Below, piece after piece: positions 1 to 64,000 of a stretch of 64,000 nucleotides of DNA. This stretch comes from Labia minor (Eukaryota; Arthropoda; Insecta; Dermaptera; Spongiphoridae): the NCBI GenBank assembly GCA_963082975.1, contig OY720344.1, positions 96,787,228 through 96,851,227 on the forward strand, written 5' to 3'. The first letter of the stretch is position 1; every line of letters begins with the position of its first letter. The position numbers were made by a program, and so were the translations under genes. Below the pieces are notes generated by a model. The model ran no database searches, was not told where the DNA came from, and saw only the letters and a list, made by a program, of their open reading frames with translations.

Positions 1-468
1 TTTATTTAAAATTTGTTTTTTTGAACTTTTAATAAATTAATATATTGAATGTGTGAAAACATTTCCAATTTATTTTTGTTATATGTAGTTCTTTCAAAGA
101 AATTATTTTATTTAATCTAATCATCTATCGAAAAAATGCTGAAATTTATATAAAAATATCAATACTGATTAATAAAATCAATATAATTAGGATTTGTTTA
201 TTCATTTGTTAAAATTGTTAAATTTTCTCCATCCCTTGTTTTTTTTTTTAAATCACCCTTATTAGATACTTAAATTAGTAGAGGACACAGAAAGAAATAA
301 GAAGAGAAATTAATTAATTTTAAATATGTATATACCTGTTTATATGTATATTTTATATAAGTATAGGTTGATTGATATATAAAAGTAAAGAAGAATTTTG
401 TTTTCCCCGAAAATGTCCAGGTGATAGATTTAGAAGGAGTTTGTGAATGATTCAGTGAGGTAACTTAC
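1..468 (-). other. Start of the intron after visible exon 11
   Basis: AT-rich intron sequence runs off the left edge. I see no exon, RNA gene or named repeat in it. Confidence 0.6.
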
Positions 469-633
469 ATCGTGACTTTTGGTCAGATCGAATCGGTCGG
501 CTGTGAGTCGCAGATACTCGGAGACATGAGTTTCGAGATCGGCATCCTCTGGGTAGTTGCCCTGGACGTGAAGCACTCGGCGCATGTGTTCCTTTTTCAG
601 GTTCAGGAGGGCAAGCGCTGATCGGTACGCCAA
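469..633 (-). CDS. Visible exon 11 of Mieap-like gene (C-terminal domain, continues off window)
   Basis: This 165-nt exon is 55 codons long with phase 0 at both ends. It encodes LAYRSALALLNLKKEHMRRV and DLETHVSEYLRLTADRFDLT. The donor GAT|GTAAGT is strong. The acceptor TCCAG|TTG is preceded by a purine-rich stretch and a poor pyrimidine tract. A donor-like CG|GTGAGT lies only 43 bases upstream. The remaining 3' exons lie beyond base 1. Confidence 0.82.
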
Positions 634-3600
634 CTGGACCCCCGCATACAGTGTTCAGTAACACCTCAAGACTCACCGATACCAGACATACAACCACTCA
701 CTCGTACATTCACTCATTCAGACATATGCATAAATACAACCTCCTCTCCTCTCCCCCCACCCCACCACGTATCGAGATAAAATATATAAAATAGGTATTA
801 AATTCAATCAATGATTGGAAAAATACACTTTACCCTTTTTATTTTGAATAAAATCTATTTATGAACTTAAATATGTCGTTCATTTGACCATTTAAATTCA
901 TTTGATTTTATTTGTTATTATTATTATTATTAATTTCGATCAAAAACAGTAAATAGAATAGAATATTAAAAAACATCATCTAAAAATATATTTTTTTCTC
1001 TAATATCGCCTAATATTAATTATATTCTAAAATAAATTATATAAAAATAGATATTTAAGTTTTTTTTATATTGTGAAATTGCTTTGTTTTTTTTTTTAAT
1101 AAAATGAATAAATAAATAAATAAAAAATCTGGAGTGTCTCCACTCGACTATCTCGCAAATATTAATTGGATTAATTAACATATATTATATTTAAATTAAA
1201 TTTAATTACTTAATTAAATTATAAATTAAAATTAATAAATAATATTTATTAAACCAGCGCGTGTTTGGCCTTTTGTTGATGACACCACGTCACGTGGTAT
1301 TCTAGCTCAAACCGTTTTTGTGTAATCTTGTCTGCCTACACACACACACATACAGACATTTTTCTCAACCTTAATGAAAATCACTCAGGGACCTTCAAAA
1401 CGTATAAAAACATCAAAATCTCGACATCGAAAATTTTTGTGTTCCCAATACTATCTCTGGCAAGATAGTAAAAAGTTCGTGGTTAGCATAACTTTTAGGC
1501 GCAGCCATAGAATCGCATTTATTAAATCTGCAATCTATCTATCTATCTCTATGCGCTACGGAACTCGAAAATTCTTGGCTGAAACAATCACATTTCTTCA
1601 AGTGTTTCTATCCTGAGCTACATCTAACACCTATTTTCTCCCATCTCTGTCTCGACTCTTCCTACATTATCCACCCACCGCGTCCTCTCGGTCTTCCAAC
1701 TGAACGTTTTCCAATCGGTCTCCCCACTAATATATTTTTCAAAATTCTTTTCTCTCCCATTCTAGCCACGTGTCCAGCCTACTTCTCAATTTTATAACCC
1801 TAACTATGTCTAGAGCAGTGATTCTCAACCACTGTGCCGCGGTACTTTTGTGTGCCGCGAGATTATCAAAATGGGCCGCCAAATTATTACAAATGTCTTT
1901 GCCGACTTTTGTTTCTAAATTTTTTCAATTTGATTCTAAAAAAAAGGTAAACCGTTTTTGGGACCACTTTTTTCAATATGGTAAACTTGCACTTATCTTT
2001 TTCTTTGAGTGCCGCCAAATTTTTAAACCGTTAAAAGTGTGCCTCGGTAAAAAAAGATTGAGAATCACTAGTCTAGAGATACATAGAGGTCATTCAATTC
2101 CTTGTTATGCAGTCAAATGCTTAAATTACCGACTAAAAATTCGTAAGAGAAATTACAATTTAATTAAAAAAATAAATAAATAAATAAAAAAGTGCATCTC
2201 GATACGGGTTTAATTATTTTTTTTTATTTTTATTTTTTTTATATAAATATTCACACAGTTAGTTTTTTTTTAATTTTTATTTTTAGAAAGTATAGCCTGA
2301 AGTACGACATGAAGAATAAAACATTTGAAAGAAATAGTGAAAAAAAAGTGATAGATAAGAAAGAGAATTTTACTTGTACTGAGATTTTCCAAAATTATTT
2401 AATTAGACATAAATAGTTCGTATTAGAATAATAAATATAATTAAGAAATAAATGATATTGATGAATATGAAATTGATTCTTAAAGATTTATTTGCTTATG
2501 TAATCACGATGAAATATTAGAATGAATAATTTACAAAATATTAATTTAAATAATATGAGATGAAATGTTGATCATTTAAATTTACATATTTTCAAATTTT
2601 ACAATTTATTAGATTATATGTGTCTTTCAATATTGGGTTATTTTTTTAATTGTTTTTTTTTAACTCCAATGAATATTATGTAGCAGCTTTAATATAAAAT
2701 ATTTCTAAAAAGAAATACTAATTTGTGTAGTTTCTTTTTAGTAATCCAAATTGTACTTTGAAAATTATTAATTAATTTATACTAATAGTTGTTAAGATAT
2801 TTATTTACATATTTACAAATAATATCACAATATCTTAATTACTTTGATAATCACTATATACAAAATAGGTTTTTGATTAAAAAGTTTTAAGGATGAGATA
2901 TTGTAAAATAATTCCAATTTTTTATTAAATTTAATTTAATCAGAAAATTATATTGTATATGTTATAGTATTATAGTAGAAGACAAAACTCCTTAATAATA
3001 ATTTTATACAAATTTTTTAATTATAATTTAACTTTCTGTGAATGACCAGGTGTGCAAATCATTGATTATAAGGGATCTGCTGAACTTGTGTGAACTCGTG
3101 GGATTGAACTTTGAGGTTGAAGTTCAAATAAATTAATATGAAGGAATAAATAAATGTGAATGCTGTTTAAAATGTGCATAGATCTTAAAAGTTAATAAAA
3201 TAAATAAAACTAAAAATTTCCAATAACTAGGAGTGGTGCTTAATAAAAATTAAGGAAAGTTATACTATTTTTATACACCTGGTAATTTTTCAAATGAATT
3301 TATTTGTTTGCTTTATGAACATTTCGTTGTAAATGTCATAGAAATTGCCCACGTCCTATTAGGAGAAATATTATGAAGAGGAAACGAAATTGCAAAAATC
3401 TGGGTAGAACTCTTGAAAATTTAAAATAGAATTATAAATTAAATGTTTGTTTCACTGCCACTAATAAGAGTATTTTCCAAATTTTATTTTAAAGTAAAAT
3501 TTTATATCAAATTCATTTGTACTATTTTAATTTATTTATTTACAAATGTTTAAGAATTAATTTTAAGAAATATAGAAGGAAAGAAGACATCAACAATTTG

Positions 3601-6600
3601 GATGTGTGTATTTGTGATTGGAAAATGAAAGAAATGTGAAAGAGAAAACGAGAAGGACGAGAAGAGATCGTCTCTCTCCACCACTCGACTCACCACAATG
3701 ACGGAAAACAAGATTTTAGACTTAAGTTCGGAGGCGCCATCGAGAGCCTCTAGACGATCTAGAGCCTCGAGGGTATCTACTCGAGCGCGATGGTAGAGCT
3801 GTGCGTAGGCGTGGACCATTGCCATCGGAGTATTCTTCGTACTGCTTAACGTTCCGACATTGCTATTGGAAGAATTGCAATTGGAAGTGCACGTCTTTGC
3901 AGATGTGGTGGTCGTTCGAGACAATTGGTCTAATCTAAGAAAAAAAGATTATTATTATTATTATTTTGAACAGTAATTTCTTAAACTTATTTAGATATTA
4001 GGAAAAGGTGTGACATAAATATGCTAACATCATATGATATTAAATTTAAAGATTAGAATGACCCGCCTCGTTGAAACATTATATCTATTTAGAAATTCAA
4101 CCTGAAATTTTTTTTATAACAATTTTCAATTTATAAATGGAAATAAAAATTAATAATAAAAATAATAAAAGGTTATCACAAGTATTAAGTTATTAAAAAC
4201 ACACGGTTTTATGTTTCAAGATAAATTTTTGTTCGACTTTATGATCAGTTCGACAGTTACGACATCATCAGAAGTTTGTATTACAGTTGTAAATAGATTA
4301 GTAAAAGTTTGTATTACAGTTTGTAGAATAGTTTGTAATATAGTACAAACTTGTGATGGTGACGTAACTGCCGTAATGATCATAAAGTTAAATAAAAATC
4401 ATCTTGAAATATAAAACCGTGTTTTTAATAACTTTACCTGACGTCATGTTTATTGTAGGACAAATTCACTCTTCTTTTAACCTAAATGTTTATTTTAATT
4501 AATCAAAAAAATTCTTATAGTCCAAACTCTAAAATTTCCCATCTCTCTCACGTCCCTTCCCACATTATCCACGCAGCGCGTCCTAGCCACGTGTCCTGCC
4601 CACCGCAGCCTTCTCGATTTTTAAATTCTAACTATATCTGGAGATGCATAGAGGTCATACAATTCCTCGTTATCCAGTCTCCGCCATTCCCCGGTGACCT
4701 CATCTTTCTTTGGCCCATAAATGCTTTTAAGAATCATATTCTCAAATACTCTAAATTTACTCTCGTCTCCTAAGGTCATAGACCATGTCTCACACCCATA
4801 TAATACAACCGGCAAAATAATTCTTTTTTCTGGACATAACAATGATGATTAAATAAAGATACTAGTAGGTAGATAAAATATAAGTGAGAAATTCTATCAA
4901 TAAAATAACATTTTTAAATACTCGGACATTTATTTTATTTCTGGTTATGTTGCCGAAAAATTAATAACAGTTGACAGTACCTTTCTTGTAATTGTCGTTC
5001 TCGATTTCTTGAAGAGGTCAGTTCTTGACGTAGCCGATCGATCGTTTCCTGTAAGTTGGTGAGTTCTATTGAAGTTGGATTTACTTGAAGAGATGCTCTC
5101 GGCTCGCAAGACCCACAACATGAAATACTTGTACCTTCAATGAAAAAAATATGACAAAATATCTGTTTAAAAAAAAATTCAACTACTTAATTAGTAAATA
5201 AATTGCATTTTGACTAGTTATTGACTTCACTTCAAAACCATTCATTACCATTTAAATATATCTGTTTTTGTGATTCATAACTCGAGTAGTAATTTTAGAA
5301 AAACTTGTTTCTTAACGATATCATAAAATGATTAGATTTTTTGCCAATTTGCCCCCCCCCCCCCCTACATCTTTCATTTCACTAATAAAACCAACCTAAT
5401 TTTTGATGGGAGGCCACTGGTGATGTGGTGGATGGTGCGAGAGAACTGGGTGGACTCTCCGAACCGGAACTCTGCCCAGCGACGAGTTGCGGATGAAGAA
5501 GAACGGAGGCTCGCATTGATCCCTTCGAACTTGAACGAACTAAACAAAAATTAATTTTTTCAAAATGTTGCAAGAAGTTTAACGAACATAATTGAATATT
5601 ATATAAAATTAACTTTTTCTTATTAATATCATTATATTTTTTAATAACTGATTTTTTATATTATTATTAAATTTACATTATATAGTTAGTTCTTAAATAC
5701 CTAATTATGAATAATCGATAAATAAATATTAAATCGTTTTTATATATTTATTATAAATACGTCTTAAAATATTAATAGTATCTTAATATTAAAATATTTA
5801 TTAAGAGAACTATGATATAATTGTAAAATAAAAAAGCTGGATTGTCTCCACTCGACAATCTCGCAAATTTGTATTGGATTAATTAACATATATTATATTT
5901 CAATTAAATTTAATTAAAATTATAAATTAAGTATAAATATAAATTGGATTAATTAATTATTTAATTAAAAATTTAAATTTACAGTATAGTATTGTTATTC
6001 AATTAAGTTAATTAATTAAAATATATTAAATTTAAATTTAAAATCTTTACCATTATTTTTAGGTCAAAATTTAAAAATTTAAAAAATTAATTCGCGTGTT
6101 TGGCTCTTTATTGATGACACCACGTCACGTGCTGGCGCGTGATTGGCAGTCAACATGTTAAAAATTTTAAAAAATTAATTCCGGTACTTTCAGTGATTCA
6201 GGTAATCAAGCTGAATTTCTATATATAGCAGTTTTATACAATTTTTAATAATGTGAAAAACTATCAAACATATATCTTTATTTTTACAGTTAGTTTAGAG
6301 ATTAAAAAATGAAAACGTGGTAGGTAATAGTCATGTTCCGGATAAGCTACATTTCTCAATATTTGATAGAAAACTGCGAATTTTGAATGTACCAAATTTC
6401 ATTATACTAGCTCAAACCGTTTTTGTGTAATCTTGTCTACCTACACACACACACACACAGAGAGAGAGAGATTTTTCTCAATCTTAATGAAAATGACTCA
6501 GGGGCCTTCAAAACGTATAAAAACATCAAAATCTCAACATAGAAAATGTTCATGATAGCAATACTAACTCTGCCGTGATAGTAAAAATTAATAAAGTGTT

Positions 6601-9600
6601 CATCAGCCTAGATAGAAATACCATAAAACATTCAAATTACATATTTTGACAGACATGAAATATTGTGCATATATATTGTGTCAATATAACATTTTCCTAT
6701 TTTTATTATTATGAGTGACCATAAAAGAAAAACCAATATTTTTATATTCTACTTATTCGGGGGATATTTGATACGGTACTTGAAAAAGGAGAAGAATAAA
6801 TAAAATTCTATTTCAAAATTATAACATATAAATAACCATTAATATTAATTTAAAATAAATAGGGAAGATAAGTGGTTTTCAAATAATGAATCACGGAAAA
6901 CTAAAAATGAAAGTAAAGATCAGGGATTAAAAATTTGCAAGAGATGCTTGAAAGAGGTCATTATTGATATTCCTTTTTCAAAATTATCGAGTTTGTTATT
7001 TTTATTTACATTAATAATTTTTTATTTATTTATTCAACATTTTAACTCTTGAAAGTTAATTATAAAACTTAAGAAGTAGAAAATATTATATTTATTGCAG
7101 TTGAAGAGTATATAATGTCATTATTGATATTCCATTTTCAAAATTATAGTTTATTATTTTTATTTACATTAATAATTTTTTATTTATTTGTTCAACATTT
7201 TAACTCGTGAAAGTTAATTATAAAATCTTTAAAAAAAAAGTCATCATAATTTACAAAATGACACATCATTTAATCCAATAAACAGTTGATGATTATTATT
7301 TTTGATTTAGTGAAAGTATGAAAGTGTTAAGATGATAAAGAAATGTTTACCAGATCGGGTGAGAAAATTATATCGTGCCCTTTTGCTGACATAGGGTGAG
7401 TTGCCGGACATCATAATTGCTGAATCGGAATCAGAATGATAACCACTGATATCCGAGGATTCAGCTCCTTCTTCATCTTCAGACACCGATTTCATTAATG
7501 AAAGCACCTGAAAATATTTGGTTGAGGTTTATAAATTATAAGAATTATAACAATTTATATTTGAATATAACGAAATTAAAATTTTTCATTTTATTTATGT
7601 ATATCAATTTATAAGAAGGCTATAGATTAGATGATAATTAAATTAGATACATTTCTAGGATTAATTAATTATAAATCATGTCTAATTTTATTAATTTTTT
7701 ATTTATTTATGCGAGAAAGAAGGGATATCAATTCAAGTCTTCGAGTTGGTCTTCGAATCTACTCTGCGAAATATATCAATCCTTAATTAACTCCGAGGTC
7801 AGTATTTATTATTAATTTGATTTTTAATTCATGTAAAATTTATTTATTTTAAAATTTCATAATCCAATATGTTATTTTTTTACTTCTATTTCATGATTCA
7901 ATCTCCGTTCCTGCTAATGGATATTGATTTAAATTTTCGATTAACTTCTCCTCTGATGATGATGATAATGAAATGATCTACATATTACAGCCCACCAAAT
8001 GTAAGTAATCATCGTTATTTACTTATAATAACACATTTTAAAATAGGTAAAATTTTATTAATTTCAAAATGTAAATGTAATATTTCAAGTAAAGTTTAAC
8101 ATACATAATAGAAAGTTTAATTGAAATTAAATTAATTTTTTTGTTTTGATAATATTCATTAGGAGATTATAGAGAAATATATTAAATTATATGATAGAAT
8201 TTAGGGCGATCAGGGAGTTTCAGAACAAATCTGTCAAGATAGAGCATTGATAGCAGAAGCTGAAAAGTGTAGATCGTAAGGTAAGGTAGTTTCGATGCGT
8301 TACACGGGAAGGGTGGTTAATCTTTGAATTATTTTGTTGCTAGGATTTTTCAGCAGGTGCTCTCCTGCTTCGAGGGATGCATGTTCTCATCCTACTAATG
8401 CATAAATTAACTTAGAATAAATATATAAAAATAAATGAATAAAAAATTTTAAGAGGTGGGTTGCATGAACTGCAAGAATTGCATGAATTCCATGCCAGGT
8501 CTGAAATCTGCTGAGAGGGTAGTTGAGGTTGATCGAATGACCGGGCATTTGAGAAGGTAGTTCTGCACAGTTCCGAAATGGGATTTGTTGAAGAAACAAT
8601 TTGTTGGTTACCTTTTGAGCAAAGGGCCTTTTTGATTAGCATTTACGATCCACCCTTATTGGTGAGGACCATGCACCCCCTTAGATAGGTATTGACTTAT
8701 TTAGGGATATTATCTATTCCGTTTTAATGGCCCAGAGTTTACATATAAACTATTATTTCTAGTTTAATAGATGGTACATGGAACATCGAGCTATCGCTCG
8801 ACCCTTTAGAAAATATTGCTATACAATTCTTTAATTATTTATTACAATTATTACTTATTAAATATTTTATTAGATGTTACATCATTGCATCAATCTGATT
8901 AAAATGAATGGAACTTGGGGTTGTCAATAATAATAAATAATAAAATTAACTAATAAAAATTTATAAGAATTAACAAAAAATTAAACGACAAAACAGATTA
9001 AAATATTTCAAATATTTTAGAGAAAAAAAACATAATTAAAAAGTATATTAACTAATTAATAAAATAAATATTAACTAATAATTAAAAAAAACTAATTGAA
9101 AAAATTTCAAATATTTTAAAAGAACAGGAATTAAAAAAATTATTTATTTAATAATTAATATTGTTTTTAGAATAAAAGGAACCTATTTAATTTTTAATAT
9201 TAAAGAAGTTTTAAAATTAGTTTTAAATCATAAAAAAATAAAGTAAACTTGCCTGATCACATCCATTGGAATACTTCATCAGAATAGGGGCCACGACCAC
9301 CGAGGGTTCCAATTCTTTCATTTCTTTTCGTAGTTGAGTAAATTGAAATAATACTTCTTTATCGCATTCAATTCGTCGTTGAAGAATACCAAGAAGAATA
9401 TCCAACGAATGATTACCAAGAGTGGGCTCTACTACATTTAATAATGTTTTATTTTTAATTAATCGTTCCTGTAGAAGAAAAATCAACACTTTTCTTAATT
9501 AAATTATACATTTTACATAAATTTATTAATAATTGTAAAATATTCATATATACGAATCGGTGTCGATGCATGTCTGTCTGTTTCATGTGACGTAATCAGT

Positions 9601-12600
9601 CTAAAGATTATTATATTAATTGTAATTAAAATAATTAATATAATATTTTTATTATTATTATTATAATATTAAAAATTTAAAAATCAATTCAATTTTTATT
9701 TAATATTTAATTTTTTAAAAAATGATAAAAATGTTTAATTCTTTTAAGTAAGTAAAACTCACTTTTGTAATTATAAGTAAAAACAACTGAAAGATAAATT
9801 TATTTTCTATTATTATACATCTAACATAAGTATGTATATTTACGTTATTAAGTCAGATTTTTTACCCAATTTAATGATAAGATTTTCATATCATTTTGAT
9901 AATTATTCTCATCTATCTCATAATTATTTTTTTTTTAAATTAATCCTATTATACCTGAATTTTATAAAAATCATATGAGTTATATGAATGCACACATTAC
10001 ATATGATCTCGAACGTACTTAATAATAAGAATAAGTGTAATAGTAATTGGCATAACTTTATAACAATTAACCTTTAGACTTAAAAATTCTATTTCATAAA
10101 CTTGGATCTGTCTTTATTGCCATACCTGACCCCTTGGTTTTGGAAAGGAAACATTGACACTGTATTACCTGAATTGAAACGGTTCAAAATTCTCATATAT
10201 AATATAATAGACTTTTAGACTTGACCTTTTGGAAAGATGGTAATTTTCCTCACATAAGTTCACACCCTTGAAACTAACCCCTCCCCATCAACTACCTCTT
10301 AACTTCAATTATTATAAATGAGACGGACAGGCAGTTAGAGTTAGAGTTGAGATAGTTGAGAGAGTGTACACAGACATAGAGACAGAATGGAGTAGAGACG
10401 TTTTAGTGATTTCTCGATACTCATTTTCCCTCTTTCGGCCATTTAATGATTGTAACTAGTTCACAAATAAATATATTTTTCTTTCTTGAATCAAAAATTG
10501 CCTTTTGTTCTACCTTTTAATTATCCACCATCTCAGCGGGTAAGGTAAAGATATAATTGGCATAGCTGGTAATCATAATTGACGATATCATAATTAACGC
10601 GGATAACTTGCTACTCGGTATTCTATTCAAAGTCATGTATCTCATAAAGTCTAACAAATTCAATTTTTTTTTTAGTATTTATATAAACAAAATTGATAAT
10701 GTGGTTGCATAAACTTACGCGGCGAATAGAATATATGAAAAATAAATAAATCAGTATTAAGCTTTCAAAATTAAAGAAAAAAATAATAATATTATAATAA
10801 TAAATGTAAGGAAATGAGAATAAAATTATCTTACTTGTATCTCTGGTTGGCGAAGACCTAATTGCCTCTGATGTGATGCAGCCTGAACAGGTGTGACGTT
10901 ACATGCATTGGTTACCGGACGTGCTGATGATAATGACAATTGTTCCAGCTTATGGAGTGCGCATTTGTAAGCACCAACCACCCTTTCAAACTCCACCTAA
11001 TAAAATAATTTGTATTTATTATTATTGTTTAAATCATGGCATATATTATATTATATTGAAAAACATATATTACATACTTTTATAAATGAGGTTGAGGATT
11101 CAAACCTCACTAAATTTAAAAAATTAAAAATATAAATAATAATTAAAATAAACCAATCAGTGATAAGATTAAAATAAATGAAATGGGTTTAATTCCTAAT
11201 AGCCTTAATAAAAAATATTAAATAATAAAAAATAATAATTTATAAACCTACATTAAGGAAAAATAAAAAGATAGAAATAAAAAACTTTTATGTTTAGACG
11301 CCGACAAACACATTGACAAAAATTACGTTCAGATGAGAAAAAATATAGATTACCACATTTGTTTACCTTGAAAATGACTCGTACTCAAAATGTTGGCATC
11401 TAAATAAAAAATATTTTTATTTCTATCTGACTGCTTTTCCTTATTTCTGTTCTATTCTATTCTATTCTGATTATAATCTACAACTATTAATTCCAAATAT
11501 CAATTAATCAAATCTAACATTTTTCTTTAACTATTAAATTTACTACTGGTTAAATTTTTTTAAGTATTTATTTTTAAATCATTTTATTCAAAAATTAATT
11601 TTAAAATAATTTTAATTACTTTTTTTATGATATAAAAAAAGATTATTTTCAGGTTTAAATTATTTTTAAATATTTATATATATTAACAACTTATATATAT
11701 TAACAAAATAAAATAGAATTTTTAAAATAAATTAGATTCACAGTTTATAATTTCTATAAATTTTATAATCAAATCGAGTATTTAAAATTTAATACATTTT
11801 TAATAGAAGGTAACTTCATAAGTAATATATAATGCTTAATTATAATTTATAATTTTTTTTTAACTATTCATCTTGGCTATAATTATTTTTGAATTAAACT
11901 TTCACTTAAAATGAAAAAGAAAAAAGAAAAATTTGATCTGCCCCACTTGTTGAGCAACAAATTGATAATAAATGAAAAGCGTACCTTGAGGGCATCATGA
12001 AGGTTCATCAGTGTTTCATCTGATGTCCCGACCAGGCCATGTTGCCCTAGGCCCTCGATTGCTTTATCAAGGGCACGTCGCCTTTGCTGCAATACTTTCT
12101 TCATTTTTGGCTCCGACAGGACAATTACCTATAAATCAATTGTATATTATTTTTTTTTCAGCGTATTTTTATAATGAAAGTTTTTTTTACCACAAACAAA
12201 AAATAAAATTAACATAAGTATTTTTCATTATTGAAAGTACTGATTAAAGTAAAAAATGATTTAATTAATTTACGTTTTTGAATAATTAATTTGTATTTTT
12301 TTTTTTTTTATTTATTGTATTTATTTTTGTATTTTTATTTTAACCTTCAAAGTTTGATATACCTAGGGAACATTTAAGAAATTAATTATATCAGAAAAAA
12401 TATATACAATAAAATCGATTAATTTTGTTTAAGATCTTTATCCAGTAATTAAATAATTTATTGTTCTTATATAAAATTTTTATTTGTTTAAAAAACTATT
12501 TATTTAGTCCTTAACTAATTTATTTTATTAATCAACCAGTTTAACATGGGTATAATTGGAAATTATCGTGAATAATAATTACTTTCAATGTTTTTCTCTC

Positions 12601-15600
12601 TTCGAATTTCTCTTTAAATGTGTGTGATCTTCTTACTACTTATTAATTAATTCATTGATAGCGCCACTAGCGCAAAATTTGGCATAGTGTTGATATTCAT
12701 TTGACATGTTAATTTAAAAATATTTTATTGCAACTTAAAATTTAATAAATATGATCTAATAATATTTAAAATGTTAACTTTTAGAATAAAATGAAATATA
12801 GGTAAAATTAACACTCGGGGGGGGGGGGGGGGGGCAGTTTAACGACTGGAAAGTCAAATTTAGAACAGCGCTATCTATGAACTTACTAAATAAGTAATAA
12901 TTAATAGATATAGATTACACACAATACTAATACCCCAATCTGTTTATAGAATAATAATAACATATCTGGTATTTCCAGAAACTTATTAAACCAAATATAC
13001 TATCTTCAAAATTATACTAATTAAGTTTTATAATATAATTGTTTACATTCATAATTGGTCATTATGTTCAAATGTGATTGCTTATAAATGAGAAAAGTGG
13101 AATAGCAGTTTCTATTTTTATTTTTATTAAACAAAATACCCATTGCTGGTGTATTCACGTCCATAAAAATCAAATATAAAGAAATGAACTGTGTTGGAAT
13201 ATCTTGTTTCAATCAATAAAATACTTGGCAATTATTTTTCATTCTAGTTTTCCATCATAATAAAAATAATATATTATATATTTTCCGATTTAATTTATTT
13301 ATTATTTTATTAAGTCGAAAAAACATTAATAGAAAACGAGGATGTTGTTGTTTTTAATTAATCTTGTATATTTTAAATAATTATTCAATTAAATAGAATA
13401 CTTAATGGATGTTCTTTAAAAGAAACGAGTATTTATTTTTATCGAATGGACTAAATTGCCTAAAATTAAAATGATCTTCTTTTAACTCGATTCTCATAAT
13501 AGTTTATAATTCCGGTTTCGATTTTTTTTTAAACTACTAAGTGCACTCTCTCTTATTTATATTTAGACTCGGGAATAAACATCTTTAGAATATTAAGTAT
13601 AAATAATTTTCATATTGTATATACAGATGATAATTGCTCATTTACCTTAAGTAATTTTTTACAGCTTGATACAAATTGTCCACTGGGTGTGGTCTGACTG
13701 AAAAATTTAACCATTTCCATGACAACACCCTCAGGCCTTAGCAGCTTGATACTAAAATCGAGACCATCGCTCAAGAAAACTTTGGCATAAAGAGCCTCGA
13801 GGATCGAGAGCGAATGCGGCATCGACTCGACGAACAGGTCGATTGGCAGCTCGCAGAGGATCACCTAAAAAGAAGAGTATTACGGCTTAGAAATCCATTG
13901 GTTGTTTTCTTTCTCTTGTTCTACCCCTCCCCCCCCCCCATTTTCATACTTTCGTCATATATTATTTTCAAAAATTAATTTCAATTGAAAAGAGGAACGC
14001 TTCATTGGATAAAATATTTATTTTATTTTTAATAAACAAGAGTTTGAAAATGTGACTTTCTTCTCATATATATACAATATATATAATTTCTGTCGTATGT
14101 ATGTGATGTCTGTAACATTATGAAGTTAGTTACAAATTGTCAAAATTATTAATTAGTAACTAACTTTATTGTATTAAGACTAGAAGCCGCCTGTCCCTCT
14201 AAAAATAAGAAGAGTTTATGTCGCCCGCCGGCAGTATATAATCCAAAACTTAGCAAATTATTTTTTGGTATATGACCCTAAATTTAAGATAAGATCAACA
14301 TCAAACAAATTAATTTATAATTATAAAGCTATTCATATATATATATATATATATATAAATATAATTAGTAAATTAAATTAATTAATCTATGCGCACGGCA
14401 GTGCGCCGGCCAAGTTCCAGCAAGCCGCGCGCATGCCGTAAGTATATTTACACGAATGGTTTGGAGTCACTTTTGACCCCCCTGTATCTCAGTGCCTATT
14501 GCAAGTACAGAGATAAAATTTTATCTACGTAGTCATGTACTAGAACTAAAGCAGGATGCCAAATTTCATAGTTATAGCTTCAGTAGATCCTGAAATATGA
14601 CCCTGTGAAAATGGCTTATTTTGGAACTGATTCACTGATTGGTCAACAAAATTCTTAGGGTATTTCCAATTGTCCTAGCGCTATGAAATTTGGCATACAG
14701 GTCGTGTGTTATAAGTAGGTTAACAAAAAATTATGAAATTTAAGAAATCGGTCAAGCTTGAGTTGTTATAATCGAATATCAATGCGATTTTAACGAATTC
14801 AAACGAATTCATTGGTTTTGTCAGAAACTAATCAAGCTAGGTCTTCGAAATTTGGTACACCGATATTATTCACAGTTTGTAGATTTCTTTTAAAATTTCG
14901 TCAAAATAGGTTAACCGGAAGTGGTACTTTACCTACACTGGTTGCGTTTACCTTTCAAGTAAAGTACCAGTTTGCTTCAAGATATTTGCTTCATATTTTG
15001 TATATAGATTTAAAAATATGAAAAAAATTCAGATACCAAATTTCATCATGATCTGACTACCGGAAGTGACATTTTACCTATACAAGTAGCGTTAGGTGTA
15101 AATTATAAATATATATAATAGTGTTAAACCATTTTACTTTATAATTTAAATTAATTAGTTTGTTTATTTTTATTGTTATAACTTAACAATTTCTATATAT
15201 TTCTATATAATTTTCAATTAATATTAATAGTTCTAATTATTTATTATTCAATACAAGTTGGAAATTCAGAACTATAAAATAAAAGAACAAATAAAATTAT
15301 TATATTTAATATATAAACAAATATAATTTTAATTTAAAAAAATTTGCAATTTTTTTAAACACAAAATTACTTCCAAGGCTAAGAATGGACGCGGGCGCGG
15401 CACAAAAAGGAAAAAATAGGAAGCTTTCTTAAAAAAAAGTATTGAAATCTAATCAAAAACATACCTGTTAAAAAGGGGGCCAAGTTCCTATCGGCTATTT
15501 GTTTGCCTAAAAAAGGGTTCAAATCCATCCCAATGCCAAGTTTAGATGCACTTCAAAATCATTCATAATCATTTTTATCAACAGCCTGATCCACTGGTAA

Positions 15601-18600
15601 ACATTTGGCATTCCAAAGAATCGCCACCACACCCAGTCCTCCGCCTCCTCCATCCAGGCACGCCACTTTATTCACGTCAACGGTCCATCTGGCCGAAATT
15701 CACTTTACCATACACCCAACTTAAAATATGGTATAGTTGTTAAAATACGTAGGTACATGGTTTAAAATATCTACAATTATAATACTTAGAAATTTAAACT
15801 TGGCAGGTTTTCGTACTGTACGTAACACTAGATTAATTGTATAATTATATTTATTATTTAAATATATAATTTAACCTGCTAATTCTAAGTATTAAAATTG
15901 TAGATATTTTAAACCAAGTACCTACGTATTTTAACAACTATACCATATTTTAAGTTGGGTATATGGTAAAGTGAATTTCGGCCAGATGAACCGTTGACGT
16001 GAATAAAGTGGCGTGTAGTGTGCCTGGATGCAGGAGGCGGAGGACTTGGTGTGGGACTGAGTGTTTTGTACAGCACGAAAACCTGCCAAGTTCAAATTTC
16101 TAAGTATTATAATTGTAGATATTTTAAACCATGTACCTACGTATTTTAACAACTATACCATATTTTAAGTTGGGTGTATGGTAAAGTGAATTTCGACCAG
16201 ATGGACCGTTGACGTGAATAAAGTGGCGTGCTTGGATGGAGGAGGCGGAGGACTGGGTGTGGTGGCGATTCTTTGGAATGCCAAATGTTTACCAGTGGAT
16301 CAGGCTGTTGATAAAAATGATTATGAATGATTTTGAAGTGCATCTAAACTTGGCATTGGGATGGATTTGAACCCTTTTTTAGGCAAACAAATAGCCGATA
16401 GGAACTTGGCCCCCTTTTTAACAGGTATGTTTTTGATTAGATAATAATTTACCCAAAAATGAGACCTATACAGATGAATTAATTACCTTAAAAAATTTTT
16501 AATACTAAAATTTCATAAAGATATTGTGAGCCGTTTCCAAAAATAAAAAGACATGCCTAATTAATTAATTAATTATATGTCTCTGCACAATTTTTGGTAT
16601 CATAATAAAATTAAATAAAGTCAGTTTACTATTTTGTTATTCAACCAGAATGATTTATATTTATGTTTATATGGATGTATCATCAGAGAATTTTTTTTAA
16701 TTTAACATAAAAATTAATAATTATAAACCGAGTAACCTATAGTTTTGAACAATTCCTTTATTAACAATTTATAAAATTTCATCGAATAACTATGTGAATT
16801 GACATTGAAATATAGAGGAAAATGACTGACATAAAATAAATAACTTAAATGAAACAAAGATAGAAATTAGATGAAGATAGCTAAAGATAGAAATAGATGA
16901 AAAAATATGGTTATTGTAACAAAGAACTTAAAAAGTTTAGTAGTAGTAGTCATAAAGATAGATAGTTAGAAGATTACATAACTATTATAATAATTATTGA
17001 TTATTATATTAGAAATATATTATCATCATTAATGGTTAAAGGTTGAACAATAAATTTCCAAAAATTTTATACTTATTTGTACAAGAAAGCATTTTTATCA
17101 ATATTATTGATGATTGAAGATATATATATATATATAATAAATTAATAAAATATAATTTATTTACACGTATATTTATTTTTTTATAATTTAATTTATTTTT
17201 CATAAACATATATATATTAAATAGATCAATATTTATTTATATAAATTATAAATTTATTAAATTTGATATACTATATATAATATATATATACATATAGCGA
17301 ATCACTGTGAAAATTTAAACACAAATAATCATTTGAAAATACATTTTAATATTTTTGTTTTAGTCAACTGTAAAATGTAATAAGTTAATCATGATATGTT
17401 ATTGAAAGTTCATTTATGGGAAAAATCATTTTACTTAATGGGTATTTTTAATTAATATAATTAAACAATATGAGACAATAAATATAACTGGCTTTAGAAA
17501 ACACTATCTTAATTATCTTGATTATGATTGATTATAAAACTTTTTAAGGATTGCAACTGAATGGTTTACATCCTTTAAGCTGTTTCGAATTTAGATTTTT
17601 CAGTCACTAATATTGCTCTTAGCCTTTTAAATATATCAATTTATTATATAAATATAAATTTAGATTAAAATAATCAATTTTATTTAATTTAAATTAAATT
17701 ATTAAATTAAATTATGAATTGAGGGCCATGATCAGCAGTATCTTTGTCTTTGCCTATCCTCAAGGGGCGAAATTGAATTCATAAAAGTAGCAATTTGAAA
17801 AATAATGTTTAAACTTCAAAATAATTCAACCAATTATTTATAAATAAATTAAATAAATTATGTATTAGATAATATACATTACTTAGGTTATTGAATAAAC
17901 AGATCTATTAAAAAAGGTTGATTTATAAGAATAATAAGAAATAAATTTATTTTAGTTTTAATTTTTTTTTATTAAATTGAGATAAAGAGATAATTCATTT
18001 TATTCAAAGATTGAGAAGATTGAGTAGGGGAACGATGGAAAAATTAATGAAAAAAAATAATTTATTTATTTAAGAATCTCTCAATTAGATTTAACTATGT
18101 GAATGAAATTAGTAATTGAATAATAAGTTTTATTGAATAATTATATGAATGTCAGCGAAAAATAGCAAATAATCGAAATTTATTATGAATGATTATTAAT
18201 ATAGGTAACGAAAAAATTTCAAGAGAGATGATAAAAAATTTTAATTATAAAATCTAGATTGCTTGAAATTTATATTTAAACCTAAATCCGTTAAAAATTT
18301 AATTTTTCTACAAATAATAAATAAAATCTACTATAATATTTTTTTAATATAGTAAACTATTATCTACATATATCTGTAATTCTTGATCACACCAATCACA
18401 TTTATAATAATGTAATTTATGAATTAATCCTCAATATGCATAGAGCTCATGTGATTCTCTTCTGATTAAGATAATCATTACAAATTACTAATAAATAAAT
18501 AAATAAATCATAAATCATAACTCACACTTTAAATAAGACTAATAATTTAACAATAAAATTTTTTTAATGGAAAAATGAAAGTTACATTTATTTTTAATAA

Positions 18601-21600
18601 TGATTGTAATAAAAAAATATTTTAATTAATCTACCCGTCTATTTTGTTATTAATATAATTAAGGCTATACAGAGACGTGCCCTGCTCAAGAAAAAGGCAA
18701 ACCACCTGTTAAGAATTCTGGACTTGGTCAGATAATTAGCATCCATAACTGGAGAAAGCAAACATGATTTTTTTTAAAAAAAATAAATATGTACTGAATA
18801 TTTTCACTTTTTTTTTAAAGGTATTTCTTAAATATTCAAAGAAATTTTATATTCCTATACATTGGAAATAATTAAAAAGAATTAGTGATAATTAATTATA
18901 ATTTTAAGATATTTCTACAAAAAGAAAAAAACTTGAAGGTTTATCTTTCATACTACATGAAAATGACATTAATTTATATAAAATATCTCTATGTATTTTT
19001 TGTAATTTCTAAAAGAAAAAAAATCTATCTACGGTACATGCATATATATATTATATTGCCGTTTTTCTTTCCATTCCTATTCATACACTTTGCCTGTTAG
19101 TGTCATATGGAAATGAATAGAAAAAAGAAAACAAACAAATAAATCACGTGTGAAATCTAACAGAACGGGACACTCATATAAGAAAGATTGTTAAAGACGA
19201 TTAATAATAAGTGTAAAAGAAACATTTCCTAATTTTTTTTTTTCAATTTTTATATATAAACAATAATAGAGAAGGAAAACTCTTCTCTTTATTACTAATT
19301 AATGTATATCAGGAGTGATAATAATACAATAAATAGTTCAAAGAACTGTTTGAATTTTAAATTTCTTTATCACTAAGAATTCCCAGAACATAAAACTGAA
19401 CTTTGTCTAATTAATATATGAAAAGAAGAAATAGTAATTGTGTCTTGTTTTAAACTATTTGAATATAATTTCCAATTTTTGAATGAATTAAATTGGTACT
19501 GAAATAATTAGTTTTAGATAATCTATCGGCTGTAGTAAATTTATTATTATGATTCTTGGCCATGATCTGACAATAATAAACACACAAATCCCACATGTGA
19601 ACATAAAAAGTCTCCCAATAATTCTTGCAGATATAATAATATAATATAATATAATCTTCAGAGTCCCGGATATACGAGGTTGGTTCAAAAGAAAAGATGA
19701 ATTTTAAATTTTCGCGAGCTGTGTACATTCGATTATCGAAATGTCCTTCGATTATGTTGGTACACATATGTTTCTCATATGTTGACAATATCAGCCATTT
19801 TGGATTAGTAGTTTGTTTATGACAACTGAAAAAGTTAGTAATGTTTTTGGGTGTTCTTCGATTTTTTGCTTAAAAAAATGGATCAAAGAATTTGTATTAA
19901 ATTTTGCGTTAAAAATGGATTAAAGTGCTCGAACGCACTTAAAATGTTGACTGTGGCATTCGGCGAGTCAACTTTGTCTCAAAAAAATGTTTATAAGTGA
20001 TATCAAATGTGAAGGTTTTGCTCACTGTTTTCTTAGATTACAATGATTACAGTGGTGCATCATGAATTCTTGTCAACACGTCGTATTGTTAATAAGGAAT
20101 ACTTCTAGGAAGTTATGCAACGTTTGCGTGAAGCAATACGGTTCAAATGATCTGAATTGTGGAAAAACAAATCATGGATAATGCACCAGCTTATCATCAT
20201 CAATGCTTTTTCGTGATTTTTTGTCCAAAAACAACACCATAATCATGCCTCAACCACTGTATTCACCAGATTTGGCTCCTTGCGACTTTTTCCTAATCCC
20301 AAAACTGAAGAGACCAATGAAAGTAAAGCGTTTTACCACAATTGATGAAATAAAGTTTTAATCGAAGAACGAGCTGATGGCCATACCGAAAAGCGCATTT
20401 CAGAAGTGCTTCGACGATTGTTAGAAGCGCTTGCGTAAGTGCATTATATCTTAGGGCAGAGGTTCTTAAACCTTTGTACTCCGCGGACCCCCACTTGAAA
20501 AAAAAAATTTTTGACGGACCCCATCCCAACTTTAGGTACTTTACGTCATTTTATTAGTTAATTTCTGGCTTACGATCTCATAAGAACAAGGATATATGAT
20601 GGATATTTCTAACAGTGATTGGTGAATAACGATTTTTTTGCATATAGTAGAACACATTTTATTAGAAATTATAATATTGAAGAAAGAAAATTCAGCTAAA
20701 TATGAAGATGGAAACGGTAGCAATAGTTTTCTTGCACATTTCGTTGAATTTGGGTATTTGATCTCTGTTTCCTCACAAAGCCATGCCATCGCTTCTTTTA
20801 TATTAATTAAAGTTTTAACTGACTCATCATTTTCTCGTGCACCTGTACGATGGCTTTGCGGACCCCCAGTAAAGGCTTCGCGGACCCCCAGGGGTCCGCG
20901 GACCACAGTTTAAGAACCTCTGTCTTAGGGGAATTACTTTGAAGGGGACAAAATGGATATTGATGAATAAATAAATACTTTTCGAAACAATTTAAAATTC
21001 ACCTGTTCTTTCATGAAAGTATTCGGTGTTATTTTATTTATTTCTTATAATTAGATTATTGACACCAATAATTTAGCGAAATGAAAATTACTTTCTTTTA
21101 GTCATCGTTTACAAAGAAATTTATATTTTTGTTTAAATATTTCCCTAAAAAAGACACTAAAATATTAATTTCTTACCCTGAAAATATAAATATACAATTA
21201 TAAATAAATAATTAATCATTACAGTTATTGATTGTAAAGGGATTTCCAGAGTACGACAGGTTTAATTAAATTCTTTCTTTTTTTATGAAAAATCTAATTC
21301 AGTTGGGATAATAAATTTCCAAGATCCTAAGTAAATATCGTTAATGTATTATAATTCCTATTTTAATGAAATGTTAATTAAAAGTTTAAATATCATAAAT
21401 TTTTTTAAAATTTATCTAGGTATATAATTTTTTTTTATTTCTGAGTTATTCTAGTAAATTTATTTAACTGTATTTCTTTCTAACTAAATTTCCCTTTGAT
21501 AATAGCGGCCTTTTTTCCAATAAATTTTATATTTTGCGTTTGTTTATATTGAGATATTATAAAAGACTTTTTTTTAATTTCTAATCTTTTCCTTATACCC

Positions 21601-24600
21601 TGCAACTTCAACTAACCTTAACAACAAATCTAGATGATATGAAAATTGATCTTCGCTTTGTTCCTTTTGGTATATTTCCATAAAACATCTTAAATTACAT
21701 CTCAATCAACCTCTACAAAATATTACCTGTATTATGTAAATTAAAATTAAACTTAAAATATCTAACATAATAAGAAGTCCCTGGTTCCAGTCGGAACTTT
21801 AAAAAAAATTATTTCTTATGGACTGTGAATATTGTTTTAAGATTATTACGGGATTGGCTAAGAATATTAATAAATTCGTTGAGGTGTTAATATGATGCTT
21901 TCTAATATTCTTATCTTATAATCTTAATTTTGTCTATTTATACATAGAAAATATCAATCAATTTCTGTTTTTGTTATTTTGGTATAAAACATTTTAATGA
22001 AATTTATTAAACTAACTCGGTTCAGAGAAGCTATCCATTTATCCGCACATGTTCGACACAATGAATACAAAATTATCTTATCTTATTATTCTAGCAAAAA
22101 TTGTATATATACATTATATTTCTATATATATTTGTATGCATATATATTTACATATATATAGATTTGTATATTTTTGAGATATTAAACCGCTCCAAGATTT
22201 TTTTTGAAATTTATACCATAGATAATATTTATAAAGACAAATCGATCTGTCTTGGTTTCAGCCTCGGGAAAAATCATCTTCATTAGTTTTTTCTTAATTT
22301 AAATTTATATGACGTCATTCATATTTTCCTCTTGTCATTCTTTTTTAATTGAAAATGTACTGATATTTTTTATATTTAAAATATTTTAAAATTTTTTTAT
22401 TTAATTTCGAAATAAAACTAAAAATATTTATTTAAGAATCAAATTACGAAATATATTTATTAATCTTTCACCAAAAAAATCTAAAAAAAAATTGTCTTGC
22501 AAAAATCGTAAGTTTATTTATGATATTTTATCAATTTTGTAATCTGTTTTGTCGTTTAATTTTTTGTTAATTCTTATAAATTATTAATCGTAAATTTTAT
22601 ATGATTTTTATTCTTTCTTTCTATTTTCGCGTTTATTTTTTTATTAAATTACTATTACTAATTTATATTCATTTATTCATTGTTCTTTTATTAATTAATT
22701 TTTAGATAGATTTATAATTTTTAATATTTTTCACTAAAATATTATTTAAATTTTATTAATATTATTTATTATAATTAAGGACCCCAAGTTCCACTCATTT
22801 TAATCAGATTGATGCAATGATGTAACATTTAATAATTGTAATAAATAATTAAATAATTGTATATCAATATTTTTTAAAGGGTCGAGCGAGAGCTTGGTAT
22901 CCCATGTATTTAATATTAATTCACACACACACAAACAAAATGATTCAAATACTTAAATAATTTTTTATATTTTTATTTATAATAATCAATTATTATTTAA
23001 ATTATTTAATAAAATTTAGTATAAAAGTTCTCATTTTAATTATATTTATATAAGTAATATAATTTAATATTATTATATTAGACTTATGCAACAATTTATT
23101 TGAAAAAAGATATTTTTAAATGCTTATGAATTAAAGAAAGAAATTTGTTTTTAAAATATCATAAATAATATGTTGAGAATTTTCAAGATTATATAGACAG
23201 AAAAATTAATTATTTACTTACAATTTGCCAGATTATTAATAAGATAAATTTTAGCTTAATATTTAACTTTTATACTATCGAGTTGTTTTGTACATAGAAA
23301 ATATCAAACAATTTGTTACTTGAAAATCTAAGAAATCTTTTAGTAAAAAATATTTTATAAGAATTTATTAAAAGCTCCTCGATGTTCATTCAATCCCTTT
23401 TTAAATAATAGAAATAATATTTAAAGTTTCTTTATTTATAATTATTCATAGGTATTATTGTATTGTTAACTTCATGAATATTTTGTTTTGTGTGGGGAGT
23501 AATAATATCCTTATATTTTATTTATAAATTAAAGTAAAAATTTTAAATATAACAAAATTATTAATCCAATATTAATTAAAGTTAGCCAATGTGGAGGCGC
23601 TGATGTCGTTCCTGACGTTATTTAGAATTACTATTTTAAATTAAGAAAAAACTAACAGAAGTGATTTTTCCTGAGGATTTTTCTTTATAAAAATTATTTA
23701 TTGAGTGAATTAAAAATACTTTCATTCTTTCTTTTTTTTTGTGTCCTTGACTTCATTTAATTAGTTTGTTTTTTGTCACTGCTTTTCTTTTTCCATTTGT
23801 GAAATTTTAATATTTTACAAAAATTATGTCTTAAAAATATCCGGTTTCCTTTCTTTTTATTTAATAATATTTTCTAATTTCTCTATAACTATTTTATTTT
23901 ACTTAAAATAATTCTTTAATTGATATTATAATAGTTGATAATTGGGATGATGAAAAATGATATCAATGATGATAGGGACAATTGCTAATTAATTTATAAA
24001 TTGTAGATTTTTTTAAGTTTAAATTTATTTCTAATTATAATATATATATATAAGTTAAAGTTGGTGACCAAACCTTAACGTTTTTAAAAACTTTTTAGTC
24101 GAAAAAGTAAAGATTACTTTTAATGACTTGTATTTATTGTGTATTTAATTTAAACAAATAAATACAATTACTTATATAAAAGAATAGTTGTGCTTGTAGC
24201 ACGTTGACGCAGCTAACCCGACAAATGGATTGCTGAGTAGACGTACAGTATGAATATACTGTATTGGGTCACAATATATGGACTATATGTGATTAGATGC
24301 AATTGCAGTTAATCGATTAACGATTCCTGGAGTGAGCTTATGCAGGTGATTCGTAAGGAACCTCTGGTCAAAACCGGCAGAGCCTCCGGCTAAGATGTGA
24401 GTTAGCAAAGAACTGGCTATGAATGCGAGAAGCCGTGTTTTATAATTAATTTAATGATGAGGTTACAGAATTCATGACGTCATGAATTCTGCTGGCGTTG
24501 CAGAATCTGAGTCTGTAACCTATTTATAACAAAAAAACATAAACCAACTTGGATTTGAATAACAATAATAAAATAAGCCACTTTGGCTTGAGTTAGGATA

Positions 24601-27600
24601 GGTTTTAGAAAGAGAAAAAAATGGGAACTCGTAACTGATAAGTTATCAGTCCAAGGATTTGATTCTGGCTCGCCCATAACTTAGAGCGAGAGGGAATCCC
24701 TTCCGGCAGGGTAGCACTTCCCAGGGCCAAAATCAGTAGCAGAATTCCCTAAAATTAACATTAACGAATCAATATTCAAATTAATCAAATTACGCCCGTT
24801 ACAATATTCATTTAAAATAATAATTAATATTTTCTTTCAACTAAAATCATCTGAATGAATTAAAATGAAAATTTTTAGAATAAAATTAAATAATTTAAAT
24901 TATTTATTACAAATAAAAATAAAAAATGTATATTATATTTTAATAATCCTAAGTGGGAATTATTAGAATTAATATTCATTTTGTATTCATTGTATTTTTC
25001 TATTCATTGTTAAACATAAAATAGACATTTGTTGAACTCAAATAAGCATCAAATGAACCGAGGGAAAGAAAGATTTATTTCCATTATTATTTTATTATAA
25101 ATTTTACTTAATCGGAATATCATGTTTTGTAAAATTAAAAAATATCAATAATTATTTATAAATATAAAATTAAATATAAATTAATAATTATAAATTTAAA
25201 ACGACTATTTTCATTAAAATAAAATAAAATAAAAACAAAATAAAACAAATTGAATTATTGTAATTATTTGACCTCTGTTATTAAGTAATCAATATAATTC
25301 TACTTGTATGTATATTAATATATCAATTAAAATAATCTAGCTGAAACTTAAAAACTAATAATATTATAAAATATTATAATAATGAATTTAAAACAATTAT
25401 ATTCTGAATCATGAAATAGATTACAAATGTCATATTCATTCAACACCTAGCAAAAAGTTATTTCCCTTTTAAAGAATAGTCTTTTTTATTATTTTCAATT
25501 AGAAAAATTATGAATATATATATATATATAATTATATAATTATGAATTATATATATATGTATTAATCAAATAACTTTCCTGTGACCTCATCTTTTATGTT
25601 TCATAATTGTTATACAAAATTTAAAATACAATAAAGTAGAATTAAATAGTTATTATATTCTAGAAATTATTTATTAAAAAAAATAATTCTATAAATGAAG
25701 AAAATAGTAGGATCTACCTTTTTTTAATTATATATAACAAAAGCTCTGAATATTGTACATCCTATAAAACAACATCTCCTATCAAGTTGGTTGTCGCCCA
25801 AGTGGGGTAAAGGTGTTCTCTATGATCAGTAAAGCTTAATCTTGATCTTGTTTTTTTTGATCGGAGGCACTATATTTTATTAAATAGATTCTCAATTTGG
25901 ATCCCTCTGTGAATACTAGACTGAGCGATGTCTTTTTCTAAATTATATTTATCAATTATTTTATACTTATAATGGTAAATTTTATTTAACTTATCAATTT
26001 TCATTAAGAGATTGAAAATGTAAAAATGAAACATGAGAAAAACTAATGTTGCATTCATGAATTCAATTCTATTTATTTATTATTTATTATTGATTTAACT
26101 TACAATTAGAAGAGCAGAATTTAACTTTAACGTTTAACTTACTTTCTCTTTGAATTATTTACATAATAACATTTAAAATTTATTTTTAAATATAATTTCA
26201 ATAATTCTCTTTTTATAATTATTGAAAATATTATACTAATTTTAAATCATATTTTATATATATCTATATATATAACTGAAAACAAAAGATATATTTTCAT
26301 ACTTAATAAATAATAATTTTAATACCTATTAACCAAATCACATAAAATAACAAAAGAATCTGAATCTTTTGTCTTAATTTCACTTTTAAATTTATTTAAT
26401 TTCTTCTTGGTAACGAACGACACACAATCCAAATAATAATATCTTAAATAAATTTTAATTATCATTTAAAAAAAAATAAAATAATTTCTTATAAAGAATA
26501 AATCACGATTACTAAACAATTTAACAACATAGATGAGTTATGTTATTTTTTTTTAAAAAAAAGTGAATTTTTCTTTAATATGTAATTAATATGTAATCAT
26601 AAAAACGTGTTCAAGAGTAAAACTGTGCGCGTGAATCTTTTACTAGAAAAAGTAGAAGGAACCGAGAGAGAATATTTTGTTTTTTTAGATATTTTTTTTA
26701 TTTGATTACAATTCATTATTTTATAAAAATAAATATAAATATAATTTCTGTTATATCCTGGAGGTTAATTATTTTTTTTTTTTTTTTTAATAAAAAAAGA
26801 AATTAATTTTTTCCATTTTAGAAAAAAATATTGATTTATGCTCAATAAATAATGAAATCTATCATTGACCCCATCCTTTCTCGTTCTTTCACATTGGTAT
26901 GTACTTCCAAATACAGAAATAAACCCTCTTGCTTATGATTTTAATTGACCGTATTTATTCTCGGAAAGATATTCATAGAATTGTGTTAGATTCATGCCTT
27001 TGAACTTGGTTTTTAGTGTGTCATCATTTTGCAAATAAATGACTTCTAACTGAAGTTCTGACAGAAGTCCGTCAATCGTACACTCAAATGGATTTTGAAA
27101 TATGAAAATTTATTTTGCATCTACATCAAAAATGACAATATTTATCCGCGGGCCGGATAAAAATAGATGGTGGGCCGGATTTGGCCCGCGGGCCGTAGTT
27201 TGCCGACCCTGTCCTAAACGAACAATCATATTTATTTGAAAATTTTTATTTATAAAACTTTATTTTTTTTTATTTATAATAAGTTATTTTTTAAAGTTAG
27301 ATCTATGTATCTATCGCTGTGGCCCTATGGAACTCGAAAGTTCTTGGCCATAGCAACCACATTTCTCCAAATGTCCCTATCCTGAGCCAATCCCATCTAA
27401 CTCCTAATTTGTCCCATCTCATCCGTCCCTTCTATATTATTTGCTTAACCAGTCCTTGGTCATCCAACCGGTCGCTTCCTAATCGACGTTTCATTCAGTA
27501 AACATTCTTAAAAAATTTCAATTTATATTTAACACTTAAAAATCATTTGTACTATTAAAAAAATAAATCTTCTTGCCATATATTTATCTATATCTTTAAC

Positions 27601-30600
27601 TAGCACTACTGAACTCGAATATTTTTAACTAAAACAACCATATTCCCCTAGCAATTTCTACCCTGAACTACCTCCATCCAATTCTTACCCCCTTCACATT
27701 TTTATTTTCCTTATGTCAACTTTTATATTAATTTATTATTATGTTTTCATATATAAACTTATACTTGACTTTGTATATTCCTTTTATTTCATTTATGAGA
27801 CATTGTAATTATGTTATTGTTTTATTTATTTAATTTACTTTTCTAAGTTAATGTGATTCAGGTCTATTTGAGCTTGATTTTGCAATTATTGAGAATTTTA
27901 ATAATTTTTAGTCAGGCTTTTGTATATGTATCTTTCTTATTTTGTTATACTAGCAACATTTGTATATATACGACATGAGTATACATAAATATATATATGT
28001 AAATATATTTGTATTTTCGAAATATTAAACCGCTCAAAGGATTTTTTTCAAATTGACTTATAGATAATTTTCAATAAAGAAAAATCGATCTGTATTGGTT
28101 TCAGCCTCGGGAAAAATCATCTTTATTAGTTTTTAGGAAAATTAAATGTCGTCAGCAACTACATCAGACAACGCATCCTTAAATATAAAATATTATAAAT
28201 CTAAATAAAATCAAATTACGAAATATATATTATGTTATATCTATCTTTCATTGCATTAATACGTACGTTTAAGGGGTGTATGTGTTTTATGACTATTTTT
28301 TTTTAATTTATATTCTTTTAAATTATTTTAGAGGCGGCTCGGTGAACCAGGTATTAATATTACCAACCTAACTCGATAATAAGGAATAATTTTTTTTAAT
28401 GACCGAGCGGCAGAAGTTTTATATATAAATTTGTGATAAATCAGTTAATTTTATAATTTGATAACATTTGATTTAATCTAAATTTGGATGGATTCTTCTT
28501 CTCATTCATTTTCATAATTCAAGGTCTGAGAAATTTAATTTGATTTCTTTCTCTCCCTCACATGAATACAAAACCAACCTTGGCCTTAGTAACTACACAT
28601 CTCTCTCTCCAAGTAAGATTATTTACTAATAACATGAATTAATTTTTAGGAAAATGGTAGCTTACTTTAAACGTTCCGTGACTAAGTCGATTGATGAAAT
28701 TGGCTGCCTCCCTGTATTGATAATTCTCATAAAGTAGAAGTATGCGTTTCACGGCATAACGTGGACTGACATCGGCAATGGTCATCGATCCCGCCATTGG
28801 GTCTGATGCTGGAAACCCATTGACCCAATGCGAGGAACGCCACTGCATTCTTTGGACATTGTTCCGGCGACCACGTTCAGGACGTATCCGATCAAAACGT
28901 TCAATCAGTGGATCGACAAGAGACTGAAAATAAATAAATATTAACAAATTAACAAAGAATAACAAAAATAAAGTTTTTTTTTTTATGTTTAATTCAACAG
29001 GATCTGAGTCCATTTTAGTATAAGTACCGAACCAATCCTAAGTTCTGCACTGAATTACAGAGCGCTTCAAATGAATATTAAAAAATATTCCTCCCCGGCG
29101 GGGAATCGAACCCCGGTCTCCCGCGTGACAGGCGGGGATACTGACCACTATACTACCGAGGAAATGATTAAATTTAAACATTTATTTTTTGGAGGTTTAT
29201 TATATTTATCAAAATTATTTTTTTACATTTTATTATCAGTATTTGCTTATTCTTTTAATTAATTTTATATTATTAGATCATATCTATTCAATATTTAATT
29301 TAATTTAATTACTATTTTAAATGACTATCAAAGAAATATTGTTTGATAAAATTATCTTATTTCTAAAGTATAAATCTTAATAATAATATTAATATTAAAT
29401 ATAATTTTTGAGTAATTGTTGATTTTCATGTTTACCTATTATTAATTACTTTAATTAAGAAAATAAACAATTAAAATAGTTTTTCAGATAAATATCAGAT
29501 AAACAGATTGATTCTTCAATTCAAAAAACCCTTAATATGTAAATTTCTTAAAAATTCAGTAAATAATTTTCAAGACCTGAATATAGTTACAATATTTGCT
29601 ATTATAATAAGATTAGATAGATTTCAATTAATTTCAGTCATAAATATACATTATCGTTACATTGAACTCTTTTAATCGAGAATAATACATTATAAAAAGT
29701 GAAATCTTTGAATTAGTAACTTTTAAGAAAGATGATGATGTGAAAAAATATATAATTGAAAATAATAGAAAAACAATTGAGGTTTCATTGTTTTTAATGC
29801 TTAAACTTATTCTCTCTAGACGAATATTAAAATGTTTTTGTATTTCCTTCAAAATATAATCTTTTAACTTCAATAATTAACCCAACAAACCCAACTATAT
29901 TTTAATTTACATCTTTTATATAAAATTTATATGTTACTATAATATACTATTGTTTACGAAAAAAGATATTTAAAAACTCTTGCATAAAGTTTTTTTCTAA
30001 TTTTAATTTATTTTCAACTTCCGATCTTAGAAACTTTTTAGGCTTATCAATAGCAAGAATTAAAAACATAGAATATCAAAAAAATCAAGCAGTTTGTTGT
30101 AAACAAAATTAGAAAATATAGATTTCTAATACTTACTATTAATTACTTATCACTTGAAATCATTTTCTTTTCTTGAGAAAACAATTCCAAGTATAATAAA
30201 TTATAATTCATATTTTACTTTTCACATTTACTTTTAAATGTTCCAAGGTGGACCTGTTGTACACCTTGGGACAAGATACAAATCTACTAATTGTTTTTTT
30301 TTAATTTGACTATAATGGATATGATATTAAAAATTATTTTATAATGTAGAAAAAGGTTGCAAGAATATTAGGTAATATTTTGACAATAATGCATAAATAT
30401 AAACACTTAGAAAATAAGGATATAAAAAAGTGTCCCAGAATGAACCACGCATAAATAAAAAAAGCTGAACGATAAAATGTCCCGAATGATAATTATAATT
30501 ATAATAAAGTAGTAGGTGAATTCTCGGAGTGAAATTTAAATTTCGATTCTGATTTATAATAGAATGTAATACTAAAATATTTATCAAATAAAAAATTACA

Positions 30601-33600
30601 AATTTAATTTAATTGAAACCAGCAGAAAAATAGAATAAAATAAAATTCAAATTAGAAAAAACGATTAAATGTATCTTTCTAATACGTTCCGACCCGGGGG
30701 GAGGGGGGTGCAGGGGTGAGGGGCACCTGGGTGACAAGCCTAGGGGGGCGGCGCGAGCTGCCTCAAAAGTACTTATTCATTTTATGTTTTTTTAATTTTT
30801 TTCAATATGGTTCTAAAAAAAATCAAACGATTTTGCAATCAGGATCTTAAATACTTTTACATCGATTTTTTTTCAATTTTTTAAAAAATTAACTTAAATT
30901 TACTTTGTCTTTTTTATTTGTAAATTTTTAACAACTTTGGAGGAAGGGGTTGGGTTAGGGAAGGGCGGCATATACCCTACGGCCCGGATTGATTCAATTG
31001 AAATTAATTAATAATATTATATATGAGTTTAATGATAAAAATTACATGATCGAATTAATTTAAATGTATTTTTCTTCAAAACGAAATTTCCTATTTTATT
31101 TTATTTATTTTTTTACAGAAAATAGATTTTCAAAAATATATCGGTTAAATCTAAAAAAACAGACAATTCTTTTTAATGTTTCTCTACAAGTCATGTAAAA
31201 TATTTAATGTGGACTTAATGATAAGTCGTTAAAATTTTTTGACTGGAAAGCTCCTCTTTTACCACTTCACTTTCTAAATGGATTAATGAGCAAAATACTT
31301 TTTTTTTTTAAAAAAAAGATTGAATTAAAAACATCTATTATTAACTATTATCTATACTTTCCATTCAATATTATGGTAATAGATAATTACATATGTATAG
31401 AATTTCTTGGAAGTAAGGTGCTCCTTCTATCAGCGGCGAGATGTATAAAATTTCAAAACAACAGTTATTATAACTGCATAAGAAAAGGTAAAGTAATAAT
31501 ATTCATCACTTTTTCCTTTTAGTTCTAATTTTATTATAATTATCTGCCGTAAGAGTTAAATTGAAACATTCCCTCTACAAAATAATGCCACCTGAATAGA
31601 ATGAATGATGAATTAACAATTTCATTTCATTTCTTATATATTAGTAGAAGTATTTATTTTTTCCTTTAAAAATATATACCTCATATCATACAATTATGCA
31701 TATTATTGTAAATTTCACTATTATTTTGTAATTACTTATATGTTTTCAAATCAAATCAATTATGAATTTTTATGTAGGTAAATGTAATTGTTTTCTATTT
31801 TAGAAGAATTTGTTGAAACAAAACAAAAATAAAATAAAAATAGAAAGTATTAACATATTCAAATGAATTATTTTATTAATTCGAACTAAGTATTGTAGGT
31901 GCGTGTGATCCTTTGATGGATATCTATTATTGTTATAATTTTGATAGTTTTTCCTTGTCATTTGAGAACAAAATGTAAATTTCAGAGAGATTAGCTAGTA
32001 TATTTGAATAGATCTTAAGATAAATATTCACTTTTAAAAATAATTCATTCAAGTAAAAAAATATTACTTTAATTTAACTATATAAAATTTGCATGAAATA
32101 TATTTATTTATTTAAGAATATTTGGATGTAACAATAAGTCCATTTCAATTAATTTAAATGGTAATTGGTTAGTCTAACCGACGTATGATGAATTTTGATA
32201 AAACTTTACCAGAAGATTCCTTTTTTGATTCAAAACAAAATTTCCTTAGGAAGTATGTGGCGGTCGCTTCTAGTTTACGAGATAAAAATTATTAGTTTGC
32301 ATATAAATTCATTGATATTCTATTTAGCTACCATGTTTTATTATTTGACCACCAGAGGGCTCCACTCATTTTAGGTTTATATAAGTTCGGTTTGGATATA
32401 GGGGAAAGTTATTTAATTAATTAATTTTCTAATCTTCTTATATTTAAACTGAACTTATAAATCCGAAAATTAGTGAATAATTTTATCAATAATTTATAAA
32501 TTTTATTAAATATTTTAAAGTAATATTTAAAAATAATATTTCGGGAAAAACTTTTTCAAATCTTGATCTTAATGGGAATTCCAAAAATACTAGTACGTAT
32601 GATTCAAATTTGTCTTGTGGGTAGTAAAGGAAAGATACAGAAATCAATTGTCAGAAACTTTCGTAATTCGAAATGGGTTAAAACAAGGAGACGCATTATT
32701 ACCAATTTTATTTAATTTAGTTCTGGAATATGTAATTAGACAAATTGGGGAGAGGTCAAACGGAATCGAATTAAACAAAAAAATTCAACTATTAGGTTAC
32801 GCAGACGACTTAAATATAATAGGAGATTCGGCAATTGCAATTATAGATAGAGTAGAAAAAATTAATTGAAGCAGGAAAAGTGATGGGACTAGAAATTAAT
32901 AATGCTAAGACAAAGTATTTATTAACAGAGAGGAATAGTATAAACACACAAAATCTTAATATACAAGATATAGAATTTGAAAATGTAGAAAAATTTAAAT
33001 ACTTAGGTTCTGTGATAGCGATATGGCGTGTTTTCTGTATTTTGAAACTAATCCTTTTGGTGTGGGATAGTAACCATAGTAAGTAAAATGTTTTCTATAT
33101 TTTTGCACATTAAAAGTAATATATTAAGACTTATTTATTCACATATCACTTATTGTTTACTATTTGCAAGTCAATCTAAAATTGCGTTCCAGGAGTGATA
33201 TGACGCATTATGTGTGCGAGAGATATGGCACTCGTTTTACCTGGGCTTCCCTGTGAAAAATTGAACCCCGAAACAATTTATTAAGAGAGAGAAATATTCA
33301 TAGTCCCAGACTTGAATTAATATATTATTTAAATATGTACTCTCTTTTAACTTTTAAAATTTACCCATTAAATATTTAAACATTTCAACTTTATGTGTTT
33401 TTATTTTACATTTGATTTCCCTTAAGCCATATCTCTACATTTTTTACTTACTTTGGTAGGGTGACTAAACGTGCCGTTTTTAGGTGCTCTGTCCCGGCGT
33501 CCCCAAAAATGTCTTCGGGGCAGCCTGTTGTCCCGTTTTCTCAATATTTAGGACATTTCGTACTTTTTTCTAAATTTTTTCAAAAAAAAAAATAGGTAAA

Positions 33601-35894
33601 GGTTCTGGTTTGGTGTTTTCGAAATATGGTGACCCTACCTTTAGGGATATTGTGCAAAAGTTGTTTCATGTCTTAATAGGTATTAGCGTTTGAAATTTTT
33701 TGGAAAAACCCAAATTGTGCTTCATATCCCTCAGTTTTACTTTAATTAATGATTTTAAGTAGCCCTAAAATTAAAAATAAAATATTAAAAGTGCTTTATA
33801 GGAAATCATTTCGAAAATTCAACATATAAACCCTCTAGTAGTTCTTCAAAGAGGATAAAATATAAATCTCTCATTTAATCATATTCTTTTTAAATTATAT
33901 TATAGGAGAAATATTAATATTTCTTTTAAAATAATATTTAATTTGATCTGGAATTTCTTTAAATTTAATTTAGTAACTTTTGCAAAAATTAATTAAGTGA
34001 AATGATATTTAGAAATTAAAATAATAATTATAAATATATTAATAATTCTTGGAATTAGTAGAGTTATTATATTCATTTTATTTTCATTATTATTATCATA
34101 TTCGGACGAGTTCTTTGAGCCAAGTAAAGCTAAGTTTTACATAAACCTCTTTAAGGATTTTTTTACCAAAAATTAATTTCTAGGTTTTTTGAATATATCA
34201 TTTATAATCTGTATAGAAATACAATAATATAAGGCACAAATACTGTGCAAAAATGATAAGAAAAAATAAATAAATAAGTGTAGCAGATTAAAATTACAAT
34301 TCTTGTAATTTTACTATTTTTCATTTTATTAGAAGTTACTAAAACGATTTATCCGATTAAAAATAAATCATTAAAAATTATTTTAAATTCAAACACAGCT
34401 CAGTAGTATAAGAGTGATTCTAGAAACAGGATTTATACCTCCTGAAGCATTTCCTTTCTTAGCATAGATTATCAAGACTTTATCCAGAATAAAATAGTTT
34501 TCCTGTAATTTACCAAACAAACACACCTGAAAAATATTTAATTGTATCTATCTCTGTGATTCTACGGAACTCGAAAGTTCTTGGCCGCAGCAACCACACC
34601 CCTCCAAGTGTTCCTATTCTGAGCCACAACCTTCCAGTCCCTATCCTCTCCCATCTCTCTCACATCCTTTCCCACATTATCCACCCACCGACACGGTGTC
34701 CTTGGTCTTCCAAGCGGACGTTTCCCACTCGGACACCCCACCAATATATTTTTTGCCATTCTATCTTCTCCCATTCTAGCCACGTGTCCTGCCCACCGTA
34801 GCCTTCTCGATTTTATAATTCTACTATATCTGGAGATGCATAAAGGTCATGCAATACCTCGTTATGCAATCTTCGCCATTCCCCTCTTACTTTGGCCCAT
34901 AAATGCTTCTCAGAATCCTATTCTTAAAGACTCTAAATCTACTCTCGTCACCTAAGGTCATAGACCATGCCTCACATCCATATAATACAACCGGTAAAAT
35001 AATTGTTTTATATATTTTAACTTTTATTCCCTTTGATAATAATTTTGATGCGATAAGGCCCTTTATTGCATGATAAAAGGCGTTTCCCGATTGTAACCTC
35101 GCTTTAAACTCATCTCGCTTACTATGGTTACTATCCCACACCAAAAGGATTAGTTTCAAAATACAGAAAACACGCCATATCCCTCTATTTTACCTTATCT
35201 TTTTTCACTCTTCTAAACAATAGCTCAAACAATATTGATAAAAATCGCTCCAAAAAACTGAAATAAATTTTTCTTTTAATATTAGAAAATTTATTTGATG
35301 GCAAATTTTAAATTTTATATTATTTATGTGTGTGTGAGTGTGTGTCAGGATACAATTTTAAAAATAAAGTGATAAATGAAATTTGTGTGACATTCGCCGC
35401 ATAAGTATTTTATACATTATTTTCACATTAGAAATCATTAATTAGTAGAAATAGATATGCTATTTTATAGCATCTTAAAACATTGTAAAACTTTGATTTG
35501 AAAAATTATTGACACTTGTTATTTGATTTAATTACACATAAAAACAATAAAAATGATTTTGCACTTAAATGAGATCGATTCTTCACCTCCAACCTCACTT
35601 AATAAACATGAATTTCATGATCTGAAGATCCTTTTCAGGATAATTTTTACTAATAGTATTTTAAGTATAATAAGATATAGTAAATATAATATATATAGTA
35701 AATAAAATAATGTTAATAAAAAATGAGTTAATAAAAAAAAATAGAAAGTAGTATAAGAAATTGAAGAGGAAACCTAATTCTAATTCTAATTTTTTTTAGT
35801 TTACAAATTTGTTTATATTAGAGTATAATTAAAAAAAAGTTACATAACAAGAGAAGCAACTTTGTTCATTAAAATTATGTATATGTGATATAAA

Positions 35895-35941
<47 letters not shown>

Positions 35942-36006
35942 ATATATACATTTTAAGATTATCAACACTCAAGTGAGAAGATTATAATCTCTTAATCTGT
36001 TTTATA

Positions 36007-36048
<42 letters not shown>

Positions 36049-39000
36049 CGTAGAACTAAATTTAATGACACGTTCCTTAATTGATGATAAAGTAAAGTAA
36101 TTTTCTGTTGTATATAATTAAATTTTTCTATTAATGAATCTTTTAAGAAACATGTATCAAGGTCGTTGATGTTATTTTGCACGAGTGCAAAAAATAATAA
36201 TTTAGGAACATTTAAATGCCTACATATTTTAAATGGTTTGTAAATTTTTCCACCAAAACATCCTGGAAATTTTGCCAAAAACTTGTTCTTGGAATATATA
36301 TGTATCTTGTACATATTTCTCTGTTTTTTTATTTTATTTTATTTTTTTTTTGTTAATGAAATTTAATTAAATGAGGGAGGAAGTGGATTCGACAATATAT
36401 AATTTAACGAATTATTTCGTTCAAAATGTTTTATGAAAGAATAATCCTTCTTAAGTGGTTTGTTCTCGTTCTCATTCAAGAATCAGAGTAATAGCAGCCT
36501 AGCAATGACTAATAAAAAAATAACATCTTTGTTTAATATATATATATATATGAATAATGATAAATATTAAACAAATTTAATTTCAATTGAATTTTTTTTA
36601 AAATTATGAGAAAAATTGTTTATTTAATATGTAATATGCTTAAAACTTTCTTTCTTAGGTAGGATGCATATAATATATTAAAAGAAAGAGTTCTATTCAA
36701 ATGAACAAATATAGAACAATTCAAAATTGTTTGTTTATTATTTGTCCAAGTTCTTTTGGATTCAACTTATGTATTGTCAATCCAATGTGTCAGATTCTCT
36801 AACTTAAATAAATATGTCAAGGATTTGAAAATTAGTTATTTATTAAATAATTTTAACTAACTTTTTGGATTACTTATATATTTATAATATAAACCAGGGC
36901 CATTCGAGGGCCACATTACAAAAAAAATATCATTTTACCTTTAAAATTTAAAAAAGTCGGAAATATTTAAAAGTCAAATGCCCAAATCATTTTACTTTTT
37001 TTTAAATACCATATTGAAAAAATTTAAATATTTTCATAATTTGGGTTTGACACCCCTGATATAAATGATGTATGTTTAATTTCACATCAGTTCAATATAA
37101 ATAGCTAAAATTCTAATAATAAATAGAAAATAAAATTTTTATAATAGTGATTCACATAAACATTCCTCAGTATAATGTATAATATTAAAAAATAAATATA
37201 ATTTTAAAGAAATAATTAATAATTAATTGAGCAAATTGAATTTAAGCATCTTTTGATATTTCCTATTTATTTATTTGCTTGATATTCATTTTAATACATT
37301 AGTTAAATTATATATACTTTTACTGTTGTATTTAAATTAAAATTGTTAGAATAATTTATTTATTAAGTATCACTAGGTTAGTGGATATCACTTTATTTTT
37401 AAATATATGTATATATATATTATAGAAAATTATTTCCGGGTTAATTTCACGTTTATTTTCCGATTTGGGTCTCAACATTTCGGTGTTTTAACTCCATTTT
37501 CAAGAAAGTTTTTTAAGAGGGAATTTTTGGGATTCGTGACCTGTATGACAAAGACGCATTGTTATTAACACATATAAAAAATATTGGCGGGCATAAATTG
37601 TTTATGAGGGCCAGTCAATAAGTCAATAAGTTCTTGGAAAATGGAAAAAAGTGAATTTCCATGTGTAAATACATGAATTGCTCTCTCATCCGCCCTATTC
37701 TCCGGATTTAATCTCGAATGGTCCGAAACCTGAAGAAATGACTCTGTGGAAATAGATTTGACTCCAACGATGAAATCATCTCACAAACAAATCTATTTTG
37801 AAATGCTCGACAAATCTTATTTTTTGGAAGAAATAAAAAATCAAAGGAGACTACATTGAAAAATAAAATAATTTTTTATTCAAAAAGTCACGGACTTATT
37901 GACCTGCCCTTATATCTCCATATTATAAAATTTATATTTGAAAGGTTTACTAGTATTTTGAAAGGCTCTTGAATGTCAAACAGGTTAATTAATTAAATTA
38001 TTACATACTTTTATCAGTATTAAATTTGTTGTCTTTTGTATATAATATTACACACACAGTTTGTTTTAATATTATTACATTAAAATTGTACACATTTAAA
38101 AAAAATGCGCATACATGTAAATAAAATAAGATAAACAAAACAATTTAACAAATCCATTTATTCTTTTTTAACGATTTTTGGATTACGAAAGTAAAATTAA
38201 TGCCTTTCCACTTAGTAAATTTATTATATAACAGGATGGCTTGGGGTTTAAATATTTCCTTGTAAGATTGTAATAAAAATTTTTAAGAATTTTTTTTGTA
38301 GGATAATGTTAATAAAATTAAAATTTAAATATTATTAATTGATTTTTTAAACATCATTTTAAAAATATTATAAAAATTATTTGTGTATTATTACTATAAT
38401 TTGTCTTTATGTCTATAAAAATTATCTGATCAAAATTTCAATAATTTTTGTATTTTAACTACCGTAAATTAAATTTTATTTTCTTATGTTATTTGATATT
38501 TTTAAGAAATATATATAATATAATAGTTACATATATATATATATATATATATTATGTAATTTAAAAAAGGACTTGGAAAAGAAGAAAGAATAACAGATCA
38601 ATTATTGTTTTCTTTTTTCTAATAGTAATCCATCGCAAGTCTTCTTTCTTCTTTCTTACATTTTTCTACATTATTTCAAAATTATTATCATTCCATTAAA
38701 AGAGGAATGGAGTCAACTATTTATTGAATGTACATAAAAAAAATACACGCATTATTTATAATTCATAACCACTCAGAAAATATTTCATAATTAACTAAGA
38801 TATAAATTCCATTGAAAATTGATTATCTTCTTTTCTAATATAGCTTTGTTGTTATTTTTCTTTTATAAATTCTATGTATCTGTTAAAAATCAAATAATTT
38901 TACAATTAGAATACAAATGCTATTATTATTCTACAAAGAAAAAAGATAATAACAGTGATAAGATTAATATATAAATATACAAAATCTCTTATTTAAGACT

Positions 39001-42000
39001 TTTAATTTTATTTCTTTAAACTCTTAATTATTCTAGACATCTTCATAAAAAAATTGTTTAGGATTGAAAATTGATTAATTAAAAATAAATAACATTAATT
39101 TTTAATTTCTTTGACCAGAACATCTTTAATCTAAAGATTAAGATTTTAAGGATAATTCATCAATTTTCATTAATAGGAAAAAAATAATTTTTATTCTTGC
39201 TCTATATCCGGCCCACTTTTATTGAGCATCATCTATATTCTATAAGAAAGTTGTGACTTCACTTCAATATGAGTCTTTTTCATTTTTATTTGAAATTGAT
39301 CTAATTTTTGAGGATTATACCTGGTCTTACTTTAAAAAATCGATTATTCATAATTTTAATATAGTTGTCACCACTAGTCCAGTAACATAACTATATTTAT
39401 TTATTTAATCCATCTTTCGAGAGTATAAAATGATAGTATATATATTAATATTTTTAATATAATAATTTTAATTACTGTGAATTATTTATTAATTATTTGG
39501 TTATTTTAATAATATTTACTATTAATATTATTTTTTTAAAATTTTGAATGACAATTTAGTTTTTTCACGCTCACTTTGAGTGATACATTTTAATAGTATA
39601 TATATCATGTATCATGATTCAACATTTCAATTCATTCCTTGCCTATTGCACGAAGGAAAATAAATTATTTTAAGATGATTTAGGATTATTTATTTATTTT
39701 AATTAGTTTATAATTAATATTTTAATAGGTAAATTTCACATATTTATGGAAAATACAAAAATATATTTATATATAATATAAAATAAGTATATTTAAATCA
39801 ATTTTATCTCTAAATAATAATTAATTGTGACTTGTACTATTGCCATTCAAAACCGGTAGTTCTCGAGGATATCTAAGATTAAATATTATTTAAAAATTTG
39901 ATTAACTGTGAGGAAAGAAAAAATATAGAAAATCTTTTGTTTTAGCAGTTAGCTAAAAATAATTTATAAAAATAGAATCCAAAATACTCATTACATTCTT
40001 GTATCGGGGAGTGGATGTGAGCGCGATGAAAATAATAGTCGTGAAGTTTGGGTCGCGAAATATGAAAGATTGATCATATTTTTTTAAAAACCCCCTTCTT
40101 TCAATTAAATTAATATATATAATTCTTTCTAAAGATTTTTATACGTACAAAAAGATCATATAATTTAATGCCTTAACATTTCAAAAACATTAAAATAATT
40201 GCTTCCTACTACCATAATTTTTGAATTATTATACTTTGAAATTTTAAAAAAATATAAAAAAAAAATTATCTATAACTGTTATAGATTTAATATAGGCATA
40301 AGTAGGAATTAAATGTTAGTATGGATGTGTTTGTCCTTTGCTATTGGATCGGAAGACTACATGCTCATTGGACGAGGGAGGATGTAGAAGGGACCAGAAG
40401 GGACGGTTTTAAAAGAGCAAAGGCGAACCAAGAGATTACAGTGCATTGTCTGGGGCGGCAAATTTGAAGGGCGGTATTTTGGTTATGAAATTAATAAGTT
40501 TTACGAATTTAGGGGCTGCAATTTGTTCTATTGCCCGGGGTGCCGTAAATGCTAGAGCGGGCACTGAAGTAACAAATATATAGAGAAAGGTAACCGATTG
40601 AAACAGTTTATACTTATTATATAGGTGTATATATTATATCAAATATTTTATAAACATTTTAATTAATTAATTATTATAATAAGTGAAGACTATATCTATT
40701 GAAAACAAGAACATTCTAGAAAACAACCCATAGAAATTAGTTGATGACTCAAAATGGGATTAAAACAACATATATTTAAATAAATCTAATACTATATATA
40801 AAAAACAAAACAAAATAAATTCATAGATTTATATGAATAACATCAAAGAAACATAAATTATAATTATTTAAATTCACAGATTCATGATACGGATATAAAA
40901 TATAAAAAACAGATACAACTAAACGGTACTTAGAATCATAAATATTGTTTATTTTTCCTTGTTTTAGTTCAACTTGAATACTCGTATATATAAATATAGA
41001 AATTTAACTTTTTTCGTGATGAAGAAGAAGGTGATTTTATCTAAAAATCTTGTTTGGTTATATATTTATTAACTATTTTTTTGTTTTAGGATTCATCGGT
41101 GATCGATATTTAATTTGAAAAATGAAGGCCTGAACTGGATTTGAACCCAAGATAAGGCAGTCCCATAGTGAGTGACTATCGTAAATAAATATTCTATTTT
41201 TTTATTATTATACTACAATAGGACAAACATAAAAATAAAATTATACACATTTTTATAAACAAAAGAAAAATTATTGAATATATATATATATATATATTAT
41301 TCTATATATAAAAATAATAATATAAAAAATATGCATAAAACATCATATATTTTGTTGTGATTAAAATCAGGGCCCGCTCTAGAAGGCGGTAAACCCGGCA
41401 TTTGACCGGGGTGCAAAATCTGAAGGTATGTCGCCTTTTTGGTTATAAATATAAAAAATTTTACAAATATTGGAGCAGCAATTTATTATATTGCGTGGGG
41501 GGCCCGTAAATGCTAGAACGAACGCTGACTTGAATTTAAATTTGTAGAAGTGTATATTATTTTCACGAAAATTCTGAACTACATTTTCTTCAGTATAATC
41601 GCATATTTTAATGATTATTATCTATCTATCTATCTTTGTGGTTCTACGGAATTCGAAAGTTCTTGGCCGCAGCAACCACACTTCTCCAAGTGTCCCTATT
41701 CTGAGCCACAACCCTCTAATCCTTCTCCTCTCCCATCTCTCTCACCTTCCTTCCTACAGTTTCCACCCACCCACCGCGTCCTTGGTCTTCCAAGCCGTCG
41801 TTTCCCACTGGGTCTCCCCCCTCAATATATTTTTCACCATTCTAGTCACTTGTCCTGCCCACCGCAGCCTTCTCGATTTTATAATTCTAACTATATCTGG
41901 AGATGCATAGAGGTCATGCAGTCTCCGCCATTCCCCGGTGACTTCATCTTTCTTTGGCCCATAAATACTTCGCAGAATCCTATTCTCAAATACTATAAAT

Positions 42001-45000
42001 CTATTCTCGTCACCCAAGGTCATAGACTTCCTTACTCTCTTACTCTTCCTTTAGTACCTACAAGATAAATTTGAATCAAAAGTACTAGTTTTTTTGGAAT
42101 TCCTCTATTGAGTCATATTTTGTAAAGTGTCTACAAAAATTTATTGAACAGAGATATTGAATTTGCGTTTTTTTTTTCTAATATCTGCCTACAGTTGATC
42201 TACAGTTGATCGATTTGGCCTGAACCCGCCCTGATATTCTCCTTTCCTCTGCATATGGTCGTAATTTCATTGAGATAATATTCGAGAGAATCTTATACGA
42301 TCTTGTTAAAATAGAAATTCTCCTATAGTTATTGCACTTGGTTCTATTGCCGTTCTTAAAGAGTGGGATGATAACTGCCTCCTGCCATTCTAAAGGAATC
42401 TTTTCCTCATGCCAGATCGAAAGAACTAATTTATGCATACACTCTAATAAAGGTTTTCCTACATATTTTAATAATTTTGCTGAAAACTCATCTATTCCCG
42501 CTGTTTTATTATTTCTGAAATGATTATTATATTGTTATTAACTCCAAATTATATTAGGATTGAAGGAGAGTTTTGCATTTTATAGGGAGTGAACTTCAAA
42601 ACTCATTTAAATTATTTAGTATTCATTCAAATTAGTCGAAATAAGCTCCATCCGATTCAACACATTTTTGCAAATGTTGTGACATAGGTTACCATCGAAT
42701 TGGAGATTGAAGTTAAGTCGCACCCACCATACTATCCTGATCTCTCTCCCTCGGATCATCTCCTTTTCAAGACAACATTATTACTAACATTTACAAATCA
42801 GGCTCAACCAAAAACCACATTCGTTGATTCTATCCAAACCCGAGCATCTGATGTTTACTCTAAAGGAATCAATTGACTTGTCTCACGTTGGCAAAAATGT
42901 TTTGAATCAGATAGACCTTATTTGGACTAATTTTAATAACTTTTAAAGAAGTATCTGTGATTTGAAGTTTATCCTCTAAAACCTTCAAAACTTTCCTTCC
43001 AACCTAATACATAATATATATACGATGTAATAATACCTGTAATAACATTCAAATGCAACATATAACCTTCTCTTTCATACCTAAAATAATAATTTACTAT
43101 GAATTTTCCAATACATTTATCATTTCGTGTAAGATACCTAATAAGATAATATTTTCAAACGGAAGGAAATATTCTTTTGTAATTTACGATCTAAAATAGT
43201 AACTTATGTAATCCTATTTCAATTATACACCTATCGTTGGTCATATCTCGATCTTCGGATATGATTCCTGGCTAATAAAAATTTATCTTTTGCAATAATT
43301 GTGGTATAGCAATTTTGCAAATGGGAAATTAAATTATATATTTCTTCTAATATTAATAATTGTTCTAATCTATTACTTATATGATTTTCATTAGATAATT
43401 TGGAAAAAAACTATTATATGTAAGTCAGGTTTATTAAATTTTCATATTGTTAGTTTTTTTTGTGTCTTTTTTATAAAGCTTATAAGTGATTTAAATTATA
43501 TTAAATATATTGTTTTATGCGTTTAAAATTTTATGAGTAATTTATTTTATACCCATAGTTTACACTAAACTAAAATAACACTAGTCAAATAAAGTGTTAC
43601 TTGTGCTATTTTAATTAAAATGTTGCTTGAACATCCCAGATATATATTTTCATATATCTTAAATTCGGAATCGAAATTTTAATATACGTTTCCATTTTCA
43701 GCTAAGGTGTCATAAACAATTAAACATTCAACGAATTTCCTATGATTACTCAATTCAAATTTTTGACTAATCTTAATATTTACTTACTTTAGATATGATA
43801 TAACATATATATTGATAGATGGAAGTAAAAACATCATAAAATAATGTATATTAAATATATCATATTTAAATTTTTTTTTTATTTATATATAATTATAACT
43901 ATAATATAAGTAGGAGGTAAAGAATTTAATATTATTATATGTGCCCCACACTTTTTTTTGGAAAGGATAATATTCAAGCTTTAATTAATATTTTATTTTC
44001 TATTTTTAGGGCATTTTTTATTAAAAAGTGTGTATATTAAAAAGTTTTTTTTATTAATTTATTTTCAAGTTTTTAGTTTTTATTTTATATTTTTTTAATA
44101 TTTTATTGTTGCTTGCCAGATTTAAAACATTGTACTATTGACTACTATTTAAATCTTTTATTCTTGAACATATATTAGATTCTCCACGAAGTTTCTAGGC
44201 CTTTTCTAGATGACATTGATTATGCAAGAGGCTTGCTTATTAAGCGATCGAAATACTGCCGTGTACTATCCGGCACTGAGTTCATTTCGGAATCACAGAA
44301 CAACACGAACACATTGTATAGAAAATAGAAAATATAAAAAAATTGCAAATATAAATATATCATCAGTCATTTAAATTCACAAATTTAAAAAATCCGTAGG
44401 TAATTTTGAAAAATTCAAAATATTTCTTTTTGATTATTGCAGTGTCATCGACTTTCAATATACGTTTCAAATTTGAGCTAGAAGTGTGTTTAAATCCACT
44501 TACAAATTTTGAACATTACAGACAGACAGAAAAGTGAAGTTAATAAAATGCGAATAATTAATAATTACGAATATTTGAGAAGAATTTAAAACAAAGTTTC
44601 AATCTGGTAATGCCTGTTATTATGCAGAAAAGAGGCTTATTTGGTCAAAATTATTTTTCAAGGTTATCAAAATTACAATCTATAAAATCATTATTTTGCT
44701 GGTTTTATTGAGTATGAGTATGAGACTTGGTTTATGATAATGAGGAACAAGAATAGTTTTAGAATATTTTTAATAAAATTCTTAATGATATATTTAAGCC
44801 AAACATAGATATGGTCATAAAAACACACGTCACTTATAGAAATCAATGAAATTCAATAATTGATAAATTTTATTATATCAATACATATATGTACTTAGTT
44901 TTAGAAACCACTTTACTTTTTGCTTTTTAATTTTTATCTTTGTTTCTATGATTGAATAAAAACATCATCTTTAATTTCTCCATATATGTTAACAGAGAAT

Positions 45001-46505
45001 TAATGGTCAGCTTAATTGCTGAAAGTGACATTTGTTAGTATTTATATTTTATTAGTGAAAAGAAAAACTATCTTTTGAATTTCTATTTAATTTAAAAGAA
45101 ATAAACACAATTTACTCTTTTAGGAAAATGATTTACTTTTGAAAAGAAATTTAAACGTTTCACCTTTATATATAAATATTTAATCTAATTTACTTTTATC
45201 TCTTAATGTTTTTTTAAATGTATACTTATAGTATATGTATATACACGTATGTTCTGTCCATGAAAATTATTTATGTCTATAATCTCTACCTATTCTAGGT
45301 TTATATTTTTTTTAATTGAAATATTCAAATCTAAATATTTTCTTTTATACTTGAAATCGATTAAAATTTTATTATCAAATTTTACAAAAGCATTAAACAC
45401 ATAAATTAATTTGATTACTGAATTTATGAAACAACCCATCATTACATACTTTAACTTACACTTTTTAAATAACTGGATCTTCTTAATTTTAATTAAATTA
45501 AGTCAAATTTATGTAACTTTCTTTTGGAATATTTATTTATCTCAGTGGACCTAAAGGACTCAAAAGTTCCTAACCATAGCAATCACATTTCTCGACCTAT
45601 CCTGAGCCACCTCCATCCAAAACACATTCAATCCCATCTCTCTCACTTACCTTCCTATATTGTATGCCCACCTAATCGGTCGCTTTCCAATCAGTCTCTC
45701 CACAAATATATTTTTCGCCATTCTTTCCTCTCCCATTCTTGACACGTGTCCAGTCCATCTAAGCCTTCTCGATTTTATAATTCTAACTATATCTGGAGAT
45801 ACATAAAGGTCATAGAATTCTTCGTTATGTAGTCCCCGCCATTTCCTGGTGACCTCATCTATTTTTGACCCAAAAATTCTGTGAAGTATCCTATTTTCAA
45901 GTACTCTAAATCTACTCTCGTCTTTCAATATTATAGACCACGCCTCATCCATATAATACAACCGGCAAAATAATTGTTTTATTTATTTTAATTTTTATTT
46001 CCTTGGATAATAATTTTGACAAAATAAGTCCCTTTACTGCATAAAAGCAGGTGCTACTCGAATGTAACATTAATTTAAATTCTTCTCGAATATATCTCAT
46101 ATTTAGGTATTATAAATGAATATTCTTTAAAAACACTCTAAATAATCATTATTATAACAAATGTAAAATTATTTTTTATATTTAATATAATTTATATTTA
46201 ATATAAATTTGAGATATTAGGTATTATCGTTACTTATTTATTATATTAATATATTTATGGTAAATAGTAGGTTTGCTCACATAATAGATTTGATATTTAA
46301 ATTAACAATTATAGTTTGATGTTGTAATATAATAATAAAATGCGTGACTATTATTTCAGGCAATATCAAATCAAATCTCTTAAAAAATTGACTTTAGGTC
46401 AGTTATAATAAAATCTTTTACGGTATGTATTCTAATTTTTTTCTATAGAATTATTATCTATATTATGAAAAAAGACTAATTATATAATTAATTTTAAAAA
46501 AATTT

Positions 46506-46552
<47 letters not shown>

Positions 46553-47483
46553 CTTTCTTTTGGAAATCAAAAAATATACACATAGGTATAATAGGAAATC
46601 ATATATAAGCTTATTAAAATAAACAAAGAGGATTATTTTTGTCAAATATAGATTGAAACAAATTTGAAAGTGAAACAAATATTATATATCATATATTATA
46701 TTCGATATATTCCTTAAAAAATTAAATATTAAATCAATAATATAAATAATATCCCCAAACAATAATTCTTAATTAATAATATCATAATTATTATAATAAA
46801 ATAATGATGATAATAATAATAAAGTTAATATTATTAAAACATAATTTAATGTAACTCAGTGGTAAATGAACAACTATGGAATGATGGTTCAAATCTCACC
46901 AATAATATGAAATATAAACTAAATTAAAATAAATGTAGAAAATAACGGGCTTAAATTTTAAGATAATCCATAATAATAGTAGTAATAATTAATTAATAAT
47001 GCTAAATATATTAGAAAAAAGTAAATTTTTAATTTTTAAATAAATTGAAAAAAAAAGATTGAATATAAATATTTAATTAAATTTTTTTAAAAAAATTATA
47101 TTTTCTTTAAATGAAATTTAATAAAAATATTATGAAGTATATAAAATTTGCTTTATCTAGAATTGATAATAGGTAAAGATTTGTTGTTGTCTGTTGTCTA
47201 TTACATGAGTTTATTTCCCTTTTAATTAGTTGGAATTTTGATAAAGATCGTCTGTTACGGTTCGGTAAATTCTAGGCCAATTTTACACTTAATACTATCA
47301 TGAGAATAATAATTAATAAATACTAATAATAGGTAGGTATATTACTTAATATTGCACATGAGTGTAGAAACTATTGTAGGGGTTTTTAAGTTTTGAGGAT
47401 TATTGATTATTCAGTAAAGGTCTTGAAGAGAGCAGGGATTATTATGAATATTCCACGAATTAAATAAATAATAAATTAAACTA

Positions 47484-47516
<33 letters not shown>

Positions 47517-50500
47517 GTTTAAAAAAAACCTCTGACTTTTGTACATCCTACGCAAGGACAACGCCTATCAAGTCGGTTATATCAATGAGGTGTTCTATGA
47601 TCAGTAGAACGGGTCCTCTCAACCTTTACCTTGATTTTCTTGATCGGAGGCGCTACTTTTTATCAAGTAGCTATTCCCCAATGTTGATCCCGGAGGCTGG
47701 GTTGACTCCGTCCCATAGACCCCAACTAGAGATATTCCCTTGCCAGGCCCGGGACTTGAACCCGGGACCATGTGAATGTGTGACAGCGAGGAATAAGTTA
47801 AAAACAAAAAATCGTAAAAAATAACTTTAATATATTTATCTATTTTTAAGTATATAGTATACTAACAATAAGAGAATTAAGAATTATTTGTGTATTTATT
47901 TTGTGGACATTACTAAAGTTTAAGTAATTAGTTGAGGAACCATATTTAATAATCTCTTCTAATTCGCTTCTGTTTGGTTTAAAATTAACAAAAATATTTT
48001 AGTTTTACATGGTTTCTACAAACTATGTTTCCAATTTTATGATCTCTTTATTTTTTATATTACTTATATTTATATTTTATGACTCTATATTTAGGGATCC
48101 AAAGAGCTTATGCAAGTCCCTATTATTCTCTTCTGATTTCATTTTGGTTAATTAAGTATACAGTTATTTTTTAAAGTTTAACAATTTTATTTTTAGATGT
48201 CAATATTTTGCGCTCAATAAATCAAAATTAAGAAAAACGAAATTGAATATTTGTAATAATAATTAAATTATGTAATTGTTATACTTTTATCGAATTTATT
48301 TATATTTTATTTACAAAAATATTTGATGTAAGAAATTTATTTCCAAAAATTTGTTAGATAGGAAGATGATTAAACTCATTAATATTTAACAATTTTCAAA
48401 ATTTAAAAGCCTTTCTTTAAGTTCTTTAAAATATTTAAGATAATTATTCGATATATATATATACATTGATTATTAATTTCTCTTCAGTATGCATATTAGA
48501 ATCCCAGAAAGGAATAACTAGAGAAGTCACTTTTACGAAAACTGGATAACAGGCCCTCAGGGGGTCTTGTTTCTTTGCAGTTTCGATGAGGTTTTCAAAT
48601 GACTGGTTAGTTTTTTTTATTTATAATATTTCTTAAGTTATTTGTGTGTATTTAAATTCTATTTTCAAATATGTAATAAAACAACTGTTTATTAAAATTT
48701 ATTTATTCATCACATAAATAAAAGAACATTTTTTTCCAATTACAAATGCTTCATGCTAAATTGTTTCAGATTAGAAAAGATAAAATTAAAATAAACAAAA
48801 CATTAACACAATCATATAATGTATCATTAGATATAAGATATGTTAACGGGTTTTATTCATTTGCAAACTTAACAAAAAATGATAATGTTTGTAAATTTGT
48901 TATTTTGATTATTTTTATTTATATAACAAATATCAATGGACAAGAAAATAAATTGAATTCATTACAATTTTATACCAAGTTGATTTATTTTTATATGCTG
49001 TTATACATTGTCATATATATATATATATATAGTATTTAGAACAGATAATGCTATTTATAATGTTATATATATAATTATATATAAATATTTATTCTAATAG
49101 TATTTTAGTTTATATATGTTAATTAGTTTATCACAAATGGCGAGAAAATTTTTGACTTATATCTTATTCCCGGAAAAAATCAAATCACCTTTTAAAGCTT
49201 GATAAAGATAAGAACTCTAGTCTGTTTTGTTCGAATTTTTATTAAAATTATTGTATAATAAATATTATTAATTAATTAATTAACATTAATTTTTAAATAT
49301 TATATATGAAAAGCTCATTTATATAAATTCTAAAATAAATATAAATTACTTGAAAAGATAAATTTCAAATAGATAATAATCAAATAAATATGATACTACA
49401 TGGATTTACTATATGAAGATGTATAAGTTTTATATTTATACTTCTAATATAGTTCACCTATTGCTTCCTTACATCTCTAGTAAGAAGGCTGTCCAATTCA
49501 CTTGAATTTTTATTTTTATTCTAAATGAATTTTGTTTTGTTTTAGTTTATTGTATTTTAGAATCAATATTTATAATATTTGCAAAGTTTCATATTTACTT
49601 GTCATCCATCATGATAATAAATATTCAAAAATTTCTTTAATTCTTATAAAAAATATACATATTAATATATCAAATAATATTTATATAAAATAAAATTTGA
49701 AATTGATTTAAAGAGCAATAAAATACTTCAATTTAATCAATTAAGATTATTATATAAATTATCTATTAAACAATCTTGTCTGTTCATAAATTTAAATAAA
49801 ATTGTCTAAAAAAACATTTTTAATTATTAAATTATTAAAATTTTCATTAAAATGTAAAAAAAAAATATTTTATATATTTAAATTTCAATCTAATCCACTA
49901 CTTCGTATAGATTCGTTTATCAAATATACAAGCAAACATTCATTTTAATAGATTTATAAATTGTAAATAAATTTAAAATAAATATTTTATACCGTAAACA
50001 TTATAAATAACTTTTTTTGGAAAAATACTCTCAAATTATAAATTAATCATAAATGAACTCTCTAAATAGTTATTTTATAAAATATATTTCTATTAATTAA
50101 AATATTAATTATAGTAGGATGATTGTTAGATGGTAATATTAAATTGCAAATTCATATTGAAATAATTACGTAAAATAATTTTTTGGGACATTATTATTAT
50201 TTTTAAAATACGATAAATATAAACATTAATTTATGTATTTAATTTATATATAGAATGTACCATAGTATAGGTATGAGAAATAGCATTTGTTATCAAATAA
50301 ATTAGGTTCTATTTCCTGAAGAGTAAAAATTTGAAGTGATTTATTCATTCATCAAGCAATAAAATAAAAAAATAAATAAGAAAATAATATTTAATTTAAA
50401 AAAAGAAAAAAAAAACTATTTGATAACAAATTTAAAATTTTTAAATTGATATAAATTTAATAATTACTTTATTTTTATTTTTTCAAAAAATTATTTAATA

Positions 50501-50919
50501 TATATTTTATTTAATAAATATTTATATAATTTATAGTGTTTCCCCCCTATATAATTTTATTAGTGTAATTCAAATTTATTATTACATGTATATTAAATTA
50601 TAATGTGTAATATAATTCATTTAAATTGTAAAATGAAAATTAATAATTAATAAAAATCAAAATTAATTATTAAATGAAATATTATTAATTTATTAATAAA
50701 TTAAAAAATTTCCTGGTGATTTTAAAATCATAAAGATAAATAGAAATTTAAAGACTTGATTGATTACCTTGGAAGTTTGACTTGAGTAGCTGGAATCGCC
50801 GCCACCCCCAGTTAAGGGAGGAGGAGGCAACATGGGTCGGCAAAGTCGATGAGACCGATGCATTTCACGTAACAAGCCCTCCCCCAAAAAATCCAAACAA
50901 TCCAACGGATGACGGTGAT
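469..50919 (-). CDS. Host gene, 11 visible exons; Mieap/SPATA18-like protein (partial at both ends)
   Basis: Joining 50768-50919, 28666-28923, 13646-13864, 11985-12128, 10835-10996, 9253-9468, 7351-7507, 5396-5539, 4981-5134, 3694-3934 and 469-633 gives one open frame of about 671 residues with matching phases at every junction. Residues ~1-315 are not recognised. Residues ~320-384 (helical, NVVEPTLGNHSLDILLGIL) and the last ~115 residues (YHRARVDTLEAL, ILFSVIVLAYRSA, DLETHVSEYLRLTADRFDL) match the pattern I remember of mitochondria-eating protein: an N-terminal helical part, a coiled coil (LTNLQETIDRLRQEL, ~510-545), then the C-terminal Mieap domain. In vertebrates Mieap acts at mitochondria in quality control. 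Acidic/serine-rich linkers lie at ~385-480. The N-terminal extension is longer than in human Mieap, so this could be an arthropod-specific form or another family sharing the domain. The frame is certain; the family name is an inference. Confidence 0.65.
1125..1490 (+). repeat. Dispersed repeat family B, copy 1
   Basis: It begins ctggagtgtctccactcgac and passes through gatgacaccacgtcacgtg and ctcaaaccgtttttgtgtaa with a short CA tract. It ends in a hairpin, actatctctggcaagatagt. The same ordered blocks occur at 5830-6590, and the hairpin end recurs inverted at 56112-56200. It is probably a non-autonomous DNA element. A 3' hairpin is compatible with a Helitron, but I see no clean CTRR end. Confidence 0.6.
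1530..2115 (-). mobile_element. LINE 3' end fragment, copy 1, split by a hAT MITE
   Basis: On the plus strand it starts with a tctatctatc tail, then ctacggaactcgaaaattct, which are the 3' end and the end of ORF2 of the LINE family seen throughout the window. The open reading frame is lost. It is interrupted at 1816-2070 by a 255-bp insertion and resumes with gagatacatagaggtcattc. Confidence 0.75.
1816..2070. mobile_element. hAT MITE with 8-bp target duplication
   Basis: The termini CAGTGATTCTCAACC and GATTGAGAATCACTA are inverted repeats. The element is flanked on both sides by the identical octamer gtctagag (1808-1815, 2071-2078). It is 255 bp long and its interior is not coding. The octamer duplication and CAGTG-type ends are typical of the hAT superfamily. 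Confidence 0.88.
3694..3934 (-). CDS. Visible exon 10 of Mieap-like gene (start of C-terminal domain)
   Basis: This 241-nt exon enters in phase 2 and leaves in phase 0. The acceptor is TTTCTTAG|ATT and the donor GTG|GTGAGT. A Thr/Ser/Asn-rich stretch is followed by MAMVHAYAQLYHRARVDTLE and ILFSVIV. The latter part aligns by eye with the start of the Mieap C-terminal domain (Y-x-x-AR-x-D ... E ... I-x(4)-V). Confidence 0.88.
4188..4433. mobile_element. PIF/Harbinger-like MITE
   Basis: Terminal inverted repeats of about 70 bp start AGTTATTAAAAACAC and end GTGTTTTTAATAACT, with matching gttcgactttatgatca-like inner parts. The element is flanked by the trinucleotide TTA on both sides (4185-4187, 4434-4436), as expected for PIF/Harbinger insertions. 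It is 246 bp long and the interior has no transposase. Confidence 0.75.
4510..4838 (-). mobile_element. LINE fragment, copy 2
   Basis: The minus-strand reading contains LPVVLYGCETWSMTLGDES, YGPKKDEVTGEWRRLDNEEL and YASPDIVRI, the typical C-terminal part of a non-LTR reverse transcriptase ORF. It is internally deleted: the block between the ccttcccacattatccacgc and agccacgtgtcctgcccacc parts is missing. It is truncated at both ends. Confidence 0.82.
4981..5134 (-). CDS. Visible exon 9 of Mieap-like gene (coiled coil)
   Basis: This 154-nt exon enters in phase 1 and leaves in phase 2. The acceptor is ATTGAAG|GTA and the donor AAAG|GTACTG. After a cysteine-rich start (SCCGSCEP) it encodes the heptad-like SIELTNLQETIDRLRQEL, which continues into exon 10 (RLDQL). 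This is a coiled coil just before the C-terminal domain, the same order as in Mieap. Confidence 0.82.
5396..5539 (-). CDS. Visible exon 8 of Mieap-like gene
   Basis: This 144-nt exon has phase 1 at both ends. The acceptor is TTGTTTAG|TTC and the donor TTAG|GTTGGT. It encodes a low-complexity serine/proline linker (SSGSESPPSSLAPSTTSPVA). About 30 bases into the following intron the gene strand carries a run of 14 G, which could help define this weak donor. Confidence 0.8.
   Translation of the reverse strand, partial: FVQVRRDQCEPPFFFIRNSSLGRVPVRRVHPVLSHHPPHHQWPPIKN
5830..6590 (+). repeat. Dispersed repeat family B, copy 2
   Basis: It carries the same block order as copy 1: ggattgtctccactcgacaa, gatgacaccacgtcacgtg, ctcaaaccgtttttgtgtaa, a (CA)n(GA)n tract, and ccttcaaaacgtataaaaac. 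It has about 300 extra bases between the blocks, including a gap-filling segment at 6135-6410. The terminal hairpin is decayed. Confidence 0.6.
7351..7507 (-). CDS. Visible exon 7 of Mieap-like gene
   Basis: This 157-nt exon enters in phase 0 and leaves in phase 1. The acceptor is TTTTCAG|GTG and the donor TCTG|GTAAAC. It encodes an acidic, serine-rich linker (VSEDEEGAESSDISGYHSDS) and then a basic segment (SPYVSKRARYNFLTRS). Such composition suggests a disordered, possibly phosphorylated region. That reading is inferred from composition only. Confidence 0.85.
7695..8720. repeat. Dispersed 1-kb repeat family C, copy 1
   Basis: It shares ordered blocks with 57475-58450: ctccgaggtcagtatttatt, attcattaggagattatag, ggtttcgatgcgttac-like, catgcatgttctcatc-like, and tgttggttaccttttgagc. 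Several blocks carry splice-like borders (ttacag|...|gtaagt and attcattag|). It may be a duplicated piece of a spliced gene or an unnamed transposon. No long open frame survives. Confidence 0.55.
8755..9010. repeat. Dispersed repeat family D, copy 1
   Basis: It contains atcgctcgaccctttagaaa, gatgttacatcattgcatca and atgaatggaacttgggg, and the same words appear in inverse orientation at 22540-22910. It probably represents one mobile element family present in both orientations. No termini or target duplication are clear. Confidence 0.55.
9253..9468 (-). CDS. Visible exon 6 of Mieap-like gene (GC donor)
   Basis: This 216-nt exon is 72 codons long. The acceptor is TTCTACAG|GAA. In-frame joining to exon 7 requires the donor CAG|GCAAGT, the classic context of the minor GC-AG intron class. 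The encoded LDILLGILQRRIECDKEVLF and FTQLRKEMKELEP resemble the N-terminal helical region of Mieap, as remembered. The next GT downstream (GTTTAC) would shift the frame relative to exon 7. Confidence 0.85.
9469..10834 (-). other. Intron between visible exons 5 and 6
   Basis: It is AT-rich apart from a more GC-balanced block at about 10060-10600 that looks like a solo long terminal repeat fossil. Confidence 0.5.
10085..10552 (+). mobile_element. Possible solo LTR fossil (Gypsy-like)
   Basis: The block is less AT-rich than its flanks. It has a TATA-like attataaatgag, a downstream polyadenylation-like caaataaatat, and an edge followed by ttggcatagctggtaat, which resembles a tRNA-Ser-type primer binding site. 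Ends are approximate, no internal region is seen, and the element is a broken relic. It could instead be an unrelated repeat. Confidence 0.3.
10835..10996 (-). CDS. Visible exon 5 of Mieap-like gene
   Basis: This 162-nt exon is 54 codons long with phase 0 at both ends. The acceptor is TTATTAG|GTG and the donor CAA|GTAAG. It encodes VEFERVVGAYKCALHKLEQL and then a linker containing PVQAASHQRQ. It is too long to be chance in such AT-rich sequence, and it joins its neighbours in frame. It is only partly open in the other frames. Confidence 0.85.
11985..12128 (-). CDS. Visible exon 4 of Mieap-like gene
   Basis: This 144-nt exon is 48 codons long with phase 0 at both ends. The acceptor is ATAG|GTA and the donor AAG|GTACGC. 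It encodes VIVLSEPKMKKVLQQRRRAL followed by a helical segment that ends LMNLHDALK. The charge pattern suggests a surface helix. No domain is recognised. Confidence 0.85.
12129..13645 (-). other. Intron between visible exons 3 and 4
   Basis: AT-rich, with an 18-base G run on the plus strand at 12817-12834. No element or RNA gene is recognised. Confidence 0.5.
12817..12834 (+). repeat. 18-base poly-G tract
   Basis: Eighteen consecutive G lie inside AT-rich intron sequence. It is C on the transcribed host-gene strand. The length may be affected by sequencing slippage. Confidence 0.9.
13646..13864 (-). CDS. Visible exon 3 of Mieap-like gene
   Basis: This 219-nt exon is 73 codons long with phase 0 at both ends. 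The acceptor is TTTTTAG|GTG and the donor AAG|GTAAAT. It encodes an amphipathic helical segment beginning VILCELPIDLFVESMPHSL and ending in KKLLK. The protein frame joins exon 2 without a break. A run of 11 C (G on the gene strand) lies 65-75 bases upstream of the acceptor. Confidence 0.88.
14395..15075. repeat. Unnamed arthropod-type repeat with ccaaatttcat words
   Basis: This less AT-rich block has repeated phrases (aaatttggtacac, aatttggcatac, accaaatttcatcatgatct, ccggaagtgacattttacct) typical of non-autonomous Helitron-like or other DNA elements in arthropods. It starts near cgcacggcagtgcgccggcc. No terminal repeats were found. Confidence 0.4.
15447..16442. repeat. Long inverted repeat (foldback, ~1 kb)
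   Basis: The left arm (about 15447-15815) and the right arm (about 16088-16442) are near-identical inverted copies, both ending in tctaatcaaaaacatacctg outward. A third partial copy (about 15885-16070) lies between them in the same orientation as the right arm. Each arm has a short open frame (YQQPDPLVNIWHSKESPPHP) shared because of the duplication and not like any known protein. RNA from either strand would form a hairpin with a stem of about 350 bp. Confidence 0.88.
16443..19672. other. AT-rich intron 2 stretch without recognised genes
   Basis: It holds AT microsatellites (for example about 17119-17135) and simple sequence. A less AT-rich patch at 18663-18770 reads KAIQRRALLKKKANHLLRIL on the plus strand but is too short to assign. 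Nothing else is seen. Confidence 0.5.
19673..21012 (+). mobile_element. Mariner element, degenerate, interrupted by a hAT MITE
   Basis: It starts at a TA target with tacgaggttggttcaaaag. The transposase start at 19878 reads MDQRICIKFCVKNGLKCS. Later frames give RLREAIR, ELWKNKSWIM and YSPDLAPCDFFLIPKLKRPM, the DD34D mariner core, and the end NYFEGDKMDIDE. The reading frame is broken several times: a stop follows KNVYK, the part between the helix-turn-helix and the HHEFL motif is deleted, and there are shifts near the final Asp motif. A MITE occupies 20457-20922. It shares its terminal sequence with the mariner at 60686-61492. Confidence 0.88.
20457..20922. mobile_element. hAT MITE nested in a mariner
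   Basis: The terminal inverted repeats are CAGAGGTTCTTAAAC and GTTTAAGAACCTCTG. Identical 8-bp duplications tcttaggg flank it (20449-20456, 20923-20930). Inner sub-terminal ccgcggaccccc words repeat at both ends. It is 466 bp long and the chance open frames on both strands are not transposase. Confidence 0.92.
22100..22320. repeat. Repeat family E-related fragment, copy 1
   Basis: It shares tattaaaccgctc, aatcgatctgt, ggtttcagcctcgggaaaaa and tcatctt with 27950-28150. The cctcgggaaaaatcatctt and tatgacgtca words also occur in the 53430-55634 elements. Confidence 0.5.
22540..22910. repeat. Dispersed repeat family D, copy 2 (inverse of copy 1)
   Basis: It contains aatctgttttgtcgtttaat, ccccaagttccactcatttt, gatgcaatgatgtaacat and gggtcgagcgagagct, which are reverse complements of words at 8755-9010. 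It is slightly longer than copy 1. Confidence 0.55.
23390..23680. repeat. Dispersed repeat family F, copy 1
   Basis: It shares an ordered set of words with 52980-53300: tttataattattcat, gttaacttcatgaatatttt, a GT-rich tgtgtggggagt, and tttactattttaaattaa-like sequence. Termini are unclear and it is non-coding. Confidence 0.45.
24180..24725. other. GC-balanced island of unknown nature with hairpin
   Basis: This region stands out from AT-rich surroundings and is unlike any other block in the window. It contains a perfect 22-bp palindrome with central TGACGTCA (24468-24489), nested in ggttacaga/tctgtaacc inverted arms. A gataagttatc palindrome and a B-box-like ggatttgattctgg follow near 24640-24670. 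I recognise no coding frame. It could be a decayed SINE or other element. Confidence 0.45.
24468..24489. promoter_or_regulatory. 22-bp palindrome centred on a CRE-like TGACGTCA
   Basis: gaattcatgacgt followed by its mirror forms a perfect palindrome. The centre matches the CREB/ATF consensus. Function is unproven; it may only be the loop of a larger mobile-element hairpin. Confidence 0.4.
25740..25930 (-). repeat. SINE family A, 3' part, copy 1
   Basis: Words tgtacatcctat, cctatcaagttggtt, aggtgttctctatgatcagt, tgatcggaggca and tggatccc are in the same order as at 47530-47800, where the tRNA-like head is preserved. This copy lacks the head. Confidence 0.6.
26868..27211 (-). mobile_element. 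hAT transposase C-terminal relic with terminal repeat
   Basis: Read on the minus strand it gives PFECTIDGLLSELQLEVIYL, DDTLKTKFKGMNLTQFYEYL and GFISVFGSTYQCE. These match the hAT dimerisation region (LQ-x-D ... L-x-FY ... FGSTY-x-CE). A stop separates the last two parts. The right end CAGGGTCGGCAAACTACGGC (minus strand, from 27211) is a typical hAT terminus with GGCCCGCGGGCC inside. The opposite end and most of the transposase are missing. Confidence 0.78.
27300..27520 (-). mobile_element. LINE 3' end fragment, copy 3
   Basis: The plus strand reads tctatcgctgtggccctatggaactcgaaag and then the usual 3' block up to ccggtcgcttcctaatcg. It is truncated on its 5' side. It has the same 3' end as the other copies, consistent with target-primed reverse transcription. 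Confidence 0.72.
27575..27715 (-). mobile_element. LINE 3' end fragment, copy 4 (diverged)
   Basis: It carries tttatctatatctttaac, ctgaactcgaatatttttaa and ctaccctgaactacctccat, a more diverged version of the same 3' end. It lies in tandem with copy 3. Confidence 0.6.
27950..28150. repeat. Repeat family E-related fragment, copy 2
   Basis: Parallel to 22100-22320 through tattaaaccgctc and ggtttcagcctcgggaaaaa. It ends near atgtcgtcagcaac in place of the usual tatgacgtca. Confidence 0.5.
28666..28923 (-). CDS. Visible exon 2 of Mieap-like gene
   Basis: This 258-nt exon is 86 codons long with phase 0 at both ends. The acceptor is TTTTCAG|TCT and the donor AAA|GTAAGC. It encodes SLVDPLIERFDRIRPERGRR, a short basic tract, and ends in a helical, aromatic-rich segment (RILLLYENYQYREAANFI). 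GC content and codon use stand out clearly from the flanking AT-rich intron. I recognise no catalytic motif. Confidence 0.85.
29091..29162 (-). tRNA. tRNA-Asp (GTC)
   Basis: The 72-nt gene begins TCCTCGGTAGTATAGTGG. The anticodon arm is CCCGCCTGTCACGCGGG with anticodon GTC, and the T arm is GGGGTTCGATTCCCC. The acceptor stem closes with CCGGGGA plus discriminator G. A T run follows within 10 bases as a pol III terminator. The A box (TAGTATAGTGG) and B box (GGTTCGATTCC) are intact. It lies in host intron 1, 168 bases upstream of visible exon 2, on the same strand. Confidence 0.97.
29163..32559. other. AT-rich part of intron 1 without recognised genes
   Basis: It contains a short GC-rich block at 30690-30780 (gacccggggggaggggggtg and ggggcggcgcgagctg) beside aatatggttctaaaaaaaa, resembling the interior of hAT MITEs. 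32160-32410 is a unique patch with agggctccactcattttagg. Otherwise nothing. Confidence 0.45.
32571..33083 (+). mobile_element. LINE reverse transcriptase fragment, copy 5
   Basis: Plus-strand frames give RNQLSETFVIRNGLKQGD, LPILFNLVLEYVIRQIGE and LLGYADDLNIIGDS, with YADD as the catalytic motif of the reverse transcriptase palm. They continue with MGLEINNAKTKYLLTE and FENVEKFKYLGSVI. Frame shifts lie before RNQLSETF and at EKIN. After YLGSVI the sequence enters a 64-base segment (33020-33083) shared with copy 6, then leaves LINE sequence. The clade is not resolved; the C-terminal style suits RTE- or Jockey/I-group elements. Confidence 0.88.
33455..33660. mobile_element. Short inverted-repeat element (MITE), superfamily unsure
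   Basis: ggtagggtgac at the left and gtgaccctacc at the right are inverted ends. The interior is rich in tgtcccggcgtcccc and ttttctaaattttttcaaaa words like the hAT MITEs here. I could not define a convincing target duplication. A related word set occurs near 59268-59320. Confidence 0.5.
34390..34455 (+). repeat. Possible decayed SINE/tRNA-like head
   Basis: agctcagtagtataagagtg matches the A-box region of tRNA-derived SINEs. The expected B box is only weakly present (ggatttatacctcc). Low confidence. Confidence 0.3.
34540..35181 (-). mobile_element. LINE 3' half, copy 6
   Basis: Minus-strand frames give RDEFKARLQSGNAFYHAIKG, LPVVLYGCEAWSMTLGDESR, then MARMGEDRMAKNILVGCPSG and PLGRPRTPCRWVDNVGKD, the C-terminal end of the LINE ORF. 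The 3' end at 34540-34560 carries a tctatct tail. On its 5' side it begins with the 64-base segment (35118-35181) identical to 33020-33083 in inverse orientation. Frame breaks and a small internal deletion are present. Confidence 0.88.
35904..36043. repeat. (TA)n microsatellites
   Basis: Two long TA tracts are separated by about 80 bases of AT-rich sequence. Similar tracts occur at 38530-38551, 46509-46550, 47486-47511 and 63000-63031. Confidence 0.9.
36895..37058. mobile_element. hAT MITE, 164 bp
   Basis: The ends CAGGGCCATTCGAGGG and GGGTTTGACACCCCTG form imperfect inverted repeats. The flanking octamers atataaac (36887-36894) and atataaat (37059-37066) differ at one base, consistent with a hAT duplication. 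The interior is A/T-rich and non-coding. Confidence 0.75.
37605..37912 (+). mobile_element. Internally deleted mariner, 308 bp
   Basis: The ends tgagggccagtcaataag and the inverse taagggcaggtcaataag are flanked by TA on both sides. The interior retains only the C-terminal mariner transposase: a decayed PYSPDL-like segment, then a GDYIEK-type ending in a shifted frame. The terminal repeats differ from the other mariners in the window, so this is a separate family. Confidence 0.75.
37920..40430. other. AT-rich part of intron 1 without recognised genes
   Basis: Simple AT sequence with one (AT)n tract at 38530. No element with clear ends is seen. Confidence 0.5.
40439..40566. mobile_element. hAT-like MITE fragment G, copy 1
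   Basis: The ends CAGTGCATTGTC and GCTAGAGCGGGCACTG suggest decayed hAT termini. It shares a ttggttat-a-aa...ttttac-aat interior and a gtaaatgctag end with 41368-41527. No matching octamer flanks were found. Confidence 0.55.
41110..41175 (-). repeat. tRNA-like 3' half (SINE or tRNA pseudogene)
   Basis: On the minus strand TTGGGTTCAAATCCAG gives a perfect B box (GGTTCAAATCC), followed by an A-rich stretch. No convincing A box or complete cloverleaf lies upstream. Confidence 0.4.
41368..41527. mobile_element. hAT-like MITE G, copy 2
   Basis: The ends CAGGGCCCGCTCTAG and CTAGAACGAACGCTG are inverted repeats. The flanking octamers attaaaat and acttgaat match at only 5 of 8 positions. The interior is parallel to 40439-40566. 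Confidence 0.65.
41605..42545 (-). mobile_element. LINE, copy 7, internally deleted
   Basis: On the minus strand the upstream part (42540-42178) reads HKLVLSIWHEEKIPLEWQEA, VIIPLFKNGNRTKCNNYRRI and SILTRSYKILSNIISMKLRP, the N-terminal fingers of the reverse transcriptase. The downstream part (42030-41626) reads MTLGDENRF, YGPKKDEVTGEWRRLHDLYA and then the 3' end with a (TATC)n tail at 41615-41633. The catalytic palm between them is missing. The two parts are separated by about 150 bases of other sequence. Confidence 0.87.
42554..43007 (+). mobile_element. Internally deleted mariner, 454 bp
   Basis: The ends ttaggattgaaggagagttt and the inverse ttaggttggaaggaaagttt are flanked by TA. The interior at about 42720-42910 reads HPPYYPDLSPSDHLLF and then KGIN, LVSRWQKCFES, a mariner C-terminal half with the final Asp motif. 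The N-terminal half is absent and the frame is broken near KGIN. It belongs to a different mariner subfamily (PSDxHLF type) from the one at 19.7 kb. Confidence 0.85.
43010..45520. other. AT-rich part of intron 1 without recognised genes
   Basis: A more balanced unique patch lies at 44175-44325 (gctattaagcgatcg-like and tactatccggcactgagt) but has no open frame or repeat I recognise. The rest is plain AT-rich sequence. Confidence 0.45.
45530..46100 (-). mobile_element. LINE 3' half, copy 8
   Basis: The minus strand reads SRFRVLENRILHRIFGSKID, GLHNEEFYDLYVSPDIVRII and RLRWTGHVSRMGEERMAKNI in one frame. Upstream is a decayed FKLMLHSSSTCFYAVKGLI. The 3' end at 45535 has the shared ggactcaaaagttcctaacc block. 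It lacks the 64-base segment found in copies 5 and 6. Confidence 0.87.
46850..46912 (+). repeat. tRNA-derived SINE head
   Basis: taactcagtggtaaa (A-box-like) is followed 40 bases on by ggttcaaatctcacc (B-box-like), then AT-rich sequence. A similar ggattcaaacctcac with a like downstream stretch lies at 11090. It is probably a decayed SINE, not a working tRNA. Confidence 0.45.
47530..47800 (-). repeat. SINE family A, copy 2 (tRNA-like head present)
   Basis: The minus-strand head carries CCCGGGTTCAAGTCCCGGG, a perfect B box with stem. The body matches 25740-25930 in order, and the element ends by a T run and a (TA)n microsatellite at 47486. The phrase translated as MVPGSSPGPGK is a chance reading of the head. 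Confidence 0.72.
47830..50700. other. AT-rich part of intron 1 without recognised genes
   Basis: A short unique patch lies at 48540-48605 (ggataacaggccctcagggg). Otherwise plain AT-rich intron sequence with simple repeats. Confidence 0.5.
50768..50919 (-). CDS. Visible exon 1 of Mieap-like gene
   Basis: The exon encodes HRHPLDCLDFLGEGLLREMH and then a proline- and glycine-rich stretch (PPPPLTGGGG). The donor is AAG|GTAAT. On the gene strand an in-frame TAA lies just upstream and the first available start-like codon is GTG, not ATG. A TGGCAG acceptor at 50920-50921 would place this as an internal exon that receives one base from a missing upstream exon. Alternatively translation begins at the internal Met (codon ~21). 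Local GC content is higher than in the surroundings. Confidence 0.65.
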
Positions 50920-51430
50920 CTGCCACTATTTAACCAAAATGACTCATTTTTCGGATAATGCATTCAAGATAACACTAGTGATGCACAAAAACACACGAGA
51001 AACAAGCGAAGAACACGTTGGGAAAGTAGCAAGAATGCAACTGACTGGTTTTCGAAGCGTTCTCGGTCGCCGACGTCGAGGAAGGAGAGGAAACTTAAGG
51101 AAGGAGTATGTTTGTTAGTGTCTGTGTGTGAGAAAGACAGAGAGAGAAGAGAGAAAGAGGAGAGAAAGAGGATCTCTTTCTCTTGGTCAAGAACACGCCT
51201 TCTTCATTCATACAACAAATCGTTTTGAAATCCATTTGCCTTGTCGGATTTAAGGAACTTCACTCCAATTAACATTTCTCCAGATTGTCCGATTGTAGAT
51301 ATAGAGAAAGTCAATTCGGCCAATTTGGTACCGAAGAAACAATCACAGGAACAGGTTTGAAGGCTGGTTCCTATCACTGGCCGGAAGGTCTTAGGTCCGA
51401 TGCTATGTTAATTACAATCAAGTAACCTAC
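50920..51430 (-). promoter_or_regulatory. 5' region of the Mieap-like gene (putative promoter / 5' UTR)
   Basis: The region is clearly less AT-rich than the introns. It has a CpG-containing stretch (gtcggcgaccgagaacgctt on the gene strand), a CT-rich run and a GA/CT tract at 51125-51185. An initiator-like TCAGTT lies near 51040 on the gene strand. There is no TATA box in view. This placement next to the first visible exon suggests a TATA-less promoter, by inference only. Confidence 0.45.
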
Positions 51431-51735
51431 TTGCATGTTAAGCCGAGGAATTCCATCCACCTACTTAATCCGATGTATCAGGGAATCCAAAGAGATGTAC
51501 AACATCTGTACAACAATCCTTTTTTTTACTGCATACATAAATTTACTTCTCCCATGATGACTGGGTTCATTGACGTCGCTGTCTTCGTCTTTTTATTACT
51601 ATTTTGTTTTGAATATTTATTTATTTGTTTTTTTTTTATTACACTTGATTCCCGCGATTTCACAAATGTTTAAGACTTCGTCTGTAAACAAACGTACAGC
51701 CTCCTTTTTTCATTTGCTTAAATAGTTTCACTTAC

Positions 51736-51813
51736 CGGCATAATTTTAAATTCCTCTCTCCACTTGACACTGATGACTTGATAATCGCTCTTCTTCCTTA
51801 TTATTATCATCAT
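51736..51813 (-). CDS. Candidate exon of unknown membership
   Basis: On the minus strand AAATTTCAG|ATGATG...ATGCCG|GTAAGTG has a strong acceptor and a strong donor around 78 nt. Only one frame is open and reads KKSDYQVISVKWREEFKIMP. That frame leaves in phase 0, while visible exon 1 needs one carried base, so it cannot join directly as coding sequence. It may be a 5' untranslated exon of the same gene, part of a neighbour, or chance. Confidence 0.35.
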
Positions 51814-52210
51814 CTGAAATTTACAATCCTTTGAATAAAAGAATTTCAAATAAAAACGCGTTAAATATCAACAATTCGCACAATTATCATACATTCGTTC
51901 CCATTTATTTAAATTTGAGCAAAGGATTTTAATTCTTAATATGTGCCTATTATAAATAATATTTTTTCTATTTCCTAAATTTATATATAGTACCTATCGC
52001 TCAACCCTTTAACAAATTTATACAATTTATTATTATAAACTTTAAAAATTTTATTATTTTTTAATTATTTATTTCAATTGTTAAATGGGTTTTCTAAAAT
52101 TGACCGTTTCCTAAATGGTACAAATTAATTAAAATAACTTGATTTTCATTTCAAGATGAAAAATATATTCAAATTTAGTTGATAAAATATTTGATCCTAT
52201 ATTATATATA

Positions 52211-52698
52211 TAGGGTCCGCCATCTAACATTTTTTTTAAATGCAATAAAACAATGGATGAATTTTCAAATTTATTTTTTCATAGTGAAGTATAGACCTTG
52301 CGATTATTTATGAAATACTATTTCATTCAAATGGCTGCCTCGGCTGGCCTTGCAGTACCGCCAGACCAAAATCCGCACCAAACCGTCACTCTCTGAGGAT
52401 GCATTGTCTTCTCCATGATAACGTGTGGGTTTTCCGTCCCCCAGATGCGGCAATTTTGTTTGTTGAAGTATCCGCCAATATGGAAATGCGCCTTATCCGA
52501 AAAGATGATTTTTTGGCCAAAATCGGCGTCTCCTTCAATGCCGTATTGCAAGGCCAGCCGAGGCAGCCATTTGAATGAAATAGTATTTCATAAATAATCG
52601 GAAGGTCTATAGTTCACTATGAAAAATAAATTTGAAAATTCATCCAACCATTTTTGTTTTATTGCATTTTAAAAAAAAATGTTACATGGCGGACCCTG
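52211..52698 (-). mobile_element. Tc1/mariner-like MITE with long inverted repeats
   Basis: Near-identical inverted arms of about 150 bp (52211-52360 and 52548-52698) start with TA-flanked agggtccgccat. Between them about 190 bases on the minus strand read IIFSDKAHFHIGGYFNKQNC and HPQRVTVWCGFWSGG, a Tc1/Tc3-type transposase core with the second catalytic Asp (FSD). The rest of the transposase is absent. The arms contain part of the reading frame duplicated at both ends. Confidence 0.88.
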
Positions 52699-52979
52699 TA
52701 TATGTTGTTATAATTAGATGGCTTCAGTTTTATATTTTTCAAAGAAACAATAGCTTATAGACTGTTTCGACCAAAGAATACTACTGATAATAATATATAT
52801 TCTGAAATTATATTGACATCTGAACTTGTCTATATTTTAATTAAGAAAGGATTAAGAAAGGAGGTTATATTTTTTTCTTTTTATTTATAATAATCAAATA
52901 TCATTTATATTATTAAATATTTAATCTAAAAGACAATTTAATTAATATAATATAATTTATATATATTATTATATCAAAT

Positions 52980-53300
52980 TTATTAAATAATTTATTTGAA
53001 ATTCCTTCCTTTATAATTGTTCATATGTATTATATGTTGCTAACTTAATGAATATTTTTTTTCTTTTGGGTGGGGGAATGAGATAATTCTATTTCGTAAT
53101 TTTATTCTAAAATATTATTAGAATAAATATTTTAATTTTATTTGAAATAAAAAATTTTAAAATATTTTAAATATAAAAAGATATTAATACAATATCAATT
53201 AAAAAAGAATGGCAAGAGGAAAATTTCAATATGGATGACGTAATTTGTGACGCCATATTAATTTACTATTTTAAATTAAAAAATACTAATCAAGTAGAAA
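52980..53300. repeat. Dispersed repeat family F, copy 2
   Basis: Parallel to 23390-23680 through tttataattgttcat, gctaacttaatgaatatttt and tttactattttaaattaaaa. It contains gatgacgtaatttgtgacgc in its right part. Confidence 0.45.
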
Positions 53301-53429
53301 CTAATACATATCGATTTAACAAAATTACGTTTCTACAAATAAACTAAACCGTTAACCGATTAATTAATTTAATTAAGTATGCAAGAATATCATTTATTTA
53401 TTCTTTCCAAATAAAGTTCTGTAATTTTT

Positions 53430-54442
53430 ACCGACCGACGATAGTAAGGGAGGTATTGTTTTCACACCAAATTTCACATGTGGAGATTTTTACATATCTC
53501 CACGAATCATGCATTTTCTTAACAGAAAAAAGTATTTTTAGCATGATGTCTGTCCGTCCGTCCGTATAGATGTGTACAGCCTGAACGGCTCAACCGATTT
53601 TGATGAAATTTGGTATATTTACTTAATGCATCAGTGGGATGAATTGATCAACTTTTGGTGCAAATCCGGAAACCGGAAGTGGTCCGTCCGTCCGTCCGTA
53701 TAGATGTGTACAGCCTGAACGGCTCAACCGATTTTGATGAAATTTGGTATATTTACTTAATGCATCAGTGGGATGAATTGATCAACTTTTGGTGCAAATC
53801 CGGAAACCGGAAGTGGTAGTATTAGCGATCGACGATAGGAAGGGAAGGGTTATTTTCACACCAAATTTCACATGAGGAGATTTTTTTATATATCACCACG
53901 AATCATGCATTTTCTTAACAGAAAAAAGTATTTTTAGCATGATGTCTGTCCGTGCGTCCGTCCGTCCTTCCGTCTGTCCGTATAAATGTGTACAGCCTGA
54001 ACGGCTCAACCGATTTTGATGAAATTTGGTATCTTTACTTAATGCATCAGTGGGATGAATTGATCAACTTTTGGTACAAATCCGGAAACCGGAAGTGGTA
54101 GTATTAGCGATCGACGATAAGAAGGGAAGGGTTATTTTCGCACCAAATTTCACATAAGGAGATTTTTTTACATATCACCACGAATGTATTGGTTTTATCC
54201 TCGGGAAAAATCATCTTCATTATGTTTTTCTTAATTTAAAATTATATGACGTCACCCAGCCCTTCATGACGTCACAGCCTCGGGTAACGCCGGCTACTTC
54301 AGCTATATATTATAAATAAAAAAAAATTAAAAATATTTATGTTTTATCCATATCTGTTTTTTATTACATTAATAGATATATTAAAATTATTTGAAATTGT
54401 TTCTATAGCTGGAAATTAATTTACTTCAAACCGTCGGTCGGT
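53430..54442. mobile_element. Repeat family E, copy 1 (long form with internal tandem units)
   Basis: The ends ACCGACCGACG and CGTCGGTCGGT are 11-bp inverted repeats. Inside are ttcacaccaaatttcacatg, a tccgtccgtccgta run and caaccgattttgatgaaatt, then a right part with tatgacgtca and atgacgtcacagcc. A 134-bp unit is exactly repeated at 53549-53682 and 53683-53816, and a further, more diverged unit follows. It is a non-autonomous DNA element of unclear superfamily. Confidence 0.75.
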
Positions 54443-55047
54443 TCGGACCTGGCCACAGGTCAACTTATTTATAAATTAATTTCAATTTAATATATTTTTT
54501 TATTTCCTTTTTGAATGGGGATCTTGATTTTTAAATTTTCTATATTAATTTTGACATATAATAAATTTATTTATTTATTCAATATTTCTCTTATTTAATT
54601 TGAAATGAAATTGTTTGAATTAATATTGAACTTTGTATTTTGGGTATTTTTTTTTATTAAAAATGAAAGTAATGTGATGCACACTCATACATGTTTATTT
54701 ATAAAATAAATCTAATACTATGAATAAATAAAATATTATAATTTTGTTTGTATGATTGTAAAAAGAAAATGAACAAACTAATAAAAAAACAAACAAAACA
54801 AACACTTTCCAAAATAAATATAAATATTTGTCTTTCTCTTTCAAGATGTTGACTGGAATATTAACGAATGAAAAGTTCACCTGCCTAAAATATAAAACAA
54901 ATAGATTAGAGTTATTCTCTATAAAATTTATTCTTATTAAATAATGACGAGGCTCATTAAAACAAAAAACAAAAAATTATTTCTAAAAAGAATGGGTTAC
55001 ATCTTTTAAACTTCAATTTAATTTTTTTTTTTTTGGAATTGTTATTT

Positions 55048-55634
55048 GCCGACCGATGATAGTAAGGGAGGTATTGTTTTCACACCAAATTTCACATGTG
55101 GAGATTTTTACATATCTCCACGAATCAAGCATTTTCTTAACAGAAAAAAGTAATTTTAGCATGATGTCTGTCCGTTCGTCCGTATATATTTGTACAGCTT
55201 GAACGGCTCAACGGATTTTGATGAAATTTGGTATATTTACTTAATGCATCAGTATGATAGATTGATCAACTTTTGGTGCAAATCCGGAAACCGGAAGTGG
55301 TAGTATTAGCGATCGACGATAGGAAGGGAAGGGTTATTTTCACACCAAATTTCACATGAGGAGATTTTTTACATATCACCACGAATCATGCACTTTGTAT
55401 TGGTTTTATCCTCAAGAACAATAATCTTTATTCGTTTTTTCTTAATTTAAAATTATATGATGTCATCTAGCCATTAATGACGCCACAGCCTGGTCTTACA
55501 TATATATTATAAATAAAATAAAATTAAAAATATTTATGTTCTATCCTATCTGTTTTTTATTACATTAATAGATATCTTAATATTATTTGAAATTGTTTCT
55601 GTAGCTGGAAATTAATTTACTTCATCGTCGGTTC
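55048..55634. mobile_element. Repeat family E, copy 2
   Basis: Same block order as copy 1 but with a single tccgt...ccggaagtgg unit. The ends are slightly decayed (gccgaccgatg, cgtcggttcgg). Confidence 0.72.
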
Positions 55635-56111
55635 GGACCTTATTACAGGTCAACTTATTTTTTTAAGAACCAAATGGAAAAAATTTAGAAAAAAATGGAC
55701 TAGATTTATGAATTAATTTGCATATATAAAAAATTATTTTGGAAATAGTTCCACCAACTGAAAAATATACTGGAACCAAAGAAGGTTGAGATATATAAAA
55801 TGTTAATTGGATATATAACTAATGTATTACTTACTAAATTTTTTTAAGAATTAAAATAGAAATTCATACTAGAAAAGAATTGTTTAACTTAATTTGCTAA
55901 GAACACGGCAAAGAAAAGCATAACTCATCAATATCTTCGAAATGACATGTAGACTTTACTATACCGTAACCCAACCAAGATAAGAACAATTCTTACCATT
56001 TACCCTCTTTTTTATGAAATATATTTACATTAAATTAAAATTATATCATATTCGGCAAACATTTTTAATTTTAAATTGAACCATTTACATTAATACGCCA
56101 CCTTGTTTTTT

Positions 56112-56200
56112 TACTATCTCGTAAGAGATAGTATTGCGATCTCGAAAATTTTCGATGTTGAGATTTTGATGTTTTTATACGTTTTATTTTTTCAAAATAT
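56112..56200. repeat. Repeat family B, inverted 3' end fragment
   Basis: ttactatctcgtaagagatagta forms a hairpin followed by tcgatgttgagattttgatg, the inverse of the family B ends at 1380-1480 and 6500-6590. Confidence 0.6.
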
Positions 56201-57474
56201 GATAATTTCATTAATGAACTTCTTACTCATTTATTTATAATTTTTTTTTAAATTTTCATTAAGATCTTTGAATAAAATTAAGTTTATTGATTTAATAGAA
56301 TTAATAGAATTATAAACTTATTGATTCGATTTAAGATGTATTCTAAAACACCACTAATTTTAATAATTAATATTTGTTTATTTTATTTTATTTTAATATG
56401 TATTTTATTTGAAATAATTTGCAGTAGAGCGCTCACCTCTGCATTCCCCGCTCGCCCCTCTCCATGCCCCTCCGCCTCCTGACAACACCTCCTCCAACCG
56501 GCCGGCTGACTCGAACGCATTTTTTCCCCTTCCCTGGTGTGTGTAAGACCCTAAGCGACCTCTCCACTGAAATCATCCCTTAATCAGTCGCTAATCAAGA
56601 ATTAATTGTAATTTTATTATTTATTTTTACTAATTAAAAGGAAGATTAGTGAACTTTAAAAAAAAAATATTTCAAAAAAATTAAATTTTATAAAGTGCAT
56701 TTTTATAATTTTTTATTCATATACCCAAATAAATTTATAAATTTTTCATTCCAATCTTTGAAAAGAATTAATCTTAAATATTCTATCAGATCTCCTTAAT
56801 TAAATTTTATTAAAAGTTAAATTAAAATTTTTTAAAAATTAAAAAATCATATACAAAATATTATTTTTCTTTAAATATATTTATTGAAATATTTTTTAAA
56901 TTTCAATATATATATATATATATATTAATCCTATTAAAACTTATTTATTTATAAAATAGGAAGATGTGCTGATTATTTTCAAAATTCATATAATATAATT
57001 GTAAATCAAAAAAATATAAATTGCTTATATTCATATAGGAATATATAATTTTAAATATTCTATATATTCTTTCTAATCTCATTATCGCTCACAACGTTCC
57101 TTTTAAATCTCATATGAATATTGTTTTGTCAATTTCGTATTATTATAACACTTTTGAAAAATGAATAATATTACTATTACCTATATATCAATTAAACAGA
57201 ATAAAATCTTCGTGAAATTAATAATATAATCATAATTAGTTTTCTGATGTTTTCTAAGATATTTTTATTATATGTCTATTAAATGCGTATTATAACTCAT
57301 TATAATCATGGTTCTATATAGGATGTAAAATTATTTTAGTATTTTAATATTACAGAAATAAGATAATATTTTTAAAAATCTATACACTTTTTTAATCCTA
57401 TTAATATTATTTATTTATTTATATCTTATTTTTTTATTTCCTCGTATATAATATAATTTTCTAATCTTAATTAT

Positions 57475-58450
57475 TTTTTTCTTTATCGAGGCGAGAGTGA
57501 TGGACATTAATTCAAGTCTACGAGCTGTTCTTCGAGTTTAATCTGCGAGAAATAGCAACCCTTTATTAACACCGAGGTCAGTATTTATTATTAATTTTAT
57601 TTTTAATTCAATTTAAATTTATTGATTATAAACTAATAAGTTATTTTTCTTCTTCTATTTCATGTTTCAATCTTCGTTCCTGCTACTGAATGTTGATTTG
57701 AATTCTTGATTATCTTCTCCATCCTTCATGACGATGAAATGATTTAAATACAGCTCTCCAAATGTAAGTAATATTCGTTATTTATTTAGCATGGCGCACT
57801 TTAAAATAGAAAATGTAAATATAATATTTAAAGTAAAGTTTAATATAATATAGAAAGTAGAATTAAATTACAATGATTTTTTGCTTTTGATAATATTCAT
57901 TAGGAGATTATAGAGAAATATATTAAATTATATGACAGAATTTAGTGAGATTAGGGAATTTCAGAGTACATCTTTCAAGAAGAAGCATTGATAAAGGAGG
58001 CAGAAGAGACAAAGGTATTTTTAGAATTAGTAGGTTTCGATGCGTTATACTGGGAGGGTGGCTATTTTTTGATATATATAGTTGTTAGGAATTTTCAGGT
58101 GGTTGCCTCCTACATCCATGCATGTTCTCATCATACTAATTCATAGATTAGATTAGAATTAATAAATAAATAAAATGTGGGTGGATAAAACAAATGCCAT
58201 GCTATTATTTAAGGGATGGATTGCATGAATTGCACTCCAGGTCTGAATTGTGCCATTTTGTATTACTGAGAGTGTATTTGAGGTGGATCGGATGAACGGG
58301 AATTCGGGAAGGTAATTCAGCATAGTTCCGAAATGGGATTAGCCTGAACAGGAACAAATTGTTGGTTACCTTTTGAGCGCAGGGCTTTTTCGATTAGCAT
58401 GGGCCTTCCATCCATATTGATGGAGGCTATGCACTCCCTTGCTAGGTAGG
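57475..58450. repeat. Dispersed 1-kb repeat family C, copy 2
   Basis: Same block order as 7695-8720, including attcattaggagattatag followed by about 25 further identical bases. Its minus strand near 58410 has atgctaatcgaaaaagccct then ctcaaaag|gtaacc, a donor-like border at the same place in both copies. Confidence 0.55.
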
Positions 58451-58459
58451 TTTTATTTC

Positions 58460-59369
58460 AGGTTGCCCCGAATGTCGCGATTTCATTTCGAAATCCAAAA
58501 AATCAAAGGCACTCTCAGCTGATTCAAAGAGACTACATAACAAACGCCTTATTTTTTTAATCTTTTTTTTAAGGCAAACTTTCTTTATTATTACTTTTTC
58601 TAAATTTCTGAAGGCGAGGCTTGGAAGGGCTAATTTATGGGGAAAGGAGGAGGCCCTATTAAATATTCAATTGTTTTTTTATAATTTAATTAATAATAAA
58701 AAAACAATTGAATATCGCGATTATTTTCTTTAACTTTTTATTTTCATTTTGAAATATACAATTTCATAATTTAAACTTTGATATATTTTAAATATTTTAC
58801 TAAATAGGTAGAATTAATTATTATTAAAATTTCTCAATTTAAAATTAAAATGCAAACATCACAAAAAAAAATCATATATATTGTAAAAATATAACTCTTT
58901 TTCTTTATTATTTCTTTTTAACTTATCAAATATAAAAATATTTTATTTTTTTTATTATGGAAATTATTTCATATAAATATAAATATATTGTAATCGAATA
59001 TATCTATACTCAATAATAATTTAATATTTATAAATTATCAAATTTTTTTTTATCATTGTACTGATAAATCATATTTGGAAAGAAATAAAATATAGTTAAG
59101 CTTATTTTAAAAATTAACTTAATGTATAATGCGGTACATCTTATTTTAAATGAATAAATAAAATTAGATCTCCTAAATTTTTTTTTAATTTTGATAGATC
59201 AAATATTCTTATTCTTTAGCTGACTTACAAATCCCATACCATCATTTTGCTTATTCTTATGTGTATTCTGTCCCAGTGTCCCCGCAAAAATTCTCCGGGA
59301 GATAAAAATGTCTCGGTTTACATAAAAAATAATATCATCCGTGAATAAAAACAATATTATTCAATTTTT
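58460..59369. other. AT-rich intergenic stretch
   Basis: A less AT-rich start (58460-58640) is followed by an inverted pair, attcaattgttttttta and aaaaaacaattgaat, near 58662-58712 that could form a hairpin. 59268-59325 has words (cccagtgtccccgc) like the short inverted-repeat element at 33455-33660. Confidence 0.4.
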
Positions 59370-59613
59370 ACCGACCGACGATAGTAAGGGATGTATTGTT
59401 TTCACACCAAATTTCACATGTGGAGATTTTTACACATCACCCTTCCCTTCATGACGTCACAGCCAGCTACTACTTATATATTATAAATATAATAAAATTA
59501 AAAATATTTATGTTATATCCATATCTGTTTGTTATTGCATTAATAGATACATTTAAATTATTTGAAATTGTTTCTGTAGCTGGAAATTAATTTACTTCAA
59601 ACCGTCGGTCGGT
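59370..59613. mobile_element. Repeat family E, copy 3 (short form, 244 bp)
   Basis: The ends accgaccgacg and cgtcggtcggt are intact. The tccgt/accgattttgatg centre is deleted, leaving about 70 bases of the left part joined to the atgacgtcacagcc right part. This defines both termini of the family. Confidence 0.8.
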
Positions 59614-59751
59614 TCGGACTTATTTTTGTTTTAATTAGTAGCTCACGGAATAAATTATATAAAATTTGATCTTAAAAGGCCTCTAGGCAAGGGTTTGAGG
59701 TCTAAGTATGATTTTAAATATAATATTACTATATGTATCTATCACTGTGTA

Positions 59752-59890
59752 TCTATATATATAAAGGGGGGGGGGGCAATGTCTGTGTGTCTGTCTGTGT
59801 GTCTGTCAAATACTCAAAAACTACCCGTCCGATTACGGTGAAACTTTCAGGGATTGTTGTGGGCATCCCAGGGAAGGTTTTAGTGTAGTT
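59752..59890 (+). mobile_element. Possible Helitron 5' end
   Basis: An A base is followed by tctatatatataaa, then a G run, gtctgtgtgtctgtctgtgt, and actacccgtccgattacggt with aaactttcaggg. Helitrons in arthropods commonly begin TCTATATATATA and carry such a leader. No 3' end or helicase is visible. Confidence 0.45.
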
Positions 59891-60274
59891 AAATCCAAAA
59901 TTAATTTAATTAGTAATATTTTGGCAAAAGTCTATTTATGGTTACCATGGTTACATTGAAAAATTTACAATAAATAAATAAAAATAATTGGAAATCTTAA
60001 TTTTAATTAAAATTAATTTGATAAATTTTATTAATATTTTTAATTTTTTTAAACTGTCAAAAATAACATACCCATAATAACAGTTGTAATAAAAATAAAA
60101 ATATAAATCACAATGTAAGTAAATATAAAATATAATAGACCATTCAAATATAATTTAAAACTATTTATCTCCTATTTTAAATTTAAAATAACGGAGGTTT
60201 AAGAAATTAAGATGCCTGGATAGATAAATGGGCTGGAATAGGAGGCAATTTATAATTTTCTTCTAATTCAGATT

Positions 60275-60685
60275 GAAATTAATAGTGATAAGAAAATATA
60301 TTTATTAACAAAATCTTAATATACAAAATGTAGAATTTGAATATGTAGAAGGATAATAATATTTGAGAAAATTTAAATCGAGGTAGAAATCGGGAAACGC
60401 CTGTTATAAATGCAGTAAAGAGGGTTATCTCATCAAAATTATTATCAAAGGAATCAAAATTAAAATATATAAACCAATTATTTTGCCTTTTCTATTATAT
60501 GGGTGGGACGCATGGTCTATGACCCTGGGAGATGAGAGTAGATTCAGAGTATTCTTTCCAGCATTTATTGACCAAAGAAAGATGAGGTCACCGGGGAATG
60601 GCGGAGACTGCATAACGAGGAATTGCATGACCTCTATGCATCTTCAGAAATAGTTAGGGTTATAAAAGCGAAAAAGCTAAAGAAA
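60275..60685 (+). mobile_element. LINE fragment, copy 9
   Basis: Plus-strand frames give a decayed YLLTK, YKCSKEGYLIKIIIKGIKIK, GWDAWSMTLGDESRF and RPKKDEVTGEWRRLHNEELH-like sequence, then DLYASSEIVRVIKAKKL. It passes directly from YLG-like sequence to the RKFKSR region and therefore lacks the 64-base segment of copies 5 and 6. It ends abruptly at a mariner. Confidence 0.8.
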
Positions 60686-61492
60686 GTAATCCCCCTCAGA
60701 ACAATACACTTATGCCAATCCTCAAAGCACCTCTCATAAGCACTTTTTGGTTTAGCCTTGAGCTCTTCCAGTGATGCAGTCTTTATCTCCTCAATCGTTT
60801 CAAATCTCCTTTCATAGGTCTCTTTAGTTTTAGTTATGACCCTTTTGAGTAAATCTGGGTCCTTATTGACGTCATTCAACAGCTCTTGAGCGATGCTCAT
60901 GCGACGGTTCTTGTGGTCAAAATTTAGCAATTTTGGAACAAACTTCGCTGACACACGTCTCATGCCCAAAACGTTAGAAAAAATTTCATGGCACGAGTCA
61001 AGCGATATACCGACATCCTCAGCAACTTCTCTGATAGTAATTCGACGATTTTCAAAAACAATTTTCTTCACTGCTTGAACGTTTTCATCAGTTGTTGACG
61101 TTCTTGTGTCTCCAGAGCGAGGCTCGTCATTGGCATCTTCCCGGCCATCTTGGAGGAGTTCGTACCACTTGTAAACATTTTTATTACTCAGAACAGTTTC
61201 ACCGTATGCCACTGTCAACATTTCAAGTGTTTCGGAGCACTTTATTTTATTTTTTACACAAAATTTGATGCAAATCCTTTGATCCATATTTTTCGATAGC
61301 AAAAAATCGTCGAGCACGCAATACACTTATAACCTTTACGCCTCTCACAACCAAACAAAAAATGCTATACACTTGAAACTTGGTACAGATGTTCGGGAAG
61401 AGTGTACCAACATAGCAAAACAAAAAAATCGATAATCGAAAGTACGTTGCCCGCGAAATTTGAGTCACCTTACTTTTCGAACACACCTCGTA
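60686..61492 (-). mobile_element. Mariner with internal deletion
   Basis: The frame starts MDQRICIKFCVKNKIKCSET (Met at 61287) and runs through the mariner helix-turn-helix region (NVYKWYELLQDGREDANDEP, DVGISLDSCHEIFSNVLGMR) to DLLKRVIT. It then jumps to ETYERRFETIEEIKTASLEE and CFEDWHKCIVLRG, the C-terminus. The whole catalytic core (GDEsW through the final Asp) is missing, so it cannot encode active transposase. The 5' terminus tacgaggtgtgttcgaaaag at 61492 is next to TA; the 3' terminus is absent. It matches the family at 19673. Confidence 0.9.
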
Positions 61493-61823
61493 TATCTATC
61501 TATCTATCTATAAAATAATCGAGATAAGATCCCTTCTATTTATGGTACTTTTTTGGTACTTATGGTAAAAGACAATTTTTGTATTTATGTGAAATTAAAT
61601 ACATTAGAAAATATAAATTCAATATATATATATATACTATACTCTTCTATATATAATACTCTATATATATTTTCCTCACAATTTATATTAAAGAATAAAC
61701 TTAACAGTCGTTTTTCAAGGTCATCTATTATGTATGTATTAGTTTTTTAAATTTCTATCTTTCTCTATTATTCCTTTCATTTCCAACCCCTCTCGAAATT
61801 AATCTTAATTTTTCTTCCTTTTT

Positions 61824-61869
61824 ACCGACCAACGATAGGAAGGGAAGGTATTGTTTTCACACCAAATTT
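61824..61869. repeat. Repeat family E, left-end fragment
   Basis: accgaccaacgataggaagg and ttcacaccaaat match the left end of family E and stop after about 45 bases. Confidence 0.6.
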
Positions 61870-62629
61870 TTTTTTATATTTCACTCTTTTTCTTTATTAT
61901 TTCAAACAATAAATAAATAAATAAAAGGTTATTTCCCATATTAATTTACTTATAAAATGTATTCATAGATATTTATATTTAATCAGAATTAACAATATAT
62001 ATAATTGATTCTTTATATACTCTTAATAATATTATGTGAAAATAAATTTAATCTAAATAATTACATATTTTAAATCAATTACAGAAAGTAAAAAGATGTT
62101 TATGTCATGTAAATTTTATTAAACACATTCTTATATATCTCAAAGAAATAAAAATGACTTTTGATAAATTGAAAATAAATGAATATTAAAAATTAATAAA
62201 TCTTGATATTGATTAATATTGGCATAATATGAACATACTTTCCTTGTATTCTTAATTGATTAACTTAAACCATTCTTCATAACTATTAATGAAATGGTTA
62301 TACAAATGTCAAAGTGACAGGTGAGTTGGGAATATGATACTACATTCGCCCTACAATATATATATATATATATATATAAGTATTTTCTTATACATATATT
62401 GACCAGGATGACCCACTCTTCACGGATCTTATTACAGACTTCAAACAATTGCAAAACATCTGCTTCCTACCTCGTCAATTTCCAAGAAATAACCTGTTAT
62501 ATGAGAAAGACAATCAGATTTTTGCTTTATTTTTCCTATTATTTTATAACTATTTATTGTCATTAGTATTATTATTAAAGATTTTTAATACTCTTCAGAA
62601 ATAAAGGTCATTTGTAGCAGTATAATTAA

Positions 62630-62852
62630 CTTTTGAAGTTATACTTCTTTAGGCGCGTTATGGAAAATTGATGGGGAGTGAAATTTTAAGATGTGTGACA
62701 CGAAAAATTAACAGTTTTTTTGTTTTTCCAGAAAAATAAATTTTTATTTGCCTGAAGTAGGATTCGAACCTACCATGTCTCTCTTCGACTACGTCATAGC
62801 GCTCAAAGCAAGCGAGCGCTCTACCCACTAGGCTATGACGAATCCCCAACAT
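62630..62852 (-). repeat. tRNA-derived SINE, family B-SINE
   Basis: On the minus strand the head TAGCCTAGTGGGTAGAGCGC (A box) is followed 60 bases later by GGTAGGTTCGAATCCTACT (B box with stem). A body then runs to gcgcctaaagaagtataac at 62632-62655. A like gccaaagaagtataacttct lies at 63459. The long A-B spacing and the tail rule out a normal tRNA. Confidence 0.65.
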
Positions 62853-62996
62853 TATTATCTTATTTTAACCATATATGCCATCCCATGGATAGATTATTAA
62901 CAATTTTTTAATTAAACACAAAATATGAAGAATCTTGTTGAATTCTTGATGTCATATCTAATCTAAGGTGTGTAGAAAATTATAATAATTCCAAGA

Positions 62997-63034
<38 letters not shown>

Positions 63035-63828
63035 CAATCTAATACCAGACCAAATAAATAGATAGATAGATGTCAACATTTCGTTTCATTTGTGTTGTTT
63101 CTAATGGACCGCTTGAACATTTCATTTCGAATTATATATGTGTGCTAATAAATTATATTCAGTAGTGATTTAAATTGAATATTTTGATTGATATTACTTA
63201 CTATTTGTGAATATTAGTGAAAACAAAAAATGTGCTTATATACTTTTGAGGTTAACTATCCGTATGTATTATTTATTGATATAAATTAATTATTTAATAT
63301 AATTAACACTAAATATTATTAAATTATTAATGTTAAATACTTATTATTATATATTATTATTAATAATATATTATTATATTATTTAAATTTATATTAAATG
63401 TATATATTAAATATATTTTATTATATAAATATATTAATTTTCAATTTTTTTTTAATGATGCCAAAGAAGTATAACTTCTCACGCGCGTACATAAGTACAC
63501 GCACCGCTTTTTTCTCTTATTCAATAAATCACATAAAAGAGAATCAAGTCATCTTTACCGGGGCACAGCTAAAAGTCCTAAATATTATTAAATGTTTATA
63601 ATATAAAAGGAAATTATTTGAAAAGATTTTTAGATAAAAAAAAAGCAAAATGTGCAGCATCGTACACGTGGCGGAAGTGAAACTTCTTACAATCTAGAGA
63701 ATAAGATAAATTTTAGTTGAGAGTGTGAGTGAGAGAGAAATAGAGAAAAATAAAGGGATCATTTCGAAAGACATATAACAGTATAAAATTTTCGTAACAA
63801 ATATTCGCTTTATTATTATTATTATTAT
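62853..63828. other. AT-rich intergenic stretch
   Basis: It holds a (TA)n tract at 63000-63031, a (gata) run near 63058, a 3'-end-like SINE word at 63459-63490, and a GA-rich patch at 63718-63760. No gene is seen. Confidence 0.45.
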
Positions 63829-63999
63829 CTACTCTATCATCATATCTACATTGCCTGTACTATTGTCGGTTGGTGCTTCAATTGGTAATACTGATATTAA
63901 TGGCTTGTGATAACTAAAATAAGATATATATGTTCGTGATTCGACATTTTCTATATAACGTGTAAAAACAGCATCTATTGTAGTTCCAGATTTTGTTGT
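63829..63999 (-). CDS. C-terminal end of an unknown ORF, EEP-endonuclease-like ending
   Basis: The minus-strand frame is open from the window edge to a TAG at 63829-63831 and gives 56 residues: SGTTIDAVFTRYIENVESRT, YISYFSYHKPLISV, then an acidic tail ending VDMMIE. The G-T-T-I-D ... Y-x-S-Y-H-K-P pattern looks like the end of an endonuclease/exonuclease/phosphatase domain, where an S-D-H motif is usual; here the middle residue is Tyr. Similar endings occur in arthropod repetitive ORFs linked to PIF1-type helicases, from memory. It may belong to a mobile element. Truncated by the window only. Confidence 0.5.
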   Translation of the reverse strand, partial: TTKSGTTIDAVFTRYIENVESRTYISYFSYHKPLISVLPIEAPTDNSTGNVDMMIE

Positions 64000-64000
64000 T

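Follow-up and report, generated by a model that had tools for sequence, protein, structure and literature searches.

A foldback of 996 nt lies within an intron in a stretch of 64,000 nt of DNA from Labia minor (hereafter the window), and raises the question of whether so long a hairpin is a property of the locus in which it is found. The structure first looked like a candidate for a small-RNA gene; comparison across the genome revealed a mobile family by which a long hairpin has been taken to hundreds of sites.

The foldback and its host gene

The preliminary description had placed the foldback at 15447..16442, which is exact, and had correctly described its arms as inverted and nearly identical, although each measures 383 nt rather than approximately 350 bp (Table 1). 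The two arms are separated by 230 nt and match exactly over the outermost 210 nt of the foldback, while in 20 copies of the window generated with an order-1 Markov model the longest exact inverted repeats were 17-24 nt. The partial third copy that had been reported in the loop, with the direction of the right arm, was recovered; it is inverted with respect to the left arm and matches the right arm over 133 nt at 96% or over 172 nt at 91% in two comparisons. Folded as RNA, the foldback is predicted to reach -740 kcal/mol, compared to a mean of -237 kcal/mol for 20 shuffles, and the long hairpin proposed previously would, if the region is transcribed, be a near-perfect one of 383 bp. The intronic placement also stands, since the foldback is situated between two coding exons of a minus-strand MIEAP-type gene, the spliced product of which matches Pfam MIEAP (E 4.2e-15). 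In agreement with the absence of coding content noted for the arms, five peptides compared with Pfam returned 0 families, and a search for a protein relic in the arm, in which 30 peptides of the element were compared with the masked window, gave a best match of only E 0.13.

Table 1. Positions of the foldback, the surrounding element and the flanking host exons within the window.
Feature	Position	Strand	Remarks
Whole mobile element, 2,058 bp	14385..16442	-	Foldback terminus taken as 5' end; border AT common with target
Left (internal) foldback arm	15447..15829	.	98.4% inverted match to 16060-16442
Right (terminal) foldback arm	16060..16442	.	Outer end is the element terminus
Outer domain A, left arm	15447..15626	+	One per arm; second A at 16263-16442
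Inner domain B, left arm	15627..15829	+	
AT-rich loop spacer	15830..15882	.	11% G+C
Third, partial B copy	15883..16054	-	Tandem with right-arm B at ~215 bp
B copy, right arm	16060..16262	-	
GTATTGAA, adjoining internal arm	15439..15446	+	Target-motif look-alike inside element; resemblance by eye
Terminal hairpin, 6-bp stem, 4-nt loop	14391..14406	-	5 nt from A|T cut; from fold
11-bp subterminal inverted repeat	14408..14418	+	Partner 16401-16411
11-bp subterminal inverted repeat, foldback end	16401..16411	-	Also 15478-15488 in internal arm
Host coding exon upstream of element	28666..28923	-	Splice signals and MIEAP match
Host coding exon downstream of element	13646..13864	-	Splice signals, MIEAP match of spliced protein

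Comparison of the foldback with Rfam yielded nothing at the gathering score; relaxing the threshold brought up only matches of the kind expected by chance, such as MIR7502 (40.7 bits, E 0.004, where the gathering score is 71). One arm contains a word which we take to be B-box-like; a tRNA-like reading of it was discarded as ARAGORN found no tRNA there.

Borders and genomic copies of the element

The same description had seen no transposon-type ends, and in this respect it has to be revised: the foldback is not a free-standing unit but makes up half of a transposon, a mobile element of 2,058 bp the ends of which are defined. Homology among the genome copies begins at approximately 14385 and ends at 16442, with unrelated flanks beyond. 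The right arm forms the terminus of the element, while the left arm is internal and is followed by approximately 1.06 kb of further element sequence. At the foldback terminus the 5' end reads A|TCTAATC in 38 of the 40 copies listed (other border bases being present in L021 and L036), and the 3' end reads ATAGA|T in all 19 loci listed, which represent 16 different places. The hairpin at this far end is a 16-nt palindrome located 5 nt from the element end, in a GC-rich stretch for which 33 and 38 of 200 shuffles matched the fold.

Exact 3' (hairpin) ends were found 371 times in the genome and exact internal junctions at GTATTGAA 317 times, with 0 matches for either reversed-pattern control; places where the hairpin end is preceded by a base other than G numbered 0. 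A search for the foldback returned 650 candidates, of which 40 were scored, as foldbacks at 98.7-100%. In all 40 copies of this first search some or all of the 1.06 kb that follows the internal arm is retained, and the 120 matches listed all fall at these same scored copies. Twenty-five full copies differ from their own majority by a median of 0.59%. The family is hundreds of copies strong, its borders being fixed and its flanks differing.

Independent mobility of the foldback was suggested by copies L016 and L038 and was rejected, as the rest of the element lies farther off, split by other DNA; the L016 locus yielded only 14385-14765 and the part from 15435 onward. A free-standing MITE or foldback transposon was likewise set aside because the second arm is internal and no convincing target duplication occurs at the foldback's own ends, where only 2-bp words, an off-register CAAAAA and, within the arms, the palindromic TTAA and GGCC were seen, the sole 8-mer having two mismatches and likewise lying within the arms.

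Palindromes are a known problem in assembly, and a single assembly underlies this locus, so that a false palindrome made from reads or during assembly, as the preliminary description had allowed for, had to be considered. However, the same foldback unit occurs at many sites with independent flanks, its arms differ, and in some variants the number of inner repeats is one or three; both outer arm domains are present in 64 of the 66 typed copies, and hardly any of these copies share a flank (64 distinct flanks in total). An artefact is an unlikely source of the palindrome, and as an account of the locus its probability is negligible.

A host hairpin RNA (hpRNA) locus, maintained for silencing and with its intronic hairpin diced into siRNAs, would explain a long near-perfect inverted repeat in an intron, and finds parallels in the excerpted account of Drosophila hpRNA loci in PMC10317233, where long inverted repeats reside in transcription units, some arms are derived from transposable elements and one locus has a local tandem arm copy. 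Those loci are recognised by Dicer-2-dependent 21-nt siRNAs from both arms; the structure described here is a dispersed repeat. Because it is found again at hundreds of places, with the borders of a mobile element, the hairpin is a trait of the family and not a property of this locus; moreover, the homogeneity of the arms is explicable without selection for pairing. We consequently regard the hpRNA explanation as quite improbable, and any hairpin RNA produced from the intron would be a by-product. Since a mobile family with a built-in long hairpin is here inserted in the intron of a gene, such hairpins can therefore be spread by transposition.

Insertion and relationship to known transposons

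Insertion is exact at AT, without longer duplication. The repeat hit by copy L005 was found unoccupied, with AT present once, in L038, L071 and L079, and also near window positions 53440, 55058 and (with one base different) 59381; this empty-site evidence concerns one target repeat with several empty copies, and a 2-bp AT duplication gives the same pattern as A|T insertion. The usual target motif is TAC (GTA on the element's minus-strand reading), 6-7 nt outside the foldback end. It occurs within 13 nt outside that end in 42 of 64 distinct flanks, compared to 8 and 9 for the next two stretches and to a background of 12.9% after any AT in the window, and it is seen on one side only.

On balance we consider it probable that the foldback forms the 5' half of a DNA transposon which is non-autonomous, has been active recently and is closest to rolling-circle (Helitron-like) elements. 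On the minus strand, the element starts with A|TCTAATC and proceeds through the terminal arm, the loop, the internal arm, approximately 1 kb of other sequence and the small hairpin to ATAGA|T; it would be mobilised by a rolling-circle mechanism, and its foldback may have originated when the 5' end was copied, in inverted orientation, into the interior. As in canonical Helitrons, TC follows the target A at the 5' end and insertion occurs at A|T without target duplication (although a 2-bp AT duplication would look alike), the A|T insertion being a feature also given in the consulted portions of PMC4067079 and PMC5148889. In contrast, canonical Helitrons have CTRR before the target T, where the element has ATAGA|T. 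Their palindrome of 16-20 nt lies approximately 11 nt from the 3' end; that of the element measures 16 nt and lies 5 nt from the end. In the mite HINE, subterminal inverted repeats are spaced 2-4 nt from the 5' terminus and 38-60 nt from the 3' terminus, whereas the 11-bp repeat of the element lies 31 and 24 nt from the borders used in that comparison; the target of Helentrons and HINE is TT or T-rich, while the element uses AT, usually with TAC 6-7 nt outside. With non-autonomous Helitrons, HINE and DINE-1, as far as these are covered by the parts of PMC4067079 and PMC5148889 consulted, the element shares an absence of detected coding capacity and of long target duplications, a high copy number, a hairpin at one end, subterminal inverted repeats and internal tandem repeats; it differs from them in having neither CTRR nor a TT target, in a hairpin nearer the end and in the 1-kb 5' foldback.

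The search for an enzyme covered one family, Helitron_like_N, and detected 104 matches to Helitron Rep domains, an abundance in this genome that speaks for the rolling-circle reading. Among those examined, with a minority of the 104 read to their ends, no Rep/helicase gene with the ends of the element was found. On contig C1, none of 22 Rep places comes nearer than 99 kb to an exact end, of which there are 89; one member of a 1,652-aa Rep family displayed, in the stretches read, AT-rich matches only and no such end; and a 2,039-aa frame is followed, approximately 3.5 kb downstream of its Rep domain, by a hairpin and CTAG|T, which is an end of the canonical type and differs from that of the element. 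With a target motif on one side only and end features of mixed character, the element poses a testable question as to its enzyme.

A cut-and-paste transposon which duplicates 2 bp of target (AT), has very short terminal repeats (TCTA) and subterminal binding sites, and gained a foldback at one end would produce the AT observed on both sides in 19 of 19 loci listed, at 16 different places, as well as the single AT of the empty site, and would accommodate the fact that both termini begin with ATCTA and have the 11-bp subterminal inverted repeat in common. Terminal repeats of approximately 5 bp are, however, very short, and the target motif is confined to one side; we view this as a possible but rather unlikely alternative to the rolling-circle reading.

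A transposon of the Tetris, Galileo or Mutator kind, in which the arms are terminal inverted repeats, is very improbable, even though an outer domain, tandem inner repeats of approximately 215 bp in variable number (here 1-3 B copies in the right arm) and a middle loop correspond to published architecture, according to the sections consulted of PMC4079207 and PMC3573991. Such transposons have long inverted repeats at both termini, while the element has a single terminal arm, the second being internal and followed by approximately 1.06 kb, and no 7-10 bp target duplication was found at the foldback ends or at the ends of the whole element (only AT at the latter). Tetris of Drosophila virilis, in the excerpts of PMC4079207, resembles the element in its outer domain, variable number of ~220-bp tandem inner repeats and non-coding middle, and differs in having both arms terminal and target duplications of 8-10 bp. 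Galileo, in those of PMC3573991 and PMC2775673, has ~210-bp tandem arm repeats in one subfamily, with unequal numbers on left and right, but also 7-bp target duplications and a P-type transposase.

Searches of viral_contigs with four patterns and of genome_contigs with one, both collections of other than eukaryote genomes, gave no match, and no description of the element was found in the literature searched, a search that lay outside eukaryote repeat libraries.

Concerted change of the two arms

With 62 of 65 copies entered, 59 changes are common to both arms of a copy compared to 23 that affect one arm, a number of one-arm changes as low as this being reached in 0 of 5000 permutations; 34 of 51 distinct variants are present in both arms. 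Because shared changes outnumber one-arm changes in this manner, the arms evolve in concert, and the two arms of a copy are corrected against each other. The comparison of the three copies within the window (private sites: M 9, R 2, L 0) fits such correction and is too small to show it. Among four Galileo copies tabulated in the available parts of PMC3573991 and PMC2775673, two have arms far more alike than between copies (0.0018 and 0.0071), while the arms of the other two are approximately 6% apart; inversions are there ascribed to ectopic recombination.

Correction may proceed by gene conversion or by copying from a folded single strand. A more speculative and doubtful extension is that the foldback is functional machinery, in which the displaced strand would fold and one arm would be recopied from the other, so that the terminus is kept free of errors, with the inverted internal copy of the 5' end standing beside the target-like GTATTGAA. 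If this were true, the foldback would represent a terminus with proofreading, and the element would belong to a class so far undescribed. Independently of this, the concerted arms offer a countable system for inverted-repeat correction, with many young copies in which each change affects either a single arm or both.

Of the 66 typed copies, 11 have the loop inverted. Inversion as a single event had been suggested by a one-clade tree, which proved circular since the inner arms were included; when the inner-arm columns were omitted, the tree needed five changes, and a single origin was not rejected (p-AU 0.096). The right arm of the genome copies holds one, two or three B copies; the inner repeats expand and contract.

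The foldback as the end of a mobile element

Contrary to the preliminary description, in which the foldback lacked transposon-type ends, this structure belongs to a 2,058-bp mobile element with defined borders. The foldback itself was as described: its inverted arms are 98.4% identical across 383 nt, being exactly identical over the outermost 210 nt (17–24 nt in 20 random versions of the window with neighbour frequencies kept), and the partial third copy is present in the orientation of the right arm. The window has a G+C content of 26%, a low value which, together with the remnant of a mariner-type transposase, would suit an insect. The RNA fold of the foldback was predicted at -740 kcal/mol, as against -237 for 20 shuffles.

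A first search of the 604-Mb genome, in which the best 40 of 650 candidates were scored, revealed at least 40 foldbacks at 98.7–100%, the window's own counted. Comparison with the flanks of the 39 other copies showed that copies stop at the outer end of the arm, with differing DNA beyond, and that the same ATCTAATC occupies this end in 38 of the 40 (L021 and L036 deviate by a few bases). On the opposite side of the foldback, nearly all copies run on into common sequence. This further half was present at least in part in all 40 copies and matched over at least 280 bp in 37 of the 39 others, being more distant and interrupted by other DNA in L016 and L038. From a second search (best 40 of 2388 candidates scored), 19 loci representing 16 different places were compared at their borders; the element measures 2,041–2,058 bp in 17 of them, but approximately 1,840 bp in L050 and L051.

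Genome-wide, 371 exact hairpin ends (the end opposite the foldback) and 317 exact internal junctions were found, the reversed-pattern control yielding 0 in each case; of the 82 junctions listed for contig C1, 55 had an exact hairpin end at 900–1200 bp and 64 had one within 4 kb. In samples picked for closeness, such that older family members may exist, 25 full-length copies (of 32 offered) diverged from the majority by a median of 0.59% (range 0.39–1.46%, excluding L066, which has an inverted loop and differs by 7.7%), and by 0.04% in the first 100 columns of the hairpin end. Two copies, L029 and L030, lie 11 kb apart on one contig (G000:C9) with an identical foldback-end flank; they probably represent a duplication that carried the element, and may thus be one insertion.

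Features of the window (positions in the window)
Feature	Position	Strand	Details
Whole element	14385–16442		2,058 bp; second genome search and boundary listings
Foldback, left arm	15447–15829		
Partial third copy	15883–16054		
Foldback, right arm	16060–16442		
Host coding exon	28666–28923	-	splice signals, MIEAP match
Host coding exon	13646–13864	-	splice signals, MIEAP match
Tandemly repeated dispersed family (GGGAGGTATTGTTTTCACACC...)	53425–55660 and 59365–59620		unoccupied target of the element
Second foldback, ordinary	52212–52697		arms of ~165 nt, 90% alike; ends AGGGTCCGCC, TATA flanks
Decayed mariner-type transposase, and a similar inverted stretch	60634–61326 and 19669–20002		HTH_48 match of the transposase; inverted stretch 69.5% similar

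Insertion, relatives and the search for an enzyme

AT was observed at both borders of the element in all 19 of these loci. The insertion site of one copy, L005, is a repeat whose unoccupied copies (near 53440 and 55058 in the window, and in L038, L071 and L079) carry the corresponding AT once; insertion is therefore exact, and either separates A from T or duplicates the 2-bp AT. Further unoccupied copies, likewise with a single AT, occur at 59381 (one base different) and near 61836 (more divergent). The dispersed GGGAGGTATTGTTTTCACACC... family was found also in L005, L038, L071 and L079. The foldback-end flanks of L004, L016, L027 and L046 place these four copies at one and the same point in a different repeat (GGTAATATTA|AT), which may be a hot spot for insertion if the four arose independently.

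TAC occurs within 13 nt outside the foldback end in 42 of 64 distinct flanks, mostly at a distance of 6 (22 cases) or 7 (9), as compared to 8 and 9 in the next two stretches and to 12.9% of window 13-mers following AT; a second sample of 25 flanks gave 15, versus 6 and 4. No such motif was seen at the hairpin end of 16 copies inspected by eye. Inside the element, just ahead of the internal arm, lies GTATTGAA, which resembles the target motif.

Canonical Helitrons start with TC, end with CTRR, insert between A and T and carry a palindrome ~11 nt from the 3' end, while DINE-1 and the mite HINE target TT or T-rich sites and combine subterminal repeats with a palindrome at the 3' end (PMC4067079, PMC5148889). 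The element shares the TC, the insertion between A and T and the terminal hairpin, but it lacks CTRR, and the distances of its 11-bp subterminal repeat from the ends, 31 and 24 nt, do not match HINE spacing; it therefore looks like a Helitron-type element, and membership of canonical Helitrons or of HINE/DINE-1 is not claimed. The Helitron Rep domain gave 104 matches in the genome, several within long open frames. In the stretches read of one member of the 1,652-aa family, none of the element's end sequences was found, only AT-rich matches. For a 2,039-aa frame, a hairpin with CTAG|T directly after it was located approximately 3.5 kb downstream of the Rep domain; from this motif, we infer it to be the terminus. 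On contig C1, no Rep place was found near an element end, the closest of 22 to any of 89 exact ends being 99 kb away. Helitron Rep fragments recur at steps of ~5.7 and 9.8 kb in G000:C5:46739897-46792979, apparently as a local tandem array.

Concerted arms and variable interior

Both outer arms were obtained from 62 of the 65 copies offered. Deviations from the family majority comprised 59 cells common to both arms of a copy, where independent coincidence would give ~0.13, alongside 16 left-only and 7 right-only cells. Among 51 distinct variants, 34 were present in the two arms of at least one copy, the other 17 in single arms only, and the variants confined to one copy divided into 19 in both of its arms and 17 in one. 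Arms differed by 0.18% within a copy versus 1.06% between copies, with 0 of 5000 permutations as low. The two arms of a copy thus evolve together. Conversion between the arms after insertion would produce this likeness, as would the use of a folded strand as template while the element transposes; it may also be a polishing artefact. For Galileo, a table in PMC2775673 lists four copies: in two, the arms resemble each other far more than arms of different copies do, and in the other two they are ~6% apart.

Each arm consists of an outer domain and an inner domain, B; where B is repeated, the step is ~215 bp. The window's arrangement (B once on the left, twice on the right) was scored in 45 of 66 typed copies, an inverted loop in 11, a single B per side in 5 (4 clean forms, as L069 has a broken middle copy), three B on the right in 1 (L075) and partial deletions in 3 (L065, L068 and L076), while in L059 the foldback end was absent from the stretch examined. 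Recombination between the inverted arms would yield the inverted loop; on a tree lacking the affected columns, inversion took 5 changes, with a single origin not rejected (p-AU 0.096). Tetris similarly combines an outer domain with variable numbers of 220-bp tandem repeats in each arm, although its arms are both terminal and its target duplications are of 8–10 bp, features which set it apart from the element (PMC4079207), and one Galileo subfamily has 210-bp tandem repeats unequal in number on left and right (PMC3573991).

The host intron and its surroundings

A minus-strand gene, the exons of which are connected via ordinary splice signals, spans the foldback region, and its spliced protein matches Pfam MIEAP ('mitochondria-eating protein', E 4.2e-15). 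Since the foldback lies between two coding exons of this predicted gene model, its proposed intronic location is supported. The hairpin would be co-transcribed with the intron if the host gene is expressed, and might then, as the preliminary description proposed, give rise to Dicer-dependent small RNAs. The element's 383-bp stem is in the size range of fly RNAi transgene stems (331–570 bp; PMC4710571), and one fly hpRNA has an arm that is copied in tandem (PMC10317233). A function of the foldback at this locus is not indicated, because its structure is a family trait spread via transposition; what deserves attention is less the host intron than the concerted change of the arms, the target motif on one side and the question of the enzyme.

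The second foldback in the window, given its ends and TATA flanks, is presumably a Tc1/mariner-type MITE. A tRNA-Asp(GTC) at 29090–29163 (minus strand) adjoins the upstream host exon, and a run of 18 G residues, unusual for so AT-rich a window, is located in an intron of the host gene at 12817–12834.
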